Assembly (NCBI GenBank): GCA_946555345.1
Contig: CAMNSS010000001.1
Span: forward strand, 1-64,000
DNA from: an uncultured Eubacterium sp.
GTDB lineage: Bacteria > Bacillota > Clostridia > Peptostreptococcales > Anaerovoracaceae
Length of the DNA stretch: 64,000 nucleotides
Direction: 5' to 3'
Numbering within the stretch: the stretch's first letter is position 1; each line of letters opens with the position of its first letter. This document shows, in pieces, positions 1-64,000 of the stretch. The translations under genes were made by a program, and so were the position numbers. The notes beneath the pieces are model-generated. The model ran no database searches. It saw only the letters and a list, made by a program, of their open reading frames with translations, and had not been told where the DNA came from.

Positions 1-167
1 TCTTCTTTGTCCGCATCCTGGTAAGCGGCAAGCTCCATAATGAACTGCGCCGCACCCGTTCCAGCGTTTTCCATCATCTGATAGTAGGACAATCCGGCCG
101 CATCCGCTCTTTGTTCAAGCAGCTTCATCTGCCCGCACGTCACAAAATGTTCCCCGATCCTTCTCAT
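1..167 (-). CDS. nnrE: NAD(P)H-hydrate epimerase (YjeF N-domain), N-terminal part only
   Basis: Only the first 55 codons are inside the window; the gene runs off the left edge. The visible protein begins MRRIGEHFVTCGQMKLLEQR and continues with a YYQMMENAG segment. This resembles the start of the YjeF N-terminal family (ThxQMKxLDxx...MENAG), which epimerises damaged NAD(P)H hydrates and in Firmicutes is often fused to the ADP-dependent dehydratase. An AAGGAG ribosome site lies 8 nt before the ATG at 167. Whether the dehydratase domain is present cannot be seen. The family call rests on this short N-terminus. Confidence 0.6.
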   Translation of the reverse strand, partial: MRRIGEHFVTCGQMKLLEQRADAAGLSYYQMMENAGTGAAQFIMELAAYQDADKE

Positions 168-203
168 ATTGCCGCTCCTTCTCCGTTAAGCAAGCATATG
201 CTT

Positions 204-1748
204 TCACGCCAGAACCGATAAGTCCAGGTGTTCATAACCTGATAAAAAGCCTTCCATAACAGATTCAATCGCTTCGTAGCCGCCATCTTCATCCGACGCC
301 ATATTCATCGGCAAAATCGGATCGTGCAGGGATTTGCGGAGCAAACACCATCCGTTTGGGAAATTGATTCTAACGCCCTCATAGTTAGGCTCCTCTAGAG
401 AAAGCTCTTCCGATTCCTCTGCAAATTCTTTTAGCTCTGCCAGCACCTTGTCCCCATAAGCGCCGAAATCATGACAGGTAACAGGGATTCTGATTTCCTT
501 TTCACTGGCAGGCTCTTGCAGATCTTCTATCACGCAATCCAATGTTTTTCCTTCCGCCTGGAGCTTAGCAGCCTTGATTGCAATCTTGACCGCTAAATAT
601 GCGCCGTCGTCGAGAAAATAATTTTCACGAAGCGCCGCATGACCGGAAGTCTCTATCGCAAGCTGGCAGTCAATGCCCTGCTGGTTCAGCTCCTTCGCCT
701 TATTGATGACGTTTTTATATCCCCGCTTAAAGCGCAAATGCTTCAAGCCCAGCTTGTCCTCTATGAAATGTGTCAACTGCTTGCTGGTGATACTGTCTGT
801 TACGACCGTCGTCTGCGGATGCTCCTCCGCTACCAATGCCGCCGCCATTGCAACGATGCCGTTTCTTGCAATTTCGCGCCCCCTGCCATCTACGGCCGCC
901 GACCGGTCTACATCCGTATCAAAGATGATCCCAAAATCTGCGCCTGTGGAAATCACCCGCATAGAAAGCGCATGCATCGCATCTGCATCCTCCGGGTTCG
1001 GCGCATGGTAAGGGAATGTCCCGTCCGGGTCGAGATACTGGCTGCCTTTCACATCAGCGCCTAAAGGCGCCAGCACCTTTCTCGCAAAAAATCCGCCGCT
1101 TCCATTTCCGGCATCGACGACGATCTTCATGCCATCCAGCGGTTTTTCACCGTTTCCCACACCGTCGGTAATTTTCTTTCGCAAGTGTTCGCAATAAAGC
1201 GACATTAAATCCTTCTCTTGGGCAGGATAGATTCTCTGTCCCAAACGATGGGTAAATCCTTCCATATTTTGGGGCTGTCCTAATTTCCTTGTGCCGGAGC
1301 CTTCATCCCCAGCATATCCCAAAATACAGGAAATGTCCGCTTTATCAAGACCGCCCGCTTCTGTGAAAAATTTGAATCCATTCCGATTGTAAGGCAAGTG
1401 GCTGGCGGTGATCATAATCGCACCATCGCAACGGAAATCAGGAAACAATGTCGCCATAAACATAGCGGGCGTCGAGGCCAAGCCACAGTCGTACGCCGTT
1501 ACGCCATAAGGCCCGAAACCATCCATCAGCCCATCCAGAAGACGTTTTCCTGAAATCCGCGGATCTCTTCCGATTGCGATCTTTAAGTCTTCCGGATTTT
1601 TTCCGCTCTGGTCACACAGCCAAATCAAAAATCCCCTGGCGATATCCTTTGCCTCATCCGGCGTCAAATTGGGCAATTCGCCCGGTACGCCCGTTAATGA
1701 TATGCCTCTGATATCGCTGCCATTTTGCAGTCTCTTATAGTCCTTCAT
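204..1748 (-). CDS. Phosphomannomutase/phosphoglucomutase family enzyme
   Basis: A 514-residue alpha-D-phosphohexomutase that interconverts hexose 1- and 6-phosphates in the cytoplasm. The phosphoserine loop is visible as TASHLPYNRNG near residue 114, the metal-binding loop as DTDVDR near residue 277, and the sugar-binding loop as ETSGHAALRENYF near residue 366. Length fits the family. The start has a GGAGATATCATC spacer pattern upstream. It sits 37 nt downstream of the nnrE start on the same strand. Whether it prefers mannose or glucose phosphate cannot be decided from sequence alone, so no symbol is given. Confidence 0.9.
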   Translation of the reverse strand: MKDYKRLQNGSDIRGISLTGVPGELPNLTPDEAKDIARGFLIWLCDQSGKNPEDLKIAIGRDPRISGKRLLDGLMDGFGPYGVTAYDCGLASTPAMFMATLFPDFRCDGAIMITASHLPYNRNGFKFFTEAGGLDKADISCILGYAGDEGSGTRKLGQPQNMEGFTHRLGQRIYPAQEKDLMSLYCEHLRKKITDGVGNGEKPLDGMKIVVDAGNGSGGFFARKVLAPLGADVKGSQYLDPDGTFPYHAPNPEDADAMHALSMRVISTGADFGIIFDTDVDRSAAVDGRGREIARNGIVAMAAALVAEEHPQTTVVTDSITSKQLTHFIEDKLGLKHLRFKRGYKNVINKAKELNQQGIDCQLAIETSGHAALRENYFLDDGAYLAVKIAIKAAKLQAEGKTLDCVIEDLQEPASEKEIRIPVTCHDFGAYGDKVLAELKEFAEESEELSLEEPNYEGVRINFPNGWCLLRKSLHDPILPMNMASDEDGGYEAIESVMEGFLSGYEHLDLSVLA

Positions 1749-1896
1749 GATGATATCTCCTGATTAAACTTGCCTGTTTATGGCGAACCCGCCGCTATAT
1801 CTTCCCAGCCTCCATTTATAGGAAGCCTGTAGCCTGCCGCATAGCGGCGGCTAACCGCTACAGGCTTCCCAGTCTTTTCCATGCATCCGCTTCCGC

Positions 1897-2604
1897 CTAT
1901 GCGCCAGCGTTTACCTGCGCCGCTTCCTGCTCCTCGTGTTCTTCCGCCGCCCCGCCAGCTTTTTCCTGGGACTCTTCCTCTGCCTCTGTGCCAGCGTTTG
2001 CCTGCGAAGCTTCCTGCTGTTCAGCCTCTTCCGCCGCCTCTCTGGTATCTGCATTTTTGCGAGACTCTTCCTGCGAACGGGCTTGTGCCTCCGCATCATC
2101 ACCTGCCTGAAAATCAGCTTCCCGCGCTCCGAAAGCTTCCGCCGTCTTTCCAGCATCGGCCTGTTCCTCAGCTTCACCCTGCGGCTTGTACTCCGGCTCC
2201 TTTGCTCCGCCAGCAGTCAAATCCGTCCCACGGTCTAAAGCCTTGCGTTCCCCAGCAGGTTCCGCACCTTTCGCAAGCGTCATTTCCTGCAATGCGCCTG
2301 CCTTTTCTGCGCCTGCCATGCTGATGAGCTTTCCGGCGCAGAAGACTAAAATCGCATAAACCAGGTAGCTGGTCGATCCTGTCAAAATATATTGGATGGA
2401 GTCCATCCACATATCCGAAAATGCCATCCCGTAAGATGCCAGGTAATTTTTGATGTAGATGATATTCACAATCACCATATACACAAAAATCACTGCGATC
2501 ACCGCTGAAATAACGTATAGCGTGTTAGGCAGCCACATAGCGCCGTTTGTCTTCACATTATTGTTCCCTGCACTATTTTTCACTGCCCTGTTCCCTTTAC
2601 TCAT
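1897..2604 (-). CDS. Membrane protein with repetitive Ala/Glu/Gln-rich tail
   Basis: Unrecognised 235-residue protein. After a basic N-terminus there are two hydrophobic helices (about residues 28-50 and 73-95), then a charged, low-complexity cytoplasmic-type tail from about residue 100 to the end. The tail holds a 29-residue repeat (AAEEAEQQEASQANAG... then AAEEHEEQEAAQVNAG), which equals an 87-nt degenerate direct repeat. An AAAGGA site precedes the ATG. The coding status rests on the membrane segments and ribosome site; the tail may be evolving by repeat expansion. No function is proposed. Confidence 0.6.
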   Translation of the reverse strand: MSKGNRAVKNSAGNNNVKTNGAMWLPNTLYVISAVIAVIFVYMVIVNIIYIKNYLASYGMAFSDMWMDSIQYILTGSTSYLVYAILVFCAGKLISMAGAEKAGALQEMTLAKGAEPAGERKALDRGTDLTAGGAKEPEYKPQGEAEEQADAGKTAEAFGAREADFQAGDDAEAQARSQEESRKNADTREAAEEAEQQEASQANAGTEAEEESQEKAGGAAEEHEEQEAAQVNAGA

Positions 2605-2792
2605 TCAAATAATTCCTTTCTTAACCAAAAATTGCAACAAACATAGAACATATTATCCATCCTGTCTGTGTTTTTTCTGTGTTCGAAAAGCTTGTAATTC
2701 ATGTAGTTTTATTGATGGTTTCACTTTATGCGCCTGCCGGATGAGCCACAACCGGTTCGTCCAGCCTGATTCACCCGTCCAGCTCGTCTCGT

Positions 2793-3722
2793 CTAGTTCA
2801 TCCTGCCTGCCTGCGCTTGTTCCTGCTCCTTCATGCCGTCAACGATTCCAGTAAGCGAACTTGCCAGACCGGCCATGCCCTGGATCTCTGCCGGAATGAT
2901 GATCTTCGTCGCCTTGCCATCGGCGGCCTTTTCAAATGCTTCCAGGCTTTTCAGCGTCAAAACCTCCTTGGTCGCATCGGCTTCGCCCAGCATCCTGATA
3001 CCGTCCGCAGTCGCGCGCTGTACCATGAGGATCGCTTCCGCTTCACCTTCTGCCGCCTTAATCGCCGCTTGCTTGGATGCTTCCGCTTCCAGGATTACCG
3101 CTTCCTTGTTACCTTCTGCGATAAGGATTGCAGACTTCTTTTCACCTTCTGCACGCAAAATGGCTTCTCTTCTTTCCCGTTCTGCCCGCATCTGCTTTTC
3201 CATAGCCATTTGTATGTCAGCCGGCGGATTAATATTCTTCACTTCTACACGGTTGATCTTGATTCCCCATGCATCGGTGGCTTCATCCAGCACGACGCGG
3301 ATTTTGCCATTGATATGCTCGCGGCTTGTCAGCGTCCCGTCAAGCTCCAGTTCGCCGATGATGTTACGAAGCGTGGTAGCCGTCAGGTTTTCGATCGCCG
3401 CCATCGGGTTTTCAACGCCGTAAGCATACAGCTTCGGGTCGGTGATCTGAAAATAGACGACCGTGTCGATCTCGATGGTAACGTTATCCTTCGTGATAAC
3501 GGGCTGCGGCGGGAAGTCAATGACGTGTTCCTTTAAGGAAACTTTTCTTGCAACCTTGTCGATCAATGGAACTTTAAAGTGCAGTCCCACCTGCCACGTC
3601 GCATAGTAAGCGCCCAGCCGTTCCAATACATAAGCATTGGCCTGCGGCACGATCCTGATGCTTGTCACGATCAATGCCAAAACGATAACAACTAACACGA
3701 TAACTGAAATAATGGATAGCAT
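2793..3722 (-). CDS. SPFH/Band 7 (stomatin/prohibitin-like) membrane protein
   Basis: A 309-residue SPFH-domain protein. One N-terminal membrane helix (residues 2-22) is followed by the Band 7 domain (RIVPQANAYVLERLGAY through the ITDPKLYAYGVENP region) and a long Ala/Glu-rich coiled-coil segment around residues 170-250. The family forms large membrane-associated oligomers that organise membrane microdomains or protease access. The neighbouring NfeD-type gene ends 2 nt upstream of its ATG, the classic SPFH-NfeD pairing, so the two products probably work together. The closest named relatives are QmcA/YbbK-type proteins. Confidence 0.9.
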   Translation of the reverse strand: MLSIISVIVLVVIVLALIVTSIRIVPQANAYVLERLGAYYATWQVGLHFKVPLIDKVARKVSLKEHVIDFPPQPVITKDNVTIEIDTVVYFQITDPKLYAYGVENPMAAIENLTATTLRNIIGELELDGTLTSREHINGKIRVVLDEATDAWGIKINRVEVKNINPPADIQMAMEKQMRAERERREAILRAEGEKKSAILIAEGNKEAVILEAEASKQAAIKAAEGEAEAILMVQRATADGIRMLGEADATKEVLTLKSLEAFEKAADGKATKIIIPAEIQGMAGLASSLTGIVDGMKEQEQAQAGRMN

Positions 3723-3723
3723 T

Positions 3724-4179
3724 TTACCCCTCCTCGTTTATTTCCTCTACCATAATGGTAACACCTTTTATGGATTTTATAATAACGATCGCTCCTTTTT
3801 CTATTTCGCCCGATGTGCAGGCCGCAGTCCAGATCTTGCCGTCAGCCCGCACCTGCCCGGGCCTGTACTGCGTGATCTTTTCTTCGACCATTCCCGTCTG
3901 CCCGATCAGCGCATCGACGTTCGTCCGCTCCGTCTTCGCATTCAGGCGTTTTTTTGCCAAAGGCCTCGTAATGCCAATCAGGATGGCGGAAAGCGCCAGA
4001 AACACGATCACCTGAACGATTAACGGCGCGCCCAGCATGGCGGCAATCGCTGCCCCCACAGCGCCTCCCGCAAACCAGATACTGATCAGCCCCAGCGAAA
4101 TCGCTTCTATCACAGCCAGAATCCCGGCTGCAAGAAACCATAGCGTTGCCAGGCTTACAGTCACTCCAAATATTGTCAT
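3724..4179 (-). CDS. NfeD family membrane protein
   Basis: A 151-residue short-form NfeD protein. Three to four hydrophobic helices fill residues 1-70. A soluble OB-fold-like domain follows (about residues 85-150), with the typical GQTGMVEEKI and GQVRADGKIWTA segments. It lacks the serine protease domain of long NfeD proteins. It is co-transcribed with and immediately upstream of the SPFH gene (2 nt apart). NfeD OB domains are thought to support SPFH assemblies; this role is inferred from pairing. Confidence 0.85.
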   Translation of the reverse strand: MTIFGVTVSLATLWFLAAGILAVIEAISLGLISIWFAGGAVGAAIAAMLGAPLIVQVIVFLALSAILIGITRPLAKKRLNAKTERTNVDALIGQTGMVEEKITQYRPGQVRADGKIWTAACTSGEIEKGAIVIIKSIKGVTIMVEEINEEG

Positions 4180-4200
4180 TGGACATCTCCTTTCCTTACA

Positions 4201-5310
4201 TTATTTTCTCCTGTTAAAGCTTCTTTCATGCCTCTGCACCATTTCCCGCATTTCTTCTTTCGTCAAAAGCCCTGATTTTTGCAGCGTTTCCAGGCTTTGC
4301 AGATATCTTGATTCACTGTCCAGGGAACGCTTCTGCATAGCAGGGGATTGATTGCCCGCCTGCTTATAGGCCTGGTTGATTCGCAAAATATCCCGCACAT
4401 GGTCATGCGCTTTGGCGCTATCCGCCGCAGGTTTTGACGGCGTTTTACGGCGGCGTTGCTGTTTGCTCTCTGTCCCGCCCGGGCTTCCCATGAACTGATC
4501 AGAAGGCTTCGCCTTCGCAGCCTTCTTCTTGATAATCACCCCAGCAAAAACGCTTAATGAAATCAGCACGAAAGCAATCGCCCCAATCGTATCGATAAGA
4601 TCCCTGGAATCACCGCCCCATTCATCGGAATATGTACTGCCCACGGTTCCAGCCATCACATCGCCATAACCATAATCATAAAACTCATCAGCAATCTCAC
4701 GCGCAGTATCAGCGGTTTTGCCTGCAATCGGCGTATGATCCGTATTGTAAAACACCAGCAGGTTATGGACCACAATATTTTCTGCACTAGCCATCTGGCA
4801 AGTAAGATAAACGGTATCCGCAAACGCATAGGCCGCTCCGCCATCATCCGGCGTAACATCACCCGTCACCTGCACGACCAGAAATCCATTCCATTCCCCA
4901 TTCCAAAAGCCTGCCTCGCCAACGGTAAAGCTCGTGACATCCGGCATGCTTCCATAGAAATTTTCGATCGCTGCCATGCCGTATTGCTCATAATAGAGCA
5001 TCGCCTCTTCTTCCGAATCGTTCAGGTAAAAATATTCCCCATCTGCGGTTTCATCCTGCATATAGCACAAATCGAAATGAAGCGCCGTTTCACCCGAAGC
5101 ATCATAGGCTTCGAGAATTTTCTCATAAGCCAGGCCGGAGCCATCCGTTTCACTGATCTCCTGAAAGCTCCATCCGTCCGGCAAATAGAGGCTGATGTCT
5201 CCATCCCGCCCATCATGGTAAGAGCCAGCGTATACCGATGCCCCTGTCCCTAGCATCAGAAGCATCACCGCAAGATATGCTGTAATTTTTTTCAAGATAC
5301 GTTTTTTCAC
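4201..5310 (-). CDS. Secreted/membrane-anchored protein of unknown function
   Basis: Unrecognised protein of 369 residues. A GTG start at 5310 is preferred because GGAGG lies 5 nt before it; the longer reading begins at a TTG that overlaps this site. A signal-peptide-like segment (ILKKITAYLAVMLLML...SVYA) leads into an acidic extracellular domain of about 210 residues. One membrane helix follows (about residues 239-261, with a KKK stop-transfer), then a basic cytoplasmic tail of about 100 residues with a QQRRRKT stretch and a C-terminal helical SHOCT-like end (LLTKEEMREMVQRHE). It precedes the NfeD/SPFH pair by 21 nt and may belong to the same operon. Confidence 0.65.
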   Translation of the reverse strand: MKKRILKKITAYLAVMLLMLGTGASVYAGSYHDGRDGDISLYLPDGWSFQEISETDGSGLAYEKILEAYDASGETALHFDLCYMQDETADGEYFYLNDSEEEAMLYYEQYGMAAIENFYGSMPDVTSFTVGEAGFWNGEWNGFLVVQVTGDVTPDDGGAAYAFADTVYLTCQMASAENIVVHNLLVFYNTDHTPIAGKTADTAREIADEFYDYGYGDVMAGTVGSTYSDEWGGDSRDLIDTIGAIAFVLISLSVFAGVIIKKKAAKAKPSDQFMGSPGGTESKQQRRRKTPSKPAADSAKAHDHVRDILRINQAYKQAGNQSPAMQKRSLDSESRYLQSLETLQKSGLLTKEEMREMVQRHERSFNRRK

Positions 5311-5358
5311 TTCTTCCTCCAAAATACCGAATTTGCCCGAAAAATCGAACCTGCATCC

Positions 5359-5850
5359 CTATTTTTCAGGCTGTACATTCACCAGGCTGTACCCCAACAG
5401 CTTTTCCAGCCTGTCCTGCTGCTCTTTCCGCCTCATATCGTAGCCATACTGATGGAAGTCAAGAACATCGGCATCCTTTACGATTTCTTCAAGGGGCGAG
5501 CCGATTTCCGATTTTTTGCTATGGTTTTTTACCGCTGCGGCAATCGCCTCGATTTCATGCGCAGAATACAGCCCGCTCTCCCAGAGCAACGCCCGTATCG
5601 GTTCATAGCCTGCCTCTGCATGCCCCGACTGCTTTCCCGTGATAATCCTGCCGTAATCATGGCAAGCGCAAGCAGCCGCCGCAAGTTCTGGGTCGGCATT
5701 GCGTGCCTCTGCAAGCAAGTATCCTATTTTCGCACAACTACTGATGTGGACTTTTTCCCAATCAATGGGATAATCCCTCTCTGAAACCAGCTTGTCATGT
5801 TTGTCGATCTCGGCAAGCAGTATGCTTTGAAGCGCAAGCAGCCTGTTCAT
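5359..5850 (-). CDS. HD-domain hydrolase
   Basis: A 163-residue metal-dependent HD-superfamily protein. The central HD dyad is visible as ACHDYGR near residue 63, with supporting histidines in VKNHSK and an aspartate in DADVLDF that complete the usual metal site. Such proteins act as phosphohydrolases on nucleotides or second messengers; the substrate is not evident. The ATG overlaps the stop of the upstream membrane-protein gene by four bases (ATGA), so translation is probably coupled. Confidence 0.75.
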   Translation of the reverse strand: MNRLLALQSILLAEIDKHDKLVSERDYPIDWEKVHISSCAKIGYLLAEARNADPELAAAACACHDYGRIITGKQSGHAEAGYEPIRALLWESGLYSAHEIEAIAAAVKNHSKKSEIGSPLEEIVKDADVLDFHQYGYDMRRKEQQDRLEKLLGYSLVNVQPEK

Positions 5851-6707
5851 ATTCCCCTTCTCCTGTCGATTCCTTTTAATACTGCAAATACTGCGATAAA
5901 AATCACAGCCAAAACTGCCCCGGCCAAGGCAACCGTCCCGAATCCCTCCGTGATCATGGAAAGCGCCATCTCCTCAGACGCCGATACGGATTCAGCGGAA
6001 AACAGCATTTTTTTCACCACGATAGACAGACCTCCATATATCGAAGCCGCTAAAGCAGTCACGATGCCGCACCACAAAAATCCGAATTTACTCTTCCAGT
6101 AAAGGGCGATCAAGGCTGCGCAAAGCAACACGCACGCAGCTAGCGAAACAGCCCTCGATCCGCCGCCCATCAGCCTTTGAACCAGTTCATCAGGCTGTGC
6201 GGCCCGCTCCGTTAGATCGCCGCTTATCGCCTCGTAACGCCCGATCTGTGCATTGAGTTTCGCCGTCAGATCCGGCGCTTCCGCCTGCATCGCCTGTTTC
6301 AGCAAATCGGCTTCCATAGCCGTAATTTCGTATTGCCCCGAAGCGTTGACTTCATCCACGCCCTGCGAAAAAGCAGCCATCAGTTCATCATAGGCGACCT
6401 CTTCATATGGCTCTCCATAAAGCTCCATCCTGATTGCGGACGTCAGGTAAGCGGTAAAAAAATCACGCATCGGATTGGTACGAAAAATAGCCTGCGTTAT
6501 TTCCCCATACTCTCCGCCCATATTCACGGTATTGTCCGCAAGCGCTTCATCTACGAGCTGTTCTATAATATTGGAATCGCGCATGGATTCCTTTAACGAC
6601 TCTTCCGACAGCGCTTTATCTACAGCAAAAAGCCCCATCGCTGATCCTTCCGCCGCCAGCAATGCAATGCACAGAACGATTGCGGCGATTACTTTGGCTG
6701 CTTTCAT
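5847..6707 (-). CDS. Membrane protein of unknown function
   Basis: Unrecognised 286-residue protein with one N-terminal hydrophobic segment (residues 5-27), a helical extracytoplasmic domain of about 150 residues, and three C-terminal membrane helices (about residues 182-205, 210-230 and 252-276). This one-plus-three pattern is common for uncharacterised Firmicute membrane proteins. A GGGGAAGGGAATT leader gives the ribosome site. Its stop overlaps the start of the HD-domain gene, forming a two-gene unit. Confidence 0.6.
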   Translation of the reverse strand: MKAAKVIAAIVLCIALLAAEGSAMGLFAVDKALSEESLKESMRDSNIIEQLVDEALADNTVNMGGEYGEITQAIFRTNPMRDFFTAYLTSAIRMELYGEPYEEVAYDELMAAFSQGVDEVNASGQYEITAMEADLLKQAMQAEAPDLTAKLNAQIGRYEAISGDLTERAAQPDELVQRLMGGGSRAVSLAACVLLCAALIALYWKSKFGFLWCGIVTALAASIYGGLSIVVKKMLFSAESVSASEEMALSMITEGFGTVALAGAVLAVIFIAVFAVLKGIDRRRGI

Positions 6708-7058
6708 AATTCCCTTCCCCTTTCAATGCCCAAAAAATCACATAAAATCTATTGCTCGGAATATACATCGCCAATTTACGATTGACTTTTTACTTGTAAG
6801 ATTTGTGAAAATATGCGATTAAGGAACGCAGGGTACAGCGCTTTTGCAACAAAGACTGCATCCTGATTCATTTCCATATTATTGTACCATCAATCGCCGC
6901 ATCTGTCTATCGCTCAGATGGTTCTTGCCAAGCAAGGCTTGCCCTTTCCTTTGCTTTTTTCAAACTTTCCAGGAGCATCCATGGACAGCCCAATGCCCAA
7001 ATCCTATCCTTTCCCGCTCTTTGCGCCCCGTTTTAACGTCCAGCCGTCCTTTGCACCC
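6708..7058. other. Intergenic stretch, 351 bp
   Basis: No gene is supported here. Upstream of the membrane-protein gene, on the minus strand, a possible weak promoter can be read (TTGGCG, 17 nt, TAGATT). The remainder is C/T-rich on the plus strand, and its short open frames have no ribosome site. Confidence 0.5.
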
Positions 7059-7538
7059 TCACGTTAATTCAAAAAGAGCAGCTTCATAATCCTTAACATA
7101 ATATTTTATGTTCTTTCTGCCCCTTTGCATGATCACGTGCCCTTCCGCCTCCAGCTTTTCTTTCTGCGCCGCCACACCGCCGGGATATTTCTCATTCAAA
7201 GCCCCATTGGCTTTTAACGTCCTCCAATAAGGCGTTTCATCATCCATGCGCTGATAGCTTGCCCATGCGGCAATCGAAATGAAAATTCCCGCCGTGATCG
7301 GTTCTGTAAAATCGGCATTGTTTTGTTTCGCAAAATATTCACGGATTTTTCCCACCGTAATCACTGCACCATACGGAATCCGCTTCATCACTTTATCGTA
7401 ATCGATCGGAGGGGCAAAATACATCTTGTCCCCGCCATACTTTTCAATGCTCTTTTTGTCCGTAATCGTTTGGATTTTTGGCATATCCTTGCAGTCATGC
7501 AACATTGCGTTAAAATCCTTTTTCTCTTCATTCGCCAT
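7059..7538 (-). CDS. MGMT-like (alkyltransferase-like) protein
   Basis: A 159-residue protein related to the DNA-binding domain of O6-methylguanine-DNA methyltransferase. Seen are the IPYGAVITVGKI wing-type motif near residue 62, a small-residue helix (AGIFISIAAWAS) at the position of the active-site helix, a PYWRTLKANGALN segment, and a C-terminal EAEGHVIMQRG strand. The usual PCHR active-site cysteine motif is absent. It may therefore be an alkyltransferase-like protein that binds but does not repair lesions. Start at 7538 was chosen because GGAGG lies 8 nt upstream; the longer ATG at 7562 has no such site. Confidence 0.7.
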   Translation of the reverse strand: MANEEKKDFNAMLHDCKDMPKIQTITDKKSIEKYGGDKMYFAPPIDYDKVMKRIPYGAVITVGKIREYFAKQNNADFTEPITAGIFISIAAWASYQRMDDETPYWRTLKANGALNEKYPGGVAAQKEKLEAEGHVIMQRGRKNIKYYVKDYEAALFELT

Positions 7539-7562
7539 AGTTCCTGCCTCCGCTCCTAGCAT

Positions 7563-7875
7563 AATCTATTTTTCCCATTCATGCAATGAGACAGTTTGAA
7601 GAAATGTGCTTCGGCGAATGAAGCCGCGGCATAAGTTTATAGATTTCCCTTCCGCATAATTTGCCAAAATGCGATAAACCGCATTATGCCTTTGCGCGTA
7701 AACCCATTTATGCCAGCTCATGCGCCCGCCGCACCGGGATTCCCTGAAATGCGCTGCGGCAGGCAAATACGCATCCATTCTACTTTTCTCGCACGAACTG
7801 CGCATGATATGCTATAATCTGTTGTACATCTTCACAATCCTAGCGTTCTTAATAAAAATAAAGGAGGACGAACAC
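7563..7875. other. Intergenic stretch with promoter for the ABM-fold gene
   Basis: No gene is supported. On the plus strand an extended -10 element (TGCTATAAT, core hexamer at 7813-7818) lies about 58 nt before the ATG at 7876, and AAAGGAGG lies about 8 nt before it. No clear -35 hexamer accompanies it, as is usual for extended -10 promoters. Confidence 0.45.
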
Positions 7876-8223
7876 ATGGCATTTTCAGAAATATGCATTT
7901 ATCAAGTCAAACCGCAAAAGGCGGAAGAATTTGAAACACTGATGCTGGAAGCGAAAGGTTTGTTGGAACAACAAAAAGGGCTTTCTTCGCTCCGCCTCAT
8001 CAAAAGAAACCACCGCATCGATATGGAACAGATCAAAGAGGGGCTTCCCCCGCGTGCAATCACCCGCATTGTAAAAAGCATCAAGTATGTGCTTTACTGG
8101 GAATTTGATACGAAAGAGAGCTACGGAATGGCACAAAAAAACCTTTACGACAGCTATTGGAAGCCAATCGAAAGGTGTTTGACCGTCCCGCATGACAAAT
8201 ATTTAGGGGAAGAAATATTTTAA
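7876..8223 (+). CDS. Small ABM-fold (dimeric alpha-beta barrel) protein
   Basis: A 115-residue protein starting MAFSEICIYQVKPQKAEEFE, the typical first strand and helix of the antibiotic-biosynthesis-monooxygenase/stress-response barrel fold (ferredoxin-like, usually a dimer). Related proteins oxidise quinols or degrade haem, but no catalytic residues can be assigned here. The start at 7876 follows an ideal AAAGGAGG site; an upstream in-frame extension lacks one. It is the only plus-strand gene in the first 8.4 kb. Confidence 0.6.
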   Translation: MAFSEICIYQVKPQKAEEFETLMLEAKGLLEQQKGLSSLRLIKRNHRIDMEQIKEGLPPRAITRIVKSIKYVLYWEFDTKESYGMAQKNLYDSYWKPIERCLTVPHDKYLGEEIF

Positions 8224-8369
8224 TGGCGAGATTATCGGGGAGCTGCCCGCATCGCAAGCATTCTCCGCAAAAGCCCGCTCCAAAGAGCATTGCGCTGTAG
8301 CAGGAGGGTTGCAAATCAAACCCAGGTTCTCTCCCGCTTCTTGTTTTTACAGAAAATGGAATAAATTTC

Positions 8370-8398
8370 TTGTTTATTTTTTCCAAAAATGCTATAGT
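8370..8398 (+). promoter_or_regulatory. Promoter of type I toxin mRNA
   Basis: A -35 TTGTTT (8370-8375), 17-nt spacer and -10 TATAGT (8393-8398) are visible. The predicted transcription start falls at about 8405, exactly the first base of the inverted-repeat arm GGTGCTGCC. Confidence 0.7.
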
Positions 8399-8490
8399 AT
8401 ATATGGTGCTGCCAGAGACACGGTAGGCGGTTAGCCACTTTCCGTTATTTTTGCAATTATGGTGAAAAACCCAAATCGCAAGGAAGGGAG

Positions 8491-8583
8491 GTGGATAAAA
8501 TTTCTACATATGAAGAGTTCACGATTATTCTTGGCGTTGCCATGCTGATCGTCGTAATCATAAATATGGAAAGAAAAAAGTAA
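8491..8583 (+). CDS. Type I toxin, small hydrophobic (holin-like) peptide
   Basis: A 30-codon ORF with an acidic N-terminal part (STYEEF), a single hydrophobic helix (TIILGVAMLIVVIIN) and a basic MERKK tail. This is the pattern of the short Firmicute type I toxins annotated as putative holin-like toxins, which insert in the membrane when over-expressed. The start is uncertain. GTG at 8491 has AAGGA 6 nt upstream, while a near-perfect GGGAGGTG would serve an ATT codon at 8500, the position where relatives begin with a Ser-Thr-Tyr-Glu-like N-terminus. It is preceded by an 86-nt leader and followed directly by a terminator hairpin. Confidence 0.75.
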   Translation: MDKISTYEEFTIILGVAMLIVVIINMERKK

Positions 8584-8612
8584 CCGCCCCATAGCAAAGT
8601 TCGGTTACTTTT
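8574..8612. terminator. Shared bidirectional terminator, locus 1
   Basis: A 9-bp perfect stem (AAGTAACCG at 8578-8586 with CGGTTACTT at 8602-8610) encloses a 15-nt loop. On the plus strand it is followed by four T; on the minus strand by six. It overlaps the toxin stop codon and can end both convergent transcripts. Confidence 0.85.
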
Positions 8613-8653
8613 GACCCATACTTGGCTAACCGTCTATCGGCAGCACCTTTTCT
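8574..8653 (-). ncRNA. Antisense antitoxin RNA, locus 1 (predicted)
   Basis: About 80 nt. It would start near 8650-8653 under the minus-strand promoter and end in the U6 tract of the shared terminator. It overlaps the 3' end of the toxin mRNA through the terminator stem-loop. Its first 25 nt match, rather than complement, the toxin mRNA 5' end. Prediction from promoter, terminator and convergent arrangement. Confidence 0.7.
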
Positions 8654-8659
8654 ATTTAT

Positions 8660-8688
8660 AAAATACCATCAAACCAGCGATATGTCAA
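8660..8688 (-). promoter_or_regulatory. Antitoxin RNA promoter, locus 1
   Basis: On the minus strand there is a perfect -35 TTGACA (8683-8688), a 17-nt spacer and -10 TATTTT (8660-8665). No ORF follows; the only plausible product is the short antisense RNA. Confidence 0.75.
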
Positions 8689-8727
8689 GAAAAAGCAAAC
8701 TGAAAAGCATACCTTCAATGCAGTCTT

Positions 8728-9753
8728 TTACAGCGAAACCCTGAAATTATCAATCAGCCTTGTCTTTCCAATCTGTACGGCCAAAGCAACCAGATCGCCA
8801 TTTTTCAAATGATCCACAGGCATCAAGGTTTCCCCGTCAACCGCCTCAATATATTCAATCTGCGCCAAAGGCTCTGCACCAATTATACGGTACATGGTAT
8901 TCAAAACCGGTTCGGCTGGTATGGAGGGCGCAGCCGCCTCTGCCGCAGGCTTTGCACTTATAGCGGCCTTTGTTTTTGAAGCAGCCGTTTCAGTGCCGCC
9001 CGCTGTGACCGCAGTTTCTTCCCTTGCGCGCACTGTCTCCGCAGAAGCCGCCACTCCATTCACCGCTGTTGCGGCGGCAGCCGCCACGGAAAAGACCCCC
9101 GCCGCTCCAGCGATAATTTTCTGCGCGGCCGTGATCGCCTGATACAAAACCCCGGCCGCCTTGCGCTCCGTTTCATTCAAATACGCATTGCGGCTGGACT
9201 TTGCAAGGCCATCCGCTTCACGGACAGTCGGGCATCCGACCACTTCAAGGTCAAACGCCATATCCTGCGCCATCTTCCTAATAATCGCTAGCTGCTGCGC
9301 ATCCTTTTCGCCAAAATATGCCTTGTCGGGCGCTACGATCAGAAACAGCTTGCTCACCACCGTGCAAACGCCCTTAAAATGCGTGCCGCGGCTTTTCCCG
9401 CAAAGTTGTTTTGCCATGTCCGACTCAATATCGACATACGTGGCAAATCCAGCAGGATAAATCTCTGGTACGTCAGGATGAAAGACCATATCACAGCCTC
9501 TGCCCTCCAGAATCCCGCAATCCCGCGCAAAATCGCGCGGATAGCTTTCCAAATCTTCGCCTGCCGCAAACTGCGCCGGATTGACGAACACAGAAGCCAC
9601 CACCCGGTCGCATTGCTGCCTTGCGGCGGAAACCAAAGACGCATGCCCTTCATGAAGAGCGCCCATGGTGGGAACAAGCCCTACCGTAAGCCCCTGTTTT
9701 CGCCATTTTTTTACCTGCGTTCGCACTTCATTTATCGTTTCCGCTATGATCAT
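8728..9753 (-). CDS. panC: Pantothenate synthetase
   Basis: Joins pantoate and beta-alanine using ATP in vitamin B5 synthesis. Recognisable are VGLVPTMGALHEGHASLV (the HIGH-type nucleotide site), VFVNPAQF, the YPRDF segment, FGEKDAQQ and the SSRNAYL motif. The C-terminus ends with IEYIEAVDGETLMP. The protein is 341 residues instead of about 280. The excess is one Ala/Thr/Glu-rich, low-complexity insertion at about residues 217-275, between the conserved core and the C-terminal domain. It lies downstream of panB and panG on the same strand. The ATG has an AAAGGAAATCAG leader. Confidence 0.95.
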   Translation of the reverse strand: MIIAETINEVRTQVKKWRKQGLTVGLVPTMGALHEGHASLVSAARQQCDRVVASVFVNPAQFAAGEDLESYPRDFARDCGILEGRGCDMVFHPDVPEIYPAGFATYVDIESDMAKQLCGKSRGTHFKGVCTVVSKLFLIVAPDKAYFGEKDAQQLAIIRKMAQDMAFDLEVVGCPTVREADGLAKSSRNAYLNETERKAAGVLYQAITAAQKIIAGAAGVFSVAAAAATAVNGVAASAETVRAREETAVTAGGTETAASKTKAAISAKPAAEAAAPSIPAEPVLNTMYRIIGAEPLAQIEYIEAVDGETLMPVDHLKNGDLVALAVQIGKTRLIDNFRVSL

Positions 9754-10079
9754 CTGATTTCCTTTCCATTCCGTTCTTTATAAGCGCCCAATAAGCACCC
9801 ACTGTCAGCACGGCGCTGTTCTTGTGCCATAGCCTGGCAAAACACGGACCGCCCCACCAGCACAACGAACCCTGCCGCCGCCACATCGTTCTATTCACGG
9901 GCAAAACGCTGCCCTTTCGCACGGCCTTCCGCCGAATGCGCATCCGGTCCGCCTTATTCAAGCGCCGTCCACCAATCCGCACGCCGCCTCTCTTGCTGCA
10001 CCATCATCCAACGGGCGCAAAGCCACCAGCCCGGCGCAACCGGTTTTCCGACTGCGGCTGCGCATCGTCTGCTTCAGCC
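9754..10079. other. GC-rich spacer between panB and panC
   Basis: 326 bp with no supported gene. It is markedly GC-rich and purine-biased on the minus strand, and its short open frames lack ribosome sites. panD, which is often found here in other bacteria, is not present. It may be degenerate repeat-derived DNA. Confidence 0.5.
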
Positions 10080-10922
10080 TCACTCAGATATTTTCTCCTT
10101 CAACTTACCCAGTAATTCCTCGTCCATCTTATAGCTGTGTTCCTCCGCCGGATATGCGCCTCCCTTGACTTCCTTGTCATAATCCTTGAACGCCCGGGTC
10201 ATCATCTCGCCGCCTTCCGCAAAACGCTTCACGAACTTAGGCACGTAATCGTCAAACAGCCCCAGCATATCCTGCCATACCAGGACTTGTCCATCGCATG
10301 AACTTCCTGCACCGATCCCAATCGTCGGAATCCGAAGGTTTTCACTGATGATTTCCGCCAATCCCGCAGGAACGCATTCCAGCACGACTGCAAAAGCGCC
10401 GGCTTCCTGTACATCGTAAGCATCCTGTAGCACGCGCAATGCGGTTTCCTGATCCTTTCCCTGCACTTTAAACCCGCCGAAAGCATTCACCGACTGCGGC
10501 GTCATTCCCACGTGCGCCACGACTGGAATCCCTGCATCCACGATGGCCTTGATCTGTTCCTTGACCGCCGCGCCGCCTTCCAACTTAACGGAATTTCCGC
10601 CTGTTTCCTTGATCAGCCTGCCCGCATTGGCCACCGCATCATAAACGGAAGCCTGATAAGACATGAACGGCATATCCATCACAACATGGCAATTTTTTGC
10701 GCCCCTGACAACAGCCGCCCCGTGATGGATCATGTCTTCCACCGTAACGGCCAGCGTATCGGAATATCCCAGCATGGTATTGCCTAAAGAATCCCCCACC
10801 AGCAGCATATCGATGCCCGCCGCATCCATCAGCTTGGCAGTCGAATAATCATAACATGTCAGCATTGAAATTTTTTCGCCCTTCCGCTTCATTTCCAATA
10901 AGCTCGTAACTGTCTTTTTCAT
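10080..10922 (-). CDS. panB: 3-methyl-2-oxobutanoate (ketopantoate) hydroxymethyltransferase
   Basis: First committed step of pantothenate synthesis: transfers a hydroxymethyl group from methylene-tetrahydrofolate to ketoisovalerate. The 280-residue length is typical. Key segments are [19 protein letters not shown] at the N-terminus, [14 protein letters not shown] with the metal-ligand Asp, [29 protein letters not shown], and [16 protein letters not shown] with the catalytic-region Glu in LECVPA. It follows panG by 31 nt with a GGAAGGAACACG ribosome region. Confidence 0.97.
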
Positions 10923-10953
10923 CGTGTTCCTTCCTTTCCTATGAGTCCTGATC

Positions 10954-11823
10954 CTAAAGTCCTGTCCCGATAAGCCCTGATTCTATGAGTTCCGACATCC
11001 CCGCATAATCCCGCTGCGGATGCCGTGCCTGCGCCATTTGTACCAGCCTCCTGCTCAGAAGGCTGTAAAGCTCCTGTTCCGAATCATCTGCCATGCAAGC
11101 TATATGCTTTCTGACGGTATCGATATCGTTTCGTTCAATGGGACCTGTCAGGCTTGCGGCAGGTCCTTTTTCTGCGATGTGCGACATATTTCCAATCAAA
11201 ATCGGCGCTAACGCCTGCACCGCTTCCTCTTCCGTAAAGCCGCACCGCTCCATCAGGGCGATGCTCTGGCCAACCAAGCCGCAAACTAAATTGCTCGCCA
11301 TCGCCGCCGCACAATGATAAGTGATTTTATCCTTGCCCTCTATGGTGCGGTACGGATTCCCTAACGCCGATAGAATCCTCCGAATCTCACGCGCCCCTGC
11401 GCTTTCCATGCCCTCCAGCGTAAAAAAAACACCCGGCAGTTCCCTGTAAGCGTGATACTTATCGCTTACGGCGAACAGCGGATGGACTGAATATCCGAAG
11501 GCTTCTGCTTCTTCGATGCCGGAAAATGCATCCTGGGAGGACATCGCGCCGCTGCAATGGCACACGGTCTTTCCTCTTATGTCGTATTCTCTGATCCGTT
11601 TCCAGGTATCCTGAATACTTCCGTCAGGAACAGTGAGAAAGATCATGTCGCAATCTGAAATGAGTTCTTTCATCGTCTCATAACAGTCCGACCCTGTAAA
11701 CCGCGCCGCTTCCTCCGCCGTGCTGCGGCTGTAATAGCCTTTTACCACGGTTTCGGCGTCCTGCGAAAAGTATTTTCCCAGCGTGCAGCCGACCTTCCCT
11801 GCTCCGATAAATCCTATATTCAA
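10954..11823 (-). CDS. panG: DUF2520 Rossmann protein, probable PanG-type ketopantoate reductase
   Basis: A 289-residue protein with an N-terminal Rossmann motif ([16 protein letters not shown]), a VPDGSI segment, a CHCSGAMSS motif and a C-terminal helical DUF2520 domain. DUF2520 proteins include PanG, an alternative ketopantoate reductase described in Francisella and some Firmicutes. Its place directly before panB and panC, in a cluster with no ordinary panE, supports that role. The start is a TTG at 11823 with AGGAGG 7 nt upstream. Substrate assignment is inferred from context and family. Confidence 0.8.
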
Positions 11824-11845
11824 TTATATCCCTCCTTGGTATAGT

Positions 11846-11881
11846 TTCGATATCGAATACCATCCATCCTTGCTTATCATA
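11846..11881 (-). promoter_or_regulatory. Probable pan operon promoter with palindromic operator
   Basis: On the minus strand an extended -10 (TGCTATGAT) lies just before a 12-bp perfect palindrome, TTCGATATCGAA (11846-11857). The palindrome is itself flanked by GGTAT and ATACC. It sits between the predicted start of transcription and the panG ribosome site, a position where a repressor would block transcription. Confidence 0.45.
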
Positions 11882-12129
11882 GCACAGACGCCGCAAGAAA
11901 AAAAGAGGGAAATCTTTTAAATTTTTACGCAAAATGCATTCAAGCGGAACGCAGGCGAAAAGGCGTGCTGGCGGGCACAGGTGAAAAGGCGGAAAACCCT
12001 TGCCGTTCCGTGCCAGCCGACGCAGGCGGAATGCCTTGCATCGATAAAATGCAAGCAGAAAATGCCGCTATGCGCCGCCAAACGCAAACGCGAGTAAAGA
12101 TCCGCCCACCGCCCTGCGCAAAAATTCCG
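11882..12129. other. Intergenic stretch upstream of the pan genes
   Basis: No gene is supported. Short quasi-repeats rich in GGCGGAA and GCAAACGC occur around 11945-12090. The TetR gene lies next on the same strand. Confidence 0.4.
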
Positions 12130-12696
12130 CTATGCGCCAAACACGATTTTTACCAGCTCCCTGACATAAGCATCCCGCCCTTCCTTCTCTGCCAAATCAT
12201 GCCCTAACAATTCTTTCACCGTGTCGCTCCGTAAAAAAGCCGCCTGCATGGCTGCCGTCAGGATAAAAGACGCCATGGGCTTATCCTGTCCAGCGATATT
12301 TTTGGTCAGGGCAAACAAAAACCCCCGCTGCAAATACGCCGGGTTTTTTTCCGTGTCATAACTCTGAAATTCCCCCAATATGGAAAGGCGCGCGATGGCG
12401 GGATATTCAAAGAGAAAGTCGAACACATAAATCGCCCAAGCCGTCATCCGCTCGATTTCCGTATCATAGGGCTTTTGAACGCTCGCCCCGACAATGGCCT
12501 TGCCGATCACCCGCTGGACGCAGATCGTGATGAGGTTTTCCTTGCTGCCAAAATGGTAATTGACCAGCCCCAGCGCCACGCCTGCCTTCTCGGCAATCAT
12601 GCGGGCGGTAATTTTTTTCGTGTCCCCGTCAAAAGCTTCGATCAGCCCTGTCGTGACTTCTATCATATTGTTTTTGACATTTCGTACGGTTTTCAT
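12130..12696 (-). CDS. TetR family transcriptional regulator
   Basis: A 188-residue one-component regulator. The N-terminal helix-turn-helix is clear: ITARMIAEKAGVALGLVNYHFGSKENL at about residues 29-55, including the YHFGSKE recognition helix typical of TetR. The C-terminal helical part would bind an unknown ligand. No divergent target gene is adjacent. The nearest downstream genes on the same strand are the pan genes, 300 bp away, so autoregulation or a distant target is likely. The ribosome site is weak. Confidence 0.85.
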   Translation of the reverse strand: MKTVRNVKNNMIEVTTGLIEAFDGDTKKITARMIAEKAGVALGLVNYHFGSKENLITICVQRVIGKAIVGASVQKPYDTEIERMTAWAIYVFDFLFEYPAIARLSILGEFQSYDTEKNPAYLQRGFLFALTKNIAGQDKPMASFILTAAMQAAFLRSDTVKELLGHDLAEKEGRDAYVRELVKIVFGA

Positions 12697-12815
12697 CTTG
12701 TTTCACTTCTATCGCTCGAACCGCTTATGAAAAATTCCACTTGTTTCACTCATGCTATGCCTGAAAAGCGTCCATATTTGCCCTCGGAAAACGCCCCATG
12801 CTTCCTATGCGGTCA

Positions 12816-13412
12816 TTAATGGAACACGGATTCCTGGCTTCTATTTATAATATTCCCTGTAGCCGCATCAATATCGAAATCATATTCCTGTCCGTCATAC
12901 CGGATCTCGATTTCATAAACCAGGGTCCCATGTTCGCTATCAGCCTTGGCCTTAGCCACATCTCCTGCCGCTGCGCCGGAAACTTGTGAAAGCGCAATTT
13001 CCTTCGCCGCTTCTATCCCGATATCGCTTTGCGCCTCCTGCGTCCCTTGCGGCGCAGTTCCCGCCTGGTTCTGGTCTGTGCTTTCCTGCGGATTCGCCAT
13101 TATGCTATCCATGTCCTGGTCAAGGATTCTCCCATTTCTTGCAAAAATCTGAAATTCATAAAAGATATTTTCATGGGTAAACTGTATTTCGTATACCATC
13201 CTGAAATCATCAAATTCTTTTACCGCAATGGCATTATCAAGCTGTGCCGAACCCGGAACCTGGCTATAAGCGATTTCCTTGGCCTCCGCTTCGCCAATGC
13301 CGCCTATAAGTCCGCTAAACCAGCAAAAGGCAGCGAGGATGACCGCCACGGCCACCACCACAATCGCAATCATTTTCCCTTTTTTCCCATTTTTCTTTTC
13401 TTCGCTACTCAT
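12816..13412 (-). CDS. Membrane-anchored protein with two PepSY domains
   Basis: A 198-residue protein: a short basic N-terminus, one membrane helix (GKMIAIVVVAVAVILAAFCWF), then two PepSY-like repeats. The first begins EAEAKEIAYSQVPGSAQ and the second GIEAAKEIALSQVSGAA; both end in a YEIQF/YEIEI and FxI...GRI/GNI pattern. They are joined by a Gln-rich linker. PepSY domains are often protease inhibitors or folding domains outside the membrane. Start at 13412 is chosen for its GGAGG site 8 nt upstream. Confidence 0.85.
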   Translation of the reverse strand: MSSEEKKNGKKGKMIAIVVVAVAVILAAFCWFSGLIGGIGEAEAKEIAYSQVPGSAQLDNAIAVKEFDDFRMVYEIQFTHENIFYEFQIFARNGRILDQDMDSIMANPQESTDQNQAGTAPQGTQEAQSDIGIEAAKEIALSQVSGAAAGDVAKAKADSEHGTLVYEIEIRYDGQEYDFDIDAATGNIINRSQESVFH

Positions 13413-13665
13413 CCTTATATCCTCCTTCATGCTTTATACTTTCCCATGCGTCCCATCTATTTTCCATGATATTCCGCCTGGCTTCATCAATATTCCGTCC
13501 CGCTTCCGCTGCACGCAATCCTATTTACCCGCACTGGCGCTTCGCCTATTGCCCGAGTTTCCCCTGGTTTCGCAGGCGTTCCGCTTTGCCTGTGCCGATG
13601 CAGCAACATCCGTTTTGCCAATGCGGCAATCTTCACCGCCCTCTCATGCGTCCTAGCCGCACACA

Positions 13666-14760
13666 TCAGCTCTCATCAAAAATAAGTTCCCGCGAAACAA
13701 AATCAAGATATGTTTCATAAGCCTCATCCCAGCTTGCGTAATCCTTCCCGCCCCGCCTGTCGGCAAGCCCATAATTTTCCGTTAAATATTCTGTAAGGTA
13801 TGCCGTGTATTTTTCCGCGCCCATATAGTTGACATGCTTGCTGTTATAAAAATCCCGTTGCCAGTCGAGATCCATGGCGTCGGTGATTTCCTTCTGGTTA
13901 AAATCCAGCACGGGATAACCCCGCTGCTCCGCCAGTTCCTTCGCGGTATTGAATTTTTCCGCCTGTCCATCCTTCATCACATACGGGGATAACACGAAAA
14001 GAACATCCTTGTCGAGCGTATCGCAATACGCCAGGATATCCAAAAACACGTCCTCCATTTCCGGCGCTAATGCTGCTTTCTCCGCAGAATACACCGGGCG
14101 TCCTTGTGCTTTGACCGTTACTGTATTCGGGCTTAAAACATATCCCTTCGTTAAATTCCACCGATCAACCGGCAGGAAATCAGCAATGCGCAAATCGCCC
14201 TGTACCAGCCTGCCATGGTATTTGACAATAGGAACGTAATAATCCAGGCTTCCCGTGTCGATATCGCTCAGTTCGCCGTCTGCGCCCTCCACATAATCCA
14301 GCGCCGCTTCTATGGTATCATACTTGTTCAGGGAAATCCTCATGCTGTCCGTCACCCGCCTGATATGCGCATCCGTCACATCATCCTTGCTCTTTAGGAT
14401 TCCCCGCAGTTCTATAATATAAAGATCCGGATCTTGGGTTTTCTCCACTTCATCGATCAGGTTCGGCACAAATAGCATCGGAAGACCCATCGTCGCCAAA
14501 TCAAAGGCGGCGATTCCTGCATCGTGGTATGCTTTGGGACCTATGAAATACCTGTTGGTTGCGCTCGTCCCCAAATAGACTACATCCAGCGTGTTTTCCT
14601 CCTCTGCATAAAACGCCTTGAAAATTTGCTTGCTGTCATCAGAAGCGGCGATATTAAACACCTGGTTTAAATACAGGAAAAGAAGCGCCGCTATCATAAA
14701 GAAGATCACAGCCCGCATCCACTTCTTTCCTTGCAATTCCTCTCTTTTTTTCGCTATCAT
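13666..14760 (-). CDS. DltD-like SGNH-fold membrane-anchored acyltransferase/esterase
   Basis: A 364-residue protein with one N-terminal membrane helix (MRAVIFFMIAALLFLYLNQVF) and an extracellular SGNH/DltD-like domain. The block I serine is in VVYLGTSATNRYF. The catalytic His block is NSKHVNYMGAEKYT near the C-terminus, preceded by a conserved Asp. DltD-type proteins take acyl groups from an MBOAT partner and load them on envelope polymers. A matching MBOAT, carrier protein and ligase are encoded 5-11 kb away. Start at 14760 follows AAGGA with 8-nt spacing. Confidence 0.75.
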   Translation of the reverse strand: MIAKKREELQGKKWMRAVIFFMIAALLFLYLNQVFNIAASDDSKQIFKAFYAEEENTLDVVYLGTSATNRYFIGPKAYHDAGIAAFDLATMGLPMLFVPNLIDEVEKTQDPDLYIIELRGILKSKDDVTDAHIRRVTDSMRISLNKYDTIEAALDYVEGADGELSDIDTGSLDYYVPIVKYHGRLVQGDLRIADFLPVDRWNLTKGYVLSPNTVTVKAQGRPVYSAEKAALAPEMEDVFLDILAYCDTLDKDVLFVLSPYVMKDGQAEKFNTAKELAEQRGYPVLDFNQKEITDAMDLDWQRDFYNSKHVNYMGAEKYTAYLTEYLTENYGLADRRGGKDYASWDEAYETYLDFVSRELIFDES

Positions 14761-14961
14761 GTAAATCGTCCTTCTGCCGCGCGGCAATTCATTTCGGCGG
14801 GCCATCCCGCAGCCTCGCCAGGCAGCCTATCCTGCATTTTGTTCAACGGGAAGGCGGCTCCGCCAGACAAAAATGCCTGCCCGCTAAGCCTTTCCCATGT
14901 GGCTGTGCAGTCCCGCCCAGCGAATCTGCACGCAAAAGCATCTTGCATTCTGCCGCCCAGC

Positions 14962-15732
14962 CTACTTCGCCTCGCTGGTTTCACTTTCCTCCCAGAGCGC
15001 ATCATGAAACAGCGTCCACATATCCCCGTATCCTTCCGAAGCCGGCGTTACCGGTTTTGGAATCGTGTTTTCAATGTCAATTTTGATTTCGCCCCGCCTT
15101 GACATGAGCAAAACCCTGCTGCCCAGCGTCAATGCTTCCTGAATGTTATGGGTGATGAAAATAACCGTCGCATTTTCCTTTTCCTTAATCCGCAGAAGCT
15201 CCATCTGCAATTTGCTTCTCGTCATTGCATCGAGGCTCGCAAACGGTTCATCCATCAAAATGATCTTCGGGTTGAGCGCAAGGCCTTTCGCAATGGCGAC
15301 ACGCTGTTTCATTCCGCCGGAAAGCTGATGCGGGTAAAGATCCCCCTTGTCGCCAAGGCCGACCAAATCCAAATGCTCCTGCGCAATTTTTTCCAGTTTT
15401 GCTTTTTCCGTCACCCCATTGACCTTCAATGGATACTGTATGTTTTTCTTCACCGTTTTCCACGGAAACAACTGGTTGAAATCCTGGAACACCATCATCC
15501 GGTCAATGCCGGGCTTTTCCACCTTTTTCCCGTCCACCAGGATTTCGCCCTCATAGCCTTCAAAACCTGCAATGCAACGGATCAGTGTAGTTTTTCCACA
15601 GCCTGACGGTCCTAAGATGCAGAGGAAATCTCCCCGGTTTACGGCCAAGGAAAGATCCTGCAAAATATTGCGGGAGTCTGGGGCGTCATGATAATTCTTG
15701 GTAATATTCCTTACTTCAAGCAATTTGCTCAT
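14962..15732 (-). CDS. NitT/TauT-type ABC transporter ATP-binding protein
   Basis: ATPase of an importer for nitrate/sulfonate/taurine-like or other small organic substrates. Walker A is GPSGCGKTTLI, Q-loop VFQDFNQLFPW, signature LSGGMKQRVAIAKGL, Walker B IILMDEPFASLD, H-loop FITHNI. The length (256 residues) fits the SsuB/TauB group. The start at 15732 overlaps the permease stop by four bases (ATGA). It is the last gene of a three-gene set with permease and binding protein. Confidence 0.9.
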   Translation of the reverse strand: MSKLLEVRNITKNYHDAPDSRNILQDLSLAVNRGDFLCILGPSGCGKTTLIRCIAGFEGYEGEILVDGKKVEKPGIDRMMVFQDFNQLFPWKTVKKNIQYPLKVNGVTEKAKLEKIAQEHLDLVGLGDKGDLYPHQLSGGMKQRVAIAKGLALNPKIILMDEPFASLDAMTRSKLQMELLRIKEKENATVIFITHNIQEALTLGSRVLLMSRRGEIKIDIENTIPKPVTPASEGYGDMWTLFHDALWEESETSEAK

Positions 15733-16499
15733 CTTACCATCCCCCATTTCTTAACCGTATTTCGTTCGAGCGTCCTAAAAAGCCCGTATTCTATGATAAT
15801 ACCGATTATGATAATGACGATCAACGCCGCAAACACGCCTGCAATGTCTATATTGGTCCGCTTCATGAAAATGAACCAGCCGATTCCTGCGCCCGAGCCT
15901 GTCGTGCCAAATATCATTTCTACGCTGATCAAGCCCCTCCAAGCCCTTGCCCAGCCGACCCGCATACCAGACAGAACGCTGGAAAACGCCGCTGGGAGGT
16001 ACACGCCCATCACCAGGCGCAGGCCGTGAAGCCCAATGTTCCTGCCACTTTCTATATAAATATTTGACACCGACTTGAACCCATCTATGATGCTCCTGGA
16101 CATCGGCCACAAAATGGAATGGATCACGATAAATATGATGGTAGCCTCCCCGATGCCAAACCACATGATGGCCAAAGGCAAAAGCGCCACGCCAGGGAGC
16201 AGGTCCATGACGGACACCACCAGATTGTAAATCGCATAAAAGATCTTGCTGACGATGGCCAGGCTGGAAAAAATAAATGCCAGCACGATGCCAATCCCAA
16301 GGCCTTTCAGGATAAGGGACATGGAATACAGCGTATACATCATCAGGCTGTCTTCACGAAACCCCTCAATAAAACTCTGCCCGATATCCGCAAGGGACGG
16401 GAACATGATCGCAGGAAACGCCTGCATCGCATATACCACCTGCCACGCCGCCAGAAAGCAGACGATGAATATGGCTTGTGTTCTGATTTCTTCTTTCAT
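15729..16499 (-). CDS. NitT/TauT-type ABC transporter permease
   Basis: A 256-residue inner-membrane subunit with six hydrophobic helices. The cytoplasmic EAA-type loop for ATPase contact is recognisable around residues 150-180 (IESGRNIGLHGLRLVMGVYLPAA). The N-terminal QAFPAIMFPSLADI segment is typical of SsuC/TauC-like permeases. It is translationally coupled to the ATPase gene downstream. The binding-protein gene upstream is separated by 217 bp that contain a hairpin and a possible internal promoter. Confidence 0.9.
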   Translation of the reverse strand: MKEEIRTQAIFIVCFLAAWQVVYAMQAFPAIMFPSLADIGQSFIEGFREDSLMMYTLYSMSLILKGLGIGIVLAFIFSSLAIVSKIFYAIYNLVVSVMDLLPGVALLPLAIMWFGIGEATIIFIVIHSILWPMSRSIIDGFKSVSNIYIESGRNIGLHGLRLVMGVYLPAAFSSVLSGMRVGWARAWRGLISVEMIFGTTGSGAGIGWFIFMKRTNIDIAGVFAALIVIIIIGIIIEYGLFRTLERNTVKKWGMVR

Positions 16500-16533
16500 C
16501 TATGAATGTACCTTCTCTCACCTTTTCATATGA

Positions 16534-16580
16534 AATATAGGCTGGCTGCAAACAGCCAACCTATATTATAGCACAATCTT
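16534..16580 (-). terminator. Hairpin with possible internal promoter between binding protein and permease genes
   Basis: The arms 16534-16548 and 16553-16567 form a 15-bp stem with one mismatch and a 4-nt loop. On the minus strand a TTTC tract follows. Immediately before it an extended -10 element (TGCTATAAT) overlaps the stem foot. It may be a leaky terminator that lowers permease expression relative to the binding protein, or the 5' cap hairpin of a transcript started at the internal promoter. Confidence 0.55.
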
Positions 16581-16716
16581 TCTGTATCGTATAATCTTTT
16601 TATTCTAATCCCCGCCTTTTTGCGCTTGTCGCATTCGGTTCGGTTTGCCACTTGGTTCGCTGCGTTCGCTTGCCGCCCCCCTGCGTTAATTTCATTCCTT
16701 GTGCCGATCTGGTGCA

Positions 16717-17697
16717 CTAGTTGCCCTTTACGTTATCAAAGGCCAAATCCGTAATCGATTCCGGTGCGTCGTGCTGCAAAAATCCCTCTTTTGCCATGAA
16801 GCCTGCCATATCCATAATGCCCTTTGTTTCCGTTGTGTACACGCATGCCGGATCGTTGAGCCATGACAGCATGGTTTCCGCATCCACATCTTCAGCCTCG
16901 CACAGCATTTCCGCCGCTTCTTCCTTGTTGTCATTCATGAAATCAATCGCTTCCGCAAGAGCGGCTACAACTGCATCGTAAAGCTCTGGGTTATTTTCCG
17001 CAAGTTCGGTCGATGCCAAGGCAACGATGAAGGAATTTCCCTCCGGCCATACGGAAGCAAGCGCTTCGACCTCGGTCATTCCTTCCGCTTCTTCTTTAAA
17101 GGTATACGGAGAGGTCGTCAGTTGTAATTTAACGCTGCCGGAAAGCAGGGACGCCATGCCGTCAGGATGCGCCATAGCGACGATGTTGTTGTCGAGCGCA
17201 TGTGCGTCTCCCAGTTGTTCTTCCGCCGCCATCGCCAACAAGATATGCTGGAAGCTTCCGATATTGACGAGCGCAATCTGCTCACTGCCAACATCCTTTA
17301 ATGTCTTGATTTCCGGATTGTTCGTCATCAGCTTATGCGGCTGTCCGGACATATTGGAGCAAATCTTCACAGGAACGCCGCCGCATACCGCCGTAATGGC
17401 AGGGCCTACGCCCATTGCCCCCACGTCAACGCTGCCGGAGGCGAACCCTTCCGTAATCGCAGATCCTGAATTAAGCGTCGTCCATTCGATCTCGACCGTT
17501 CCGTCGTAATGCTTTTCGATCAGCTTCTGCTGTTTCATGATTTCAAGCGGCGCATACGCCATGCCATACTGGTGCGCAATCGTCAAAGAATCATCCCCTT
17601 CCGAAGTGTCTCCGCCGTTCCCGCCGCCGCAAGCCGCAAGAGCCATGACCATTACCGCAGCCATAAGGACTGCACAGATTTTCTTCACGTTTTTCAT
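16717..17697 (-). CDS. ABC transporter substrate-binding lipoprotein (NMT1/SsuA-like)
   Basis: A 326-residue extracellular binding protein. The signal peptide ends in a lipobox (MALAACGGG), giving a lipid-anchored Cys near residue 23. The mature part has the fold pattern of NitT/TauT-type binding proteins (APLEIMKQQKLIEKHYDG, SGSVDVGAMGVGPAI, NIGSFQHILL). The ligand is unknown; it could be a sulfonate, an aromatic acid or a thiamine precursor-like compound. It is the first gene of the transporter set and downstream of a LysR regulator. Confidence 0.9.
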   Translation of the reverse strand: MKNVKKICAVLMAAVMVMALAACGGGNGGDTSEGDDSLTIAHQYGMAYAPLEIMKQQKLIEKHYDGTVEIEWTTLNSGSAITEGFASGSVDVGAMGVGPAITAVCGGVPVKICSNMSGQPHKLMTNNPEIKTLKDVGSEQIALVNIGSFQHILLAMAAEEQLGDAHALDNNIVAMAHPDGMASLLSGSVKLQLTTSPYTFKEEAEGMTEVEALASVWPEGNSFIVALASTELAENNPELYDAVVAALAEAIDFMNDNKEEAAEMLCEAEDVDAETMLSWLNDPACVYTTETKGIMDMAGFMAKEGFLQHDAPESITDLAFDNVKGN

Positions 17698-18070
17698 TTT
17701 TTTCTCCTTTTATAATAAAATATTTTTATTAACAGGTAAAATGTCTCCATCCGTTTCCCAAAAGGCTATGAAGCGAGGCAATAAACCAGAAGGGCAATCA
17801 GCCGGAAACAGCAAGCGGAAGCATACTGGACGAACCAGCGGCGGAAAACCCAAAACAGCACCGCTAATCTTAGCCCCGCCAAATCCATGCGCTAAGCGAA
17901 CCTGCAAAGGCCGAAAAGCGTCCGCCAGGCTCAAGCGGACCCGCAAAGACCGAAAAGCGTCCGCCAGATCCAAGCGAACCTGCAAAGGCAAAAAACCGTC
18001 CGCCAAGCTCTAATAAACCTGTCATTCCAAGGAATTAAATATTTCCGCTTATCCCATACCCGCAAGCGCC
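17698..18070. other. Intergenic stretch with 39-nt tandem repeat
   Basis: 373 bp between the LysR gene and the binding-protein gene. No gene is supported. It contains three head-to-tail 39-nt repeats (17894-18010). Because 39 is a multiple of three, the repeats keep frames open on both strands, producing spurious ORFs of 13-residue repeats. Confidence 0.7.
17894..18010. repeat. Tandem repeat, 39 nt x 3
   Basis: The units start at 17894, 17933 and 17972. Each carries the pattern AAGCGAACCTGCAAAG, then CCGAAAAGCGTCCGCCA. The copies differ at a few positions each. No palindrome or ORF function is apparent. Confidence 0.9.
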
Positions 18071-19228
18071 TCACCGGTTTTTCAAAGTATCCTTCAAGAT
18101 CTCGATGAACCGCACCGCCGCGCCGGACAAATATTTATGCTTCGAATATGCCACATACATCGTCCTTTTGCAGATTTCCCGGTCCGCCATATAAAGCGCC
18201 GGAAAACGACCGTACACGCTGTTCCTGATCGTGCTTTCTGTCATCAGGGAAATCCCTACGCCCGCCAGCGTCAGGCTATAGCTGGTCATGGTCTGTTCTG
18301 CGACCGTGTACCGCTGCGGCTCAAACCCGTATTTTGCAAAGAGCGTTCCCATAATATGGCCGATATGCTGGTCTTCCTTCAAAAGCACAAAAGGCAGATT
18401 CTTAAATCGGGTAAAATCCACCTGTGGGATCGGCGTGTAAGCAATGCTTTTTCCATGTGACGCCCCTGGTATGCAGGCAGCATCCCGCCCCTCATGCGCC
18501 TGCTGCCCCAGCGGGCGAGCGGCGTTTTCCACATCCTTTATCTGCCGGTTCGATGCAGGAACAGCGTTTTCCACGCCTTTTGCCTGCTGCACCGGGCCGT
18601 TCCGTGAAACATCCCGTATTTCCTGCTTGCACAAATCACCCCGAAGCACGCTTTCCGCTGGAATTTGCCACTGCCTCAATTCTTCGTTGACCGGCCACTG
18701 CGGCGGAACGCACAGGAAAATTTTTTCCCGCAAAAGCTCCTCGTATTGAAACCGTTCATCCTGCTTCCACGGCGGTGCGATAAATAAATCAATCTGCCCA
18801 TTGAGCGCTTTGATTGCAATGTCCGGGATATTCCCGTCCACGATCTCAAACTCTATGCCCGGATAGCGCACGCTAAATTCAGCCGCCGCATCAGGCAAAT
18901 AGCTCACATTAAACGCACCTGCGCCGCCTACGGTCAAATGCCCCTGCTGCAAATCCTCAATATCCGCAATGTGCTGCATCATTTCATTGTAAAGCGCCCG
19001 GTATTTCAGCGCATACCGAAGATAAACCCGGCCTGCGTCCGTCATTTCTAATGGCTGTTTCGTGCGGTCAAACAAAAGCACGCCCAAGTGCTCCTCCAGC
19101 TTTTTTAGCTGGGCGCTCAATGCCGGCTGGGAAATCCCCATCTGGTCCGCTGCCGCTGAAATATTTCTGGCGTCTGCAATCGCCTGTATGTATTTTGCAG
19201 AAGAAAAGCATCCCATCCCCATTCCCAT
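18071..19228 (-). CDS. LysR family regulator with internal low-complexity insertion
   Basis: A 385-residue regulator. The N-terminal helix-turn-helix (IADARNISAAADQMGISQPALSAQLKKLEEHLG) and the two-lobed effector domain (VGGAGAFNVSYLPDAAAEF..., then a C-terminal VGISLMTEST block) are typical, but the protein is about 80 residues longer than normal. The excess is a polar insert at about residues 195-263, with a KGVENA/KDVENA repeat, placed inside the effector domain. Three in-frame ATGs (19228, 19222, 19216) are possible starts. It lies upstream of the NitT/TauT-type genes and probably regulates them. Confidence 0.85.
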   Translation of the reverse strand: MGMGMGCFSSAKYIQAIADARNISAAADQMGISQPALSAQLKKLEEHLGVLLFDRTKQPLEMTDAGRVYLRYALKYRALYNEMMQHIADIEDLQQGHLTVGGAGAFNVSYLPDAAAEFSVRYPGIEFEIVDGNIPDIAIKALNGQIDLFIAPPWKQDERFQYEELLREKIFLCVPPQWPVNEELRQWQIPAESVLRGDLCKQEIRDVSRNGPVQQAKGVENAVPASNRQIKDVENAARPLGQQAHEGRDAACIPGASHGKSIAYTPIPQVDFTRFKNLPFVLLKEDQHIGHIMGTLFAKYGFEPQRYTVAEQTMTSYSLTLAGVGISLMTESTIRNSVYGRFPALYMADREICKRTMYVAYSKHKYLSGAAVRFIEILKDTLKNR

Positions 19229-19651
19229 TCCCCCACATAATCTTTTGCTTATGCCCCTATAGTTTATAAATTATGACGATATATTCTAACTCAACAATGT
19301 GAAAACTGTGTGAAATTTATGTAGTATATGGAAATATTGCGCCTGATGCTTCCCCATGCCTCCAAGAAAGTTTCTTGCAGAGCATTCCCCAAGATGGCCG
19401 ATATGACGGTTCACTCCGGCGATTCACCGAATATCCGGTCTTGCCTGGAAAATCTGCGAAATCTCCTGCGCCCTGCCCAAACATCCTATAAATATCCGAA
19501 AAATGGAACGAACCCAGCCGCCGGAAAAAATCGGCGCAGCCGACTTTATTCTAGGAAAACACAATTTTTTCATGTATAATGTATCTCAAACATGAATGCG
19601 GCGCATCCAAAATGCCGATTATGGGATCTGCCGCACACAAGGAGGCTATTC
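19229..19651. other. Divergent promoter region, LysR gene / acyl ligase gene
   Basis: 423 bp without a supported gene. A -10 TATAAT at 19575-19580 on the plus strand precedes the acyl ligase gene; no clear -35 hexamer is present. The region also has to hold the LysR gene promoter on the other strand. Confidence 0.45.
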
Positions 19652-21529
19652 ATGCAAATCTATCCGTCTATCGTAGAAAACATTGCACACCATGCGGCAA
19701 GCACGCCCGATACGTTGAGCCTTGCCGATGGAAAGCAAGCGTTTTCTTATCGGGAGCTTTGGGACCATATCTGCGGCCTTTCCCAACAGCTGAGGGAACT
19801 GGGCGTTACGAATGGAAGCTGTGTCGTTGTGGAATGTAACCAAAGCGCCAACTATATGATATGCGAATTTGCCATACAGCTTTTGGGCGGCGTATTCGTT
19901 CCGCTGGAAAAAAATGCGGCGGCAAGCCGTGCGGCAGAAATCACGATCGATACCGAAGCTGTTTTATACATTGGAAAAGAGCTTCCAACGGAAGCTCTTG
20001 GGGAGACGGCACGTGCCATCTCCTTTTTGCCGCTTGACCGCATAGACAGCTACACATGGGAGGAAGCCCCCGTGCCAAAAAGCCGCCTGCAAGATGATTC
20101 AACAAAACGATTCGCAGACAAGCCAGCGCAAAGCCCTGGCCATGCGTTTTGTGAAATTGAATTCCCAGCATCCGGCCAAATTGCCGAAATTCTCTTTTCT
20201 ACAGGCACGACAGGAAAATCAAAAGGCATCGTCCTGACCCACGCTAACGACATTGCTTTAGCGGAAAACGTCATGTTTGGCGTCCAGATGAAAAAAGGCA
20301 ATGTCGAACTGATTCCCATGCCGCTGAGCCATTCGCATGGGCTGAGGCGGACTTACGCCAACCTCGTGATGGGAAACAGCGCCGTTTTTACAGACGGCGT
20401 TACACTGCTGAAAAAAGTATTCACATTAATGGATCAATACCACGTTACTTCCATGGATCTGTCCCCGAGCATGCTCTCCATTATATTCAAGCTGTCTAAG
20501 GACCGCTTGGGCGATTATGCCAATCAGATCGACTATATCCAGCTCGGCTCTGCGCCACTGTCAGAGGAAGACAAAATACACCTCAGCCGGATACTGCCAA
20601 AAACGCGCCTCTATAATTTCTATGGCAGCACGGAAGCAGGTTGCTCTTGTCTGCTCGATTTTAATTCCATGTGGGGAAAGCCTGGCTGCATCGGAAAACC
20701 CGCCGTCAACGCCCGTTTTATCGTGGTGGATGAAAACAGGAAAGAAATCAAATCCTCGCCTGCCAATCCGGGATTCCTGGCAAGCGCAGGATCGATTAAC
20801 ATGAAAGAATATTTCAAAGCGCCCGAACTAACTGCCGCCGCAATGGAAAATGGCTTCATCTATACGAAGGATCTGGGATATATCGATGAAGATGGGTATG
20901 TTTATATGCTGGGGCGCAAGGACGACGTGATCAATTATGGCGGCATTAAGATATCGCCGGAGGAAATCGAAAGCGTCGTGATTCAAAACCCAGCGATCCG
21001 GGACTGCGCTTGCATTCCTGTCAAAGACGCCTTGACCGGACAAGCGCCAAAGCTGCTGATCGTCCCGGAATTTGGGGAAGTCCAGAATGGCGAACGCAAC
21101 CTTTCCGGCGCCACGGCAAAATTTAACGGTGAATGGCGGGCGGAATCAAACTACGCACCGAAGACGCAGGACAGAATCACCGAAACCACGCAAAACGGCG
21201 AAATCAAGACGCAAAAAGCAGCACAAGACGACAAACGGAATCGTGAAAACGAGACGCAAAAAACGAATAGAAACTTTCATGCCGGACCGAAACGAGATGA
21301 AGATTTTTCCCTGGAAAACACCGCAAACGATGCCAAAGCTTCCGCCATATCCGCCCGATACGATGCCAAGGCATTCAAAGCGTTCCTGGCCGAAAACCTC
21401 GATGCCAGCAAGCAGCCGAAATATATTGAAATTGTTGATGAAATTCCACGCACGTTTAATGGCAAAATCAAACGAAACGTGTTGCTGGAGCGCGAGAAAA
21501 ACCGCAATCAAAAAAATGGCGCGATTTAG
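19652..21529 (+). CDS. AMP-dependent acyl/aminoacyl ligase (adenylate-forming)
   Basis: A 625-residue class I adenylate-forming enzyme that activates a carboxylic acid for transfer to CoA or a carrier protein. Signatures in order: the ATP loop STGTTGKSKGIVLTH, the A5 motif NFYGSTEAG, TKDLGYIDEDGYVYMLGRKDD (A7), INYGGIKISPEEIE (A8), and the catalytic Lys in FNGKIKR near the C-terminus. About 100 residues of polar low-complexity sequence, rich in Asn, Thr, Lys and Gln, are inserted in the C-terminal lid domain between A8 and A10. Start at 19652 follows AAGGAGG. With the nearby ACP, MBOAT and SGNH genes it may feed a Dlt-like pathway; the substrate is unknown. Confidence 0.85.
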   Translation: MQIYPSIVENIAHHAASTPDTLSLADGKQAFSYRELWDHICGLSQQLRELGVTNGSCVVVECNQSANYMICEFAIQLLGGVFVPLEKNAAASRAAEITIDTEAVLYIGKELPTEALGETARAISFLPLDRIDSYTWEEAPVPKSRLQDDSTKRFADKPAQSPGHAFCEIEFPASGQIAEILFSTGTTGKSKGIVLTHANDIALAENVMFGVQMKKGNVELIPMPLSHSHGLRRTYANLVMGNSAVFTDGVTLLKKVFTLMDQYHVTSMDLSPSMLSIIFKLSKDRLGDYANQIDYIQLGSAPLSEEDKIHLSRILPKTRLYNFYGSTEAGCSCLLDFNSMWGKPGCIGKPAVNARFIVVDENRKEIKSSPANPGFLASAGSINMKEYFKAPELTAAAMENGFIYTKDLGYIDEDGYVYMLGRKDDVINYGGIKISPEEIESVVIQNPAIRDCACIPVKDALTGQAPKLLIVPEFGEVQNGERNLSGATAKFNGEWRAESNYAPKTQDRITETTQNGEIKTQKAAQDDKRNRENETQKTNRNFHAGPKRDEDFSLENTANDAKASAISARYDAKAFKAFLAENLDASKQPKYIEIVDEIPRTFNGKIKRNVLLEREKNRNQKNGAI

Positions 21530-21681
21530 CTTAGGTTCTATAATTTTAAAATGCTGCCATCAGAAAAATACGCCTCGGCTGGATACATTGTTTTGCCATC
21601 CTCCCACTGTCAGCAAACCGATATCTGACCTATATCAATCGCAAAAATGTTGCCGCCCAGATTTTTTCTTTGTGACGTAAA

Positions 21682-21722
21682 AAAGACGCACGGTTTACCA
21701 TTCACGGCTTCGGTGCGTCTTT
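21682..21722 (+). terminator. Terminator after the acyl ligase gene
   Basis: A 10-bp perfect stem (AAAGACGCAC with GTGCGTCTTT) and a 21-nt loop. The T tract is short. It also lies downstream of the convergent lipoprotein gene on the minus strand, where the flanking A run gives a T tract, so it may work in both directions. Confidence 0.6.
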
Positions 21723-21820
21723 ACGCTACTATTTTGATGTAAAGCCATTTCCCGATTACGCTGGGACGTGTGATTTCGTGCTATAAAGCTCTATACGCCC
21801 TTCCTCGGAAGACAAGCTCA

Positions 21821-22309
21821 TCACGCAATCAACGAACGGTAAAAATTTATGTCCTCCTCGGAGAGTTCATCATAGGAAATCAAAAGCTCCTCTGGAACAG
21901 AACCTGCTTTGATGCTTTCCCCCGATATCTCCATTTTAATAATATTGGTATCCTCATACAATGTAATCGCCATGTTTTCCTCTAGCTCCTTTGTGCCAAA
22001 ACGTGCGGCAGGATGCTTGTACGAAACGAAAACATACTGCTCCTTTGCACCTTCCAGCTCTTTTTCCAATTCCTTTTGGCGTTCTTCCGTGATTGAATCA
22101 TCAAAAAGCGGACACTGGTTATATCGATACAAATGCTCTTCGTCACGTATTGTTTTTATCAGTTCATGATTCTCCGCCGAATATATTTTGATTTCAGCCA
22201 AATTTCCCAAATCCTCCGCCACATGCGTTTCTCCCTGCTGCGCAGAGCATCCCGCAAGGACGCAAAACACAAACAGAATGCCGATCTTTACATAGCTTTT
22301 CTTATTCAT
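21821..22309 (-). CDS. Small lipoprotein of unknown function
   Basis: A 162-residue protein with a signal peptide and clear lipobox (VFCVLAGCSAQ, Cys near residue 21). The mature part is acidic, with a Glu-rich helical stretch in the middle (EERQKELEKELEGAKEQYVFV). No family is recognised. It lies downstream of the MBOAT gene on the same strand, so it may be an envelope-associated accessory. An AGGGG ribosome site precedes the ATG. Confidence 0.65.
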   Translation of the reverse strand: MNKKSYVKIGILFVFCVLAGCSAQQGETHVAEDLGNLAEIKIYSAENHELIKTIRDEEHLYRYNQCPLFDDSITEERQKELEKELEGAKEQYVFVSYKHPAARFGTKELEENMAITLYEDTNIIKMEISGESIKAGSVPEELLISYDELSEEDINFYRSLIA

Positions 22310-22585
22310 CTTTACCCCTGCTTTCTATCATCAATTTGCAAGCTATACCCAATAAATAACAAAATAAAATGATGATAGGCGCATACGGACTCCATGCATC
22401 CATTGCCACGCCCACATCCAGCCGCCTGCATCCAAGTGTTGTGACCTCAATCAAATACGATGATATCGCAAACAAGCCTCGCACATCCAGCCGCCTGCAC
22501 CTCCTCGCACATCCGGCATCTGCCAAGCATATCGGGCGTACCTTGCAAAACCCCGATAGGAAGCCTGAAAAAACGATAAAGAAAC
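22310..22585. other. Spacer with repeated CATCCAGCCGCCTGCA block
   Basis: No gene is well supported. The block ACATCCAGCCGCCTGCA occurs twice, near 22413 and 22487. A 33-codon ORF on the minus strand (start at about 22403) with one hydrophobic helix ends 5 nt before the lipoprotein ATG; it lacks a ribosome site and is not called. Confidence 0.5.
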
Positions 22586-24163
22586 CTAAAACCCCCGGTA
22601 AATGAATGCGCTCGCATCATAACCCGGCCCATATACGCCCAGAACCAAGACAGCGGCAAACCCCGCCAAAAGAATCCCCCACCTGCACAAAACAGGCATT
22701 TCATCCATCGACTGCCGGATTTTGACGCCCTTTTCCTGTTTCCAGCTAATCACAAACCACACCAGGCAACCCAGCAAAATCACCACAAAATCCCCGCCGG
22801 AAAGACCGAGCGAGAAAAGCGTTCCCACAAAAGGCGCAGCATGCGGCCGGAAAATAGATGCGTACATGGATAGCGCCGCCGAAAAGGATGCCGCCTTGGG
22901 AAACATACGCCCGGCGACAATCAGAAAAAACGTCCGCAAGACCTGAAACACTTTCCATCCCCTATGCGCAGTATTGATATGCAAAACCTGCACCGCCTTT
23001 TTCAAATACGGCTCTAGCAAAAGCCCCAAAATGATGATTCCGCCGTTATAAAGACCGTATGCGATATACTTAAACTCTGCGCCATGCCACAGCCCGATCG
23101 TGAGGAAGGTAGCCATTTGTGCCACCAAAACTGGGAACAGCTTGCCAATGCGATCCCCGAATACGCTCCGCAAACGCTTGCCCATTTTGCCGAAAAACTT
23201 GGAAAGCGAAATCGAATAAAAAATATAATCCCTGCACCAAAAGCTCAGCGACATATGCCACCTGCGCCAAAACTCGGAAATGCTGTCAGAAAAATACGGG
23301 CGCATAAAATTATGCCCCATCTCAATGCCCATCGTCTGCGCCACGCCCCTGGCAATGTCAATGCCACCGGAAAAGTCCGCATAGATCTGGATGGTATAAA
23401 ACAGCAGCGCCACCAGCACGATGCCGCCGGAATAATCCCCATAATGATCAAACACCTGACTGACCAAAACCGCCACCCGGTCAGCGATTACCAGCTTCTT
23501 AAAAAAACCCCACAGCGCAAGCTGCATCCCATGCGCCAGATTTTCATAAGAAAACGCATGGCCTTCATAAAGCTGTCCTGCCAGCTGATCGTACCTGGCG
23601 ATCGGTCCTTGGATAATCTGCGGGAAAAAGGACATGAACAAGGCGAATTTGAGAATATTACGGTCCGCCTCGATCTTGCTTCTGTAAAGGTCGATAATAT
23701 ACGCTGCCGCCTGGAAGGTGTAAAAGGAAATCCCCAGGGGAATCAAAATGCCCAGATCCAGCGAAAAGATACCCAGCCTGTCCGCCAAAAGTTCCAGGTA
23801 CACTTTAAAATACTTCAAAAACGCCAGCACGCCAAAATTGGCAACTAAAATCAACGCCACCATTCGGCGCTTTTTCTTCTGCACCTTTGCTTTTAATGCT
23901 TTTTTGTTTTCCTTGGAAAGCGATTCTTTGTGTGCTGCTAGATAAGCTTTGTGCGCCGCATTCTGCGCCCCGATGTACCGCCCGCCCAAAAAAGTGATCA
24001 CCGTCGCCGAAAGCAAAAAAAGAAACGTTTTCGGGCTGGATATCAAATAAAAGGCATAACTGGCTGTCAAAAGAACCAGCCACCTGCCTTTTACCGGTGT
24101 CACATAATACGCGCCTATGACGATTGCCACAAACGCCAAAAAATAAAACGACGTAAATGCCAT
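22586..24163 (-). CDS. MBOAT family membrane-bound O-acyltransferase (DltB/AlgI-like)
   Basis: A 525-residue polytopic membrane protein with about a dozen hydrophobic segments. The MBOAT core is visible: GISFYTFQAAAYIIDLYR, FFPQIIQGPIARYDQL, EFWRRWHMSLSFWCRDYIFY, and TIGLWHGAEFKYIAYGLYNG with the invariant His. The protein ends in SAFIYRGF. The last residues match the FIYxxF end of DltX microproteins and of many MBOAT C-termini, where the Tyr is proposed to carry the acyl group across the membrane. The upstream acyl carrier protein and distant DltD-like protein fit such a relay. Confidence 0.9.
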   Translation of the reverse strand: MAFTSFYFLAFVAIVIGAYYVTPVKGRWLVLLTASYAFYLISSPKTFLFLLSATVITFLGGRYIGAQNAAHKAYLAAHKESLSKENKKALKAKVQKKKRRMVALILVANFGVLAFLKYFKVYLELLADRLGIFSLDLGILIPLGISFYTFQAAAYIIDLYRSKIEADRNILKFALFMSFFPQIIQGPIARYDQLAGQLYEGHAFSYENLAHGMQLALWGFFKKLVIADRVAVLVSQVFDHYGDYSGGIVLVALLFYTIQIYADFSGGIDIARGVAQTMGIEMGHNFMRPYFSDSISEFWRRWHMSLSFWCRDYIFYSISLSKFFGKMGKRLRSVFGDRIGKLFPVLVAQMATFLTIGLWHGAEFKYIAYGLYNGGIIILGLLLEPYLKKAVQVLHINTAHRGWKVFQVLRTFFLIVAGRMFPKAASFSAALSMYASIFRPHAAPFVGTLFSLGLSGGDFVVILLGCLVWFVISWKQEKGVKIRQSMDEMPVLCRWGILLAGFAAVLVLGVYGPGYDASAFIYRGF

Positions 24164-24420
24164 GTACTCTTACCTCTGATTTTCCCGGCCGTCCCCGCTG
24201 GCTAGCCATTGCCGGTTGGCTTTCCCCGCTGCCCTTTTGGCAGAACCATTGCCGGCTTCGCTTGCCAGAGCCATTTTCATCTGACCTTGACAGCTTTGTT
24301 TTGCCAGAACCATTTCTGCCTGTGCTGTTCCGCCCATTTCCCGCCGCTTCCAGTTGCCTTTTCCCAAGACTGTTTCGGCTGGTCTTTACCGGGATCGCTT
24401 CCGATCCTGTTTTTTCAGGC
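24164..24420. other. Spacer with degenerate repeats
   Basis: 257 bp between the ACP and MBOAT genes. Irregular repeats of GCCATTGCCGGxTTxGCTT and CAGAACCATT(T/G) blocks are visible. No gene is supported. Confidence 0.5.
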
Positions 24421-24648
24421 TTATTCCTGCGCCTTTGTAATCAGCGTAACCATCGCATTCACGGAATTGAAATTTTCCGGAACGAGATCCTCCACGGAAA
24501 TTTCTACATCAAATTCCTCATTGAACTCTCCGACGATCGCAACGATGTCCAGCGATGCTAAAATCCCGTCATCAATCAATGCGGTTTCATTTGCATAATC
24601 AATATCCGGCCTGATATCCGTCAGGATCTCCAAAATTTTTTCTTTCAT
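24421..24648 (-). CDS. Acyl carrier protein
   Basis: A 75-residue acidic four-helix carrier protein. The phosphopantetheine attachment serine is Ser32 in GILASLDIVAI. Compared with fatty-acid ACP (DSLD) the residue before the serine is Ala, closer to DltC-type or pathway-specific carriers. It lies upstream of the MBOAT gene on the same strand. It would be charged by the adenylate-forming ligase encoded on the opposite strand. GGAGAACTGCT precedes the ATG. Confidence 0.85.
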   Translation of the reverse strand: MKEKILEILTDIRPDIDYANETALIDDGILASLDIVAIVGEFNEEFDVEISVEDLVPENFNSVNAMVTLITKAQE

Positions 24649-25195
24649 AGCAGTTCTCCATTTTCTATCATTTCTTTATCGTCTCCGGGGCTCTTTCATG
24701 CTTTTGCGCTTTATCGCGCTTTTATGCGTTGCCGTTTTTTTGCTTTATCCGCGCCGCCTTTTTCGGATTACCGGTCTTTAACATTTTACACGCCCGCTCT
24801 TTGCCGATTGCCCGCCCTGCCTTTTCCATGCAAAAGCGCACGCTGCCGCTACGTCCTGCGGTTTGCGTTTGCGGACAAATATGAAAATATTGTAGCACTT
24901 ATGCCAGGATGAATCAAGGGATAAAACGCCGTGAAGCGAAAACGCCCTGTGGAATCATGGAGCAACAGGAGCAAATGGCTGAAAAAATTTTTCTGTTGAA
25001 TGCCTCGTCACAAAATCAGCTTCGCCGGCTCTTTTCAAAGGCAAGCTTTGTGGATATTCGGGACAGATCCCAAGCGCTCACCGAAGCTCCAGGGCAAGCC
25101 CCAGGTGTTCGCAAAACATCCTGGGCAAGCGGAAATATCGAAAGCGGCATTCCCTGCATAACAAAAACTTGTTTCTTTTTTAAGGAAAAGGATAT
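24649..25195. other. Intergenic stretch, 547 bp
   Basis: No gene is supported. A plus-strand frame from 24909 to 25199 has no ribosome site and no recognisable protein features. The proximal part on the minus strand must hold the ACP promoter. Confidence 0.45.
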
Positions 25196-25219
25196 ATGAT
25201 AATAACAGACAGAACCTGA
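25196..25219 (+). CDS. Seven-codon leader ORF before the HAD gene
   Basis: ATG at 25196 follows a good AAGGAAAAGGATAT ribosome site and reads MIITDRT before TGA. The next gene's ATG at 25220 follows the stop directly (TGAATG). The main gene has no ribosome site of its own at this start, so reinitiation is plausible. Alternatively this is a relic of frame drift. Confidence 0.35.
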   Translation: MIITDRT

Positions 25220-25963
25220 ATGGGCGAAGAAGCTAAAATTGATGGAAAAACCAAAATTGACGGGAGAACAAAAACGGCTATGATTACAACGCTTTTATGG
25301 GATGTTGACGGCACTCTGCTTGATTTTGCCGCCGCAGAAAAAAATGCGATCCGAGGCCTGTTTCAAGAATACGGCTTTGGCAACTGCTCCGACGAAATGC
25401 TGGCGCGGTATTCCCAAATCAACAAAACCTACTGGGAATGCCTTGAGCGAAAAGAGTTTACCAAGCCGGAGATATTAATCAAACGATTCGAGGATTTCTT
25501 TGGCATGGAAGGGCTTGACGTTACCGTCGCCGCTGAATTTAACGAAAAGTATCAAACGAGCCTTGGCGATACGATCGTTTTTCATGACGACAGCTACAAC
25601 ATCGTAAAATCGCTTTGCGGAAAGGTGAAGCAATATGTCGTAAGCAACGGGACAATCACGGCGCAATCAAAAAAGCTAAAGCTTTCCGGGCTCGGCGAAT
25701 TGATGGACGGCATTTTTCTTTCCGAACAACTTGGCGTCGAGAAACCGGACGTCCGCTTTTTTGACAAGGTGTTTGCGGAAATCCAGCCGGCGGACAAAGC
25801 GCAAGTGATGATCGTCGGGGATTCTTTGTCGAGCGATATCCAGGGCGGCAATCATGCAGGAATTATCACTTGCTGGTATAACCCTGAGAACAAGCTGCAT
25901 CAAGGCGATCTAAAGATTGATCACGAAATCGCCGATTTGCACGAAATTTATGATTTAATTTAA
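25220..25963 (+). CDS. HAD-superfamily phosphatase (YjjG/YfnB-like)
   Basis: A 247-residue HAD hydrolase. Motif I is LLWDVDGTLLDF, motif II VVSNGT, motif III Lys in GVEKPDVRFF, motif IV IVGDSLSSDIQGG. A helical cap lies between motifs I and II. The YjjG/YfnB group dephosphorylates nucleotides and their damaged forms; here that is by family only. The first 20 residues are an N-terminal extension made of an 18-nt in-frame repeat (KIDGKT, KIDGRT). The family start would be MITTLLWD at 25280, which has only a distant GGGAG site. Confidence 0.85.
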   Translation: MGEEAKIDGKTKIDGRTKTAMITTLLWDVDGTLLDFAAAEKNAIRGLFQEYGFGNCSDEMLARYSQINKTYWECLERKEFTKPEILIKRFEDFFGMEGLDVTVAAEFNEKYQTSLGDTIVFHDDSYNIVKSLCGKVKQYVVSNGTITAQSKKLKLSGLGELMDGIFLSEQLGVEKPDVRFFDKVFAEIQPADKAQVMIVGDSLSSDIQGGNHAGIITCWYNPENKLHQGDLKIDHEIADLHEIYDLI

Positions 25964-26742
25964 TGCCTGTATATCCAGCGTTTGCGTTTCCCTTCGCTTC
26001 CGCATATAACGCAGGCCTTTCATGGCAGGGCTTTCGCTGTCTATCCGTCTGCCCAGGCTGCCTGTTTCCCAAAATTGCCGCATTCCTAACGGAGCAGCAT
26101 ACGGACGCAAATTAAGCAAAGGAGGCAGACAAGCAGCATCAGCAAAGCGCGTTTCGTCGCAACGACGGGCGACTGTTTACGGGAAGGCCTGCGAAATTGC
26201 TCCCTGCGTTTCATTTCTGGCGAGTCATCTTTTTTATACATTGCATTTCTTTCCTTTCACATTTATCTTCCTTCGCTCTATTATAGCCGATTTAGCCGCT
26301 CCAGTCCATTCATTCGAGCCGGTCTCATCCACACGACTCGGCCTCGCCTGCGTAACCTCATCCATGCAGGTCCTTCCGGCCGCCCTCATCGGTGCGGCCT
26401 CATCTATTCACGCAAGCCAGCCGACTCACCTATGCAGACCCTTCCAATACCGCCAAAACTGGTAAGCAAAATGCACAAACAGTACCAGGTAAACGACAAA
26501 CAGCGCCAAGAAAACGCACCAGAATCCACGCCAGCCACTAAAAACCAAGCGCCTTTGCAGAAACAACTGCGGAATTATGATACAAAAGGAGATAGCAACA
26601 AAAGGGATTCACACAGAAAGACAAATCCGCCTTTTTCCTTGTCACGGCAGACGTCGCCAATACAGCTATGGCGAAATCGCCGACATGAGCCAAGGGGTTA
26701 TATTCGCAAGGTCTTCCATCTGCGGCAACCGCTTTATAGCCA

Positions 26743-26783
26743 TTTCACCGTTTTGGCAAAATTTCAAGGGTGAAACGGTGAAA
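26743..26783. repeat. TTTCACCGTT hairpin, copy 1
   Basis: A perfect 11-bp inverted repeat, TTTCACCGTTT with AAACGGTGAAA, separated by 19 nt that include TTTCAAGGGT. The same stem occurs at 26838-26876 and 40302-40342. Confidence 0.75.
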
Positions 26784-26837
26784 TTCGCATAACAATAGCC
26801 GCAGAACCAATCTCGGGCGAATGCTTCTGCCCTGCGC

Positions 26838-26876
26838 TTCACCGTTTCAAGGGTCAAAAGCAAGCAAAACGGTGAA
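26838..26876. repeat. TTTCACCGTT hairpin, copy 2
   Basis: A perfect 10-bp inverted repeat, TTCACCGTTT with AAACGGTGAA, and again a TTTCAAGGGT block in the loop. It lies 95 bp after copy 1. Confidence 0.75.
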
Positions 26877-26918
26877 ACAATGGAAAATGCCGGATAGCCT
26901 TTACCAATGAGCAAATCA

Positions 26919-26951
26919 ACGAAAGGAGATGCGATTTTTGCGTCTCCTTTT
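26919..26951 (+). terminator. Orphan terminator-like hairpin
   Basis: AAAGGAGATGC pairs with GCGTCTCCTTT (one wobble), followed by a short T run. No gene ends here, so it may terminate an unrecognised transcript or be a relic. Confidence 0.45.
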
Positions 26952-26998
26952 ATCTCATGGAAAATACCAGAAAAATCTCCCTAACCCTAAATTTCCCA

Positions 26999-27028
26999 TT
27001 GACTTTTATATCCCTTGCTCTTTATACT
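26999..27028 (+). promoter_or_regulatory. Promoter of leader ORF and EamA gene
   Basis: -35 TTGACT (26999-27004), 18-nt spacer, -10 TATACT (27023-27028). It lies about 25 nt before the leader ORF ribosome site. Confidence 0.6.
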
Positions 27029-27059
27029 TTAATTTGTACGCAAAAACAAAGGAGGACAT

Positions 27060-27113
27060 ATGCGCATACAAAGCCGCAGGCGAAATGGCGCATATACATA
27101 TCATCAAAGATGA
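27060..27113 (+). CDS. Seventeen-codon leader ORF coupled to the EamA gene
   Basis: ATG at 27060 is preceded by a perfect AAAGGAGG site and reads a basic peptide beginning MRIQSRRRNGAYTY, ending in TGA at 27111-27113. The stop overlaps the EamA ATG (ATGA), and the EamA start has no ribosome site of its own. Translation of the transporter is therefore probably coupled to the leader. The Arg-rich sequence (five Arg in 17) might sense translation, but this is speculative. Confidence 0.55.
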   Translation: MRIQSRRRNGAYTYHQR

Positions 27114-28042
27114 AAAAATATAAAGGCCAGCTTGCACTTTTAACAGCAGCCATTATCTGGGGGTCTGCTTTTATATTCCAAAAAATGGGCATGAATCACA
27201 TCGGGCCGTTTACATTCGGCGCATTGCGCTTCACGTTAGGATCTTTAGCGCTGCTGCCGGTGATTTGGATAATGAAAAAATTAAACGACCGCAAGCCGGC
27301 CGAAATGCAAAAATCGATCACGCCTTGGAGCGACAAAACGCTTTTAATCGGCGGGCTTTTCTGCGGAATCGCCAGCTTCGTCGCAGGCTCGTTGCAACAA
27401 ATTGGAATCGTCTATACTACCGCCGGGAAAGCGGGATTCATCACGAGCATGGATATCGTAATCGTGCCGATTTTCATGCTGCTCTTAAAGCAAAAAATCG
27501 CCAAAGCCACATGGCTGGGGATTGCAATCGCCCCAGTCGGGCTCTGGCTGCTCAGCATAACGGACAGCTTTACGATCGCCAAAGGGGATGCCTTCGTCAT
27601 GGGCTGTGCCGTCGCATATTCGTTTCAGATCTTGCTCATCGACCATTATTCCGAACGGGTCGATGTATTAAAACTGTCCTTCATCCAGTTTTTCCTCTCA
27701 GGGATTTTCTCCATACTGCCCGCAATCTTAACGGAAGTCATTGACCTTGAATCGATCATCGATTGCGCTGTGCCGATCTTATATGTTGCGTTCTTTGAGG
27801 TCAGCGTAGCTTTCACATTACAGGTAGTCGGGCAAAAGTACACAAGCGCAGCCAGCGCCACGATTATCATGAGCCTGGAATCGGTATTCGCGGCGTTGTG
27901 CGGGACGCTCTTCCTCGGGGAAAACATGACCGGGCGGGAGATTGCCGGATGCATCATCATGTTTGCGGCATTCATCATCACGCAGCTTCCAGAGATGGAT
28001 TTGAAGCTGCCGCACAGAAAAAGAGAATACAGCAACAATTAG
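27110..28042 (+). CDS. EamA/DMT family transporter
   Basis: A 310-residue drug/metabolite transporter with ten hydrophobic helices arranged as two EamA repeats. The first begins LALLTAAIIWGSAFIFQKMG and the second contains SLESVFAALCGTLFLGENMTGREIAGCIIMFAAF. Members export amino acids, metabolites or drugs; the substrate is unknown. Start at 27110 is chosen because it matches the family N-terminus. The in-frame extension to 26957 is not family-like. Confidence 0.85.
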   Translation: MKKYKGQLALLTAAIIWGSAFIFQKMGMNHIGPFTFGALRFTLGSLALLPVIWIMKKLNDRKPAEMQKSITPWSDKTLLIGGLFCGIASFVAGSLQQIGIVYTTAGKAGFITSMDIVIVPIFMLLLKQKIAKATWLGIAIAPVGLWLLSITDSFTIAKGDAFVMGCAVAYSFQILLIDHYSERVDVLKLSFIQFFLSGIFSILPAILTEVIDLESIIDCAVPILYVAFFEVSVAFTLQVVGQKYTSAASATIIMSLESVFAALCGTLFLGENMTGREIAGCIIMFAAFIITQLPEMDLKLPHRKREYSNN

Positions 28043-28435
28043 CCTTGCGCCACATAGCGATCTCGCCTGCGGCATCCATTGCAACAAAATTCACGACAAT
28101 CACAACAGAAGCCTTGCTGTAGCTTCGATACCAGCGTTGTTACCGCCATTAGTTTCGGCTGGCGAAGGTCTTTAGACGCATCCACGGCAGCCCTAGCGGC
28201 AGCTATCATTCTGGCCATAACCCCCCAATCAAGCAGTCCTTAACGCAGAGTCTTCTATCACCGACACGACGGCTCGCATCTTTCAAGCATCGCCCCCGTT
28301 GCGGTCACAGCAATAACGCAACTATCCCGGTCAAACATTTTTTAACGTAGCGGCTTCCAACATCCAGCGCGGCGGTTTCGCTCACAACCGCCCCAATCAA
28401 ATCTGCTTCTATCGCTTCGGCGACCGCCTGCCCCA
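28043..28435. other. Intergenic stretch, 393 bp, convergent genes
   Basis: It lies between convergently transcribed EamA and permease genes. No gene is supported. A minus-strand frame running into the permease end encodes an Ala/Val-rich peptide without start signals and is left out. Confidence 0.4.
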
Positions 28436-30574
28436 TCACTTCTTGACAATCCCATAATACAACCTTGCCGTCAAAAGGTACACCACCGTATAGAACACCC
28501 CAAACACCAGGAAACATCCGATGGTACAGCAAGCGAACAAGCGCAGGTTAAACAAGTTCATCAGCATCAGAATCCGCGCCATGAACGGAAATTCAAACGC
28601 CACATGAATTCCCGCTGTCACAAGCGGTAAGAAGAACACGATCAAAATCTGCGCGCTGATCGACCTTTTTACCTCCTGATGGCTCATCCCCACATTCTGG
28701 AGGATCTCAAACCGCTTCTTGTCCTCATACCCTTCCGTAATCTGCTTGTAATACATGATCAGCACCGTAGCCATGATGAACAGAACGCCGAGGAATATGC
28801 CGATAAAAAACAATCCGATGAAATCCGCACCATAGGATTCTTTTTCGACGGAACGGCACACCAGCGCCGCAGAGGTATCGGCGTCCGCGCCATAAATCTT
28901 ATCGCAAGCCCTGCTATAAGCGGCGCAGACCGCTTCCGTAAGCTCCTCATTCTCGCCAGCAGAGCTTTTTTCCTTTTCCGCCGCCCCTTCCGCCGCATCA
29001 TCATTGCCGAAGGCAGAAGCGTTCCCATCTCTGCCAGCGTCAGATGTTTCGTCCTTCGCCCCAGCCGCATCGCAGCTTTTCACATCAGCCATATAATGCG
29101 ATTCAAGAAAAGAGCTATATTCTCCATAGACCTCCCTCTGCCCTGCGTCCAGCTTGCCGATCGCGTCCATATCCCGCACGACGACAAAATAGCCTGAGGT
29201 AAGATGCGCCGCCATATTATCGTTTTTCATGAAATCATCCAATGTCTTTTTAATAGTAAAGTCCTGCCCCAGAATATGAAATGCCTCACCCTTCATCGGC
29301 GTCTTGCTGGAGTACACCAGCGCTTCCCCGTCCCCTAGCGTCTCCGAAGTTCCCATTGACTCGTTGTAATCCGCAAGCGGGACAAAGCAGAGCGTCCTAA
29401 GCTGATTGAACGCCCGAATGCTTCCGCCAAAGTTTTTTGCACCCGGCTCGACAACAAAGATATTCTTTTCTTCGTCATAAACCGCCGTAATGCTCAATTC
29501 ACGGTACTGAACCGCATCGACTGCCGAAAGCCCCTCCTCTGCCAGCGACTGCTCGATCGTCCGTATATTGTTTTCAATCGTTGGATCATCCGCCTTGGCC
29601 GTCATGGACAACTCAGACGGAAAACGCGACCGGAACGAATCATCAAGCCCCAGGTACATAGAGAGAACCGCCGAAATCATCACCAATACCATCGTGGAAA
29701 GGATGCAGATATTCGCAAGCCCGACCGCATTTCGTTTCATGCGGTACATCATGCCGGAAACACTGATAAAATGCTTTGTTTTATAATAATACCCCTTGTT
29801 CTTGCGCAAAATTTTCAAAAATGCGATGCTTCCCGCCGTAAAGACCAGGTATGTGCCGATAACTACCAGGATCACCGCTATGAAAAACAGGAAAACAGCG
29901 GCCACTGGGTTTTTCGTCATCACAGCGATCACATAACCGCTGACAAGGCAGATACACCCTAGCAATGCGATCAGCCACCTAGCCTTCGGTTCGCGCTCGC
30001 CCACATTATCGCTCCTTAAAAGCTCCACCGGTTTCGCCCTTCTGATCTGCCACATGGAACTTATCAGCATGAAACAAAAGATAACGCCAAACAAAGCAAA
30101 GCTCTTGCAGATTGCGCTGGCGGAAATGTAAAACCCCAGCGGAATCACAGCGTCAAACAAACGCATGATAACCAGGTACATCAAACGGTCAAGCAATATC
30201 CCCGCCAAAATCCCCAGCGCCATGACGATCAAGAATACATAGAACGTCTCCAGTCCTATGACCTTCACGATGTGGCGTTTTTCCATACCGAGGATATTGT
30301 AAAGCCCGAACTCGCTTTTCCTCCGTTTAGTCAGAAAGCTATTGATGTAAAAGAGAAAGATGAAGGCAAAAATCGCTACAACCGTCTGCCCCATCCCCAT
30401 GTAAGATTGGATCACGTTGCCGCCCCACAGGTCGCTCATGCCTTCGTTCTCCGCCAGCGAGCAGACGATGTAAAAGATAGCAACAGTCACGATGCACGAA
30501 AGCATATATGGAATAAATGCTTTGCGGTTCTTCTTGATGTTGGTAAAGGCCATCGCTGGATACAGTCTAGTCAT
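28436..30574 (-). CDS. BceB-like ABC transporter permease (FtsX domains)
   Basis: A 712-residue membrane protein of the peptide-antibiotic sensing/detoxification type. It has ten predicted helices: one at the N-terminus, FtsX-like groups near residues 45-300 and 600-700, and a large extracellular domain between (about residues 310-590). The extracellular domain carries an Asp/Ala/Glu-rich low-complexity insert (around residues 495-540 of this reading). Start at 30574 overlaps the ATPase stop and gives the family-like N-terminus MTRLYPAMAFTNIKKNRK. It forms a module with the adjacent ATPase, histidine kinase and regulator. Confidence 0.85.
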   Translation of the reverse strand: MTRLYPAMAFTNIKKNRKAFIPYMLSCIVTVAIFYIVCSLAENEGMSDLWGGNVIQSYMGMGQTVVAIFAFIFLFYINSFLTKRRKSEFGLYNILGMEKRHIVKVIGLETFYVFLIVMALGILAGILLDRLMYLVIMRLFDAVIPLGFYISASAICKSFALFGVIFCFMLISSMWQIRRAKPVELLRSDNVGEREPKARWLIALLGCICLVSGYVIAVMTKNPVAAVFLFFIAVILVVIGTYLVFTAGSIAFLKILRKNKGYYYKTKHFISVSGMMYRMKRNAVGLANICILSTMVLVMISAVLSMYLGLDDSFRSRFPSELSMTAKADDPTIENNIRTIEQSLAEEGLSAVDAVQYRELSITAVYDEEKNIFVVEPGAKNFGGSIRAFNQLRTLCFVPLADYNESMGTSETLGDGEALVYSSKTPMKGEAFHILGQDFTIKKTLDDFMKNDNMAAHLTSGYFVVVRDMDAIGKLDAGQREVYGEYSSFLESHYMADVKSCDAAGAKDETSDAGRDGNASAFGNDDAAEGAAEKEKSSAGENEELTEAVCAAYSRACDKIYGADADTSAALVCRSVEKESYGADFIGLFFIGIFLGVLFIMATVLIMYYKQITEGYEDKKRFEILQNVGMSHQEVKRSISAQILIVFFLPLVTAGIHVAFEFPFMARILMLMNLFNLRLFACCTIGCFLVFGVFYTVVYLLTARLYYGIVKK

Positions 30575-31577
30575 CGAGACCACCGCCCATCCCGCCGCCA
30601 AATCCAGTGCCTATGCCACCTGCACCAGAGGCGTTACTTTCAAGGGCGCGATTGCCGATTCCAGATGCCCCTCCCCCGCCATTTCCAAAGACCTCATTTC
30701 CACCGCCGGTGCGAACGCCATTTTTTGTGTTCTCGTTTGTTCCAGCGCTTGCATTTTCACCCGCATCGCTTCTTTCTGCTCTGTTTATGTCATTTCCTGC
30801 GGCGCTGCCCGTTCCGTTATTTCCGTTCTGCGCCGCCATCATCGTCAATGTATCCGAAATCTTTCCAAACATTTCCTCCGAAGTCGCCGACGCCCGGTAC
30901 ATCTGATGAAAAACCGCCCCGTCGCTGATGAAAAGCACGCGGCTTGCGTGGCTGGCTGCCTTGACCGAATGCGTCACCATCAAAATGGTCTGCCCATCCC
31001 TATTGATGCCGTTAAACAGCTTCAAAAGAGCATCGGCAGAGCGGGAATCCAGCGCACCCGTGGGTTCATCGGCCAAAACCAGCTTAGGCGAAGTGATTAA
31101 CGCCCTGGCGACCGACGCCCGCTGTTTTTGCCCGCCCGATATCTCATAAGGGTATTTGAGCAAGATATCCGTAATGCCCAGCTTCGCCGCCAGCGGCGTG
31201 AGCAGCTTATTCATCTCATGGTAACGTTTCCCCGACAGCACCAGCGGCAGGAAAATATTATCCTTGATATTAAACGTATCCAATAAGTTAAAATCCTGGA
31301 AGACAAACCCCAAGTTGTTGCGCCGGAACGCCGACAAATCTTTTTCATTGATTGCGGTGATGTCCTTTCCCTCCAGCATCACCTGTCCCCTGGTCGGTTT
31401 ATCCAGCGCCGCCAGGATGTTCAAAAGCGTGGTCTTGCCTGAGCCGGATTCCCCCATGATCGCCACATACTCGCCCGCTTCCACGGAAAAACTCACATTT
31501 GAAAGAGCCTGCACGCTGTTTCCACCGAACCGGGTCGTGTATATCTTTTTTAAATTGTTAACCTCTAAAATTGCCAT
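30567..31577 (-). CDS. BceA-like ABC transporter ATP-binding protein with Gly/Asn-rich tail
   Basis: ATPase partner of the permease. Walker [14 protein letters not shown]-loop FVFQDFNLLDTF, signature ISGGQKQRASVARAL, Walker B LVLADEPTGALD, H-loop MVTHSVKAA. The core ends near residue 250, the normal length for the family. About 85 further residues form a Gly/Asn/Ala-rich tail without homology to the family (NGNNGTGSAAGNDI to GGGMGGGLDD). The ORF then overlaps the permease start by 8 nt. AAAGGAGGAATACCAA precedes the ATG. Confidence 0.9.
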   Translation of the reverse strand: MAILEVNNLKKIYTTRFGGNSVQALSNVSFSVEAGEYVAIMGESGSGKTTLLNILAALDKPTRGQVMLEGKDITAINEKDLSAFRRNNLGFVFQDFNLLDTFNIKDNIFLPLVLSGKRYHEMNKLLTPLAAKLGITDILLKYPYEISGGQKQRASVARALITSPKLVLADEPTGALDSRSADALLKLFNGINRDGQTILMVTHSVKAASHASRVLFISDGAVFHQMYRASATSEEMFGKISDTLTMMAAQNGNNGTGSAAGNDINRAERSDAGENASAGTNENTKNGVRTGGGNEVFGNGGGGASGIGNRALESNASGAGGIGTGFGGGMGGGLDD

Positions 31578-31654
31578 TTGGTATTCCTCCTTTTCCTTTT
31601 ATGCTTTGAGAATACCAAAAAATAAATCTCCCATCCATCGGTTTTCCTTACGTT

Positions 31655-31694
31655 TTCCCCGCCAACCTTTCATTTTTGAAAGATTGGCGGGGAA
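31655..31694. repeat. Long inverted repeat upstream of the BceAB-like genes
   Basis: The arms TTCCCCGCCAACCTTTCA (31655-31672) and its complement (31677-31694) pair over 18 bp with one mismatch and a 4-nt loop. No T tract follows on either strand, so it is not a standard terminator. It lies about 80 nt upstream of the ATPase ATG, where the response regulator would be expected to act. Confidence 0.65.
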
Positions 31695-31729
31695 GTACTG
31701 CACAATCGCAGTAAAGTGGAGCGCAGGCC

Positions 31730-31924
31730 AAGCGGACAATGCGCAAATGAACGAGTACAGACAGGCGGAACATCATGGCAACATGGAAGCATTGCCAAAG
31801 CATTGTGCTGATGCATTGGGGTATCGTTGCATTGTTACATTATCTTATTGACGCACTGCTGCATTGTCACATTGCCGCATCATTACATTGATGCGTTGAT
31901 ACATTGATGCGCCGCCACAGCACA
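31730..31924. repeat. Degenerate short-unit repeat (GCATTG-type)
   Basis: The word GCATTG or ACATTG recurs roughly every 9-12 bases from about 31776 to 31905, forming an irregular microsatellite-like tract between the kinase gene and the ATPase gene. No gene is supported here. Confidence 0.65.
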
Positions 31925-32926
31925 TCACTCCAAGATCGTGCGCTGCTGTGACAGATCGATAGAAACTTTCGTCCCCACACCGATTTCCGACGAAATGCGA
32001 AGCTCGTGCGACAGCCGCTTTAAAATCTCCTTGCACAGGTACAGCCCCAGCCCCGTAGATTTCTTGTCCAGCCTGCCGTTGTACCCCGTGAATCCCTTTT
32101 CCCCGATGCGTGCGATATCCTCCGGCGCGATGCCGATTCCCGTATCCTCGATCACAAGCCTTGCGCCACCCTCCGCATAAATAGATATGCTGCCCTTTTT
32201 CGTATACTTGAGGGCATTTGACAAAAGCTGCTCGATCACGAACTGCATCCACTTTTCATCGGTAATTACCTTTAAAGCAAGCGGCTCGATATTGAGGGAA
32301 ATCTTCTTGGCGATAAAAAGCGGCGCATATTTTCTGACCGCCTGCCTGACGATGGATTCCAAATCATATTCTTTGATCAAATAATCGGTATGGTCGGATT
32401 CCAGGCGGGCATACGACAAAACCATCTCCACATACTGCTCGACCTTAAAGAGTTCCAAGCGCAACGGCGCATTGCAGTCCTTTTCATCCAGAAGCAAATG
32501 CATCGCCGCAATCGGCACTTTGATCTGATGAACCCACATCGCATAATAATCATTCATGAAATTCCGGAAATTTGCCGTTTCATTGGCAATCCTGTTTTGG
32601 TTTTCAAAAAGCAACCTGGCCAGGTTCTGATAATCGGATTCCAGCGCATTGCGCGCAGGCGGCATACCGTGCAGTGAAAAATGTATGCTCCCCGCTAAAT
32701 CCGCCAGCATCAGCCGAATCCGGTAAAACTTTACAAAATCTGCGATCGCAAAAATCGCCCCAATCACAGCGCAGACGCATCCCGCATACAGCACCGCATC
32801 ATACCGGACCTGGTGCAATGCGAAAATCCCAGCGAAAATAAGCATAAAAACAACTGACAGCGATATGAATTTCACTTTGCTTTTCATATACGCTGCCAGG
32901 CATCTGGTAAACGATGGTCTTTTCAT
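31925..32926 (-). CDS. BceS-like membrane sensor histidine kinase
   Basis: A 333-residue intramembrane-sensing kinase. Two helices near the N-terminus (about residues 18-36 and 42-64) are joined by a very short loop, the hallmark of BceS-type sensors that read the flux of their partner ABC transporter. The phosphoacceptor is in WVHQIKVPIAAMHLL; the N box is LLSNALKYT, the G1 box DTGIGIAPED and the G2 box GLGLYLCKEIL. Its ATG overlaps the regulator stop (ATGA). Confidence 0.9.
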   Translation of the reverse strand: MKRPSFTRCLAAYMKSKVKFISLSVVFMLIFAGIFALHQVRYDAVLYAGCVCAVIGAIFAIADFVKFYRIRLMLADLAGSIHFSLHGMPPARNALESDYQNLARLLFENQNRIANETANFRNFMNDYYAMWVHQIKVPIAAMHLLLDEKDCNAPLRLELFKVEQYVEMVLSYARLESDHTDYLIKEYDLESIVRQAVRKYAPLFIAKKISLNIEPLALKVITDEKWMQFVIEQLLSNALKYTKKGSISIYAEGGARLVIEDTGIGIAPEDIARIGEKGFTGYNGRLDKKSTGLGLYLCKEILKRLSHELRISSEIGVGTKVSIDLSQQRTILE

Positions 32927-33597
32927 TCGATGATATACCCAATCCCTTTCTTCGTTTTGATAAAGTCTTCAATACCGGCCTGAGCCAGTGTCTTCCGCAG
33001 TCTCGTAACATTGACCGACAAGGTGTTTTCGTCCACGAAGCTATCCGTTTCCCAGAGCTTGTTCATCAGGGCATCCCGGCTCACCGCCTGCCCCTTCTGT
33101 TCCAGCAAGACCGTCAGGATCTTGTTTTCGTTTTTGGAAAGTTCCACCTTGCGGTCTTCAAAATGGACGATACACGCCGCACTGTCCAAAACAACGCCTC
33201 GGTGGGAAAGAAGGCTGTCTTGCTGCGTATTAAAATCGTAAGTGCGTCGGAGCAGCGCTTGGATCTTTGCCAGAAGCAGATCCAAGTCAAACGGTTTCGC
33301 AACAAAATCATCCGCTCCCATATTGATCGCCATCACGACATTCATGTTGTCGCCAGCAGAAGAAATGAACATGATCGGGACTTTGGAAAGACGCCTGATT
33401 TCATTGCACCAGTGATAGCCATTGAAAAAAGGCAAAGAAATATCTAAAAGTACAAGCTGCGGGCAGAATGCGGTAAACTCTGCCATCACGTTCCGCAAGT
33501 CGCCGCAAATTCCAGCTTCAAATCCCCAGCTTCGAAGCTTTCCCGCAATCGCTTCCGCAATCACATCATCATCTTCTACGATAAAAATCCTGTACAT
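32923..33597 (-). CDS. BceR-like OmpR-family response regulator
   Basis: A 224-residue regulator. The receiver domain has the acidic pocket EDDD, the phosphorylation site in LVLLDISLPFFNGY, and Lys in AKPFDLD. The C-terminal winged helix carries VSRDALMNKLWETDSFVDENTLSVNVTRLRK. Start at 33597 (MYRIFIVEDDD) is preferred to a GTG 12 nt upstream. The order regulator-kinase-ATPase-permease is that of BceRSAB peptide-antibiotic resistance modules. Confidence 0.92.
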   Translation of the reverse strand: MYRIFIVEDDDVIAEAIAGKLRSWGFEAGICGDLRNVMAEFTAFCPQLVLLDISLPFFNGYHWCNEIRRLSKVPIMFISSAGDNMNVVMAINMGADDFVAKPFDLDLLLAKIQALLRRTYDFNTQQDSLLSHRGVVLDSAACIVHFEDRKVELSKNENKILTVLLEQKGQAVSRDALMNKLWETDSFVDENTLSVNVTRLRKTLAQAGIEDFIKTKKGIGYIIE

Positions 33598-33605
33598 GCG
33601 CCCAA

Positions 33606-35198
33606 TCACCTTCGCTCGCTTTCCAGCAATTCATTATAAGTCTTCCTGTCCAGCGGATATTTATATAACGCCGCCGCTGACAGAAGGAGAAAAACGACAG
33701 GGATAACTGTCCCGGTATTCTCAATCCAAAACTGCGCCCTTGCGCTCTGCACGGCGGCCTCCCCGTCAAAACCCCCGGCCTCCAAGATCAAGCCGAGGAG
33801 CTGCCCGCCGATTCCAGCGGACATGGCTTCCACAAGGCCTTGGAAAGAAAGAATCGTCGCCGACCTGTGCCGCCCGTTTTTAATCCTGTCATACTCGCAC
33901 ACATCATAAAAAGTGCCAGGGATGATCTGCCAATAGGTAGAAGTGCATATGACGGAAAAGAAGAGATATACCAATAATTCCGCCATTTGCGGCAGGTCAG
34001 CAAACCTGATGAAGCACATACCGATACAGCCAAATACATAAAATCCAATCAGTGCTCCCCGCCTGTCAATCGCAGCGATCATTTTCGCCACGACCGGAAT
34101 CAGCGCAGTAGAAAACAACACGCGCAGCAGCATACTTCCTGAAACCTCAGTCGCTGAAAGTCCCAGATTATACGTCAACACATACACCAGGTTCGACATG
34201 AGCAGGGTATGGGCAATCAACGCAAATGAGCTGGATGCGACCAGGGATTTCATCGGCTTGAGCTTCGCAACGGAAATATATTCCTTGAAAATATTGCTAA
34301 CTTCCTGTTTGAAACGGAACGTTTCCTTTTGCGGCGGCGCATCTTCCAATCCTTCCTTTACAAAATCCGCTTGCGGTGATGCGTCTTCCGTTTTTGTGCC
34401 TGCATCTGCCTGCGATACGCCGAAAGCGCCTTCTGCCTGCGCTTTTCCAACATCTGCCTGCGATGCGATTGATACGGCATCCGCCCCTGCCTTTGCAATG
34501 ATCTCCTGTGGCACGAACGAACCACCCGCGCCCTGCGCTTTTGCCCCGCTCTTTTCCTGTGGCGAAACCGCTACATCTTTATGCCTTGCTGCCGCTACAG
34601 TAACGAGAATGCTGGCAAACGTAATCAGCCCTAAAATAACTGCGGTAAGCGACCATGCCCCGCTCTGGCTCATCCCAAGGCTTTCAAGAAAATCAACGAT
34701 GATCGTCGGCGAAACCATGGCAAGCGCACTGCCAAACATATTGAAAAAAGAACTCCACAGCCGAAGGGCAGTCCTGTCATCATAGTCAGCGGTATACTCT
34801 GCGCCGAGCGCCAGGTAAGGAACGATAAAACCTGTATAACTAACCCAATACAGCATGACAAGCGCACCGTAATAGAATGGCTTCACCGCCATCGGGATTG
34901 CCACATTGGTAAACAGCAACGCCATGGAAAGAAGCAAAGGGATCGAAAAGACGAATATAACCGGCCGCCTCCTGCCAAACCGTGTACGCACCTTATCTGC
35001 AAAATACCCGATCAAGGGGTTCACAACCGCATTCCAAATAGAGCCGACAGCTGCGATCGTTCCCGCAATGCCCGGCGGGATTCCCGCTATGGTCGTTAAA
35101 AAGAATATGAGAAATACGCCAATTAAGCTATATGCCGTCGCATCCCCGAGCGAAGCGATGCTGTATCCAATTTTTTCAGCCAACGTGGTTTTGTTCAT
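33606..35198 (-). CDS. GPH-family sugar/cation symporter (MFS) with loop insertion
   Basis: A 530-residue MFS protein of the glycoside-pentoside-hexuronide group: EKIGYSIASLGDATAYSLIGVFLIFFLTT at the N-terminus and the DKVRTRFGRRRPVIF loop between helices 2 and 3. It is 70-90 residues longer than usual. The excess is in the central cytoplasmic loop (about residues 205-295), where SQAD/PQAD words repeat roughly every 15 residues. It precedes the BceRS-like genes on the same strand. The substrate is unknown. Confidence 0.85.
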   Translation of the reverse strand: MNKTTLAEKIGYSIASLGDATAYSLIGVFLIFFLTTIAGIPPGIAGTIAAVGSIWNAVVNPLIGYFADKVRTRFGRRRPVIFVFSIPLLLSMALLFTNVAIPMAVKPFYYGALVMLYWVSYTGFIVPYLALGAEYTADYDDRTALRLWSSFFNMFGSALAMVSPTIIVDFLESLGMSQSGAWSLTAVILGLITFASILVTVAAARHKDVAVSPQEKSGAKAQGAGGSFVPQEIIAKAGADAVSIASQADVGKAQAEGAFGVSQADAGTKTEDASPQADFVKEGLEDAPPQKETFRFKQEVSNIFKEYISVAKLKPMKSLVASSSFALIAHTLLMSNLVYVLTYNLGLSATEVSGSMLLRVLFSTALIPVVAKMIAAIDRRGALIGFYVFGCIGMCFIRFADLPQMAELLVYLFFSVICTSTYWQIIPGTFYDVCEYDRIKNGRHRSATILSFQGLVEAMSAGIGGQLLGLILEAGGFDGEAAVQSARAQFWIENTGTVIPVVFLLLSAAALYKYPLDRKTYNELLESERR

Positions 35199-35430
35199 TT
35201 ATCGTATCATCTTCCACTTTCATTATTATCGTTTCCCGCAATCATCTCCGCTACTGCCGCTACGCAATTAGCTCTGCTGCTATCACCGCATAATCAGCCT
35301 TATTCCTGCCGCTATACGATCGTTCCCGCTACTGCGCCGTACGATTAGCGTCATTCCTGCCACCGATGATTAGTCCCGTTACGATCACCATGCAATCAGT
35401 TCCAATCCTGCCGCCGCGCGATCGCCTCCG
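35199..35430. repeat. Degenerate repeat spacer
   Basis: Irregular units built from CCGCTAC, TACGATTAG and TTCCTGCC words follow each other from about 35230 to 35430. No gene is supported. Confidence 0.55.
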
Positions 35431-35868
35431 TTACAAAATTTCATCTAAAATATCACAGGCGTCACAAGCAAGTTTCGGACACAGATCCATCATCAGCCCC
35501 GCATCCCTCACTTTTTGCAGCTCCTCTGGCTTGGAAATATCATAGCCGAGAAGCTCCCTGCAAATCAAGCTGCCGTTAATATCAATGAAGGCCTTTTCAA
35601 ATTCTGCCTTTTTCTCCATCATCTTCATCTTTGCGGCTTCATCACCCGGTTTATATTGGCCGAAGGCATATCCGATCGCCATCAAAGCGCCGGTTACGCA
35701 TCCGCACGTCCTGCCATGAAACATGCCGCCGCCAAATGCCGACGCCACCCGCAAAGCGATTTCTTGATCCAACCCCAAGATTTCTGCACCATACTGAAAT
35801 ACCACCTGCGAACAATCAATCCCGCCCGCATAGCATTCCATGGCCTTCTCTTTTGTCATTTCTTCCAT
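35431..35868 (-). CDS. C_GCAxxG_C_C family (redox-active Cys) protein
   Basis: A 145-residue protein with the conserved cysteine pattern of the C-GCAxxG-C-C family. Visible are GGIDCSQVVFQYG, FGGGMFHGRTCGCVTGALMAIG, NGSLICRELLGYD, and a C-terminal CPKLACDACDILDEIL. The family is thought to bind metal or take part in redox chemistry, often near oxidoreductases. GAGGTGA before the ATG gives the ribosome site. No operon partner is adjacent. Confidence 0.88.
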   Translation of the reverse strand: MEEMTKEKAMECYAGGIDCSQVVFQYGAEILGLDQEIALRVASAFGGGMFHGRTCGCVTGALMAIGYAFGQYKPGDEAAKMKMMEKKAEFEKAFIDINGSLICRELLGYDISKPEELQKVRDAGLMMDLCPKLACDACDILDEIL

Positions 35869-36446
35869 ATGATTTCACCTCTTTTCACCAGAACGCTGCG
35901 CCAGCCATTCATTGCCATATGCTGGCCGTTGTTGCCGTACGCCGGTCATTCATTCTCGTTGTTGCCGTGCGCCAACGATCCATTTTCACGTACCGGCCAT
36001 TCATCATCCATATACTAGCCGTGTGCCGGCTGTGTGTCAGCCATTCATTGTCGTCATTATGGCGTGCCAGCTATGGCTAGCCTTGTAGCGTTCCCGCATT
36101 TACCCCAGTATATCACACTTCCAGGACAGAAAAAAGATCGGATGCCTCTCCAGCGGGCATCCGGCCTCTAAAAAACTTTTTTTCCAAAACCCAGACCGCG
36201 CGAAGTAATCCCGTCCCCCCCCTTCACCTTGCACGAGCCCTGCCAAGCAGCCGCTTTTCAGCGTCAGGCTAACACCATGCCAAGCCTTGCCCAATCCGCA
36301 TCGGGTCATCTTGCTTGTCCTTCCCCCCCCCGCATAAGCCACTGTAAACAAATGCTTTCCAGCAAAAAGCTTCCGCCAGCCAGACCATGCCGGGCCTTAC
36401 CATGCCCAACCGCATTGGCAAACCATTCACCGTTTGCTTTCTGCCG
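35869..36446. other. Repeat-like intergenic stretch, 578 bp
   Basis: From about 35890 to 36080 the plus strand shows irregular units with CCATTCATT, GTTGCCGT and GCCGGC words. From 36180 to 36330 there are runs of C (eight at 36215-36222, ten near 36326). No gene is supported. Confidence 0.5.
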
Positions 36447-36989
36447 CTACTTTCCGTCGGCAAATTCTGCGCTCCCCATATTTTTCCACCCATATCGGTA
36501 AATCGACACCAGAATTGACGTGATTCCAACGATTTCATTTAATGCACCGCCGAGCGAACCGATACAGATATCGTATGCCATCCACGCAGGGCAGGCGCAT
36601 ATCAGATTATAAAACCTGATCTTCTGTGCATTATTCGTCCAATACCCGATCGTGCTTCCGATCATTGCGGCAAACGGCAACAGGCTCGATAAACCCTGCC
36701 ATGTAAAAATCAAAATCACCGTGCATACAGCGGCGATAATCACAATCCATCCCTTCCATGCAAGCCATTTATGTTGTTTTGAGCCTAGGATCATGAGATT
36801 CCGTATGATGACGACGATCAGGTTAAAACAGCCTGCGATCCCGCCCAGCATAAAAAACTGGACACAGAACAGGCAGCTTGCTAAGGTCTGCAAAATAAAA
36901 AGAACTTTATTTGACTTGATCTGATAAGAACAGATAAAACAGGCGGCAGCGAAAAAGCCGAGCGCCTGCACGATAACCATCTGCATCAT
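36447..36989 (-). CDS. YgjV family membrane protein
   Basis: A 180-residue polytopic protein with about six hydrophobic helices, beginning VIVQALGFFAAACFICSYQIKSNKVLFILQ. The FNLIVVIIRNLMI and WMAYDICIGSLGGALNEIVGI segments match the YgjV/Imp-YgjV family of unknown function. The start has GGAGGGAAGCGTA upstream. It is downstream of the nitroreductase gene on the same strand (19 nt). Confidence 0.8.
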   Translation of the reverse strand: MMQMVIVQALGFFAAACFICSYQIKSNKVLFILQTLASCLFCVQFFMLGGIAGCFNLIVVIIRNLMILGSKQHKWLAWKGWIVIIAAVCTVILIFTWQGLSSLLPFAAMIGSTIGYWTNNAQKIRFYNLICACPAWMAYDICIGSLGGALNEIVGITSILVSIYRYGWKNMGSAEFADGK

Positions 36990-37008
36990 TTACGCTTCCC
37001 TCCGTCCA

Positions 37009-37677
37009 TCACAGCGAATCAAAGCCATGCCAATGCGTAATCTGATCAATGTCTTCCCGCTCGCTTACAACATGGTTTGCCGCAAACTGCGGATCTGGAT
37101 AGCCTAATGCAATCCCTGCGACAAAACGCTTATCCCCAGGAATCCCCAGATGCATACGAAGCGGTTTTTGATACGTGATCGCCTGGTTTTCCACGCAAGT
37201 GCCAACGCCATGCTCCATCGCCGCAAGGCAGATATTCTGCGCAACACAGCCCATATCAAACCGGCAAGCCGCCTCATTGAGCTTTGCATCCATATACAAA
37301 ATAATTGCTGCCGGCGCATCGAAAAACCGAAATCCCCGCTGCGTCCACCAATCACGTTTCTCCTTATTCCCGCGGGCAATGTCCATCGCACGGAACAACT
37401 GCTTGGCTACGCCGATCTGGCGCCGCCTGTATATGCCGTCAAACGGGTCTTCTTCGTAATCCTCCGGCTCGTTATTGTAAAAAGCCGCCGCATTTTCCGC
37501 ACCGATTTGCTTCAAAACATCTCCCGACACGACCGCAAACTCCCAGGGCTGTATATTGTTGGCGGATACTGCCCGGCTAGCCGTTTCCAAGATATCAGAA
37601 ATAATATCCTTCGGCACGGGCTTATCCAAAAATCCGCGAATCGACCGTCTTGTAAGAATTGCTTCTTTTAATTCCAT
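37009..37677 (-). CDS. Nitroreductase family flavoprotein
   Basis: A 222-residue FMN-dependent oxidoreductase. The N-terminus (KEAILTRRSIRGFLDKPVPKDII) carries the Arg-Arg-Ser phosphate-binding pattern. SANNIQPWEF follows, and the C-terminal part has an ALGYPD segment. Members reduce nitro-compounds, quinones or flavins with NAD(P)H. Start at 37677 has GGAGG 8 nt before it; a longer frame to 37767 is not needed. Confidence 0.9.
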   Translation of the reverse strand: MELKEAILTRRSIRGFLDKPVPKDIISDILETASRAVSANNIQPWEFAVVSGDVLKQIGAENAAAFYNNEPEDYEEDPFDGIYRRRQIGVAKQLFRAMDIARGNKEKRDWWTQRGFRFFDAPAAIILYMDAKLNEAACRFDMGCVAQNICLAAMEHGVGTCVENQAITYQKPLRMHLGIPGDKRFVAGIALGYPDPQFAANHVVSEREDIDQITHWHGFDSL

Positions 37678-37951
37678 TCCTTGCTCCTCCTCATTGAACA
37701 TCGTATATTTTTCGGTTGTTGCAGCGCACGCATCATTTTCTTGACGACCCGTGTGCCATTTTTCCAACGCTTACGTTTTCATTCTTCATGCGGCGGTCTG
37801 CGCCGTGTTCTTAACTGTCCGCTTCTTCGCTTGCACCACAGTTCATACGCCGTGTTCCCTGCGCTTATGCTTTCATTCACGTTGCGGCTTACGCCGCTAC
37901 GTTCTTGACGGCCTGCACCACCGTCGCCCCCATGATTTATGCGCCGTGTTC
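37678..37951. repeat. Degenerate repeat spacer
   Basis: The plus strand shows repeated GCCGTGTTC, CTTACGxCG and TTCATxC words between about 37750 and 37950. No gene is supported. Confidence 0.5.
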
Positions 37952-39088
37952 TTAATCGCTTTCGTCCGCACTTTCCTTGTGATCCATGCGCTCTCCATGA
38001 TTCATGCTGCCACCCAGCGATTTTCCGCTGTTTCCCGCATCCGCAGGCGCAAGCGTAAGGCCAATGACGCCTGCGAGAATCACACTGCCGCACAAATAGT
38101 GATACCAATACAACGGTTCTCCCAAAAGAAGCGCACCGGCAATGATGGATACCAGCGTAGAAGCGCTGTTAAACGCCGTTGACTGGATGATTTGCATATG
38201 TGCCAGCATATACGACATGAACTGCGCCGACAGCAAAATGCAGCCAACCCCTAAAAACACCGCCCAAATCACAAATTCCGGGTGTGCCAGCGGTTCAAAA
38301 AAATCCGCAATATTTCCCTGGTAAGCGCTCCTCGCCAAAGCCGCAACCGTAAAAATCGGAAAACCGCCCATCGCAATGCACTTCGTGATTTCAATCGGCC
38401 TGAACACATCCCTGATATAACGAGCCGAAACATTGTTGCAAGCCATAAAAATACTGCTTGCGGTCATCAACGCCAAACCTTTGGCATTGAGATCGATATC
38501 GGTAGCATTCAGAATCACCAACGCCGCCAGCGCAGCAACGGTAACAGCCATAAAAAGATTCTGCATAAGCGTCGATTTCTCTCCCAGCACGATCCGCCCG
38601 ATTATCTTCGCAAAAATCGGCACCATCGTGAACACGATCGCACCTTCGATCGATGTGGCAAAGAACATGGCGACAACCTGGAAGATCATAAACAGAATAT
38701 AAAACGCCGCCGTCTGGTAAAGGTGAATCTTCGGCCTTCCCTGATCTTTCATTGGCGCTTTGCCCGTCATCCGCCGCGCCGCCATCCAAATGGCTACGCC
38801 AATCAAGGCAGTGATATACCGGTACGCCAGGATTTCCAAAGGATCGGCATAAAGCGCGCATTTCTTGATGCCAAAAAATGAGAAACCAACGATCAGCGTA
38901 AAGGCAACCGCAACGCCGTACAACCTGTATTTTCCCGGCTGTTCCTGCATCTGTTGGCTTTGCATCGGTTCGCTCTGTACTGGCTGGTCCTGCCCGTTCT
39001 GTACTGACCGGCTCTGCATCGACTCGACCTGCACTAACTCATCCTGCATCGACCTGCACTTTTTCGGCTGATCCTGCATTTCCGTCAT
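37952..39088 (-). CDS. EamA/DMT family transporter with Met/Gln-rich N-terminal extension
   Basis: A 378-residue transporter. Ten helices in two EamA repeats begin at YGVAVAFTLIVGFSFFGIKKC and end with HYLCGSVILAGVIGLTLAP. The first 50-60 residues are not part of the family: they are a hydrophilic Met/Gln/Ser-rich stretch with repeated MQS, MQD and VQ words. A short charged tail follows the last helix. The start at 39088 has AAGGTGG 9 nt before it and avoids overlapping the upstream gene. The substrate is unknown. Confidence 0.82.
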   Translation of the reverse strand: MTEMQDQPKKCRSMQDELVQVESMQSRSVQNGQDQPVQSEPMQSQQMQEQPGKYRLYGVAVAFTLIVGFSFFGIKKCALYADPLEILAYRYITALIGVAIWMAARRMTGKAPMKDQGRPKIHLYQTAAFYILFMIFQVVAMFFATSIEGAIVFTMVPIFAKIIGRIVLGEKSTLMQNLFMAVTVAALAALVILNATDIDLNAKGLALMTASSIFMACNNVSARYIRDVFRPIEITKCIAMGGFPIFTVAALARSAYQGNIADFFEPLAHPEFVIWAVFLGVGCILLSAQFMSYMLAHMQIIQSTAFNSASTLVSIIAGALLLGEPLYWYHYLCGSVILAGVIGLTLAPADAGNSGKSLGGSMNHGERMDHKESADESD

Positions 39089-39093
39089 ATCCG

Positions 39094-39735
39094 CTACCAC
39101 CTTTCCCGAAGCCATGAAGCAAAAGCTACCCCTAATTTCCGATGGTTTTCCGCATCTAAATGAACGCCGTCTATGCTGCCGCAGCGGGCATATTTGTTGG
39201 CGTCGAAATATAAAAACCCATCCTTTTCAGCCTGTTTTTCAAAAGCCTTCGCCACCGTCTTAGATACGGCGATCGTCTCTTCATCATAAGATTCGCCAAA
39301 AGGTCCATTCAAGGCATCCTCGGTCGTTTCCAGCGGCGCCATCAGGACGTACTGGCATGAGGAATCAGGGTATTTCTCCCTGACAGCCGCCCGAGCCGTT
39401 TTCAATACCTTTGCGGCATTTGCCGCCGTCATTTCCGGCGTTTGGAGCAAGCTTTTATCCAGATCGTTTGACCCCAGCTTCACGCAAATCATGTCAAGCG
39501 GAAGCTGTGACCGGATGCACGGCACAATATATGCCAGTCCATTGCAAAACGGCGAAAGAGGATCGTCCAAGCAAGTCGTCCGCCCATTGAGTCCTTCTTC
39601 CACGATAACGTAGTCTCTCCCCAAAAGATTCTGGCAAACCCCGGTCCATCTGGTGTTCTCGTCAAACCGCCCGCCTGTTTCCGCATTGAAGCCATGCGTA
39701 TTGGAATCCCCGTAAACCAAAATTCGTTTTTTCAT
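39094..39735 (-). CDS. SGNH/GDSL hydrolase (esterase)
   Basis: A 213-residue cytoplasmic-type SGNH hydrolase. Block I is ILVYGDSNTHGF with the nucleophile Ser, block II has Gly in GLNGRTT, block III is KLGSNDLDK, and block V is IDGVHLDAENHRKLG with the catalytic Asp and His. It resembles small arylesterases that act on acetyl or short-chain esters. AGGAGG precedes the ATG at 39735. The EamA gene follows 5 nt later, so the two are probably co-transcribed. Confidence 0.88.
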   Translation of the reverse strand: MKKRILVYGDSNTHGFNAETGGRFDENTRWTGVCQNLLGRDYVIVEEGLNGRTTCLDDPLSPFCNGLAYIVPCIRSQLPLDMICVKLGSNDLDKSLLQTPEMTAANAAKVLKTARAAVREKYPDSSCQYVLMAPLETTEDALNGPFGESYDEETIAVSKTVAKAFEKQAEKDGFLYFDANKYARCGSIDGVHLDAENHRKLGVAFASWLRERW

Positions 39736-40457
39736 CACATCCTCCTGATCGTTTTTTTGCACTTCTGTTCTTCGTTCCTGTTGTACGCTTCCATATGTTC
39801 AGCAGCTTATTTTTCTCGCATATGATATATTATAGCAAATTTTAGGAAAGATTGCATTGCGGCTAACGCATTATTGTAAATTTTTGAAAACCGAAAAAAG
39901 GGCAAAAAAAGGCAGAACAGGACGGCGCACAGCGCCACGCATTACCATAAGCCTTCGATATCCTAAAGAAAACTCGAGCCGAACAGTGCACAGCGCACGG
40001 CTGCAAAGGTCTGGAAAAATCAGGGCGCATTGCGGTAAATTAATCGTAAACTTTTAGAAAAGGCCAAAGCACAGCATAACACATCATTTCAAATTTTTGA
40101 AAAGGTTAAAGCGAAACCCGGCATATCGACACAGGCTTTCGGAAGGACGTACACTCGGAATCCCTGTACTGCGAGCCACCATATGCAAAAAATATATCAC
40201 AAGCTGCTACACCTTTAAAAAACACATCCTAATCCCGCTATACCCCGAAAAGCCACGCCGCAAACTGCAAGCAGGCGAGGCACACGTCATCTGCACCAGA
40301 TTTTCACCGTTTTGCCACCAAAAGCCAGTCTGAACGGTGAAACAGAAAGAAAAACGGGGCTACATCGCTAAGACAGCGCCAGGCCAGCTTCCCCGCTGCG
40401 CTTTGCCGTTCAGTATACTTCCGCCGTCCTGCGTGCCTTTCCCATCCAGCACGCTAT
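39736..40457. other. Gene-poor stretch, 722 bp
   Basis: No gene is supported. Three loosely similar A-rich units (GTAAATTTTTGAAAAC, GTAAACTTTTAGAAAAG, CAAATTTTTGAAAAGG) occur near 39875, 40048 and 40091. The third TTTCACCGTT hairpin lies at 40302-40342. Confidence 0.5.
40302..40342. repeat. TTTCACCGTT hairpin, copy 3
   Basis: A perfect 10-bp inverted repeat, TTTCACCGTT with AACGGTGAAA, and a 21-nt loop. It has the same stem as the two copies near 26.8 kb. Confidence 0.75.
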
Positions 40458-41897
40458 TCACCGCCGCCCCGCATACTTTTGCCGCTCGGCACTCCGTTGT
40501 TTCCCAACACCCTTACCACCCGGCACACTTTTCCCATTCAGCATACCATCGCCGCCCATACGCATAATATAAGACAGCGATACCGGCAAATACGGATCAA
40601 TCATTTTCAGGTAATCTTTTGAAAAATATTTTGCATTCTGCGCAACGGAAACGAGAAGCATCGTCTGGCAATTCCGCAAAATGAAATGATGCAGTTCAGG
40701 ATTCCTCGGGGAGAACCCACTGATGCAGTCCCAGGCAAAATGCAAAAGCCTGCTCGCAAACCGTTCCCTCGCTTTCCTGCCCCGACAGGCTGTCGCGAGC
40801 GTCTGCGCATGCTTTTTCCGGTCTTCCGCAAGATCCTGCAAATCGTCGGCAAGCTGCAAGACGAGCCCAAGAGCCAAATAAAAGCACATTTCGTCTTCTG
40901 TCCTTTCAGAACAATCAAAACCAATGCTAATCATGTAATCCAGCAATACAGAAAGCCCGCCTTTGTAAGCTGAAATGCGGAGAATTTCAGCCGCATCAAG
41001 TTTTTTTGCGCCACGCCTATGTATTTGAAGCATGCTTTCTTCCTGTGCTTGTAACATAATCAGCAAAAGATTTGCGGCGTCCTGCCGTCTCGCCACATCA
41101 TCTGAATAATGATCCAGCACGAGATAAAGAAGCCGCATCGTTTTCTTTTCATGGTCGTTTCTAGGACTGGCGCTCTCACCAGAAAGCGTTCTGCGGATCA
41201 AATCATGATAGGCGTTTTTGTCGTCGCTTGTCCTGCGCCATGCATCAATGTAATTATCCGTATATGGATAAAGCAAGCTGTATCCCAGAATCGCATCATG
41301 GCAATCCTGGGATTTTCCTTGCAGATTGGCGATAACAGCATAGATCAGATAGTTTCGCATTGCTTGCCAGAGGCTTTCTGTGGAAATCGTTTCATCAAAG
41401 GCATTTGCCCGATCTAGGAAGGTCTCAATCGTTTTTTCAAATTCATGCAAAAGGGCTTTTTTCGGGGCAGCGGGGCGGGTATGCAGCCCCGTCTTTGGGT
41501 TTGCGGATTCCCCAGGAAAAGTTTCTTTTGCGGCAGCAAGACGGGTATGCGGGTCATGGCATTCTATTTCAAATTTGTGCCAAAGCCCCTCTTGGGAACG
41601 ACCGTCCTGCGGCGGACATCCCAGCGGAAGAGCTTTTGCGTTTTTTTCATTTTCCTCTGCGAAAAACTGCCTGATTTCTTTCTTTATCCTTGCTTTTATT
41701 GCCTCCCTTTGTTCCCCGGAAGGATGGCAGGGCATATCCCGCAAATGCTTCTGCAAGCGGAAAAGGCGCATTTCGTTGGACGCTTTTTCCTCCGGTGAAA
41801 CGACGGGAAGGAATCTCGGGAAGGTATCCGGCTGACAATGCCATTTGGGAATGATCTGCTCAAAACAGATGGATCTGATTGGTTCTCTGGTAAGCAT
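40458..41897 (-). CDS. Class I isoprenoid-synthase-like enzyme
   Basis: A 479-residue, mostly helical protein. Two Asp-rich segments at the spacing expected of trans-prenyltransferase/squalene-synthase-type enzymes are visible: YTDNYIDAWRR (about residues 211-221) and LQLADDLQDLAEDRKKH (about residues 349-365). They would bind Mg-diphosphate. MRNYLIYAVIANLQ and AYKGGLSVLLDYMIS fit the helical fold. The substrate and product are unknown and no other isoprenoid gene is near. A polar insertion (about residues 95-145) and a low-complexity C-terminal end (GKSVPGGKGVGKQRS) are atypical. No good ribosome site is seen before 41897, so the true start is uncertain. Confidence 0.6.
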   Translation of the reverse strand: MLTREPIRSICFEQIIPKWHCQPDTFPRFLPVVSPEEKASNEMRLFRLQKHLRDMPCHPSGEQREAIKARIKKEIRQFFAEENEKNAKALPLGCPPQDGRSQEGLWHKFEIECHDPHTRLAAAKETFPGESANPKTGLHTRPAAPKKALLHEFEKTIETFLDRANAFDETISTESLWQAMRNYLIYAVIANLQGKSQDCHDAILGYSLLYPYTDNYIDAWRRTSDDKNAYHDLIRRTLSGESASPRNDHEKKTMRLLYLVLDHYSDDVARRQDAANLLLIMLQAQEESMLQIHRRGAKKLDAAEILRISAYKGGLSVLLDYMISIGFDCSERTEDEMCFYLALGLVLQLADDLQDLAEDRKKHAQTLATACRGRKARERFASRLLHFAWDCISGFSPRNPELHHFILRNCQTMLLVSVAQNAKYFSKDYLKMIDPYLPVSLSYIMRMGGDGMLNGKSVPGGKGVGKQRSAERQKYAGRR

Positions 41898-42218
41898 GGA
41901 AGACTCCTATTTTTTGATTGCAGTGATGGCCTGCACGCATGAGCGGGCAAGAAACGGGTAAACAGAGCAGCACAGCGAATGCGGAAAACACAGCGCAGCT
42001 TCCGCCAACTGTCATGCGGGCATATTCTGCAGATATGCCTTGCGCTGTGTTCATCATATAGCCAGCTCTCACGCCTGCCGCCCTTCATATGCATGGGGAT
42101 GCTTTGACGGATGTGCCGCCCTGACCGCACGCCGCATATGCACCCTGCATGGCTTACAGCCTTTGCATACCACCGCTGAACCTGCCGGTTTTACCGACCT
42201 CCATGCGCCTATTTTTTA
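41898..42218. other. Intergenic stretch, 321 bp
   Basis: No gene is supported. CGCATATGCA- and TTCATATG-like words recur loosely. The segment separates the isoprenoid-synthase-like gene from the DUF4097 gene; both are on the minus strand. Confidence 0.4.
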
Positions 42219-43211
42219 TCATTTTACCACGATATCTCCATCATCCAAAGTGATTTTTAAAAATGTTACAGCATCCGGCAGGCTTCTTGCGAATGCGGCG
42301 TTCTCATCCCCTGCGGACTTTGCACCATCGATCGCACGATCCACATCCACATCCCCGTATTCCGTTTCAAGCTCCATAGCAAGCCCCTGCAAACACTTCG
42401 GCGCAAGATTTACTGCCACATCGCCATATTCCCCTTCTATTTCACAGCTTCCCGCAATCACAACATCTTTCAGGGACGCGTCCCCATCGGACAGCTTCGC
42501 CGATACATCATTCATTCTGCCGCGCTTGAAAGAAAAATCGCCATATTCCATATCGATCTGTGCTGTATTGAGTTCGCTGTCTTTCAGGCTAAAATCTCCG
42601 TCCTCTAAATAAAGCTCCCCTTCGTTAATCACCGTGCCCTCAATCGCCAAATCGCCATACTCCATATGGATTTCCGCACGATTCCAAACCATGCCGCGAA
42701 TCGAAACATCGCTGGCATCCACATGAATCCTGCTGTCCGGCAAAGCCATGCCATCCGGTAGATACAGGGTCACTTCGTTTTTTTCCTCCTCAAATGCCGC
42801 TCCATTAAACAGCGATCCGATATCGGGAATCAGGACGATCGAGTTTTTCGTTGGCGCTTCCGTCATGGAAAGAATGCCATCCGTTACATCCCAGGCCAGC
42901 GGCTTTGCATCCTGGTCGGAAAGCCATCTTTTATCCATCGTATATTCCAGGTAACAAGCTTCATCCCCCGATGGCTTGATTTGCAAATCAACATATTCTA
43001 AATCTATATCCAGCCCCTTTATGTCTTCGATCTTCGTTTTCTCCTGAACATATACATGGTCTTCCCGCATCGCCGCACCGTCCATCTTATTCAGGTCGGC
43101 CTTCGCCACATATTCGTTTCCACCGAGCAGATACCCGGCGATCGCAAAGATCAATCCAGCCGCACAGATCAGCCCTCCGATAATCAACGTGTTTTTAAAA
43201 ATTTTATTCAT
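42219..43211 (-). CDS. DUF4097 beta-strand-repeat (putative adhesin-like) membrane protein
   Basis: A 330-residue protein: one N-terminal membrane helix (LIIGGLICAAGLIFAIAGYLL) followed by a right-handed beta-strand repeat domain. Repeated MEYGDLAIEG, LEDGDFSLKD, MEYGDFSFKR, EYGDVAVNL-type rungs are seen about every 20 residues. DUF4097 genes commonly follow PadR and DUF1700 genes, as here, and are thought to act in envelope stress responses. The AAGGAGG site is 9 nt before the ATG. Confidence 0.88.
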   Translation of the reverse strand: MNKIFKNTLIIGGLICAAGLIFAIAGYLLGGNEYVAKADLNKMDGAAMREDHVYVQEKTKIEDIKGLDIDLEYVDLQIKPSGDEACYLEYTMDKRWLSDQDAKPLAWDVTDGILSMTEAPTKNSIVLIPDIGSLFNGAAFEEEKNEVTLYLPDGMALPDSRIHVDASDVSIRGMVWNRAEIHMEYGDLAIEGTVINEGELYLEDGDFSLKDSELNTAQIDMEYGDFSFKRGRMNDVSAKLSDGDASLKDVVIAGSCEIEGEYGDVAVNLAPKCLQGLAMELETEYGDVDVDRAIDGAKSAGDENAAFARSLPDAVTFLKITLDDGDIVVK

Positions 43212-43217
43212 TTCCCA

Positions 43218-43799
43218 TTACCTCCTTTTGATGATGCGTTTTGTTCCCAGCGCAGTGGCAACGCCAAGCCATTTCCCGCAATAGACCACTAGGACGAAAA
43301 GCAAAAAACTGCATCCGATGCTTGCAAGCGCCAGTCCTGAAAGAAGCAGCCCGCCCGAAAATGCGACGGTCATGGCCATAAAACCCCGTATCAAAAGCTT
43401 TATCCCCGCAAGAAGCAGCGCAAGGCTTACCGCAAAGCCTGAAATCAGGATGCTCGCCGCAACGACTACCGCCGCCAGAATCAGAGCCAAAGCTGCAATC
43501 AATAGCGGAAGCCCGATCGGCGCAGCGCAGATCAACAGCACGGCCGATGCGATATTGTTTTTAATGGAAAACAGCACGCCTTTCTTTGCGTTATCGACCA
43601 CCTGCTCATCCAAAAGCCTTGCGACCATCTCCGCCGCCGCTTCCTTTGGCGTTCCCAGCTCGGCAATCGCCTGGCTTGTTTCCTCTTCGCCCATTTCATC
43701 AAAATATTCACGGAAATATTCCATCGCATTCCCATAATCCTCTGCAGGAAGCTTCCGCAAATGCCGTTCCAGTTGTTTTAAGTATTCCGTTTTTGTCAT
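43218..43799 (-). CDS. DUF1700 (HAAS) membrane protein
   Basis: A 193-residue protein. The N-terminal helical HAAS domain starts MTKTEYLKQLERHLRKLPAEDYGNAMEYFREYFDEMG. Four to five hydrophobic helices follow from about residue 75. It is translationally coupled to the PadR regulator upstream (ATGA overlap) and followed 6 nt later by the DUF4097 gene. Such trios act as PadR-controlled envelope stress modules; the biochemical role is unknown. Confidence 0.9.
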   Translation of the reverse strand: MTKTEYLKQLERHLRKLPAEDYGNAMEYFREYFDEMGEEETSQAIAELGTPKEAAAEMVARLLDEQVVDNAKKGVLFSIKNNIASAVLLICAAPIGLPLLIAALALILAAVVVAASILISGFAVSLALLLAGIKLLIRGFMAMTVAFSGGLLLSGLALASIGCSFLLFVLVVYCGKWLGVATALGTKRIIKRR

Positions 43800-44113
43800 G
43801 CTCTCACTCTCCCCTCAATAATTCCATCAAGCGCATCCCGGAAGGACGCCCATTCCTCCCTCAAATGCGCTAGTTCCTGCTTTCCATCGGGCGTCATCGA
43901 ATAATATTTCCGCTTCCTGCCCTGATGCTCTTCCGTATACGTCGTAAGATATCCTTTCTTTTGCAGTTTGCTTAAAATCGGATATAATGTTGATTCTTTG
44001 ATCTCCGCAACCACCTTGACCGTCTGGCTGATTTCGTATCCATAAGAATCCTGTTCATTCACGACCGACAGAATGATACACTCGATCAATAACGATGATA
44101 CTGGATAATACAT
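43796..44113 (-). CDS. PadR family transcriptional regulator
   Basis: A 105-residue winged-helix regulator. The recognition segment is SYGYEISQTVK...STLYPILSKLQKKGYLTTY, and the wing is GRKRKYYSMTPDGKQEL. PadR proteins usually repress their own operon and respond to stress or a hydrophobic ligand. It heads an operon with DUF1700 and DUF4097 genes. AT-rich repeated words lie about 600 bp upstream and may include its operator, though the distance is long. Confidence 0.93.
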   Translation of the reverse strand: MYYPVSSLLIECIILSVVNEQDSYGYEISQTVKVVAEIKESTLYPILSKLQKKGYLTTYTEEHQGRKRKYYSMTPDGKQELAHLREEWASFRDALDGIIEGRVRA

Positions 44114-44933
44114 CTTATTCCCCCTTTCTTAATCATGCGGCGGTTTGTTGTGGCAACATGGCTGCCCTGCCAAAAGATTTGTCTGCGGCCGCTTGCTGTG
44201 GCAAACTTCTTGGCTGTGCATCCCGTGCCAGCTCATTTGATTTGCGATTGCGGTCTTCCGCAATGGTACGGCTTCCCTTTAACCGCACGGCCGTGTTCAA
44301 AAATCTGTCTGCGGCGGCCGCTTTCCATGGCGACCCGTGGCGGCTATCCATGCTGCCATACTTTAGCCATGTAACCGCTCTTCAAGCATATGCCAGTTCT
44401 TTGCCTATGCGGCCATTCCTTAGCCATACGCCGTGCCATCTCTTTTTCTGCGCTACAACTACCTTCTGTAGCAATATGGCGGTTCTGACTAAACACCTGT
44501 TTTCAGGCAAAACGCCGCCACGCTAACCAATGCGCTCTAGCGCAAACCTAGCTAATGCAAAATGTTTTAACGAAAACAACCTGTAAACATCTGGCTCTCA
44601 TGCAAAACATTTTAACAAGAACAACCTGTAAACGTCTAGCACAAGCACCGAGCGAAAATCAACTGAGAAACAGCTCTTGCCACATAGTTTTATATATAAA
44701 ATTATTATATATATTTTCTTTATATATTAAAACTTTATATATTGTTTGTCAAGGGCAAAAAATAAAAAGTGTGCAAGGCGGAATCAAAACTCCTTTGCAC
44801 ACATATCGCCCACTTCGGGACGACGCTTCGCAAAACGCTTTCTTTGCCTTTTGCCCCAGCTTTAGCTGACTAAGCAAAACGGACAGCGCAGGTGAAATTC
44901 CGTCATATCACCTTAGCGATATTTCCTACATTA
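44114..44933. other. Intergenic stretch with repeats and AT-rich block
   Basis: About 0.8 kb. From 44130 to 44520 there are irregular GCCATGxxx/GGCGGCC repeats. From 44555 to 44644 there is a 45-nt direct repeat. From 44684 to 44747 an AT-only block contains several TATATAAA words. No gene is supported. Confidence 0.55.
44555..44644. repeat. Tandem repeat, 45 nt x 2
   Basis: The units start at 44555 and 44600. Both read ATGCAAAA, then TTTTAAC, then AACAACCTGTAAAC, with about 85 percent identity by eye. Confidence 0.85.
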
Positions 44934-44963
44934 TAAAAAATCAGCAGAACAAATCTGCTGATT
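44934..44963 (-). terminator. Terminator of the ktrAB operon
   Basis: A perfect 10-bp stem (AATCAGCAGA with TCTGCTGATT) and a 5-nt loop, followed on the minus strand by six T. It lies about 130 nt after the ktrA stop. Confidence 0.85.
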
Positions 44964-45092
44964 ACCTAACACGAAAAAACAAATCACAGTAAGTGCGGCT
45001 TGTAATGACCGTATCTAGCAACAAGCATATCTTACAAGGGATGCCGTCAATGAAATCACCGCAAAACTTTTCAACATTTATGCCACCGCCCC

Positions 45093-45758
45093 CTACGCCC
45101 CGTTCACCACCTTCCGCTCAAACCGCTCAATATCAGAAAACCTGCCCGCAACGACGATCGCATCCTCCTGTTCCAAAATTTCGTCCGGCTCAAAATCGGT
45201 AATCGTCTTATCCGGTTCATACTCCAAGGCGACAAGCTTCAAGTCATACTTTGCCAAATTCAAATCGGCCAGCTTCATGCCGTAAAGCCCCCTCGTCACC
45301 TTGATTTCAGAAATGATGTAGTCCCCGTTCAGCTTCATCATGTCCATCGCCTTTGACCCCACCAGCACCGCCGCCAGCCGCGTGGCTGTCTCGCTTTCAG
45401 GATATACGGCCTCTGCGCCGATCCGTTCCAAAATAATCCCATGCTCGTGGCTGTCCGCCTTGGCGATGACGCGCGGCACACCCAAATTCAAAGCGTGGAG
45501 CGTCGCAAGGACACTGACATCCACCTGCTGCCCGATGCAGACTACCACCGTTCCGCATTCACCGATGCCGCATTCTGCCAGAGCCTCTTTGCTCATCTTT
45601 TCCACCAAGAACGCCTCATGCACATAGCTGCGGATTTCCCTTAACTTTTCCTCATCCTGGTCGAGGACAACCACATCCTCTCCGGCCCCAGACAGCACCT
45701 TCGCCATAGACATACCGAAACGCCCCAGCCCGATAATCCCAAATCCCGATTTCTTCAC
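45093..45758 (-). CDS. ktrA: Potassium uptake regulatory subunit (TrkA/KtrA-like)
   Basis: A 221-residue cytoplasmic RCK protein that gates the KtrB channel. The N-terminal nucleotide-binding Rossmann motif is GIIGLGRFGMSMAK, with DQDEEKL after the second strand. The C-terminal RCK_C domain holds GDYIISEIKVTRGLYGMKLADLNL. The start is a GTG at 45758 whose bases overlap the ktrB stop (GTGA), with GAGGTGA 7 nt upstream. This is better than the longer frame. KtrA proteins bind ATP/ADP and, in Firmicutes, often cyclic di-AMP. Confidence 0.93.
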   Translation of the reverse strand: MKKSGFGIIGLGRFGMSMAKVLSGAGEDVVVLDQDEEKLREIRSYVHEAFLVEKMSKEALAECGIGECGTVVVCIGQQVDVSVLATLHALNLGVPRVIAKADSHEHGIILERIGAEAVYPESETATRLAAVLVGSKAMDMMKLNGDYIISEIKVTRGLYGMKLADLNLAKYDLKLVALEYEPDKTITDFEPDEILEQEDAIVVAGRFSDIERFERKVVNGA

Positions 45759-47035
45759 CCGATCGTCACCTCTTCCTCTACATACCTTACCGATGAAACA
45801 TCCCCGCTGATCCACATGGTCGCAATCGTCAACGGACCTAACCTTCCAATGAACATGATAACTGACAACAACAGCTTTGCCGCAGGACCAAGCTCAGGCG
45901 TAATCCCCGTGGAAAGCCCCGTTGTGGAAAATGCGCTGATGACCTCAAAAAGCGCCTGGACAAAGTCATATTCGCTTTCCATGATGCAAAGAGCAAACGT
46001 CCCCGCAAGCACGACCCCGAAAGCTAGCGCCACGGCGCAAAACGCTTTTGTGACAACGCTATCCGGAATTTTCCTTCGGAAAGCGCTGCACGGCCGATTC
46101 GTCACGACCGCCAAAAGTCTCTTTGCCAATACAAAAACGGTAGACGTTTTCACGCCTCCTCCGGTAGATCCGGGAGACGCCCCGATAAACATCAACACCA
46201 TTACCACCAGCAGCCCCGCACTGGTCAAATCACCGATTGAAACCGTGGCAAATCCCGCTGTCCTTGCAGTCACGCTCTGGAACGCCGCCGCCTGCCAGGA
46301 AATCCCTTCGGTCAATTTCAATAACACTGTCCCCGCCACGATTAGAAAACCTGTCATGGTTAAAACAATCTTCGTATTCAGCGACCACGCCCCGCCAGAA
46401 AGGATATCGCCGAGCACATAAAACCCCAGACCGCCAAAAACAATCAGGATGCAAGTAACGATGTTCAATAGAGGAGCATCCACATAAGAAGTCAGGCTCT
46501 GGTAGTTGCCTAATAAATCAAACCCGGCATTATTGAACGCCGCCAAGGAATGGAACACGCTGACGCCTAACGCTTTTCCCGGTGAAAATTGCGCCGAAAA
46601 TGTAATGTAACTCAATATTGCGCCTGCCGATTCAAAAGCGACCGTAATAATAACCACATTGCGGATGACATAAAGCAAACCTTTGCCAGAGCTTAAATTC
46701 AGGGATTCTTTTAAAATCCGCTGCTTGCCAATGCCAAATTCACCGCCTGCCGCCAAAAATACCATCACCCCGATCACGCTGATGCCAAGCCCTCCAATCT
46801 GTATCAGCGCCCCCAGCACCACCTGCCCGAAAGCGGAAAAGCAATCCCCTGGATCGATGCTGACAAGCCCCGTCACGCAAACTGCGCTGGTCGCCGTAAA
46901 AACGCTGTCAACCAGCGGAATCCCCTCGCCTGATGATGAAGCGGCTGGCAAAGCCAAAAGCGCTGCGCCAATCACAATAACGCTTAAAAACCCCAAAACC
47001 ACAATTCGTTTGGGTTTTAATTGCTTGGATTTCAA
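45755..47035 (-). CDS. ktrB: Potassium uptake channel subunit (TrkH/KtrB-like)
   Basis: A polytopic membrane protein of about 426 residues with four membrane-pore-membrane repeats. Pore-loop segments include TSAVCVTGLVS, AFNNAGFDLLG, VTARTAGFATV and SAFSTTGLSTG, which supply the selectivity-filter glycines. It imports K+ (with Na+) together with KtrA. The start is uncertain: a TTG at 47035 gives the family-like N-terminus KSKQLKPKRIVVLGF and follows GGAAGGGAT. An ATG at 47119 adds 28 Cys-rich residues unlike the family. It is coupled to ktrA. Confidence 0.92.
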   Translation of the reverse strand: MKSKQLKPKRIVVLGFLSVIVIGAALLALPAASSSGEGIPLVDSVFTATSAVCVTGLVSIDPGDCFSAFGQVVLGALIQIGGLGISVIGVMVFLAAGGEFGIGKQRILKESLNLSSGKGLLYVIRNVVIITVAFESAGAILSYITFSAQFSPGKALGVSVFHSLAAFNNAGFDLLGNYQSLTSYVDAPLLNIVTCILIVFGGLGFYVLGDILSGGAWSLNTKIVLTMTGFLIVAGTVLLKLTEGISWQAAAFQSVTARTAGFATVSIGDLTSAGLLVVMVLMFIGASPGSTGGGVKTSTVFVLAKRLLAVVTNRPCSAFRRKIPDSVVTKAFCAVALAFGVVLAGTFALCIMESEYDFVQALFEVISAFSTTGLSTGITPELGPAAKLLLSVIMFIGRLGPLTIATMWISGDVSSVRYVEEEVTIG

Positions 47036-47230
47036 GTTAAATCCCTTCCCTCTGCATTTTCCTGCTAAACAGTTTATGTAACATGACGCCATATGGTCAC
47101 TGCCCTGGCAATTTTGCATGAAACCCTGCGAAAGCAGAATACGGTTTTCTTCCGTTCTGTTGCAAAGGCTCTCTATATAGTCTTTGGTTTCGGCGGCATT
47201 TCATACTTTTTTGCACAAAAAACCGCTCGC

Positions 47231-47344
47231 CGCGCAAAATTTTAATCATGCAAAACTAATCTTCCCGCCATGCTGGGTTTTAGTCATGCCAAAATAATTT
47301 TCTCACTGCGCAGAATTTTAACCATACAAAAAACTATCCTCTCG
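47231..47344. repeat. Tandem repeat, 38 nt x 3
   Basis: The units are 47231-47268, 47269-47306 and 47307-47344. The shared pattern is GCGCAAAATTTTAA, then CATGCAAAA, then TCTTCTCGC-like ends. The copies are diverged but the period is exact. Confidence 0.85.
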
Positions 47345-47378
47345 AGTTAGATGCCTATTCTAACTTGAGAGGATAGCC
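47332..47378 (-). terminator. Terminator after the FliD-like gene
   Basis: CTATCCTCTC plus AGTTAGA pairs with TCTAACT plus GAGAGGATAG (one mismatch, 7-nt loop), giving an 18-bp stem. On the minus strand it is followed by TTTTTT. It is the strongest intrinsic terminator in the window. Confidence 0.9.
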
Positions 47379-47427
47379 CGCAAGCTCGTTTCTTTTTCGC
47401 ATTATCCTACGCTAGCTTAACATGGTT

Positions 47428-48324
47428 CTATGCCAGCATATTCAGCAATGCGCCTACTGCATAATAGTTTTTCAGATTGTAGCCGCCCTTTGCAAAATTC
47501 GCAAAGAGTGTAAAATCGTCAAGATCCTTGCTGCTGTTCTTTCCAAAGGAACCCTTACCCGTAACGCTTTCGCCAGCAATGTTTTCGATCGGCGTGTTAT
47601 CGAGAATCTGCGTTGCCCTTGTCGCCGCACGTTCAGCGATGCCGAACTGGCCGCCCAGTGTATCCTTCACCGATTCCAGGCTCTGATCGAGCGCCTTGCT
47701 AAGCTTTGCTTCATCCACTTGAAGCGCACCCGACTTACTGATGCTCAAGCCTACCGTTGCAAGCGCGCCTTCCGTGGAAAGCGAACGCTGCAAGGATCGC
47801 AGCTGGGCATCCGCCGTCTTGCTTCTGCCCGTGTTGCTTTGCAGGAAAGCCACCGTATCATTATACTGCTTCGCAAACGCTTCTACAGCCGATATGATCT
47901 CTTTCTTGGCGGAATCCACCTCAGCCTGCGCGGATGCCTTTTCCTTATCCGTTACCGCATTCCCGAGCTTTTTCAAAGCGTTTTCATACTTTGAAAATAC
48001 GTTGTTCCTGCTGCTTAATCGCAGAGGGTCAGACGCTGCCTCCAGGTTCTGGAGCGTATTCTTGTAACCAAGCAAAAACGACGATGTCCCTGTGCTTGTC
48101 GCAGTATTTGCACTCGTGCTGCCGGTACTCGCCGTGCTATTTGTGCTTCCCGTGCTGCTGGTGCCGCTGACCTCTTCCGTATCCAGGTTCAGCCTGTCCT
48201 TCAAAGCATCTGTTTCTTCTGCCGCATTATTAACCCAGCTCTTATAATCGAGAGAGTTATCAGTCTTCGAGGTATACGGCGAGCCATACATAGCGTTATA
48301 ATTGGATACTCCGTTAATTGCCAT
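47428..48324 (-). CDS. FliD-like flagellar cap/hook-associated protein
   Basis: A 298-residue protein. After MAINGVSNYN and a Ser/Thr-rich linker (about residues 50-85), the rest matches the C-terminal half of FliD: the FAKQYNDTVAFL helix, the DAQLRSLQRSLS segment, ATVGLSISKSGALQVDEAKLSKAL, and SLESVKDTLGGQFGIAERA. The N-terminal FliD domain and the large outer domains are missing, so it is not a standard full-length cap. It is preceded by an ideal AAGGAGGTGAGATT site and a sigma-D type promoter. It may be a cap variant or another axial component. Confidence 0.75.
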   Translation of the reverse strand: MAINGVSNYNAMYGSPYTSKTDNSLDYKSWVNNAAEETDALKDRLNLDTEEVSGTSSTGSTNSTASTGSTSANTATSTGTSSFLLGYKNTLQNLEAASDPLRLSSRNNVFSKYENALKKLGNAVTDKEKASAQAEVDSAKKEIISAVEAFAKQYNDTVAFLQSNTGRSKTADAQLRSLQRSLSTEGALATVGLSISKSGALQVDEAKLSKALDQSLESVKDTLGGQFGIAERAATRATQILDNTPIENIAGESVTGKGSFGKNSSKDLDDFTLFANFAKGGYNLKNYYAVGALLNMLA

Positions 48325-48358
48325 AATCTCACCTCCTTCCAATACATTCTATAAGGTT

Positions 48359-48385
48359 ATATCGGCAGGTTGTATTGGAATGTTA
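48359..48385 (-). promoter_or_regulatory. Sigma-D/sigma-28 type (flagellar) promoter
   Basis: On the minus strand TAAC, 15 nt, GCCGATAT is seen, against the consensus TAAA-N15-GCCGATAT for the flagellar sigma factor. The -10 box is an 8/8 match. It lies 35 nt before the FliD-like ATG. Confidence 0.8.
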
Positions 48386-48484
48386 AGGCTGCGGGGCTGA
48401 TTGCTGTGTTCAAAACGCAGATGCAAGTCCTAGCGGCTTTAATTGTATTTTTTTAATGCACGCACCGCGCCTGCGGCAACAGGT

Positions 48485-49294
48485 TTAATCAAACCCATGA
48501 TACCCATGAAAGCCCAGCATATAGACCGCCATCGCAATCGCCAGGTTTTCCGAAGGAGTGTCCAAATGCTGCGACCATTCATGCAGTTCGTCCATAACGG
48601 TATCGTGCGGAACTTCAATATCTTCCATTTCATCTACCACTTTCTCGATAACCTGCGGAAGCGCCATGCACATTTGGTAAAACGCATCCGTTTCTCCCGT
48701 TACCAGCGCATAGAACTGATCCATGCTGACCCGCCTGATCAGCTTATGCCCGACCTTTTGCTTATCAACAGTCGTTTCCCATTTTATATTCTGGGAGCGC
48801 TGGGCAATGGCTTCCACCAGAAAACACGCACAATCATCATCCCGCAAAAGCTGGTTTTGCATTTTGATAAATGTTTTCCCGGCAGAAGCCGAATTCATGG
48901 TATTGTACTTATTCTTCATCTCAACATATACGGTTCGTACCCTTCCTGCGCCCGGAATATCGATCCCAGCCGGGTCTCTATAAATAACATCCCAGCCGCC
49001 GCTTTCACCGTTTGGCGGCACTTCGCAATTTTCAATATATTGAAAGATTCCCTGATGGAAATATCCGATATCGTTATTGTTGGATTTATCCCGCTGCCGG
49101 AAAATTTCATTGCTAATGATTTCATCCCAAGAGGAACGGTATACGGTCTTATCAAAAATCAACTTTACAGGATCGATGAGGTTCTTGTTGAAACGTTTCA
49201 AGTCAAACGAGGCCAGCTTTTCTCCATATTTTTTGATCGTTGCCTTTACATGGCGTTCAAACGCTTCTTCTGTAATAAATGATAATGCGCACAT
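48485..49294 (-). CDS. Eco47II/Sau96I-like type II restriction endonuclease
   Basis: A 269-residue endonuclease of the Eco47II family, predicted to cut GGNCC. Family segments are LIDPVKLIFDK, NNDIGYFHQGIFQYI, GWDVIYRDP, VEMKNKYNTMNSASAGKTF and IRRVSMDQFYALVTGETDAF. The Asp in GWDVIY and the ExK in VEMKNK look like the catalytic PD-(D/E)xK residues. Its ATG overlaps the stop of the upstream fusion gene (TAATG) and GGAG lies 8 nt before it. It is the last gene of the restriction operon. Confidence 0.88.
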   Translation of the reverse strand: MCALSFITEEAFERHVKATIKKYGEKLASFDLKRFNKNLIDPVKLIFDKTVYRSSWDEIISNEIFRQRDKSNNNDIGYFHQGIFQYIENCEVPPNGESGGWDVIYRDPAGIDIPGAGRVRTVYVEMKNKYNTMNSASAGKTFIKMQNQLLRDDDCACFLVEAIAQRSQNIKWETTVDKQKVGHKLIRRVSMDQFYALVTGETDAFYQMCMALPQVIEKVVDEMEDIEVPHDTVMDELHEWSQHLDTPSENLAIAMAVYMLGFHGYHGFD

Positions 49295-51396
49295 TACAAA
49301 CACTCCAATCCTTCCCTGATTTTTAATGCGATTTCGCACGCCAGATTGACAGGGACTGCGTTTCCTACCTGCTTGTACTGGCTGTTCACGCTCCCGCAAA
49401 ATTCCCATTCATCCGGAAAGGTCTGGCATCTTGCATTTTCCCTGACGGTAAATGGCCTTGCCTCTAGCGGATGACACCTGTCTGTCTGCTTTTGGCTCGG
49501 CGAGGTCAGCACGGTCAAAGATGGTTCGTCCAGGCTCAACCGTCTTAAAATCCCGGTTCTTCCGCCTCCCATATCCCAGCAGCTTTTCATGTATTCCTTT
49601 GCCTTATCCTTGGGGATATCCCGCCAGTACCCGCCTGGCGGGACTAATTCAAAAATCGACTTTTTGTAATCAGAATACCCAATGCCTGCACTTTCCGGGC
49701 AATCTAGCAAAACATCCCGCAAGACCGGCTTATAGTCGTGCGGTTTGGGAAATTCAAAATGGATTTTTTCCGCTAAATCATTCCTAATGCCAATTGTGAT
49801 CAACCGTTCCCGCTTCTGTGGAACACCATAATCCCACGCATTTAAAACGCTGATCTGATCTTCACCAATGGTATAACCTTCCTGCTGGAAAATATCGAGA
49901 ATCGTTTTGTACGTCCGCCCTTTATCATGGCTTTTCAATCCCTTCACATTTTCAAAGAGAAACATCTTTGGCTTTAGTTTGTTTAAAAATTTCGCATAAT
50001 GGTAAAACAACGTTCCCCTTGCATCTTCAAGCCCCAGCCTGTTGCCCGCATATGAAAAGGACTGGCATGGCGCGCCGCCGGATAATAAATCCAACTCGCC
50101 TTTTTTTAAGGAAAAATACGCTTCTAGATCCTGTCCCGAAATGTTGGCAATATCATCACAAACCACATTCCAATGCGGACGGTTCGTCCGCAACGTATCC
50201 GCTGCAGCTTTATCGAGCTCAATCAGCCCCAGCGTTTCAAACCCGGCTTTTTCGACCCCCAGCGCCAAGCCGCCCGCCCCGGCAAATAATTCGATCGTCG
50301 TAAATTTTTGGTTTCCCCGTTTGCACGCACCGCTTCGCAGCCCTCGGTGGATCTGTCCGCCCTGGCTACCCTGTTGGTCCTCTCCACTCCGTTTCTCTTC
50401 CGGGTTCCGCTCCCACGGCTCTGCCTGTGCATAAATAGAACCCGGCAAAGAAATCAAGTTCACATCAAACTTTAATGATGGTTCAACTTTAGAGCTTGCG
50501 CTATGGATTCTCATTGAGATCTCCCAGCCTTCATTGCATACGATTTGGATCGTATTATCCGATCCCGGTTTATACCCGATATGATAAATCCTATCCGGCA
50601 ATTTCAGCAACGGCGCTTTAACTAAAGGCTCATGCTCGCCCGCCCTTGTATTCAATGTCCCATTAATATTTACTGCTTCAACTCTCGTAAACCTCCCTTT
50701 ATCATCAGCAATTATTTTATAAAAATCATTGCGGCCAATTAAATACCGAATAAGCCTTCCCGGAATTAACCCTGGATTATCTTGATCAAGCCTAACCATC
50801 TCATCCATAAAGGCTTTCAATATAGGCTTATAATATTTCTCTGCTTTATTCTCGATATCTGCCCATAAGATAGGGTTTTCCCTGATTCTGGAGTCTTCCC
50901 GTATTTCACTTAACTCATCAAAAATCGGAGTCACTTCAAGAAAATATACATAGGAACAAGGAATGTCAAACCATTCTTTTCCGAAATCGATCCTTCCCGA
51001 TAACCTCGAATGCTTTACCGCATGATGGTTATGCTTGCAAGAAAAACCAACTTCCCACCCATTTTGTGTCCTGATACATAAAACGTCCCTTACATCGCCC
51101 ACCTGCCCTTTTGCATCAGACTGCAAGGATAAATACAGCGGGGAATTTCCCTCCGGATAAGTAAGCTGTGGTTCAAGCCGCATGATTACCTTTGTTGCCG
51201 CATCTGCCGCTTCCATAATATTTCGTTTTAAATCATCCGCAGCATTTTCAAAAAAACCTTTTGCCGTTTCTAATGGCGCAGAAGCTTCAATAATCACTTC
51301 CTGCTCTCTCGAAAGCATCCTGTGCAGCGAATCTACGCATGCATATTCAAAGGCTTTCCCATTGCTTGTTTGAATACCCTTTGCCATACGATTCAT
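49294..51396 (-). CDS. Fused HaeIII-like endonuclease and cytosine-5 DNA methyltransferase
   Basis: One 700-residue protein. Residues 1 to about 327 match the HaeIII endonuclease family (GGCC cutters): GKAFEYACVDSL, RLEPQL, GDVRDVLCIR, the SCKHNHHAVKHSRLS block, DFGKEWFDIPCS. Residues about 328-364 are a polar Gly/Arg/Gln linker. From about 365 to 700 is a complete m5C methyltransferase: motif I FAGAGG, IV GGAPCQSF with the catalytic Cys, VI FENVKGL, VIII GVPQKRERL, X YKQVGNAVPVN. Both halves look intact. Normally these are two genes. The ATG directly follows the stop of the upstream methyltransferase (TAAATG). It probably cuts and methylates GGCC, unless one half has lost activity. Confidence 0.9.
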   Translation of the reverse strand: MNRMAKGIQTSNGKAFEYACVDSLHRMLSREQEVIIEASAPLETAKGFFENAADDLKRNIMEAADAATKVIMRLEPQLTYPEGNSPLYLSLQSDAKGQVGDVRDVLCIRTQNGWEVGFSCKHNHHAVKHSRLSGRIDFGKEWFDIPCSYVYFLEVTPIFDELSEIREDSRIRENPILWADIENKAEKYYKPILKAFMDEMVRLDQDNPGLIPGRLIRYLIGRNDFYKIIADDKGRFTRVEAVNINGTLNTRAGEHEPLVKAPLLKLPDRIYHIGYKPGSDNTIQIVCNEGWEISMRIHSASSKVEPSLKFDVNLISLPGSIYAQAEPWERNPEEKRSGEDQQGSQGGQIHRGLRSGACKRGNQKFTTIELFAGAGGLALGVEKAGFETLGLIELDKAAADTLRTNRPHWNVVCDDIANISGQDLEAYFSLKKGELDLLSGGAPCQSFSYAGNRLGLEDARGTLFYHYAKFLNKLKPKMFLFENVKGLKSHDKGRTYKTILDIFQQEGYTIGEDQISVLNAWDYGVPQKRERLITIGIRNDLAEKIHFEFPKPHDYKPVLRDVLLDCPESAGIGYSDYKKSIFELVPPGGYWRDIPKDKAKEYMKSCWDMGGGRTGILRRLSLDEPSLTVLTSPSQKQTDRCHPLEARPFTVRENARCQTFPDEWEFCGSVNSQYKQVGNAVPVNLACEIALKIREGLECL

Positions 51397-52335
51397 TTAT
51401 CCTTTCAGAAAAGCTTCAAGAATTGGGCGCACGGAGTTTGCGATATGTTCCGCCAAAGTAACTGGAACTGCGTTTCCAATTTGCTTATACTTCGACGTTA
51501 GATCGCCAGCAAATTCCATGTTTTCAGGAAATGTTTGAATCAAGGCCGCCTCCTTATAACTCAGCCGCCTCGTATGCCCTTCGCCAAACACCCATTTGTC
51601 CTTCTCTATTTTTTTCATATCCGGAGAACCCGGCCAAAGAGCCACTTGCTTCGCCATCGCTGGAATCGTATAAGAAACCTGATTCCAGTCCCGCTTTCGA
51701 TTCCTCGACATAAACCGTGATGAATATGGGGCATCGCACACTTCTTCCGACGCAGCTTCTAGCATATTCCCGATGGCATCCATCAATGTTACCGGCTTTC
51801 CCTGATACGGGGGAATATGAAAGGACTTAACACGCAAATCTTTTCGAAAACCTGCAATGATAACTCTTTCCCTATCCTGCGGAACGCCAAAGTCTTTCGC
51901 ATTTACTAATTGTGAAAAAACATCATATCCACACCGTGAAAAATCTTCAATGATTGATTCAAAAACCTGCCCGTTTCCCATAGTGAGAAGGCCTTTTACA
52001 TTTTCTCCTATAAATGCAAGCGGTTTTTTCCCCTCAAGGAATCGTACATATTGATGGTATAGCTTATTCCTTTTGTCATCAATTTTTCTCGGTCCTGACA
52101 ACGAAAACCCTTGGCACGGAAAACCGCCGAGCATAATATCACAATCTGGAACCGTTTCTAAATCCACATTTGCAATATCCCCACAGACAACTGTCGCCCC
52201 GCTCCATGCACGATGGGTTTTACAAGCATCCTGATCAAAGTCATTTGCCCACAACGTCTTAAATCCAGCATTATCAAAGCCCATATCCAGACCGCCAGCG
52301 CCGCAGAACAAACTAACCGCTGTAAATTCTCTCAT
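51397..52335 (-). CDS. Type II DNA (cytosine-5) methyltransferase
   Basis: A 312-residue m5C methyltransferase. Motif I is SLFCGAGGLDMGF, motif IV GGFPCQGFSLSG, motif VI FIGENVKGLL, motif VIII GVPQDRERVII, motif X YKQIGNAVPVTLAEHI. The variable region between VIII and IX sets specificity and cannot be read by eye. By elimination it likely protects the GGNCC sites of the Eco47II-like enzyme. Start at 52335 has GGAG 6 nt upstream; the ATG at 52341 touches it. It is the first gene of the restriction operon, so modification is translated first. Confidence 0.92.
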   Translation of the reverse strand: MREFTAVSLFCGAGGLDMGFDNAGFKTLWANDFDQDACKTHRAWSGATVVCGDIANVDLETVPDCDIMLGGFPCQGFSLSGPRKIDDKRNKLYHQYVRFLEGKKPLAFIGENVKGLLTMGNGQVFESIIEDFSRCGYDVFSQLVNAKDFGVPQDRERVIIAGFRKDLRVKSFHIPPYQGKPVTLMDAIGNMLEAASEEVCDAPYSSRFMSRNRKRDWNQVSYTIPAMAKQVALWPGSPDMKKIEKDKWVFGEGHTRRLSYKEAALIQTFPENMEFAGDLTSKYKQIGNAVPVTLAEHIANSVRPILEAFLKG

Positions 52336-52360
52336 CGGCATCTCCTTATTTTTTTATAAC

Positions 52361-52389
52361 ATTATATCACATTCCGAACATTTGTTCAA
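52361..52389 (-). promoter_or_regulatory. Promoter of the restriction-modification operon with LexA-like box
   Basis: On the minus strand: -35 TTGAAC (52384-52389), 17-nt spacer, perfect -10 TATAAT (52361-52366). GAACATTTGTTC (plus strand, 52376-52387) overlaps the -35 and spacer and fits the Firmicute LexA box pattern GAAC-N4-GTTC. Confidence 0.7.
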
Positions 52390-52497
52390 CCGTTTGTTGG
52401 ACTGCCTATTGGAAAACAATTCTGCGGCGGCCCGCAATCTGCCACTTTATTTTAACAACGCTTCAAACTCCGCTTCATTTCCTGCAACTGCCTCCTT

Positions 52498-54213
52498 TCA
52501 CGCTTTCCCCCTTACCACGCGACCTTCTACCATCACCAATTCCGGTTTCATCTCATGGATCTCATACGGGGAAACCGTGAAAATATCCCGATCCAGCACC
52601 ATCAGGTCTGCCCGCTTGCCAGCTTCGATTGAGCCAATCTGGTCATCCAGGCGAAGCTGCTTCGCCCCGTTGATCGTATAGCCGCGAATCAAATCTTCAA
52701 CCGCAAGCCGCTCTTCCTCCGGCGGAAACACCGCAGCGCCCTTTCCACCTTCCGCCGTCTCCCGGCATACATGTACATCTTGGCACGCATGCCCATCCTG
52801 GCGTGCATATCCGTCCTGACGCGTATGCCCGATTTCGATTCCCAGAAACGGATTCCAGCGATCCAGAAGCTGGAGCGTCACTTCATCAGACGAGAACGTT
52901 ACAGTCGCCCCGCTATCGACCATCGTCTTGGCACGGAACAGCTTGTTTGCACGTTCTTCACCGAGCAAGCGGGCGTTTTCCGCAGCAGTCCCGTAATCAA
53001 TTCCGCCATGCCAGTGCGGCGTGAAATTTGCAAAGATGCCCATTTCCGCAAATCGCGGGATATCTTCGTCGCGCTGCGTTTCCAGATGTGCCAGCGTGAT
53101 ATGGATCTTTAACCCGCCGCATTCCCTCTTCACCCGCTCCGCGCAGTCCAGCAGCATTTTCGAAGCGCCTTCCCCGACGGTATGAGCATGAAAATCGATC
53201 CCCTCCGCATTGAGCTTTGCCAGAAGCTGATAGAGCTTTTCTTCCGAAAGCATCGTCCCGCCCGTCGTCTCCGCATCGTGATAAGGCGTGACCAGCTTCG
53301 CCGTATGGATGCGGTGCGTTCCGTCAAACATGATCTTGACCGTATTGAATTTTAAATGCTTCGTTTCATAGAGCGATTTGTACCGCTTGAGTTCATCGAT
53401 GGCAGTATCCGCCTTGTCCGGGGTCGTGATGATATAAGCCGCTTCCCATCTGATCGGAAGCTCCCCGCGCAGATCCATGTCTGCCAGCAGACGGTATGTC
53501 TCTTCCTCCCTGAAATAATTTCCTGCGTCATAAACCGTCGTAACGCCATGATCCAAGAGGTAGTCGGCGATTTTCAGGATGCCTGCTTTCATTTCCTTGC
53601 GGGAAACACCGCCTGCCATCGACAGCAGCGGCAGCATTGTCATCTCCTTGATACACCCCGTCAGCCTGCCCTTTGCATCGCGTTCATAATAGCTGTACCC
53701 CGGCGCGATGTCCTCGATATCTTCATGCAGCTTCATGAATTTCATCGCCCCGCTGTTGAGCCATGCGCTGTGGCATTCCTGCTCCATGAGGATCACCGGG
53801 CGGCGTTTTACAATTTTATCGAGGTCCTCCCTCGCCAGCATTTCGCCGCAAAGCGCTTCAACCTGACCGAAGAAAGCCGCATAATACAGCCGGAACGGGT
53901 GGTTTTTGACGTGCTGGCGCAGCTTGGAAAGTATTTCCGCTTTCGATTTGCAGTCCCAGATCGGCATGCTGTCGTCCTCGCCGCCCATCATGACGCTGAG
54001 GCCGATGTGCGTGTGGGAATCGATGAAGCCAGGCAGCACCGTACGGTCTTGTAAATCGATCACTTTCGTGCCGGCATCAATCTGCGGTCCGGCTTCGCTA
54101 TTCTTTCCCACTTTTTCAAATATGCCGCCGCAGATCACCGCCATTTCCGCCCATGGATTTTTTTCGTCTGCGGTAAAGATCTTGCCATTTTTTAAAATGA
54201 TTCGTTCAGTCAT
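52498..54213 (-). CDS. Amidohydrolase family protein (YtcJ-like)
   Basis: A 571-residue metal-dependent hydrolase. N-terminal ILKNGKIFTADEKNPWAEM and LPGFIDSHTHIGLSV carry the HxH metal site. EGIDFHAHTVGEGA and ITLAHLETQ supply further histidines, VTFSSDEVT the Asp, and a C-terminal YTINGAKQL...GSIEAGKRADLMVLDRD is typical of the superfamily. Near residue 480 a hexapeptide repeat (HTRQDG, YARQDG, HACQDV, HVCRET) from an 18-nt repeat is inserted. The substrate is unknown; relatives act on amides or N-substituted amino acids. A small gene overlaps its start by 8 nt. Confidence 0.88.
   Translation of the reverse strand: MTERIILKNGKIFTADEKNPWAEMAVICGGIFEKVGKNSEAGPQIDAGTKVIDLQDRTVLPGFIDSHTHIGLSVMMGGEDDSMPIWDCKSKAEILSKLRQHVKNHPFRLYYAAFFGQVEALCGEMLAREDLDKIVKRRPVILMEQECHSAWLNSGAMKFMKLHEDIEDIAPGYSYYERDAKGRLTGCIKEMTMLPLLSMAGGVSRKEMKAGILKIADYLLDHGVTTVYDAGNYFREEETYRLLADMDLRGELPIRWEAAYIITTPDKADTAIDELKRYKSLYETKHLKFNTVKIMFDGTHRIHTAKLVTPYHDAETTGGTMLSEEKLYQLLAKLNAEGIDFHAHTVGEGASKMLLDCAERVKRECGGLKIHITLAHLETQRDEDIPRFAEMGIFANFTPHWHGGIDYGTAAENARLLGEERANKLFRAKTMVDSGATVTFSSDEVTLQLLDRWNPFLGIEIGHTRQDGYARQDGHACQDVHVCRETAEGGKGAAVFPPEEERLAVEDLIRGYTINGAKQLRLDDQIGSIEAGKRADLMVLDRDIFTVSPYEIHEMKPELVMVEGRVVRGKA
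52758..52829. repeat. In-frame 18-nt repeat, four units, in amidohydrolase
   Basis: Four consecutive 18-nt units encode xxRQDG-like hexapeptides. The reading frame is kept. It lies between the metal-site aspartate and the C-terminal domain. Confidence 0.8.
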
Positions 54214-54448
54214 TGTAAATATCTCTTTTATACCCCAAATCCGCCAGCAGTTTAGCCGTCCGATAATGCATAACGTGCGTATACGAATATCGCTGCGCCG
54301 TATTGTTCAATATTTTTTCAATCGTTTCCTGTTTGCTGTTAAAAGCAGAAAAATATTGATGGATGCGCTCCAAATGCATCAATATTTCCCTTTGCAAGCA
54401 TTTATGGTCAGTGTTTCGGTCTATAAGCCACCATTCATTATTTTGCAT
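54206..54448 (-). CDS. Small protein of unknown function
   Basis: An 80-residue hydrophilic protein with predicted helices (LQREILMHLERIHQYFSAF; VMHYRTAKLLADLGY). No family is recognised. AGGAAGATGGCTT before the ATG gives a ribosome site, and its stop overlaps the amidohydrolase start, so the two would be co-translated. It may be a genuine small gene or the remnant of a larger one, since duplicated DNA lies just upstream. Confidence 0.5.
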   Translation of the reverse strand: MQNNEWWLIDRNTDHKCLQREILMHLERIHQYFSAFNSKQETIEKILNNTAQRYSYTHVMHYRTAKLLADLGYKRDIYND

Positions 54449-54616
54449 AAGCCATCTTCCTGAAACAACCTGAAATTTTGGCCTTCTTTTTTATAGCCGA
54501 TCGGTTTTAATTCCTCATGTACTTTTTTAGCAGAATCCTTCGCTTATATTTTACTGTATGCATAAAAAGAATTTAAATCATTTATCAGCAGACAATATCC
54601 TATATGCAACGGTTCT

Positions 54617-54704
54617 GCCTCGCTGTTTTCGCCCACTTTTTCAAATATGCCGCCGCAGATACCCGCCATTTCCGCCCATGGATTCTTCGCATCAGCGAGA
54701 AATA
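54617..54704 (-). pseudogene. Duplicated fragment of the amidohydrolase 5' end
   Basis: About 88 bp nearly identical to 54091-54180, the start of the amidohydrolase gene. In the minus frame it still reads NPWAEMAGICGGIFEKVGENSEA, against NPWAEMAVICGGIFEKVGKNSEA in the intact gene. No ribosome site or full ORF accompanies it. The rest of the copy is gone. Confidence 0.8.
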
Positions 54705-54740
54705 TGCACGAACCCCCACCGCAGCCAAATGTTCTCCTTG

Positions 54741-56441
54741 CTACTTCCACTCAGCCCAATTTTCACTTCCAACAGGCTCTATTGCTTTCCCTTTTAATTT
54801 CTTGCCGCTCCCCTTCTCTAAAATGCCACCGATTTCAGCAAGCTCTTCCCAGCTTATATCATATTCATAATCAACAAGATTGCTCGTTAGCCTGCCTCTA
54901 TATACGACTCCGCTTTCGTCTATCACCAAACATGCAAGCTCTGCATTCCGAAGATCCGCTTGTGCTTCGCCCACCAATAAGCTTTGAACCAATGCCGCTT
55001 TGCCGTCTTTCGCCGCAACAGCAAGCCCATCATCAATTCCATACTGATATTTCGCATAGGAGTTCTTTTTCACGACCATTTTATCATCAAAGAAAGCTTT
55101 ATCGATATCACCCCCAACCTCGCCTTGATAGAGAAGCGCATACGGACTGCTATCTTCTTCGGTTTTTACAACAACTGCAAGATAGCCGTTATGATTTGTT
55201 ACGGCGATGCATCCATCATCGCCCCAAGCGTATGTCATCTTTTCCGATGCAGGGAACAACTCAAATATCCCTGCCGATTTCCAATGATCTGCATCAATCA
55301 ATTCTACATAATAGGTTTCATCTTTTACAGAAAACGCCGCTAAATATCTATGGTCATTTGATAAGCTCATTTCTACATATTCTGCTTTTTCATCTAACGG
55401 GTAAACCATTTTAAGTTCATCGGGCAGCGGCTTCGGTACGGGCAAAGCCCTGCTTCTCGGGCTTTTCTTGAGGGATGCTTCCGGCACGATCTCCACGGGA
55501 AGTTCATAGATTCCATAACCCTCCTTCATCTGGGATGTGTCTACAGGATTCCCTTTCGCAGTTCTGTTGTTGACAATAAAAAGCAGCCTATTCTTTAAAT
55601 TGTATGCTGCATCGCCAAGGTCAGGATGATCCCACTCCACGCCATCCCTGATGTTCTCTTCTTGAATTGCAATAATCGGATCAAATTCATAATAATCCGC
55701 ATCTCTCCCCCGAAGCTTTTTGACTTCCATCTTATATCCCAGCTCTGTCTCATAATCGTAATCTTTTACCTTTGAAACCGTATATTGATGGTATTCATTC
55801 CCGATCACCGGAATGGGAAACATCTTGTTAAATGCTGCATATAACGCGATATCACTGTCATATGCTTTTGCGGTATCGGAAGACAGGATGCCTCTCTCCT
55901 CATATACTTTCATCCCTGTCAAGGCATTATTCGAGCTGAATATTTTTGAACCGAGCTGAAATCGAAAGCTCACAGGGTAATAGTCTATGTAGTCTGCAAG
56001 TCTGATTTCGCCTTGCACTTTCTTTCCATCCGTAGTGGCCGCCTGCTGGATATCGTCATAAAAGGCATGGATCTTCTTGTCCTGCAAACCATCCAGCTTG
56101 CCATAGTCCAGCCGTGTATAGTAAGGCACTGCGGACCACCCTGTAAAACGGATATAATCGTAAAATAGCGCCGTTGTCTTTTTGCTCATTTCCCCTCTTT
56201 TGAAAAAGGAGACTGTCTGGCCGGTACTGTAATCATAACGGTTGACCCAATGCAGATTTTCCGAAGCGTCTGCCCGAAACCCAACGACAAGGCTTTCAGC
56301 TTCCGCCTGATCCCCGGCGATTGTTTCCTCTGCAAGCGCGGCTTCCCCGGTCTGTCCATCCACAAAGATGCATCCGGAAACAATGACCCCCACAGAGAAA
56401 ATGATAATCACCGCAAATACAATAATCGATTTTTTCATCAT
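54741..56441 (-). CDS. Lipoprotein, probable extracellular sensor/partner of ABC genes
   Basis: A 566-residue secreted protein. The signal peptide ends with a lipobox (VIVSGCIF, Cys near residue 24). The mature part is acidic and Tyr-rich, with repeated beta-strand segments in the second half (YVEMSLSNDHRYLAAFSVKDETYYVELID, TYAWGDDGCIAVTNHNGYLAVVV) that suggest a beta-propeller. No named family is recognised. It follows the XRE, permease and ATPase genes on the same strand and is probably part of their operon. AAAGGAGA precedes the ATG. Confidence 0.65.
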   Translation of the reverse strand: MMKKSIIVFAVIIIFSVGVIVSGCIFVDGQTGEAALAEETIAGDQAEAESLVVGFRADASENLHWVNRYDYSTGQTVSFFKRGEMSKKTTALFYDYIRFTGWSAVPYYTRLDYGKLDGLQDKKIHAFYDDIQQAATTDGKKVQGEIRLADYIDYYPVSFRFQLGSKIFSSNNALTGMKVYEERGILSSDTAKAYDSDIALYAAFNKMFPIPVIGNEYHQYTVSKVKDYDYETELGYKMEVKKLRGRDADYYEFDPIIAIQEENIRDGVEWDHPDLGDAAYNLKNRLLFIVNNRTAKGNPVDTSQMKEGYGIYELPVEIVPEASLKKSPRSRALPVPKPLPDELKMVYPLDEKAEYVEMSLSNDHRYLAAFSVKDETYYVELIDADHWKSAGIFELFPASEKMTYAWGDDGCIAVTNHNGYLAVVVKTEEDSSPYALLYQGEVGGDIDKAFFDDKMVVKKNSYAKYQYGIDDGLAVAAKDGKAALVQSLLVGEAQADLRNAELACLVIDESGVVYRGRLTSNLVDYEYDISWEELAEIGGILEKGSGKKLKGKAIEPVGSENWAEWK

Positions 56442-56466
56442 AAATGATCTCTCCTTTTCTCCAGGG

Positions 56467-57189
56467 TTATTTGATTTGATCCACTGCCTTTTTAATGCGG
56501 TCAGCCCGATAATCGTATTTTTCTTTTACGATCTCAATCAGCGTCTTTCCGGAGCTTTTTATCTCTGCGACAAGCAAATCATCTATGATCTCGCCTTTTC
56601 TTATGAGGATCGCCCGATCTATGTAATCTGCAATTTCCTCGATCAGGTGGGTGGATATGATGACCGTTTCATCCTTCGTCAAAACGCTCATGAGTACTTC
56701 GTAAAAGTCCTCCCTGTTAAAGACATCATTGCCTGCAAACGGCTCGTCCATAATCACATATTCAGCGCCCTGGCTGATCGCCAGCACCACTTCAAACTGA
56801 TTTTGCTGGCCTAAACTAAACGCACCAATTTTTTTCTTGGCAGGTAATTCGAAAAACTCCATCAATGCATCATATCTTTTTTCCTGAAATTTCGGGAATT
56901 GCATCTTGTAAAAGCGCTTATGGTCATCTGCCGTAATGGATGGGAAGAATGAATGATCTCCCGTGGCAAAAGAAAGCCGGGAGATGTTTTTCCCGTCGAT
57001 CTTCTCGCCGTCCAATGTGATTTCACCGTCAAAAGCCAAATAGCTCATCAAACATTTCATGAATGTCGTCTTTCCTGCGCCATTCGCCCCAAAGAGGCCG
57101 ATTACTTGCCCCTTTGGAATCTGCAAATTACAATTTGAAAGGGCTACCTTATCTTTATATTTTTTCGATACATTTTTCATTTCAATCAT
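56467..57189 (-). CDS. ABC transporter ATP-binding protein
   Basis: A 240-residue ATPase of an exporter-type ABC system. Walker A is GANGAGKTTFM, Q-loop region ATGDHSFFPSIT, signature FSLGQQNQFEVVLAI (a variant of LSGGQ, as in small YtrB-like ATPases), Walker B EYVIMDEPFAGND, H-loop IISTHLIEEI. An AGGGGGATAAAAA site precedes the ATG. The membrane partner is encoded 12 nt upstream. Confidence 0.9.
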   Translation of the reverse strand: MIEMKNVSKKYKDKVALSNCNLQIPKGQVIGLFGANGAGKTTFMKCLMSYLAFDGEITLDGEKIDGKNISRLSFATGDHSFFPSITADDHKRFYKMQFPKFQEKRYDALMEFFELPAKKKIGAFSLGQQNQFEVVLAISQGAEYVIMDEPFAGNDVFNREDFYEVLMSVLTKDETVIISTHLIEEIADYIDRAILIRKGEIIDDLLVAEIKSSGKTLIEIVKEKYDYRADRIKKAVDQIK

Positions 57190-57201
57190 TTTTTATCCCC
57201 C

Positions 57202-58617
57202 TTAAAACGGCAAGATGTGTGATAAGTAGTCTGCCGGAAGCGCCATATCAGGAGCCGCAATAGCATATAAGAACAAATCGATCGTCGTATGGACAACCAT
57301 GATAATCGTTATGAAAGCACCCTGTATGATTGGAGAGATCCAAATCGTCCTCTGATATTCTTTTCGATCGGGCAATCGCTTCATGACATATACGCTTTTG
57401 GTTTTCTTGTTGTAATATTCATAGTTCCAAAACGCCTGAAGGAAAAGCGCCAACAAAACAGCGATGATATACCCATAATAGGCGTGCTCCTGCATATCCC
57501 AAAAGTACGACATTTTTACAGTTGAATCTATCGTGACGCCTTTGATGCTATTTGTGATATGAGCTAGCTGCAAGAGGTATTTTCCATAAAAAACCATGTG
57601 TTCCGCCATGCCGACCGCAATACATATTCCAAAAAAGAAGTTTGCCTTTTGCAAATCTATTCCAAGCGGCATAAATCTGCGCCTTAACCGGAAAGGGCTA
57701 TATCGTTTAAAGCCTTTGGCCATATGGATATCCGTATCCCTGCCGTAGCGTTCCAGCGCAGGGATTGAATCATATGCTTCTGCTGCGCTGTTTACTTCGA
57801 CAAATACGTTATCATCATGCTCCGAGCTATCTAAGTCCACAAATCCGTCATACTGATTGACCTGAAACGGATCACCCTTCGGGCGCAATTCCCGTGAAAC
57901 CACATCCCCGAAAGAAAGCACGGTGTACAGAAACACGACTAGAATAGCGCAAAGGATATAACTAGCTTCCAATGGGTATGCCCATACAAGAAACATGGGA
58001 ACGATTATGAAAAGCAACCCCGCAGATGGCGTTCCATTATGCCAGCTCAAATAACAAGCCCTGGCACACTCACCTGCCAAGCCGAATATTGCGGCAACGT
58101 CAAATGCAATGATCAACGGATGCGCGATTGGAATCAATGCATGTCCGATCTCCGTCCGCAACAAGCCCAGCGCAAGCTTCGTGTCAATCGCCGACGCCCC
58201 TGCGATTGCCAATCCGGTTTTTCCAATAACATAGACTGAAATGATCGCTGCACCCCAAAATATGAGTAAAATTGCCAGGTAATATGCAAACGTTGTTATG
58301 TACGCCGATACGGGCGATATGCACAGCCTTCGCATCGTATACCCTGTAGTGGAGCAAGTCGCCCTTGAAGCATTTTTCCCGTTCAATGCGCTTGATACAG
58401 CAAATATTCCGATTACCATGGCCGCTATAAATGCCAGGACAGGCCATATGCCTCCAAAGGCTCGCTCCACAAGCATATAAGCGCCTGCGGTTTGCGGATT
58501 GCCGATTCTTACAAAAAAAATGATGAGCAGGCAAAACGGGATGAACCCTACTGACAATAGGATTTTTTTAAAGCCTGCTCTATTGTACATGAAAACCAGC
58601 GACAAATATTTATTCAA
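57202..58617 (-). CDS. ABC transporter membrane protein
   Basis: A 471-residue polytopic membrane protein with about ten hydrophobic segments and a hydrophilic cytoplasmic part around residues 240-300 (FVDLDSSEHDDNVFVEVNSAAEAYDS). No specific family is recognised, but its place between an XRE regulator and an ATPase marks it as the membrane subunit of an export or sensing ABC system, comparable to YtrC/D arrangements. The start is a TTG at 58617 with GGAGG 8 nt upstream. A TM-containing regulator gene precedes it by 30 nt. Confidence 0.75.
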   Translation of the reverse strand: MNKYLSLVFMYNRAGFKKILLSVGFIPFCLLIIFFVRIGNPQTAGAYMLVERAFGGIWPVLAFIAAMVIGIFAVSSALNGKNASRATCSTTGYTMRRLCISPVSAYITTFAYYLAILLIFWGAAIISVYVIGKTGLAIAGASAIDTKLALGLLRTEIGHALIPIAHPLIIAFDVAAIFGLAGECARACYLSWHNGTPSAGLLFIIVPMFLVWAYPLEASYILCAILVVFLYTVLSFGDVVSRELRPKGDPFQVNQYDGFVDLDSSEHDDNVFVEVNSAAEAYDSIPALERYGRDTDIHMAKGFKRYSPFRLRRRFMPLGIDLQKANFFFGICIAVGMAEHMVFYGKYLLQLAHITNSIKGVTIDSTVKMSYFWDMQEHAYYGYIIAVLLALFLQAFWNYEYYNKKTKSVYVMKRLPDRKEYQRTIWISPIIQGAFITIIMVVHTTIDLFLYAIAAPDMALPADYLSHILPF

Positions 58618-58647
58618 TGATTGTACCTCCCGTCACGGCCTTTTCGC

Positions 58648-59637
58648 CTACGGCCATATTTTAACAACACTGCCGTCCGTCCATGCCTTGAATGTTATGA
58701 ATGCAGCATAATCATATTCTTTTATTTCATTGCAATATTCCCTGATATGAGGCCAAAATACATTCTGTTTTAATGATTCTGCCATCGCAAAAGAAGGGTC
58801 TTCATCATAGACCATCAACAAAATTGCCGCTTCCCCGCTATATGGCGATAAAGGAATCTTGTTTTGCGGAATGATAATCTGGCGGGGATATGTGCTTTGC
58901 CCATCATAAAAATCTTTTTCATTCAACGGCAAGCAAAATTCATCATGCGCGAGCCCATCAGCGCTATATTCATGATGATTTCCTTTTAACGATAACTTGA
59001 CTTCTAATCCACCCTGCTCGTCTTGATCAAGAATCGCTATGATCCCTTCCCCATTGTGGCCTTTGGAAAAATCGCAGTCCAAAAGACAGCTTTCATCAAT
59101 AAGACGGCCTTCCTTGTACCAATAACTTTTGATCTGCATACGATTGTATGACTCTTTCACGGAAAATCTGTAAAAAAACGCACTGCCATTTTCCAGCAAC
59201 ATATTTGCCGCTTGTACTTCAGAGGAATTTTCTGCCAGTGGAAGGATGCAATGTCTCTGGAAAAAAACATCATTATTTTTATAAAAATTAACAAGCACGC
59301 CCAATACGATAAAAATTACGATAACGAGAAATAGAATCAAAAAATTTGACCTGCGCCTGCTTCTCTTGCTATCCGTAGCGATATTGATGATCGTCTCCTC
59401 AGATTTCGGTATCATTTCCTTTTCCAAGAGATCCTCACCGGCAAGGAACTCAGTCAATGATATCCCTAAAATTTCGCACAGCTTTGCATAAAGCGATACA
59501 TCGGGCAGGCAAACGCCGCGCTCCCATTTGGAAACAGATTTGTTGCTCATATTGAGTTTTTCCGCTAACTGAACTTGCGTAAGACCCAGCGCCTTTCTTT
59601 TCTCTGCAATATATTTTCCGATTTTCTTCTGATCCAT
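58648..59637 (-). CDS. XRE-family regulator with membrane anchor
   Basis: A 329-residue protein. The N-terminal Cro/CI-type HTH is clear (KIGKYIAEKRKALGLTQVQLAEKLNMSNKSVSKWERG). One membrane helix (about residues 98-118, FLILFLVIVIFIVLGVLVNFY) separates it from an extracytoplasmic domain of about 210 residues. It could sense an envelope signal and control the downstream ABC and lipoprotein genes. A GGGAG site precedes the ATG. The promoter must lie in the 170 bp between it and the toxin-antitoxin locus. Confidence 0.85.
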   Translation of the reverse strand: MDQKKIGKYIAEKRKALGLTQVQLAEKLNMSNKSVSKWERGVCLPDVSLYAKLCEILGISLTEFLAGEDLLEKEMIPKSEETIINIATDSKRSRRRSNFLILFLVIVIFIVLGVLVNFYKNNDVFFQRHCILPLAENSSEVQAANMLLENGSAFFYRFSVKESYNRMQIKSYWYKEGRLIDESCLLDCDFSKGHNGEGIIAILDQDEQGGLEVKLSLKGNHHEYSADGLAHDEFCLPLNEKDFYDGQSTYPRQIIIPQNKIPLSPYSGEAAILLMVYDEDPSFAMAESLKQNVFWPHIREYCNEIKEYDYAAFITFKAWTDGSVVKIWP

Positions 59638-59770
59638 TCGCCATTCTCCCGAGTCTATAAGGAAATATTAATATACCAGGGCTATCATGAACACCCCTTG
59701 AAAGTAGAATTGAGCAATTCTTGTATTTATTATATGTCAAAGGCCGTATCCTGCAATAATGATTTTACCC

Positions 59771-59799
59771 TTGAACGCTCCGCCCGCTTATGGTATATT
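59771..59799 (+). promoter_or_regulatory. Antitoxin RNA promoter, locus 2
   Basis: -35 TTGAAC (59771-59776), 17-nt spacer, -10 TATATT (59794-59799). The predicted start is near 59806, just before the inverted-repeat arm. Confidence 0.7.
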
Positions 59800-59805
59800 A
59801 TAAAC

Positions 59806-59893
59806 ATAAAAAACAACCGCCCACAAGGTGGGTTGACCAGTGTAAAAGTAGAAATACCACCCTTCCGCTCGCCAAAGTTTTAGGGTGGTTTTT
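59806..59893 (+). ncRNA. Antisense antitoxin RNA, locus 2 (predicted)
   Basis: About 88 nt from the plus-strand promoter to the T5 tract after the shared terminator. It overlaps the toxin mRNA 3' end. Its 5' end carries ACAACCG and AGGTGGGTTGACC, the same words as the toxin mRNA 5' end. Confidence 0.7.
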
Positions 59894-59894
59894 C
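59856..59894. terminator. Shared bidirectional terminator, locus 2
   Basis: An 8-bp perfect stem (ACCACCCT 59856-59863 with AGGGTGGT 59882-59889) encloses an 18-nt loop. Five T follow on the plus strand, and a weaker TATTTCT on the minus strand. Confidence 0.8.
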
Positions 59895-59903
59895 TATGTA
59901 AGC

Positions 59904-59993
59904 TTACTTACAAAACGTAAAAACGAATGTAAGCAATGCTAAAAGGAACAGACCAAAGGTCATAATGTCCTTAAAATCAAAATGATTTTTCAT
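59904..59993 (-). CDS. Type I toxin, small hydrophobic (holin-like) peptide
   Basis: A 29-residue peptide: N-terminal KNHFDFKDIM, then a single Phe/Leu-rich membrane helix (TFGLFLLALLTFVFTFC) and a terminal Lys. This is typical of Firmicute type I toxins annotated as putative holin-like toxins. GGGGGTGATGCCT before the ATG provides a ribosome site. The stop is followed 10-48 nt later by the shared terminator. Over-production would be expected to damage the membrane; the antisense RNA should limit it. Confidence 0.8.
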   Translation of the reverse strand: MKNHFDFKDIMTFGLFLLALLTFVFTFCK

Positions 59994-60058
59994 AGGCATC
60001 ACCCCCATTTCGTAAAAATGAGAGGTCAGCCCACCCTGTAACACGGTTGTCATTTTAT

Positions 60059-60087
60059 AGTATACCATTTTTTTCCATTTCTTGCAA
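60059..60087 (-). promoter_or_regulatory. Toxin mRNA promoter, locus 2
   Basis: On the minus strand: -35 TTGCAA (60082-60087), 17-nt spacer, -10 TATACT (60059-60064). The predicted start is about 60052, at the edge of the right inverted-repeat arm. Confidence 0.75.
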
Positions 60088-60311
60088 TCCTATTTTTATG
60101 CTCCTTTCCGCTCTCCCCTTTGGCAATATGAAATTGATTCGGCCGTCTTGTTCATCTTTTGCTCCTTTTTTACTCCTTCATCTGCTTTTTTCGCATTACA
60201 GCAAAGTCTTCTATAAGACACAAGTTTTTTATTTCTGCATTTATAAGTTACTTGTAAGTTACCGATAGGAATTTAGCCTTTTTTGCGGCACTCCATAAAA
60301 TCACAGGGCAT

Positions 60312-60344
60312 AAAGAAAACCCCGAAAACATCGTGTTTTCGGGG
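60312..60344 (-). terminator. Terminator of the rplM-rpsI operon
   Basis: A 10-bp stem (CCCCGAAAAC with GTTTTCGGGG) and a 5-nt loop, followed on the minus strand by TTTTCTTT. It lies 50 nt after the rpsI stop. Confidence 0.9.
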
Positions 60345-60393
60345 AATGTCTCTTTTACGATATTGCCTTGAACTATCTCTTGGAGAATATTTC

Positions 60394-60789
60394 TTAACGC
60401 TTGGAGAACTGGCTTGCCCTTCTCGCTTTCTTGAGACCGTACTTCTTCCTTTCCTTCATTCGGGAATCCCTCGTCAGGAAACCTGCCGCCTTGAGCGCAG
60501 GCCTGTACGCCTCCCTGTCAGCTTCGCAAAGCGCCCTTGAAATGCCGTGCCTGAGTGCGCCTGCCTGACCCGTGTAACCACCGCCGCGAACCGTAGCAAC
60601 TACATCAAATTTGCCTTCGCAGCCAGCGATCTCAAACGGCCTTCTTACCTCCCGCTTTACGATTTCCATTGCCAAATAATCATCAAGAGGATTCTTGTTC
60701 ACCGTGATATTTCCGTTACCAGGGATTAATCTAACTCTAGCAACCGAAGATTTTCTTCTTCCCGTTCCATAATACTGTGTTTTTGCCAT
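60394..60789 (-). CDS. rpsI: 30S ribosomal protein S9
   Basis: A 131-residue small-subunit protein that contacts the head of the 30S subunit and P-site tRNA. Recognisable: [40 protein letters not shown], and the basic C-terminus [17 protein letters not shown] ending in the conserved SKR. It follows rplM by 19 nt with a GGGAGGAATTGAACG ribosome site, the standard rplM-rpsI order. Confidence 0.99.
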
Positions 60790-60808
60790 CGTTCAATTCC
60801 TCCCTTCC

Positions 60809-61237
60809 TTAAATATCCAAAACTTCCGGCTTCTGCGCTGCATGCTCATGTTCCGGTCCTGCATAAACCTTTAACTTCTTGTACATCTGCCTTCCAAGCT
60901 TACCATTCGGCATCATGCCCTTAACAGCGTGGCGTACAGCTTCGGTCGGGTGCTTTTCCATCATCTGTGTAAAGGTCAATTCCCTGAGGCCGCCGGGATA
61001 TCCCGTATGCCTCTTGTAAATCTTCTCTTTTCTCTTCTTGCCGGTCACTGCGACCTTTTCCGCATTGATTACGATAACATAGTCACCGCAGTCAACGTGA
61101 GGCGTGTAAGTCGGCTTGTTCTTTCCCCTGAGAATTGCCGCAATCTGCGAAGCCATTCTTCCCAGGTTCTTGCCTTCAGCATCTACAACGTACCATTTAC
61201 GTTCTACTTCTGCAGGCTTTGCGATAAATGAACTCAT
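60809..61237 (-). CDS. rplM: 50S ribosomal protein L13
   Basis: A 142-residue large-subunit assembly protein. Recognisable: [44 protein letters not shown], and [27 protein letters not shown]. The start at 61237 matches the family length and follows AAAGGAAAAGAAG. The upstream frame extension is leader DNA. It heads the rplM-rpsI operon. Confidence 0.99.
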
Positions 61238-61656
61238 CTTCTTTTCCTTTCTGCCTACTGGGTTTGCGAAAAGCAAACGGTTTCGGCTCTGCCTACTGGT
61301 TTTCATGCAAAGTGCTGCGCCTCGCGGCTATCCTTTGCGAAAATGGTTCGGCAAACTAAAACGAATTGCAGGTCTTTTGATAAAAGAAAGGCGGCTTCGC
61401 CAATTTCTTTTATTGGGCAATCTCCGTTACAGCCCCGAAAAACTCGCTGAATACCTTGGACAAGCCCCGAAAGGCTCGTCGGATATCCCAGACAGATTCC
61501 GAAAAACTCGCTGAATATTCGGAGCAGCCGACAGGCCGCTTGTGCAGATATGCCCAGCGTAATGAAACCAAAGACCTGGGTTTTAGCCGCGCTTGCCCGG
61601 ACGGCTTCCCATCCTGCTTACACGAAAAAACCATGCCGTATATACAACACGAAACT
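61238..61656 (-). promoter_or_regulatory. Long rplM leader with internal repeats
   Basis: The leader from the predicted start (about 61650) to the rplM ATG is some 410 nt. It contains a 20-nt direct repeat (CCGAAAAACTCGCTGAATA on the plus strand, near 61434 and 61498) and a 12-nt repeat (TCTGCCTACTGG near 61250 and 61289). A hairpin also lies at 61380-61413 (ATAAAAGAAA with TTTCTTTTAT). An L13-type autoregulatory leader is possible but not identified by sequence here. Confidence 0.5.
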
Positions 61657-61685
61657 ATTTTACACGCTACACTCCCTAAAGTCAA
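61657..61685 (-). promoter_or_regulatory. Probable rplM-rpsI promoter
   Basis: On the minus strand: -35 TTGACT (61680-61685), 17-nt spacer, -10 TAAAAT (61657-61662). Confidence 0.65.
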
Positions 61686-62037
61686 AGGTTTTTTCCCTCT
61701 TCATCCGAAAACCTTTTCGATTCAATGGATTCCCCTGCCCTTTTTCGTATTGCGCCAAACCCGGCCATATCCAGCCGCCGATCCACGCTTTACCAAATGC
61801 AACTGATTCATACAGGCTGGTTTTTTCAGCCCGCAAGCAGCATATCAGATCACCGCACATTGGCCGCACGCCTACGTCCACTCCGGTTTTTATATTCGCC
61901 ATGCATTTCACGCTCGTCCTTCCCTGAACGGATTCTCACGAATCATGCGGCCATGAGCCGCAAAGCCAAACCCCATTTTCATAAAGAACCGCCATATATG
62001 GCATGATCCCGCCCGCATACCAAGCACGGGAATCTTT
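61686..62037. other. Intergenic stretch, 352 bp
   Basis: No gene is supported between the rplM promoter and the end of the amino-acid ABC ATPase gene. Open frames on both strands lack ribosome sites. Confidence 0.45.
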
Positions 62038-62823
62038 CTACCCCTCCGCATACCGGGACAAAAACTGCCTGGTCCTCTCATGCTGCGGGTTATCGATGAC
62101 CTGCTTGGCAGCGCCCTGCTCCACGATATACCCATCATCCATGAAGATAATCTGGTCAGCGACATCCCTGGCGAATGCCATTTCATGCGTAACAATAATC
62201 ATCGTCGTTTTCTGGTCAGCGAGGCTGCGGATTACTTTAAGCACCTCGCCCGTCAGTTCAGGGTCAAGCGCAGAGGTCGGCTCGTCAAAGCATAGGATAT
62301 CCGGCTGCAACGCCAAAGCCCTGGCGATCGCCACCCGCTGCTGCTGCCCGCCGGAAAGCTGGTGCGGATAATGCCCCGCTCGTTCCGTCAAGCCCATCTG
62401 CCCCAGAAGCTGCCGTCCATGCGCTTCGATTTCCGCCATGATTTCCGCCCTTTTCGCTTTAAAATCAGGACGTTCCTTTGCAAGCAGTTCTTCTGCGATG
62501 GTAACATTTTTTAACGCTGTATACTGCGGAAACAGATTGAACTGCTGAAACACCATGCCAAAATGAAGACGCTTCCTGCGCATATCCTGCTCGTTTTCCT
62601 TCTGGCTTCGCGCGGCATCAAAGAGCAAATCTCCTTTGACGGAAATCGCCCCACGGTCCGGCGTCTCCAAAAAGTTCAAACAGCGCAAAAGCGTCGTCTT
62701 TCCCGATCCTGACGAGCCGATGATCGCCAGCGCCTTTCCTTCCTCCATCGAAAAGCTGATATCCTTCAAAACTTTCGTACTTCTAAAGCTTTTTTCGATG
62801 TGTTTCACTTCCAAAATACTCAT
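62038..62823 (-). CDS. Polar amino-acid ABC transporter ATP-binding protein
   Basis: A 261-residue GlnQ-type ATPase. Walker A is [13 protein letters not shown]-loop [12 protein letters not shown], signature [15 protein letters not shown], Walker [14 protein letters not shown]-loop [11 protein letters not shown] with the PAAT-type [17 protein letters not shown] run. About 20 extra residues lie between Walker A and the Q-loop ([20 protein letters not shown]). Start at 62823 is chosen for GGAGG 7 nt upstream; the earlier GTG is too close. The permease gene ends 11 nt upstream. Confidence 0.93.
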
Positions 62824-62834
62824 GTCCACGCCTC

Positions 62835-63491
62835 CTATTTGAAATAGCCCAGCTTTTTCTCAAGATAGTTAAACAGCAATGTTAAAATCCCGACGAAAAT
62901 CAGGTAAAACACGCCCGTGTAAAACAGCGGCCAGGTGATTCCGGCAGACTTCATAAAAGAAAAGCCCGCAAACGTCAGCTCATAAGCAGCAATGATCCGC
63001 GCCAGCGACGTATCTTTGACCAGCGTGATAATCTCATTGGACATCGGCGGCACGATACGCTTAATCATCTGCAAAAGCGTCACTTTAAAGAAGATCTGGC
63101 TTTTTGTCATGCCAAGCACCTGCCCGGCTTCCCGCTGTCCGACCGGAACACCTTCAATTCCGCCCCGGAAAATAACTGAGAAATAACAGGCGTAGTTGAT
63201 GACAAACGATACGACCGTAGCCGTGATCCTGCCCGCTTCATTGCCGGACCAGATGTTATGCCCCAGCCACATGCCCGGACCATAAAATATGATGATGAGC
63301 TGCAGCATCAAAGGCGTTCCCCGAATTACCCAGATGATCGTCTGCACCAGGTATTTCAATGGCTTGAACTTGCTCATCGAACCAAATGCAAGGACAAGCC
63401 CCAGCGGGATTGCAAATATCAGCGTAAAAATAAAAATCTGGAATGTCGTCCATAACCCATTTGCTAGTTGCAGTGTTACTGTCGCAAACAT
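62835..63491 (-). CDS. Polar amino-acid ABC transporter permease
   Basis: A 218-residue HisM/GlnP-type permease with five helices. The start is NGLWTTFQIFIFTLIFAIPLGL, VIRGTPLMLQLIIIFYG is the family segment after helix 3, and the EAA loop is GQREAGQVLGMTKSQIFFKVTLLQMIKRIVPP. Start at 63491 fits the family and has AAGGGAG upstream; the longer frame to 63617 adds unrelated residues. It lies between the ATPase gene and a truncated binding-protein gene. Confidence 0.93.
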   Translation of the reverse strand: MFATVTLQLANGLWTTFQIFIFTLIFAIPLGLVLAFGSMSKFKPLKYLVQTIIWVIRGTPLMLQLIIIFYGPGMWLGHNIWSGNEAGRITATVVSFVINYACYFSVIFRGGIEGVPVGQREAGQVLGMTKSQIFFKVTLLQMIKRIVPPMSNEIITLVKDTSLARIIAAYELTFAGFSFMKSAGITWPLFYTGVFYLIFVGILTLLFNYLEKKLGYFK

Positions 63492-63674
63492 GAAAATTTC
63501 TCCCTTGAACATACAATCGACAATGAAGGAGCTGCCGCATTGAGCATAAAGCATACAGTATATGGCGTATGGTTTCATCCGTTTTGCCATATCCTGTGCT
63601 CCATTCCCTTCATGCAAGACAGCCCCTTGTGAAAAATCAATTTTGTGCGCTTTGCCCGCGCTTATATGCTTATG

Positions 63675-64000
63675 CTATTCCGCATCCTTCGGAACGACTA
63701 CAACCTGTGCATTCTTGCAATACGCATTCGTGCATTCCATTGCCGCTTTCACCTCATCCGTCAGCGTCATGCCGTTCCATACCACGTCGATATTCTTAGA
63801 ATCCAATTCCATTGTCTTCGTATCCCAGTCGATTTCCATAAACTGTACTTCTACGCCCAGCTTATCTGCTACCAGCCTTGCCATGTCAGCGTCAAATCCG
63901 ATCCATTCGCCGTTGTCGTCCTTGTAATCCATCGGCGCAAAATCCGTAATGCCGACGATAAGCGTGCCTTTTCCCTTGATGTATTCCACATCACTATCGG
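63675..64000 (-). pseudogene. Amino-acid ABC transporter binding protein, truncated at its C-terminal half
   Basis: The frame is open to the right edge of the window, so the true N-terminus is not visible. The visible part matches SBP_bac_3 lobe 1: LIVGITDFAPMDYKDDNGEWIGFDADMARLVADKLGV, then MTLTDEVKAAMECTNAY and VVVVPKD. The protein then stops (AE, TAG), about where lobe 2 should begin; families of this type continue for another 110-130 residues. No continuation is found in other frames of the following 180 bp. It is probably a deletion derivative or pseudogene, and the transporter may depend on another binding protein. Confidence 0.7.

Follow-up and report, generated by a model that had tools for sequence, protein, structure and literature searches.

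A HaeIII-type endonuclease in one open reading frame with the cytosine methyltransferase of an adjoining Eco47II-type system in an uncultured Eubacterium sp.

Type IIC/IIG enzymes of the Eco57I, MmeI and BcgI type carry an N-terminal nuclease and a C-terminal methyltransferase, mostly of the gamma class (NPPY/F/W), in one chain and cleave at a distance from the sequence they recognize (PMC4081073). Type IIC enzymes have both domains in one polypeptide and a single recognition site for both activities. A laboratory fusion, RM.Eco29kI, brought head-to-tail type II genes, the R and M of one system, into frame with both activities kept (PMC3039593). Natural in-frame joins of neighbouring restriction-modification (R-M) genes are described in Mycoplasma hominis (DCM8/DAM3 and M12.MhoVII), where methyltransferase is joined to methyltransferase in a chain without nuclease (PMC10305163, PMC12898733). 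The C5 methyltransferases M.SsoII, M.Ecl18kI and M.EcoRII have a DNA-binding domain before the C5 domain (PMC12707154). HaeIII cuts GGCC (PMC4081073), and an Eco47II homologue has been assigned GGNCC, an assignment beside a C5 methyltransferase that was made without certainty, the methylation score being just above the cut-off (PMC10305163).

Analysis of a window of 64,000 nucleotides (the whole stretch of DNA analysed, positions 1 to 64,000 of contig CAMNSS010000001.1, assembly GCA_946555345.1, uncultured Eubacterium sp.) revealed an uninterrupted frame of 700 codons on the minus strand at 49294..51396, encoding a HaeIII-type endonuclease (R1), a linker and a C5 cytosine methyltransferase (M2). 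On the plus strand of this interval the longest listed ORFs are 111-130 amino acids, and plus frame 1 has many stops. The frame, first described in a sequence-only reading of this DNA, was recovered in the ORF listing, and the Pfam comparison which that reading had proposed for both halves matched each nearly or fully end to end. RE_HaeIII (PF09556) was found at residues 13-318 (E 2.7e-112, profile 1-298 of 298), making R1 a full-length member of this family, and the C5 methyltransferase family PF00145 at residues 365-693 (E 6.1e-82, profile 1-322 of 324); at these E-values both matches are far beyond chance. The HaeIII-family blocks named earlier (GDVRDVLCIR, SCKHNHHAVKHSRLS and DFGKEWF) all occur in the N-terminal part of the translation, and FAGAGG, GGAPCQSFS, FENVKGL, QKRERL and QVGNAVPVNLA, which we take to be the core methyltransferase motifs, all occur in the C-terminal part. 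The conserved family residues are intact in both halves.

In the R1 half (50413..51396, minus strand, residues 1-328), E75, D101, S119, K121 and D137 do not vary across any of the 14 aligned rows, one of which is the window, and are presumably the catalytic residues. Mixed alignments that paired R1 rows wrongly with the methyltransferase half were left out of all statements on R1. The predicted structure of this half is only fair (mean pLDDT 74), and a fold search with the model gave no match at E 0.001. The nearest relatives of R1, at loci L012 and L067, are free proteins that end in ...EPW followed by a stop, whereas R1 of the window continues into the methyltransferase of another system. 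The M2 half (49297..50307, minus strand, residues 364-700) lacks an N-terminal HTH. Its three closest relatives (L009, L010 and L011) have an HTH in frame at the corresponding place, scanned in L009 as HTH_26 (E 9.5e-17), and share the plan of M.SsoII, M.Ecl18kI and M.EcoRII; in the window protein the R1 nuclease and the linker stand there instead. No HTH family was found in the domain scan of the fusion, and an HTH probe across the window gave a best E of 0.21, which is not credible. The protein thus falls outside the regulatory HTH methyltransferases of the M.SsoII type.

The 35-residue linker described earlier was located at residues 329-363 (50308..50412, minus strand, 105 bp). Its GC content is 0.63, higher than that of R1 (0.42) or of the methyltransferase core (0.48), and residues 332-365 are predicted to be disordered (pLDDT < 50). 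It occupies the position of the HTH domain in the closest relatives of M2 and begins at exactly the codon where L012 and L067 have the stop of R1. The sequence-only reading had attributed the join to loss of a stop through a low-complexity insertion process seen elsewhere in the genome. The start of the linker fits stop loss by some insertion, deletion or substitution; the insertion process itself found no support, since the linker DNA is single copy in the genome, lies in no tandem array of the window and has no match in phage or plasmid records. An origin as a repeat copy was ruled out on the same grounds, the linker lying outside the tandem arrays of the window. Comparison with 295 other genomes of the family gave matches of 20-32 bases in five of them (per-genome E 0.003-0.009) where about three are expected by chance, so these matches are close to chance level.

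Two free genes flank the fusion. Directly upstream lies M1 (51397..52341, minus strand), a separate C5 methyltransferase of 314 amino acids whose best solved match is M.HaeIII (1dct, E 8.8e-70); compared with M.HaeIII, M1 scored 238.8 bits and the fused methyltransferase half 150.3 bits. Directly downstream lies R2 (48485..49294, minus strand), an RE_Eco47II (PF09553) endonuclease of the Eco47II (GGNCC) type. The start of R2 is most likely the ATG at 49294-49292, which overlaps the stop of the fusion (TAATG), because the extra upstream codons of a longer ORF reaching 49408 hold stops in the five relatives examined. M1, the fusion and R2 are open throughout, with TAAATG and TAATG junctions between them. 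A promoter-like site (52361..52389, minus strand; TTGAAC-17-TATAAT, the second hexamer preceded by TG) precedes M1, and a terminator-like hairpin (52422..52437, minus strand) lies between M1 and the upstream amidohydrolase gene. Both are consensus matches only, among 14 promoter-like sites (8.1 expected) and six hairpins (4.5 expected) in the region. The downstream FliD-like gene had no match in 60 other genomes (61 searched), which precluded an empty-site comparison, and the amidohydrolase has many paralogues.

Synteny was examined in the sampled DNA around each of 69 related loci, comprising 63 with homologues of the fused methyltransferase half and six with M1-type genes. An Eco47II-type gene was present at 55 of the 63 M2-type loci and a HaeIII-type gene at none; all six M1-type loci have an adjoining, unfused HaeIII-type gene and none has an Eco47II-type gene. 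The tree of the 69 rows placed the fused half with L009-L011 (99/97) within the clade of Eco47II partners (99/95), and M1 with the HaeIII partners (100/89). By tree grouping and locus counts alike, M2 is an Eco47II-type (GGNCC) methyltransferase partner. Single systems of either type are found among the relatives: L012 has M1- and R1-type genes in equal order (81% and 80% identity), as a HaeIII-type pair with separate M and R, and L009-L011 have M2- and R2-type genes (88-90% and 78-79% identity), as an Eco47II/Sau96I-type pair. In the phylum search, L084 and L085 are HaeIII-type loci that lack an M1-type gene over a distance of about 1.4 kb, so the pairing of M1-type with HaeIII-type genes was not observed at every locus. 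By neighbourhood and tree the fused halves are non-cognate, and free genes for their likely cognate partners adjoin the fusion. M1 is the probable cognate partner of R1, judged by neighbourhood, and the GGCC and GGNCC specificities are assigned here from family and neighbour.

Since the synteny counts and the tree agree, M1, R1, M2 and R2 are read as two ordinary M-R pairs in tandem. Overall, we favour, with a probability of about two in three, two complete type II pairs arranged head to tail in one operon, M1-R1 (HaeIII type, GGCC) and M2-R2 (Eco47II type, GGNCC), with R1 fused in frame to M2 at their border. M1 would methylate GGCC and so shield the cell from the tethered R1, and the M2 half would methylate GGNCC and shield it from the free R2. 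Connected by a flexible linker, the two halves may each work independently of the other, with R1 and M2 fixed at one copy each per protein. The fusion would stand where the HTH regulator domain of M2 is expected, so the operon, in place of an HTH of its own, would now govern M2 output.

An alternative with the same architecture is a recent and nearly neutral accident, in which the fusion is real, the tether is idle and one half, most likely the nuclease, is inactive or losing activity. We consider it somewhat unlikely; our estimate for it overlaps with that for the two-pair reading, from which it differs on activity only. The fusion is a single occurrence, none of 24 other HaeIII-family matches from the relative searches being fused to a methyltransferase, and its linker has no credible relatives. 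(The 591-amino-acid HaeIII-family frame of L106 was dropped as a further case, as it crosses a stretch of unknown bases.) The branch of the fused row (0.14) is longer than those of its sisters, which would fit relaxed constraint too, and engineered fusion of R and M lowered nuclease activity threefold and weakened phage protection a hundredfold (PMC3039593). Against such decay, both halves keep their family-invariant residues, and stops and frameshifts are absent. The pN/pS values of 0.178 for R1 (vs L012) and 0.067 for M2 (vs L009) indicate suppressed amino acid change in both halves, though with synonymous sites saturated or nearly so they cannot reach selection since the fusion. Both sites are also depleted in 284 kb of the genome, the observed/expected ratios being 0.49 for GGCC and 0.54 for GGNCC, lower than in pooled DNA of the same genus (0.68 and 0.78); the control GCNGC is slightly lower here as well (0.91 vs 1.03), CGCG is avoided more strongly in the source genome (0.29), and in 36.7 kb sampled from G031, a same-genus genome with neither nuclease family, the GGCC ratio is 0.40, below that of the source genome. 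Kept residues, open frame, low pN/pS and site depletion are evidence of function over the long term but not of function since the two halves were joined.

Far less probable is an assembly or base-calling artefact, by which R1 and M2 would be adjacent genes whose frames were joined by an error in the linker. The fusion is known from one draft assembly, and the relative searches found no second assembly of the locus. The coincidence of the relatives' stop codon with the first linker codon would suit such an error, and two of the three linker frames are open, which would let a minor error mask the gene boundary. However, no ATG, GTG or TTG occurs in frame at residues 318-376, and the methyltransferase half is thus without a usual start of its own; an error at the R1 stop alone would leave M2 with no such codon until residue 377, inside the first motif, with one CTG at residue 353 as a possible start. 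The four genes are otherwise open, with the TAAATG and TAATG junctions, and the linker is no tandem array.

A single-chain, self-protecting GGCC enzyme of type IIC kind, as proposed in the sequence-only reading, is very improbable: the one chain does hold both domains with the nuclease in front, the order found in most type IIC enzymes (PMC4081073), but the methyltransferase half is of the PF00145 C5 class, lies within the Eco47II-partner clade and accompanies a HaeIII-type nuclease at none of the 63 loci, the halves belong by family, neighbourhood and tree to a GGCC and a GGNCC system, and a separate M.HaeIII-like gene adjoins at 51397-52341. With the probable cognate GGCC methylase as a free gene, the puzzle of how a single-chain GGCC enzyme is held back falls away.

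Carriage by phage was not supported. When R1 was used to scan viral contigs, for close relatives only, seven stretches matched a pattern and none was confirmed as a relative; matches covering 80% of the fusion comprised no phage record and two plasmid records, each annotated as two features.

Fused R-M enzymes are known already, and what is new is the variant in the window. RM.Eco29kI joins R and M of one system, and the window fusion joins two; it looks like two defence systems welded at their border and not like a self-sufficient nuclease that brings its own protection. Domain content alone is unsafe for recognizing a self-protecting enzyme; the neighbours show which methyltransferase serves which nuclease. 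If the frame is confirmed, a bifunctional R-M protein has formed by read-through across the border of stacked systems and not by joining of a cognate R and M. If both halves work, a HaeIII-type nuclease can carry some 370 extra residues at its C-terminus and still function, and the regulatory N-terminal domain of the methyltransferase is replaceable. A further and rather doubtful proposal is that one natural protein serves two R-M systems, the nuclease of one being attached to the other's methyltransferase at the place of that enzyme's regulator domain. If true, the 1:1 tether would let the GGNCC-protecting enzyme bring the GGCC cutter to DNA, the halves would meet at GGGCC and GGCCC, the sites common to both systems, and loss or silencing of either system would upset both; the two defences would thereby be regulated and inherited together as a single addictive unit.

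Analysis of the fused gene revealed a single open reading frame of 700 amino acids; the coordinates of the sequence-only reading (49294-51396) were correct, but the gene lies on the minus strand and is read from 51396 down to 49294. Both halves that it had named were recovered by Pfam search, an N-terminal HaeIII-type endonuclease (R1; RE_HaeIII at residues 13-318, E 2.7e-112) and a C-terminal C5 methyltransferase (M2; DNA_methylase at residues 365-693, E 6.1e-82). No in-frame ATG, GTG or TTG is present between residues 318 and 376 (a CTG occurs at 353), and the first usual in-frame start after the R1 domain falls inside the first methyltransferase motif. The source assembly is a draft genome (2.85 Mb, 36 contigs, completeness 96%). 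The fusion had been taken for a single-chain GGCC enzyme; its neighbours, an M.HaeIII-like methyltransferase (M1) and an Eco47II-type (GGNCC) endonuclease (R2), change its meaning. The observation is confirmed and, on sequence grounds, reinterpreted as two stacked restriction-modification systems fused at their border.

M1 (51397-52341, minus strand) is a second C5 methyltransferase of 314 amino acids. Its best solved relative is M.HaeIII (1dct; 238.8 bits, E 8.8e-70), a chain that matches the fused methyltransferase half with only 150.3 bits. The R2 reading frame (48485-49408, minus strand) matches RE_Eco47II (PF09553, E 2.3e-88). Its start is likely the ATG overlapping the stop of the fusion (TAATG), since the extra upstream codons hold stops in the five relatives examined (L009, L010, L011, L018 and L060). 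Because of this junction, the TAAATG between M1 and R1, and a promoter-like site and AAGGAG ahead of M1, the order M1, R1-M2, R2 looks like one translationally coupled operon; its promoter and terminator are consensus matches of a kind not far above their frequency in shuffled sequence. A FliD_C-like reading frame (47428-48342) adjoins the operon; a search of 60 other genomes gave no match to it, and its own genome has a single weak paralogue.

Of the 95 stretches picked out by the contig scan, 69 code for a relative, and these 69 loci were typed with M1, R1, M2 and R2 as probes. The methyltransferase was of M2 type in 63 loci and of M1 type in six. Within the locus DNA examined, a whole or partial Eco47II-type gene occurred in 55 of the 63 M2-type loci (the eight without are L035, L037, L051, L054, L058, L066, L076 and L077) and a HaeIII-type gene in none; the M1-type loci had a HaeIII-type gene in 6/6 and an Eco47II-type gene in 0/6. 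The methyltransferase tree of 69 rows comprised 54 of the 63 M2-type loci (at least 320 residues), L086, ten M1-type relatives, two window rows and two own-genome paralogues on very long branches. The fused half clusters with L009, L010 and L011 (99/97) within the Eco47II-partner clade (99/95), and M1 pairs with L012 within the HaeIII-partner clade (100/89). Each of the two systems also occurs without the fusion within this taxonomic family (L079 in genome G050, L089 in G573).

RE_HaeIII (PF09556) was matched in one of 100 relatives, the genome itself, in 5/398 phylum genomes (itself and four others, frames of 320-334 amino acids) and in 21/393 order genomes. The 20 others in the order comprised three frames of 327-329 amino acids, 16 distant ones of 341-437 and one of 591, rejected as a long HaeIII-family protein because it crosses unknown bases. 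The same domain pair, sought in other proteins, did not recur among the 24 other PF09556 matches of the phylum and order genomes (0/24 fused to a methyltransferase, by frame length and window-part probes). PF09553 was matched in 2/100 relatives and 2/398 phylum genomes, own genome included, every frame being of ordinary length. Among plasmid records, two matches covered both halves of the fusion, each annotated as two features. An M1-type gene adjoins the HaeIII-family gene at L082, L083, L087, L088 and L089, and none was found within about 1.4 kb on each side at L084, L085 or L090-L106. L090-L106, which make up 17 of the 20 further matches in the order, are distant relatives from a single genus (g316), with frames mostly of 341-365 amino acids. 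They may have a function other than restriction, since no methyltransferase of M1 or M2 type lies within about 1.4 kb on each side and the neighbours of L095 and L099, recognised by eye, resemble V-type ATPase genes.

The nearest relatives of R1 (L012 and L067) end in EPW followed by a stop, where the window protein continues from EPW into the linker. The nearest relatives of M2 (L009-L011) carry an N-terminal helix-turn-helix (HTH) domain, detected with an HTH probe. HTH_26 was matched in L009 (E 9.5e-17), L060 (E 2.4e-17) and L013 (E 4.1e-16), and HTH_3 occupies the same N-terminal place in L055 and L059. In the first probe test an HTH was in frame at 18/69 loci, 46 were without (six of them M1-type) and five were without an intact start; a stricter test placed it in frame at 17 loci and as a separate upstream frame at four. 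Several M2 relatives begin directly with the methyltransferase. As relatives carry HTH_26, HTH_3 or no domain there, the N-terminus of M2-type methyltransferases is, judging from these comparisons, a site of domain gain and loss, and in the window a nuclease stands there. The differing HTH types suggest that this methyltransferase acquired regulator domains on more than one occasion: HTH_3 in L055 and L059, and HTH_17 in L034 and L038, in frame at the N-terminus but below the family cut-off. R1 could have been fused to an M2 copy already without an HTH; loss of an HTH from M2 in the window lineage is the likeliest course, because its three closest relatives have one.

The linker DNA (105 bp) has a GC content of 0.63, against 0.42 and 0.48 in the flanking parts. 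It is single-copy in its own genome, and no credible relative was found in other family genomes or in plasmid and phage records. An 18-bp tandem repeat (3.1 copies, 52776-52830) inside an amidohydrolase gene adds the in-frame peptide repeat RQDGYARQDGHACQDVHV and is possibly the low-complexity insertion to which the join had been ascribed; a 39-bp tandem repeat (3.0 copies) lies at 17894-18010. The AlphaFold model of residues 1-365, built from 7 sequences, has a mean pLDDT of 74. The linker is predicted to be flexible, since residues 332-365 fall below 50; a fold search with this model gave no match at E 0.001.

Residues E75, D101, S119, K121 and D137 of R1 are invariant in 14/14 HaeIII-family rows, four very distant ones included, and the methyltransferase blocks are present in M2. 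Identity and pN/pS were 79.8% and 0.178 for R1 and 80.6% and 0.169 for M1 (both against L012), and 90.2% and 0.067 for M2 and 83.2% and 0.133 for R2 (both against L009); because synonymous sites are at or near saturation, the ratios reflect constraint over the long term and not over the time since the two halves were joined. Across 284 kb of the 2.85-Mb genome, the observed-to-expected ratio is 0.49 for GGCC (block bootstrap 0.47-0.52) and 0.54 for GGNCC (0.49-0.60). In six genomes of the same genus in which neither nuclease family was matched (493 kb together), the ratios ranged over 0.40-0.82 for GGCC and 0.75-0.87 for GGNCC (pooled 0.68 and 0.78). This depletion is consistent with prolonged exposure to both nucleases, albeit weakly, because GGCC is at 0.40 in one of the six (G031, 36.7-kb sample), below the own genome, the control GCNGC is also slightly lower here (0.91 against 1.03 pooled) and CGCG is rarer still (0.29). 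This under-representation of CGCG hints at a further restriction system. The genome has nine PF00145 matches, including two in the window, some being pieces of one gene; several further C5 methyltransferase genes lie on contigs C8, C5, C2 and C26, two of them adjacent on C8.

MAGa3950 of Mycoplasma agalactiae, which protects against Sau96I, and SagCOH1II of group B Streptococcus are type II C5 methyltransferases with shown GGNCC activity (PMC9465063, PMC13343189), so that enzymes of this kind do exist. For a Mycoplasma hominis methyltransferase beside an Eco47II homologue, GGNCC was assigned without certainty, the methylation score being just over the cut-off (PMC10305163). In type IIC enzymes a single polypeptide cuts and methylates, in most cases with the nuclease ahead of a gamma-class methyltransferase (PMC4081073). 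When adjacent type II R and M genes were joined in the laboratory in one case, the product retained 80% of methyltransferase and about one third of nuclease activity, and phage protection was a hundredfold less (PMC3039593). The authors expected that genes arranged head to tail, with HaeIII and Sau96I among their examples, could fuse in nature; the window fusion resembles this prediction but differs in that its partners come from two systems. Among the matches listed by keyword in the open-access literature, we found no naturally occurring protein that joins a HaeIII-type nuclease to a C5 methyltransferase, and none that combines the nuclease and methyltransferase of two systems. Single-chain enzymes are argued to pass a monomeric stage, methylating but non-cutting (PMC12707154). 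This argument would not transfer to the window fusion if, as proposed, the tethered M2 leaves R1's own site unprotected. The border fusion is a variant of fused restriction-modification proteins, seen in one occurrence.
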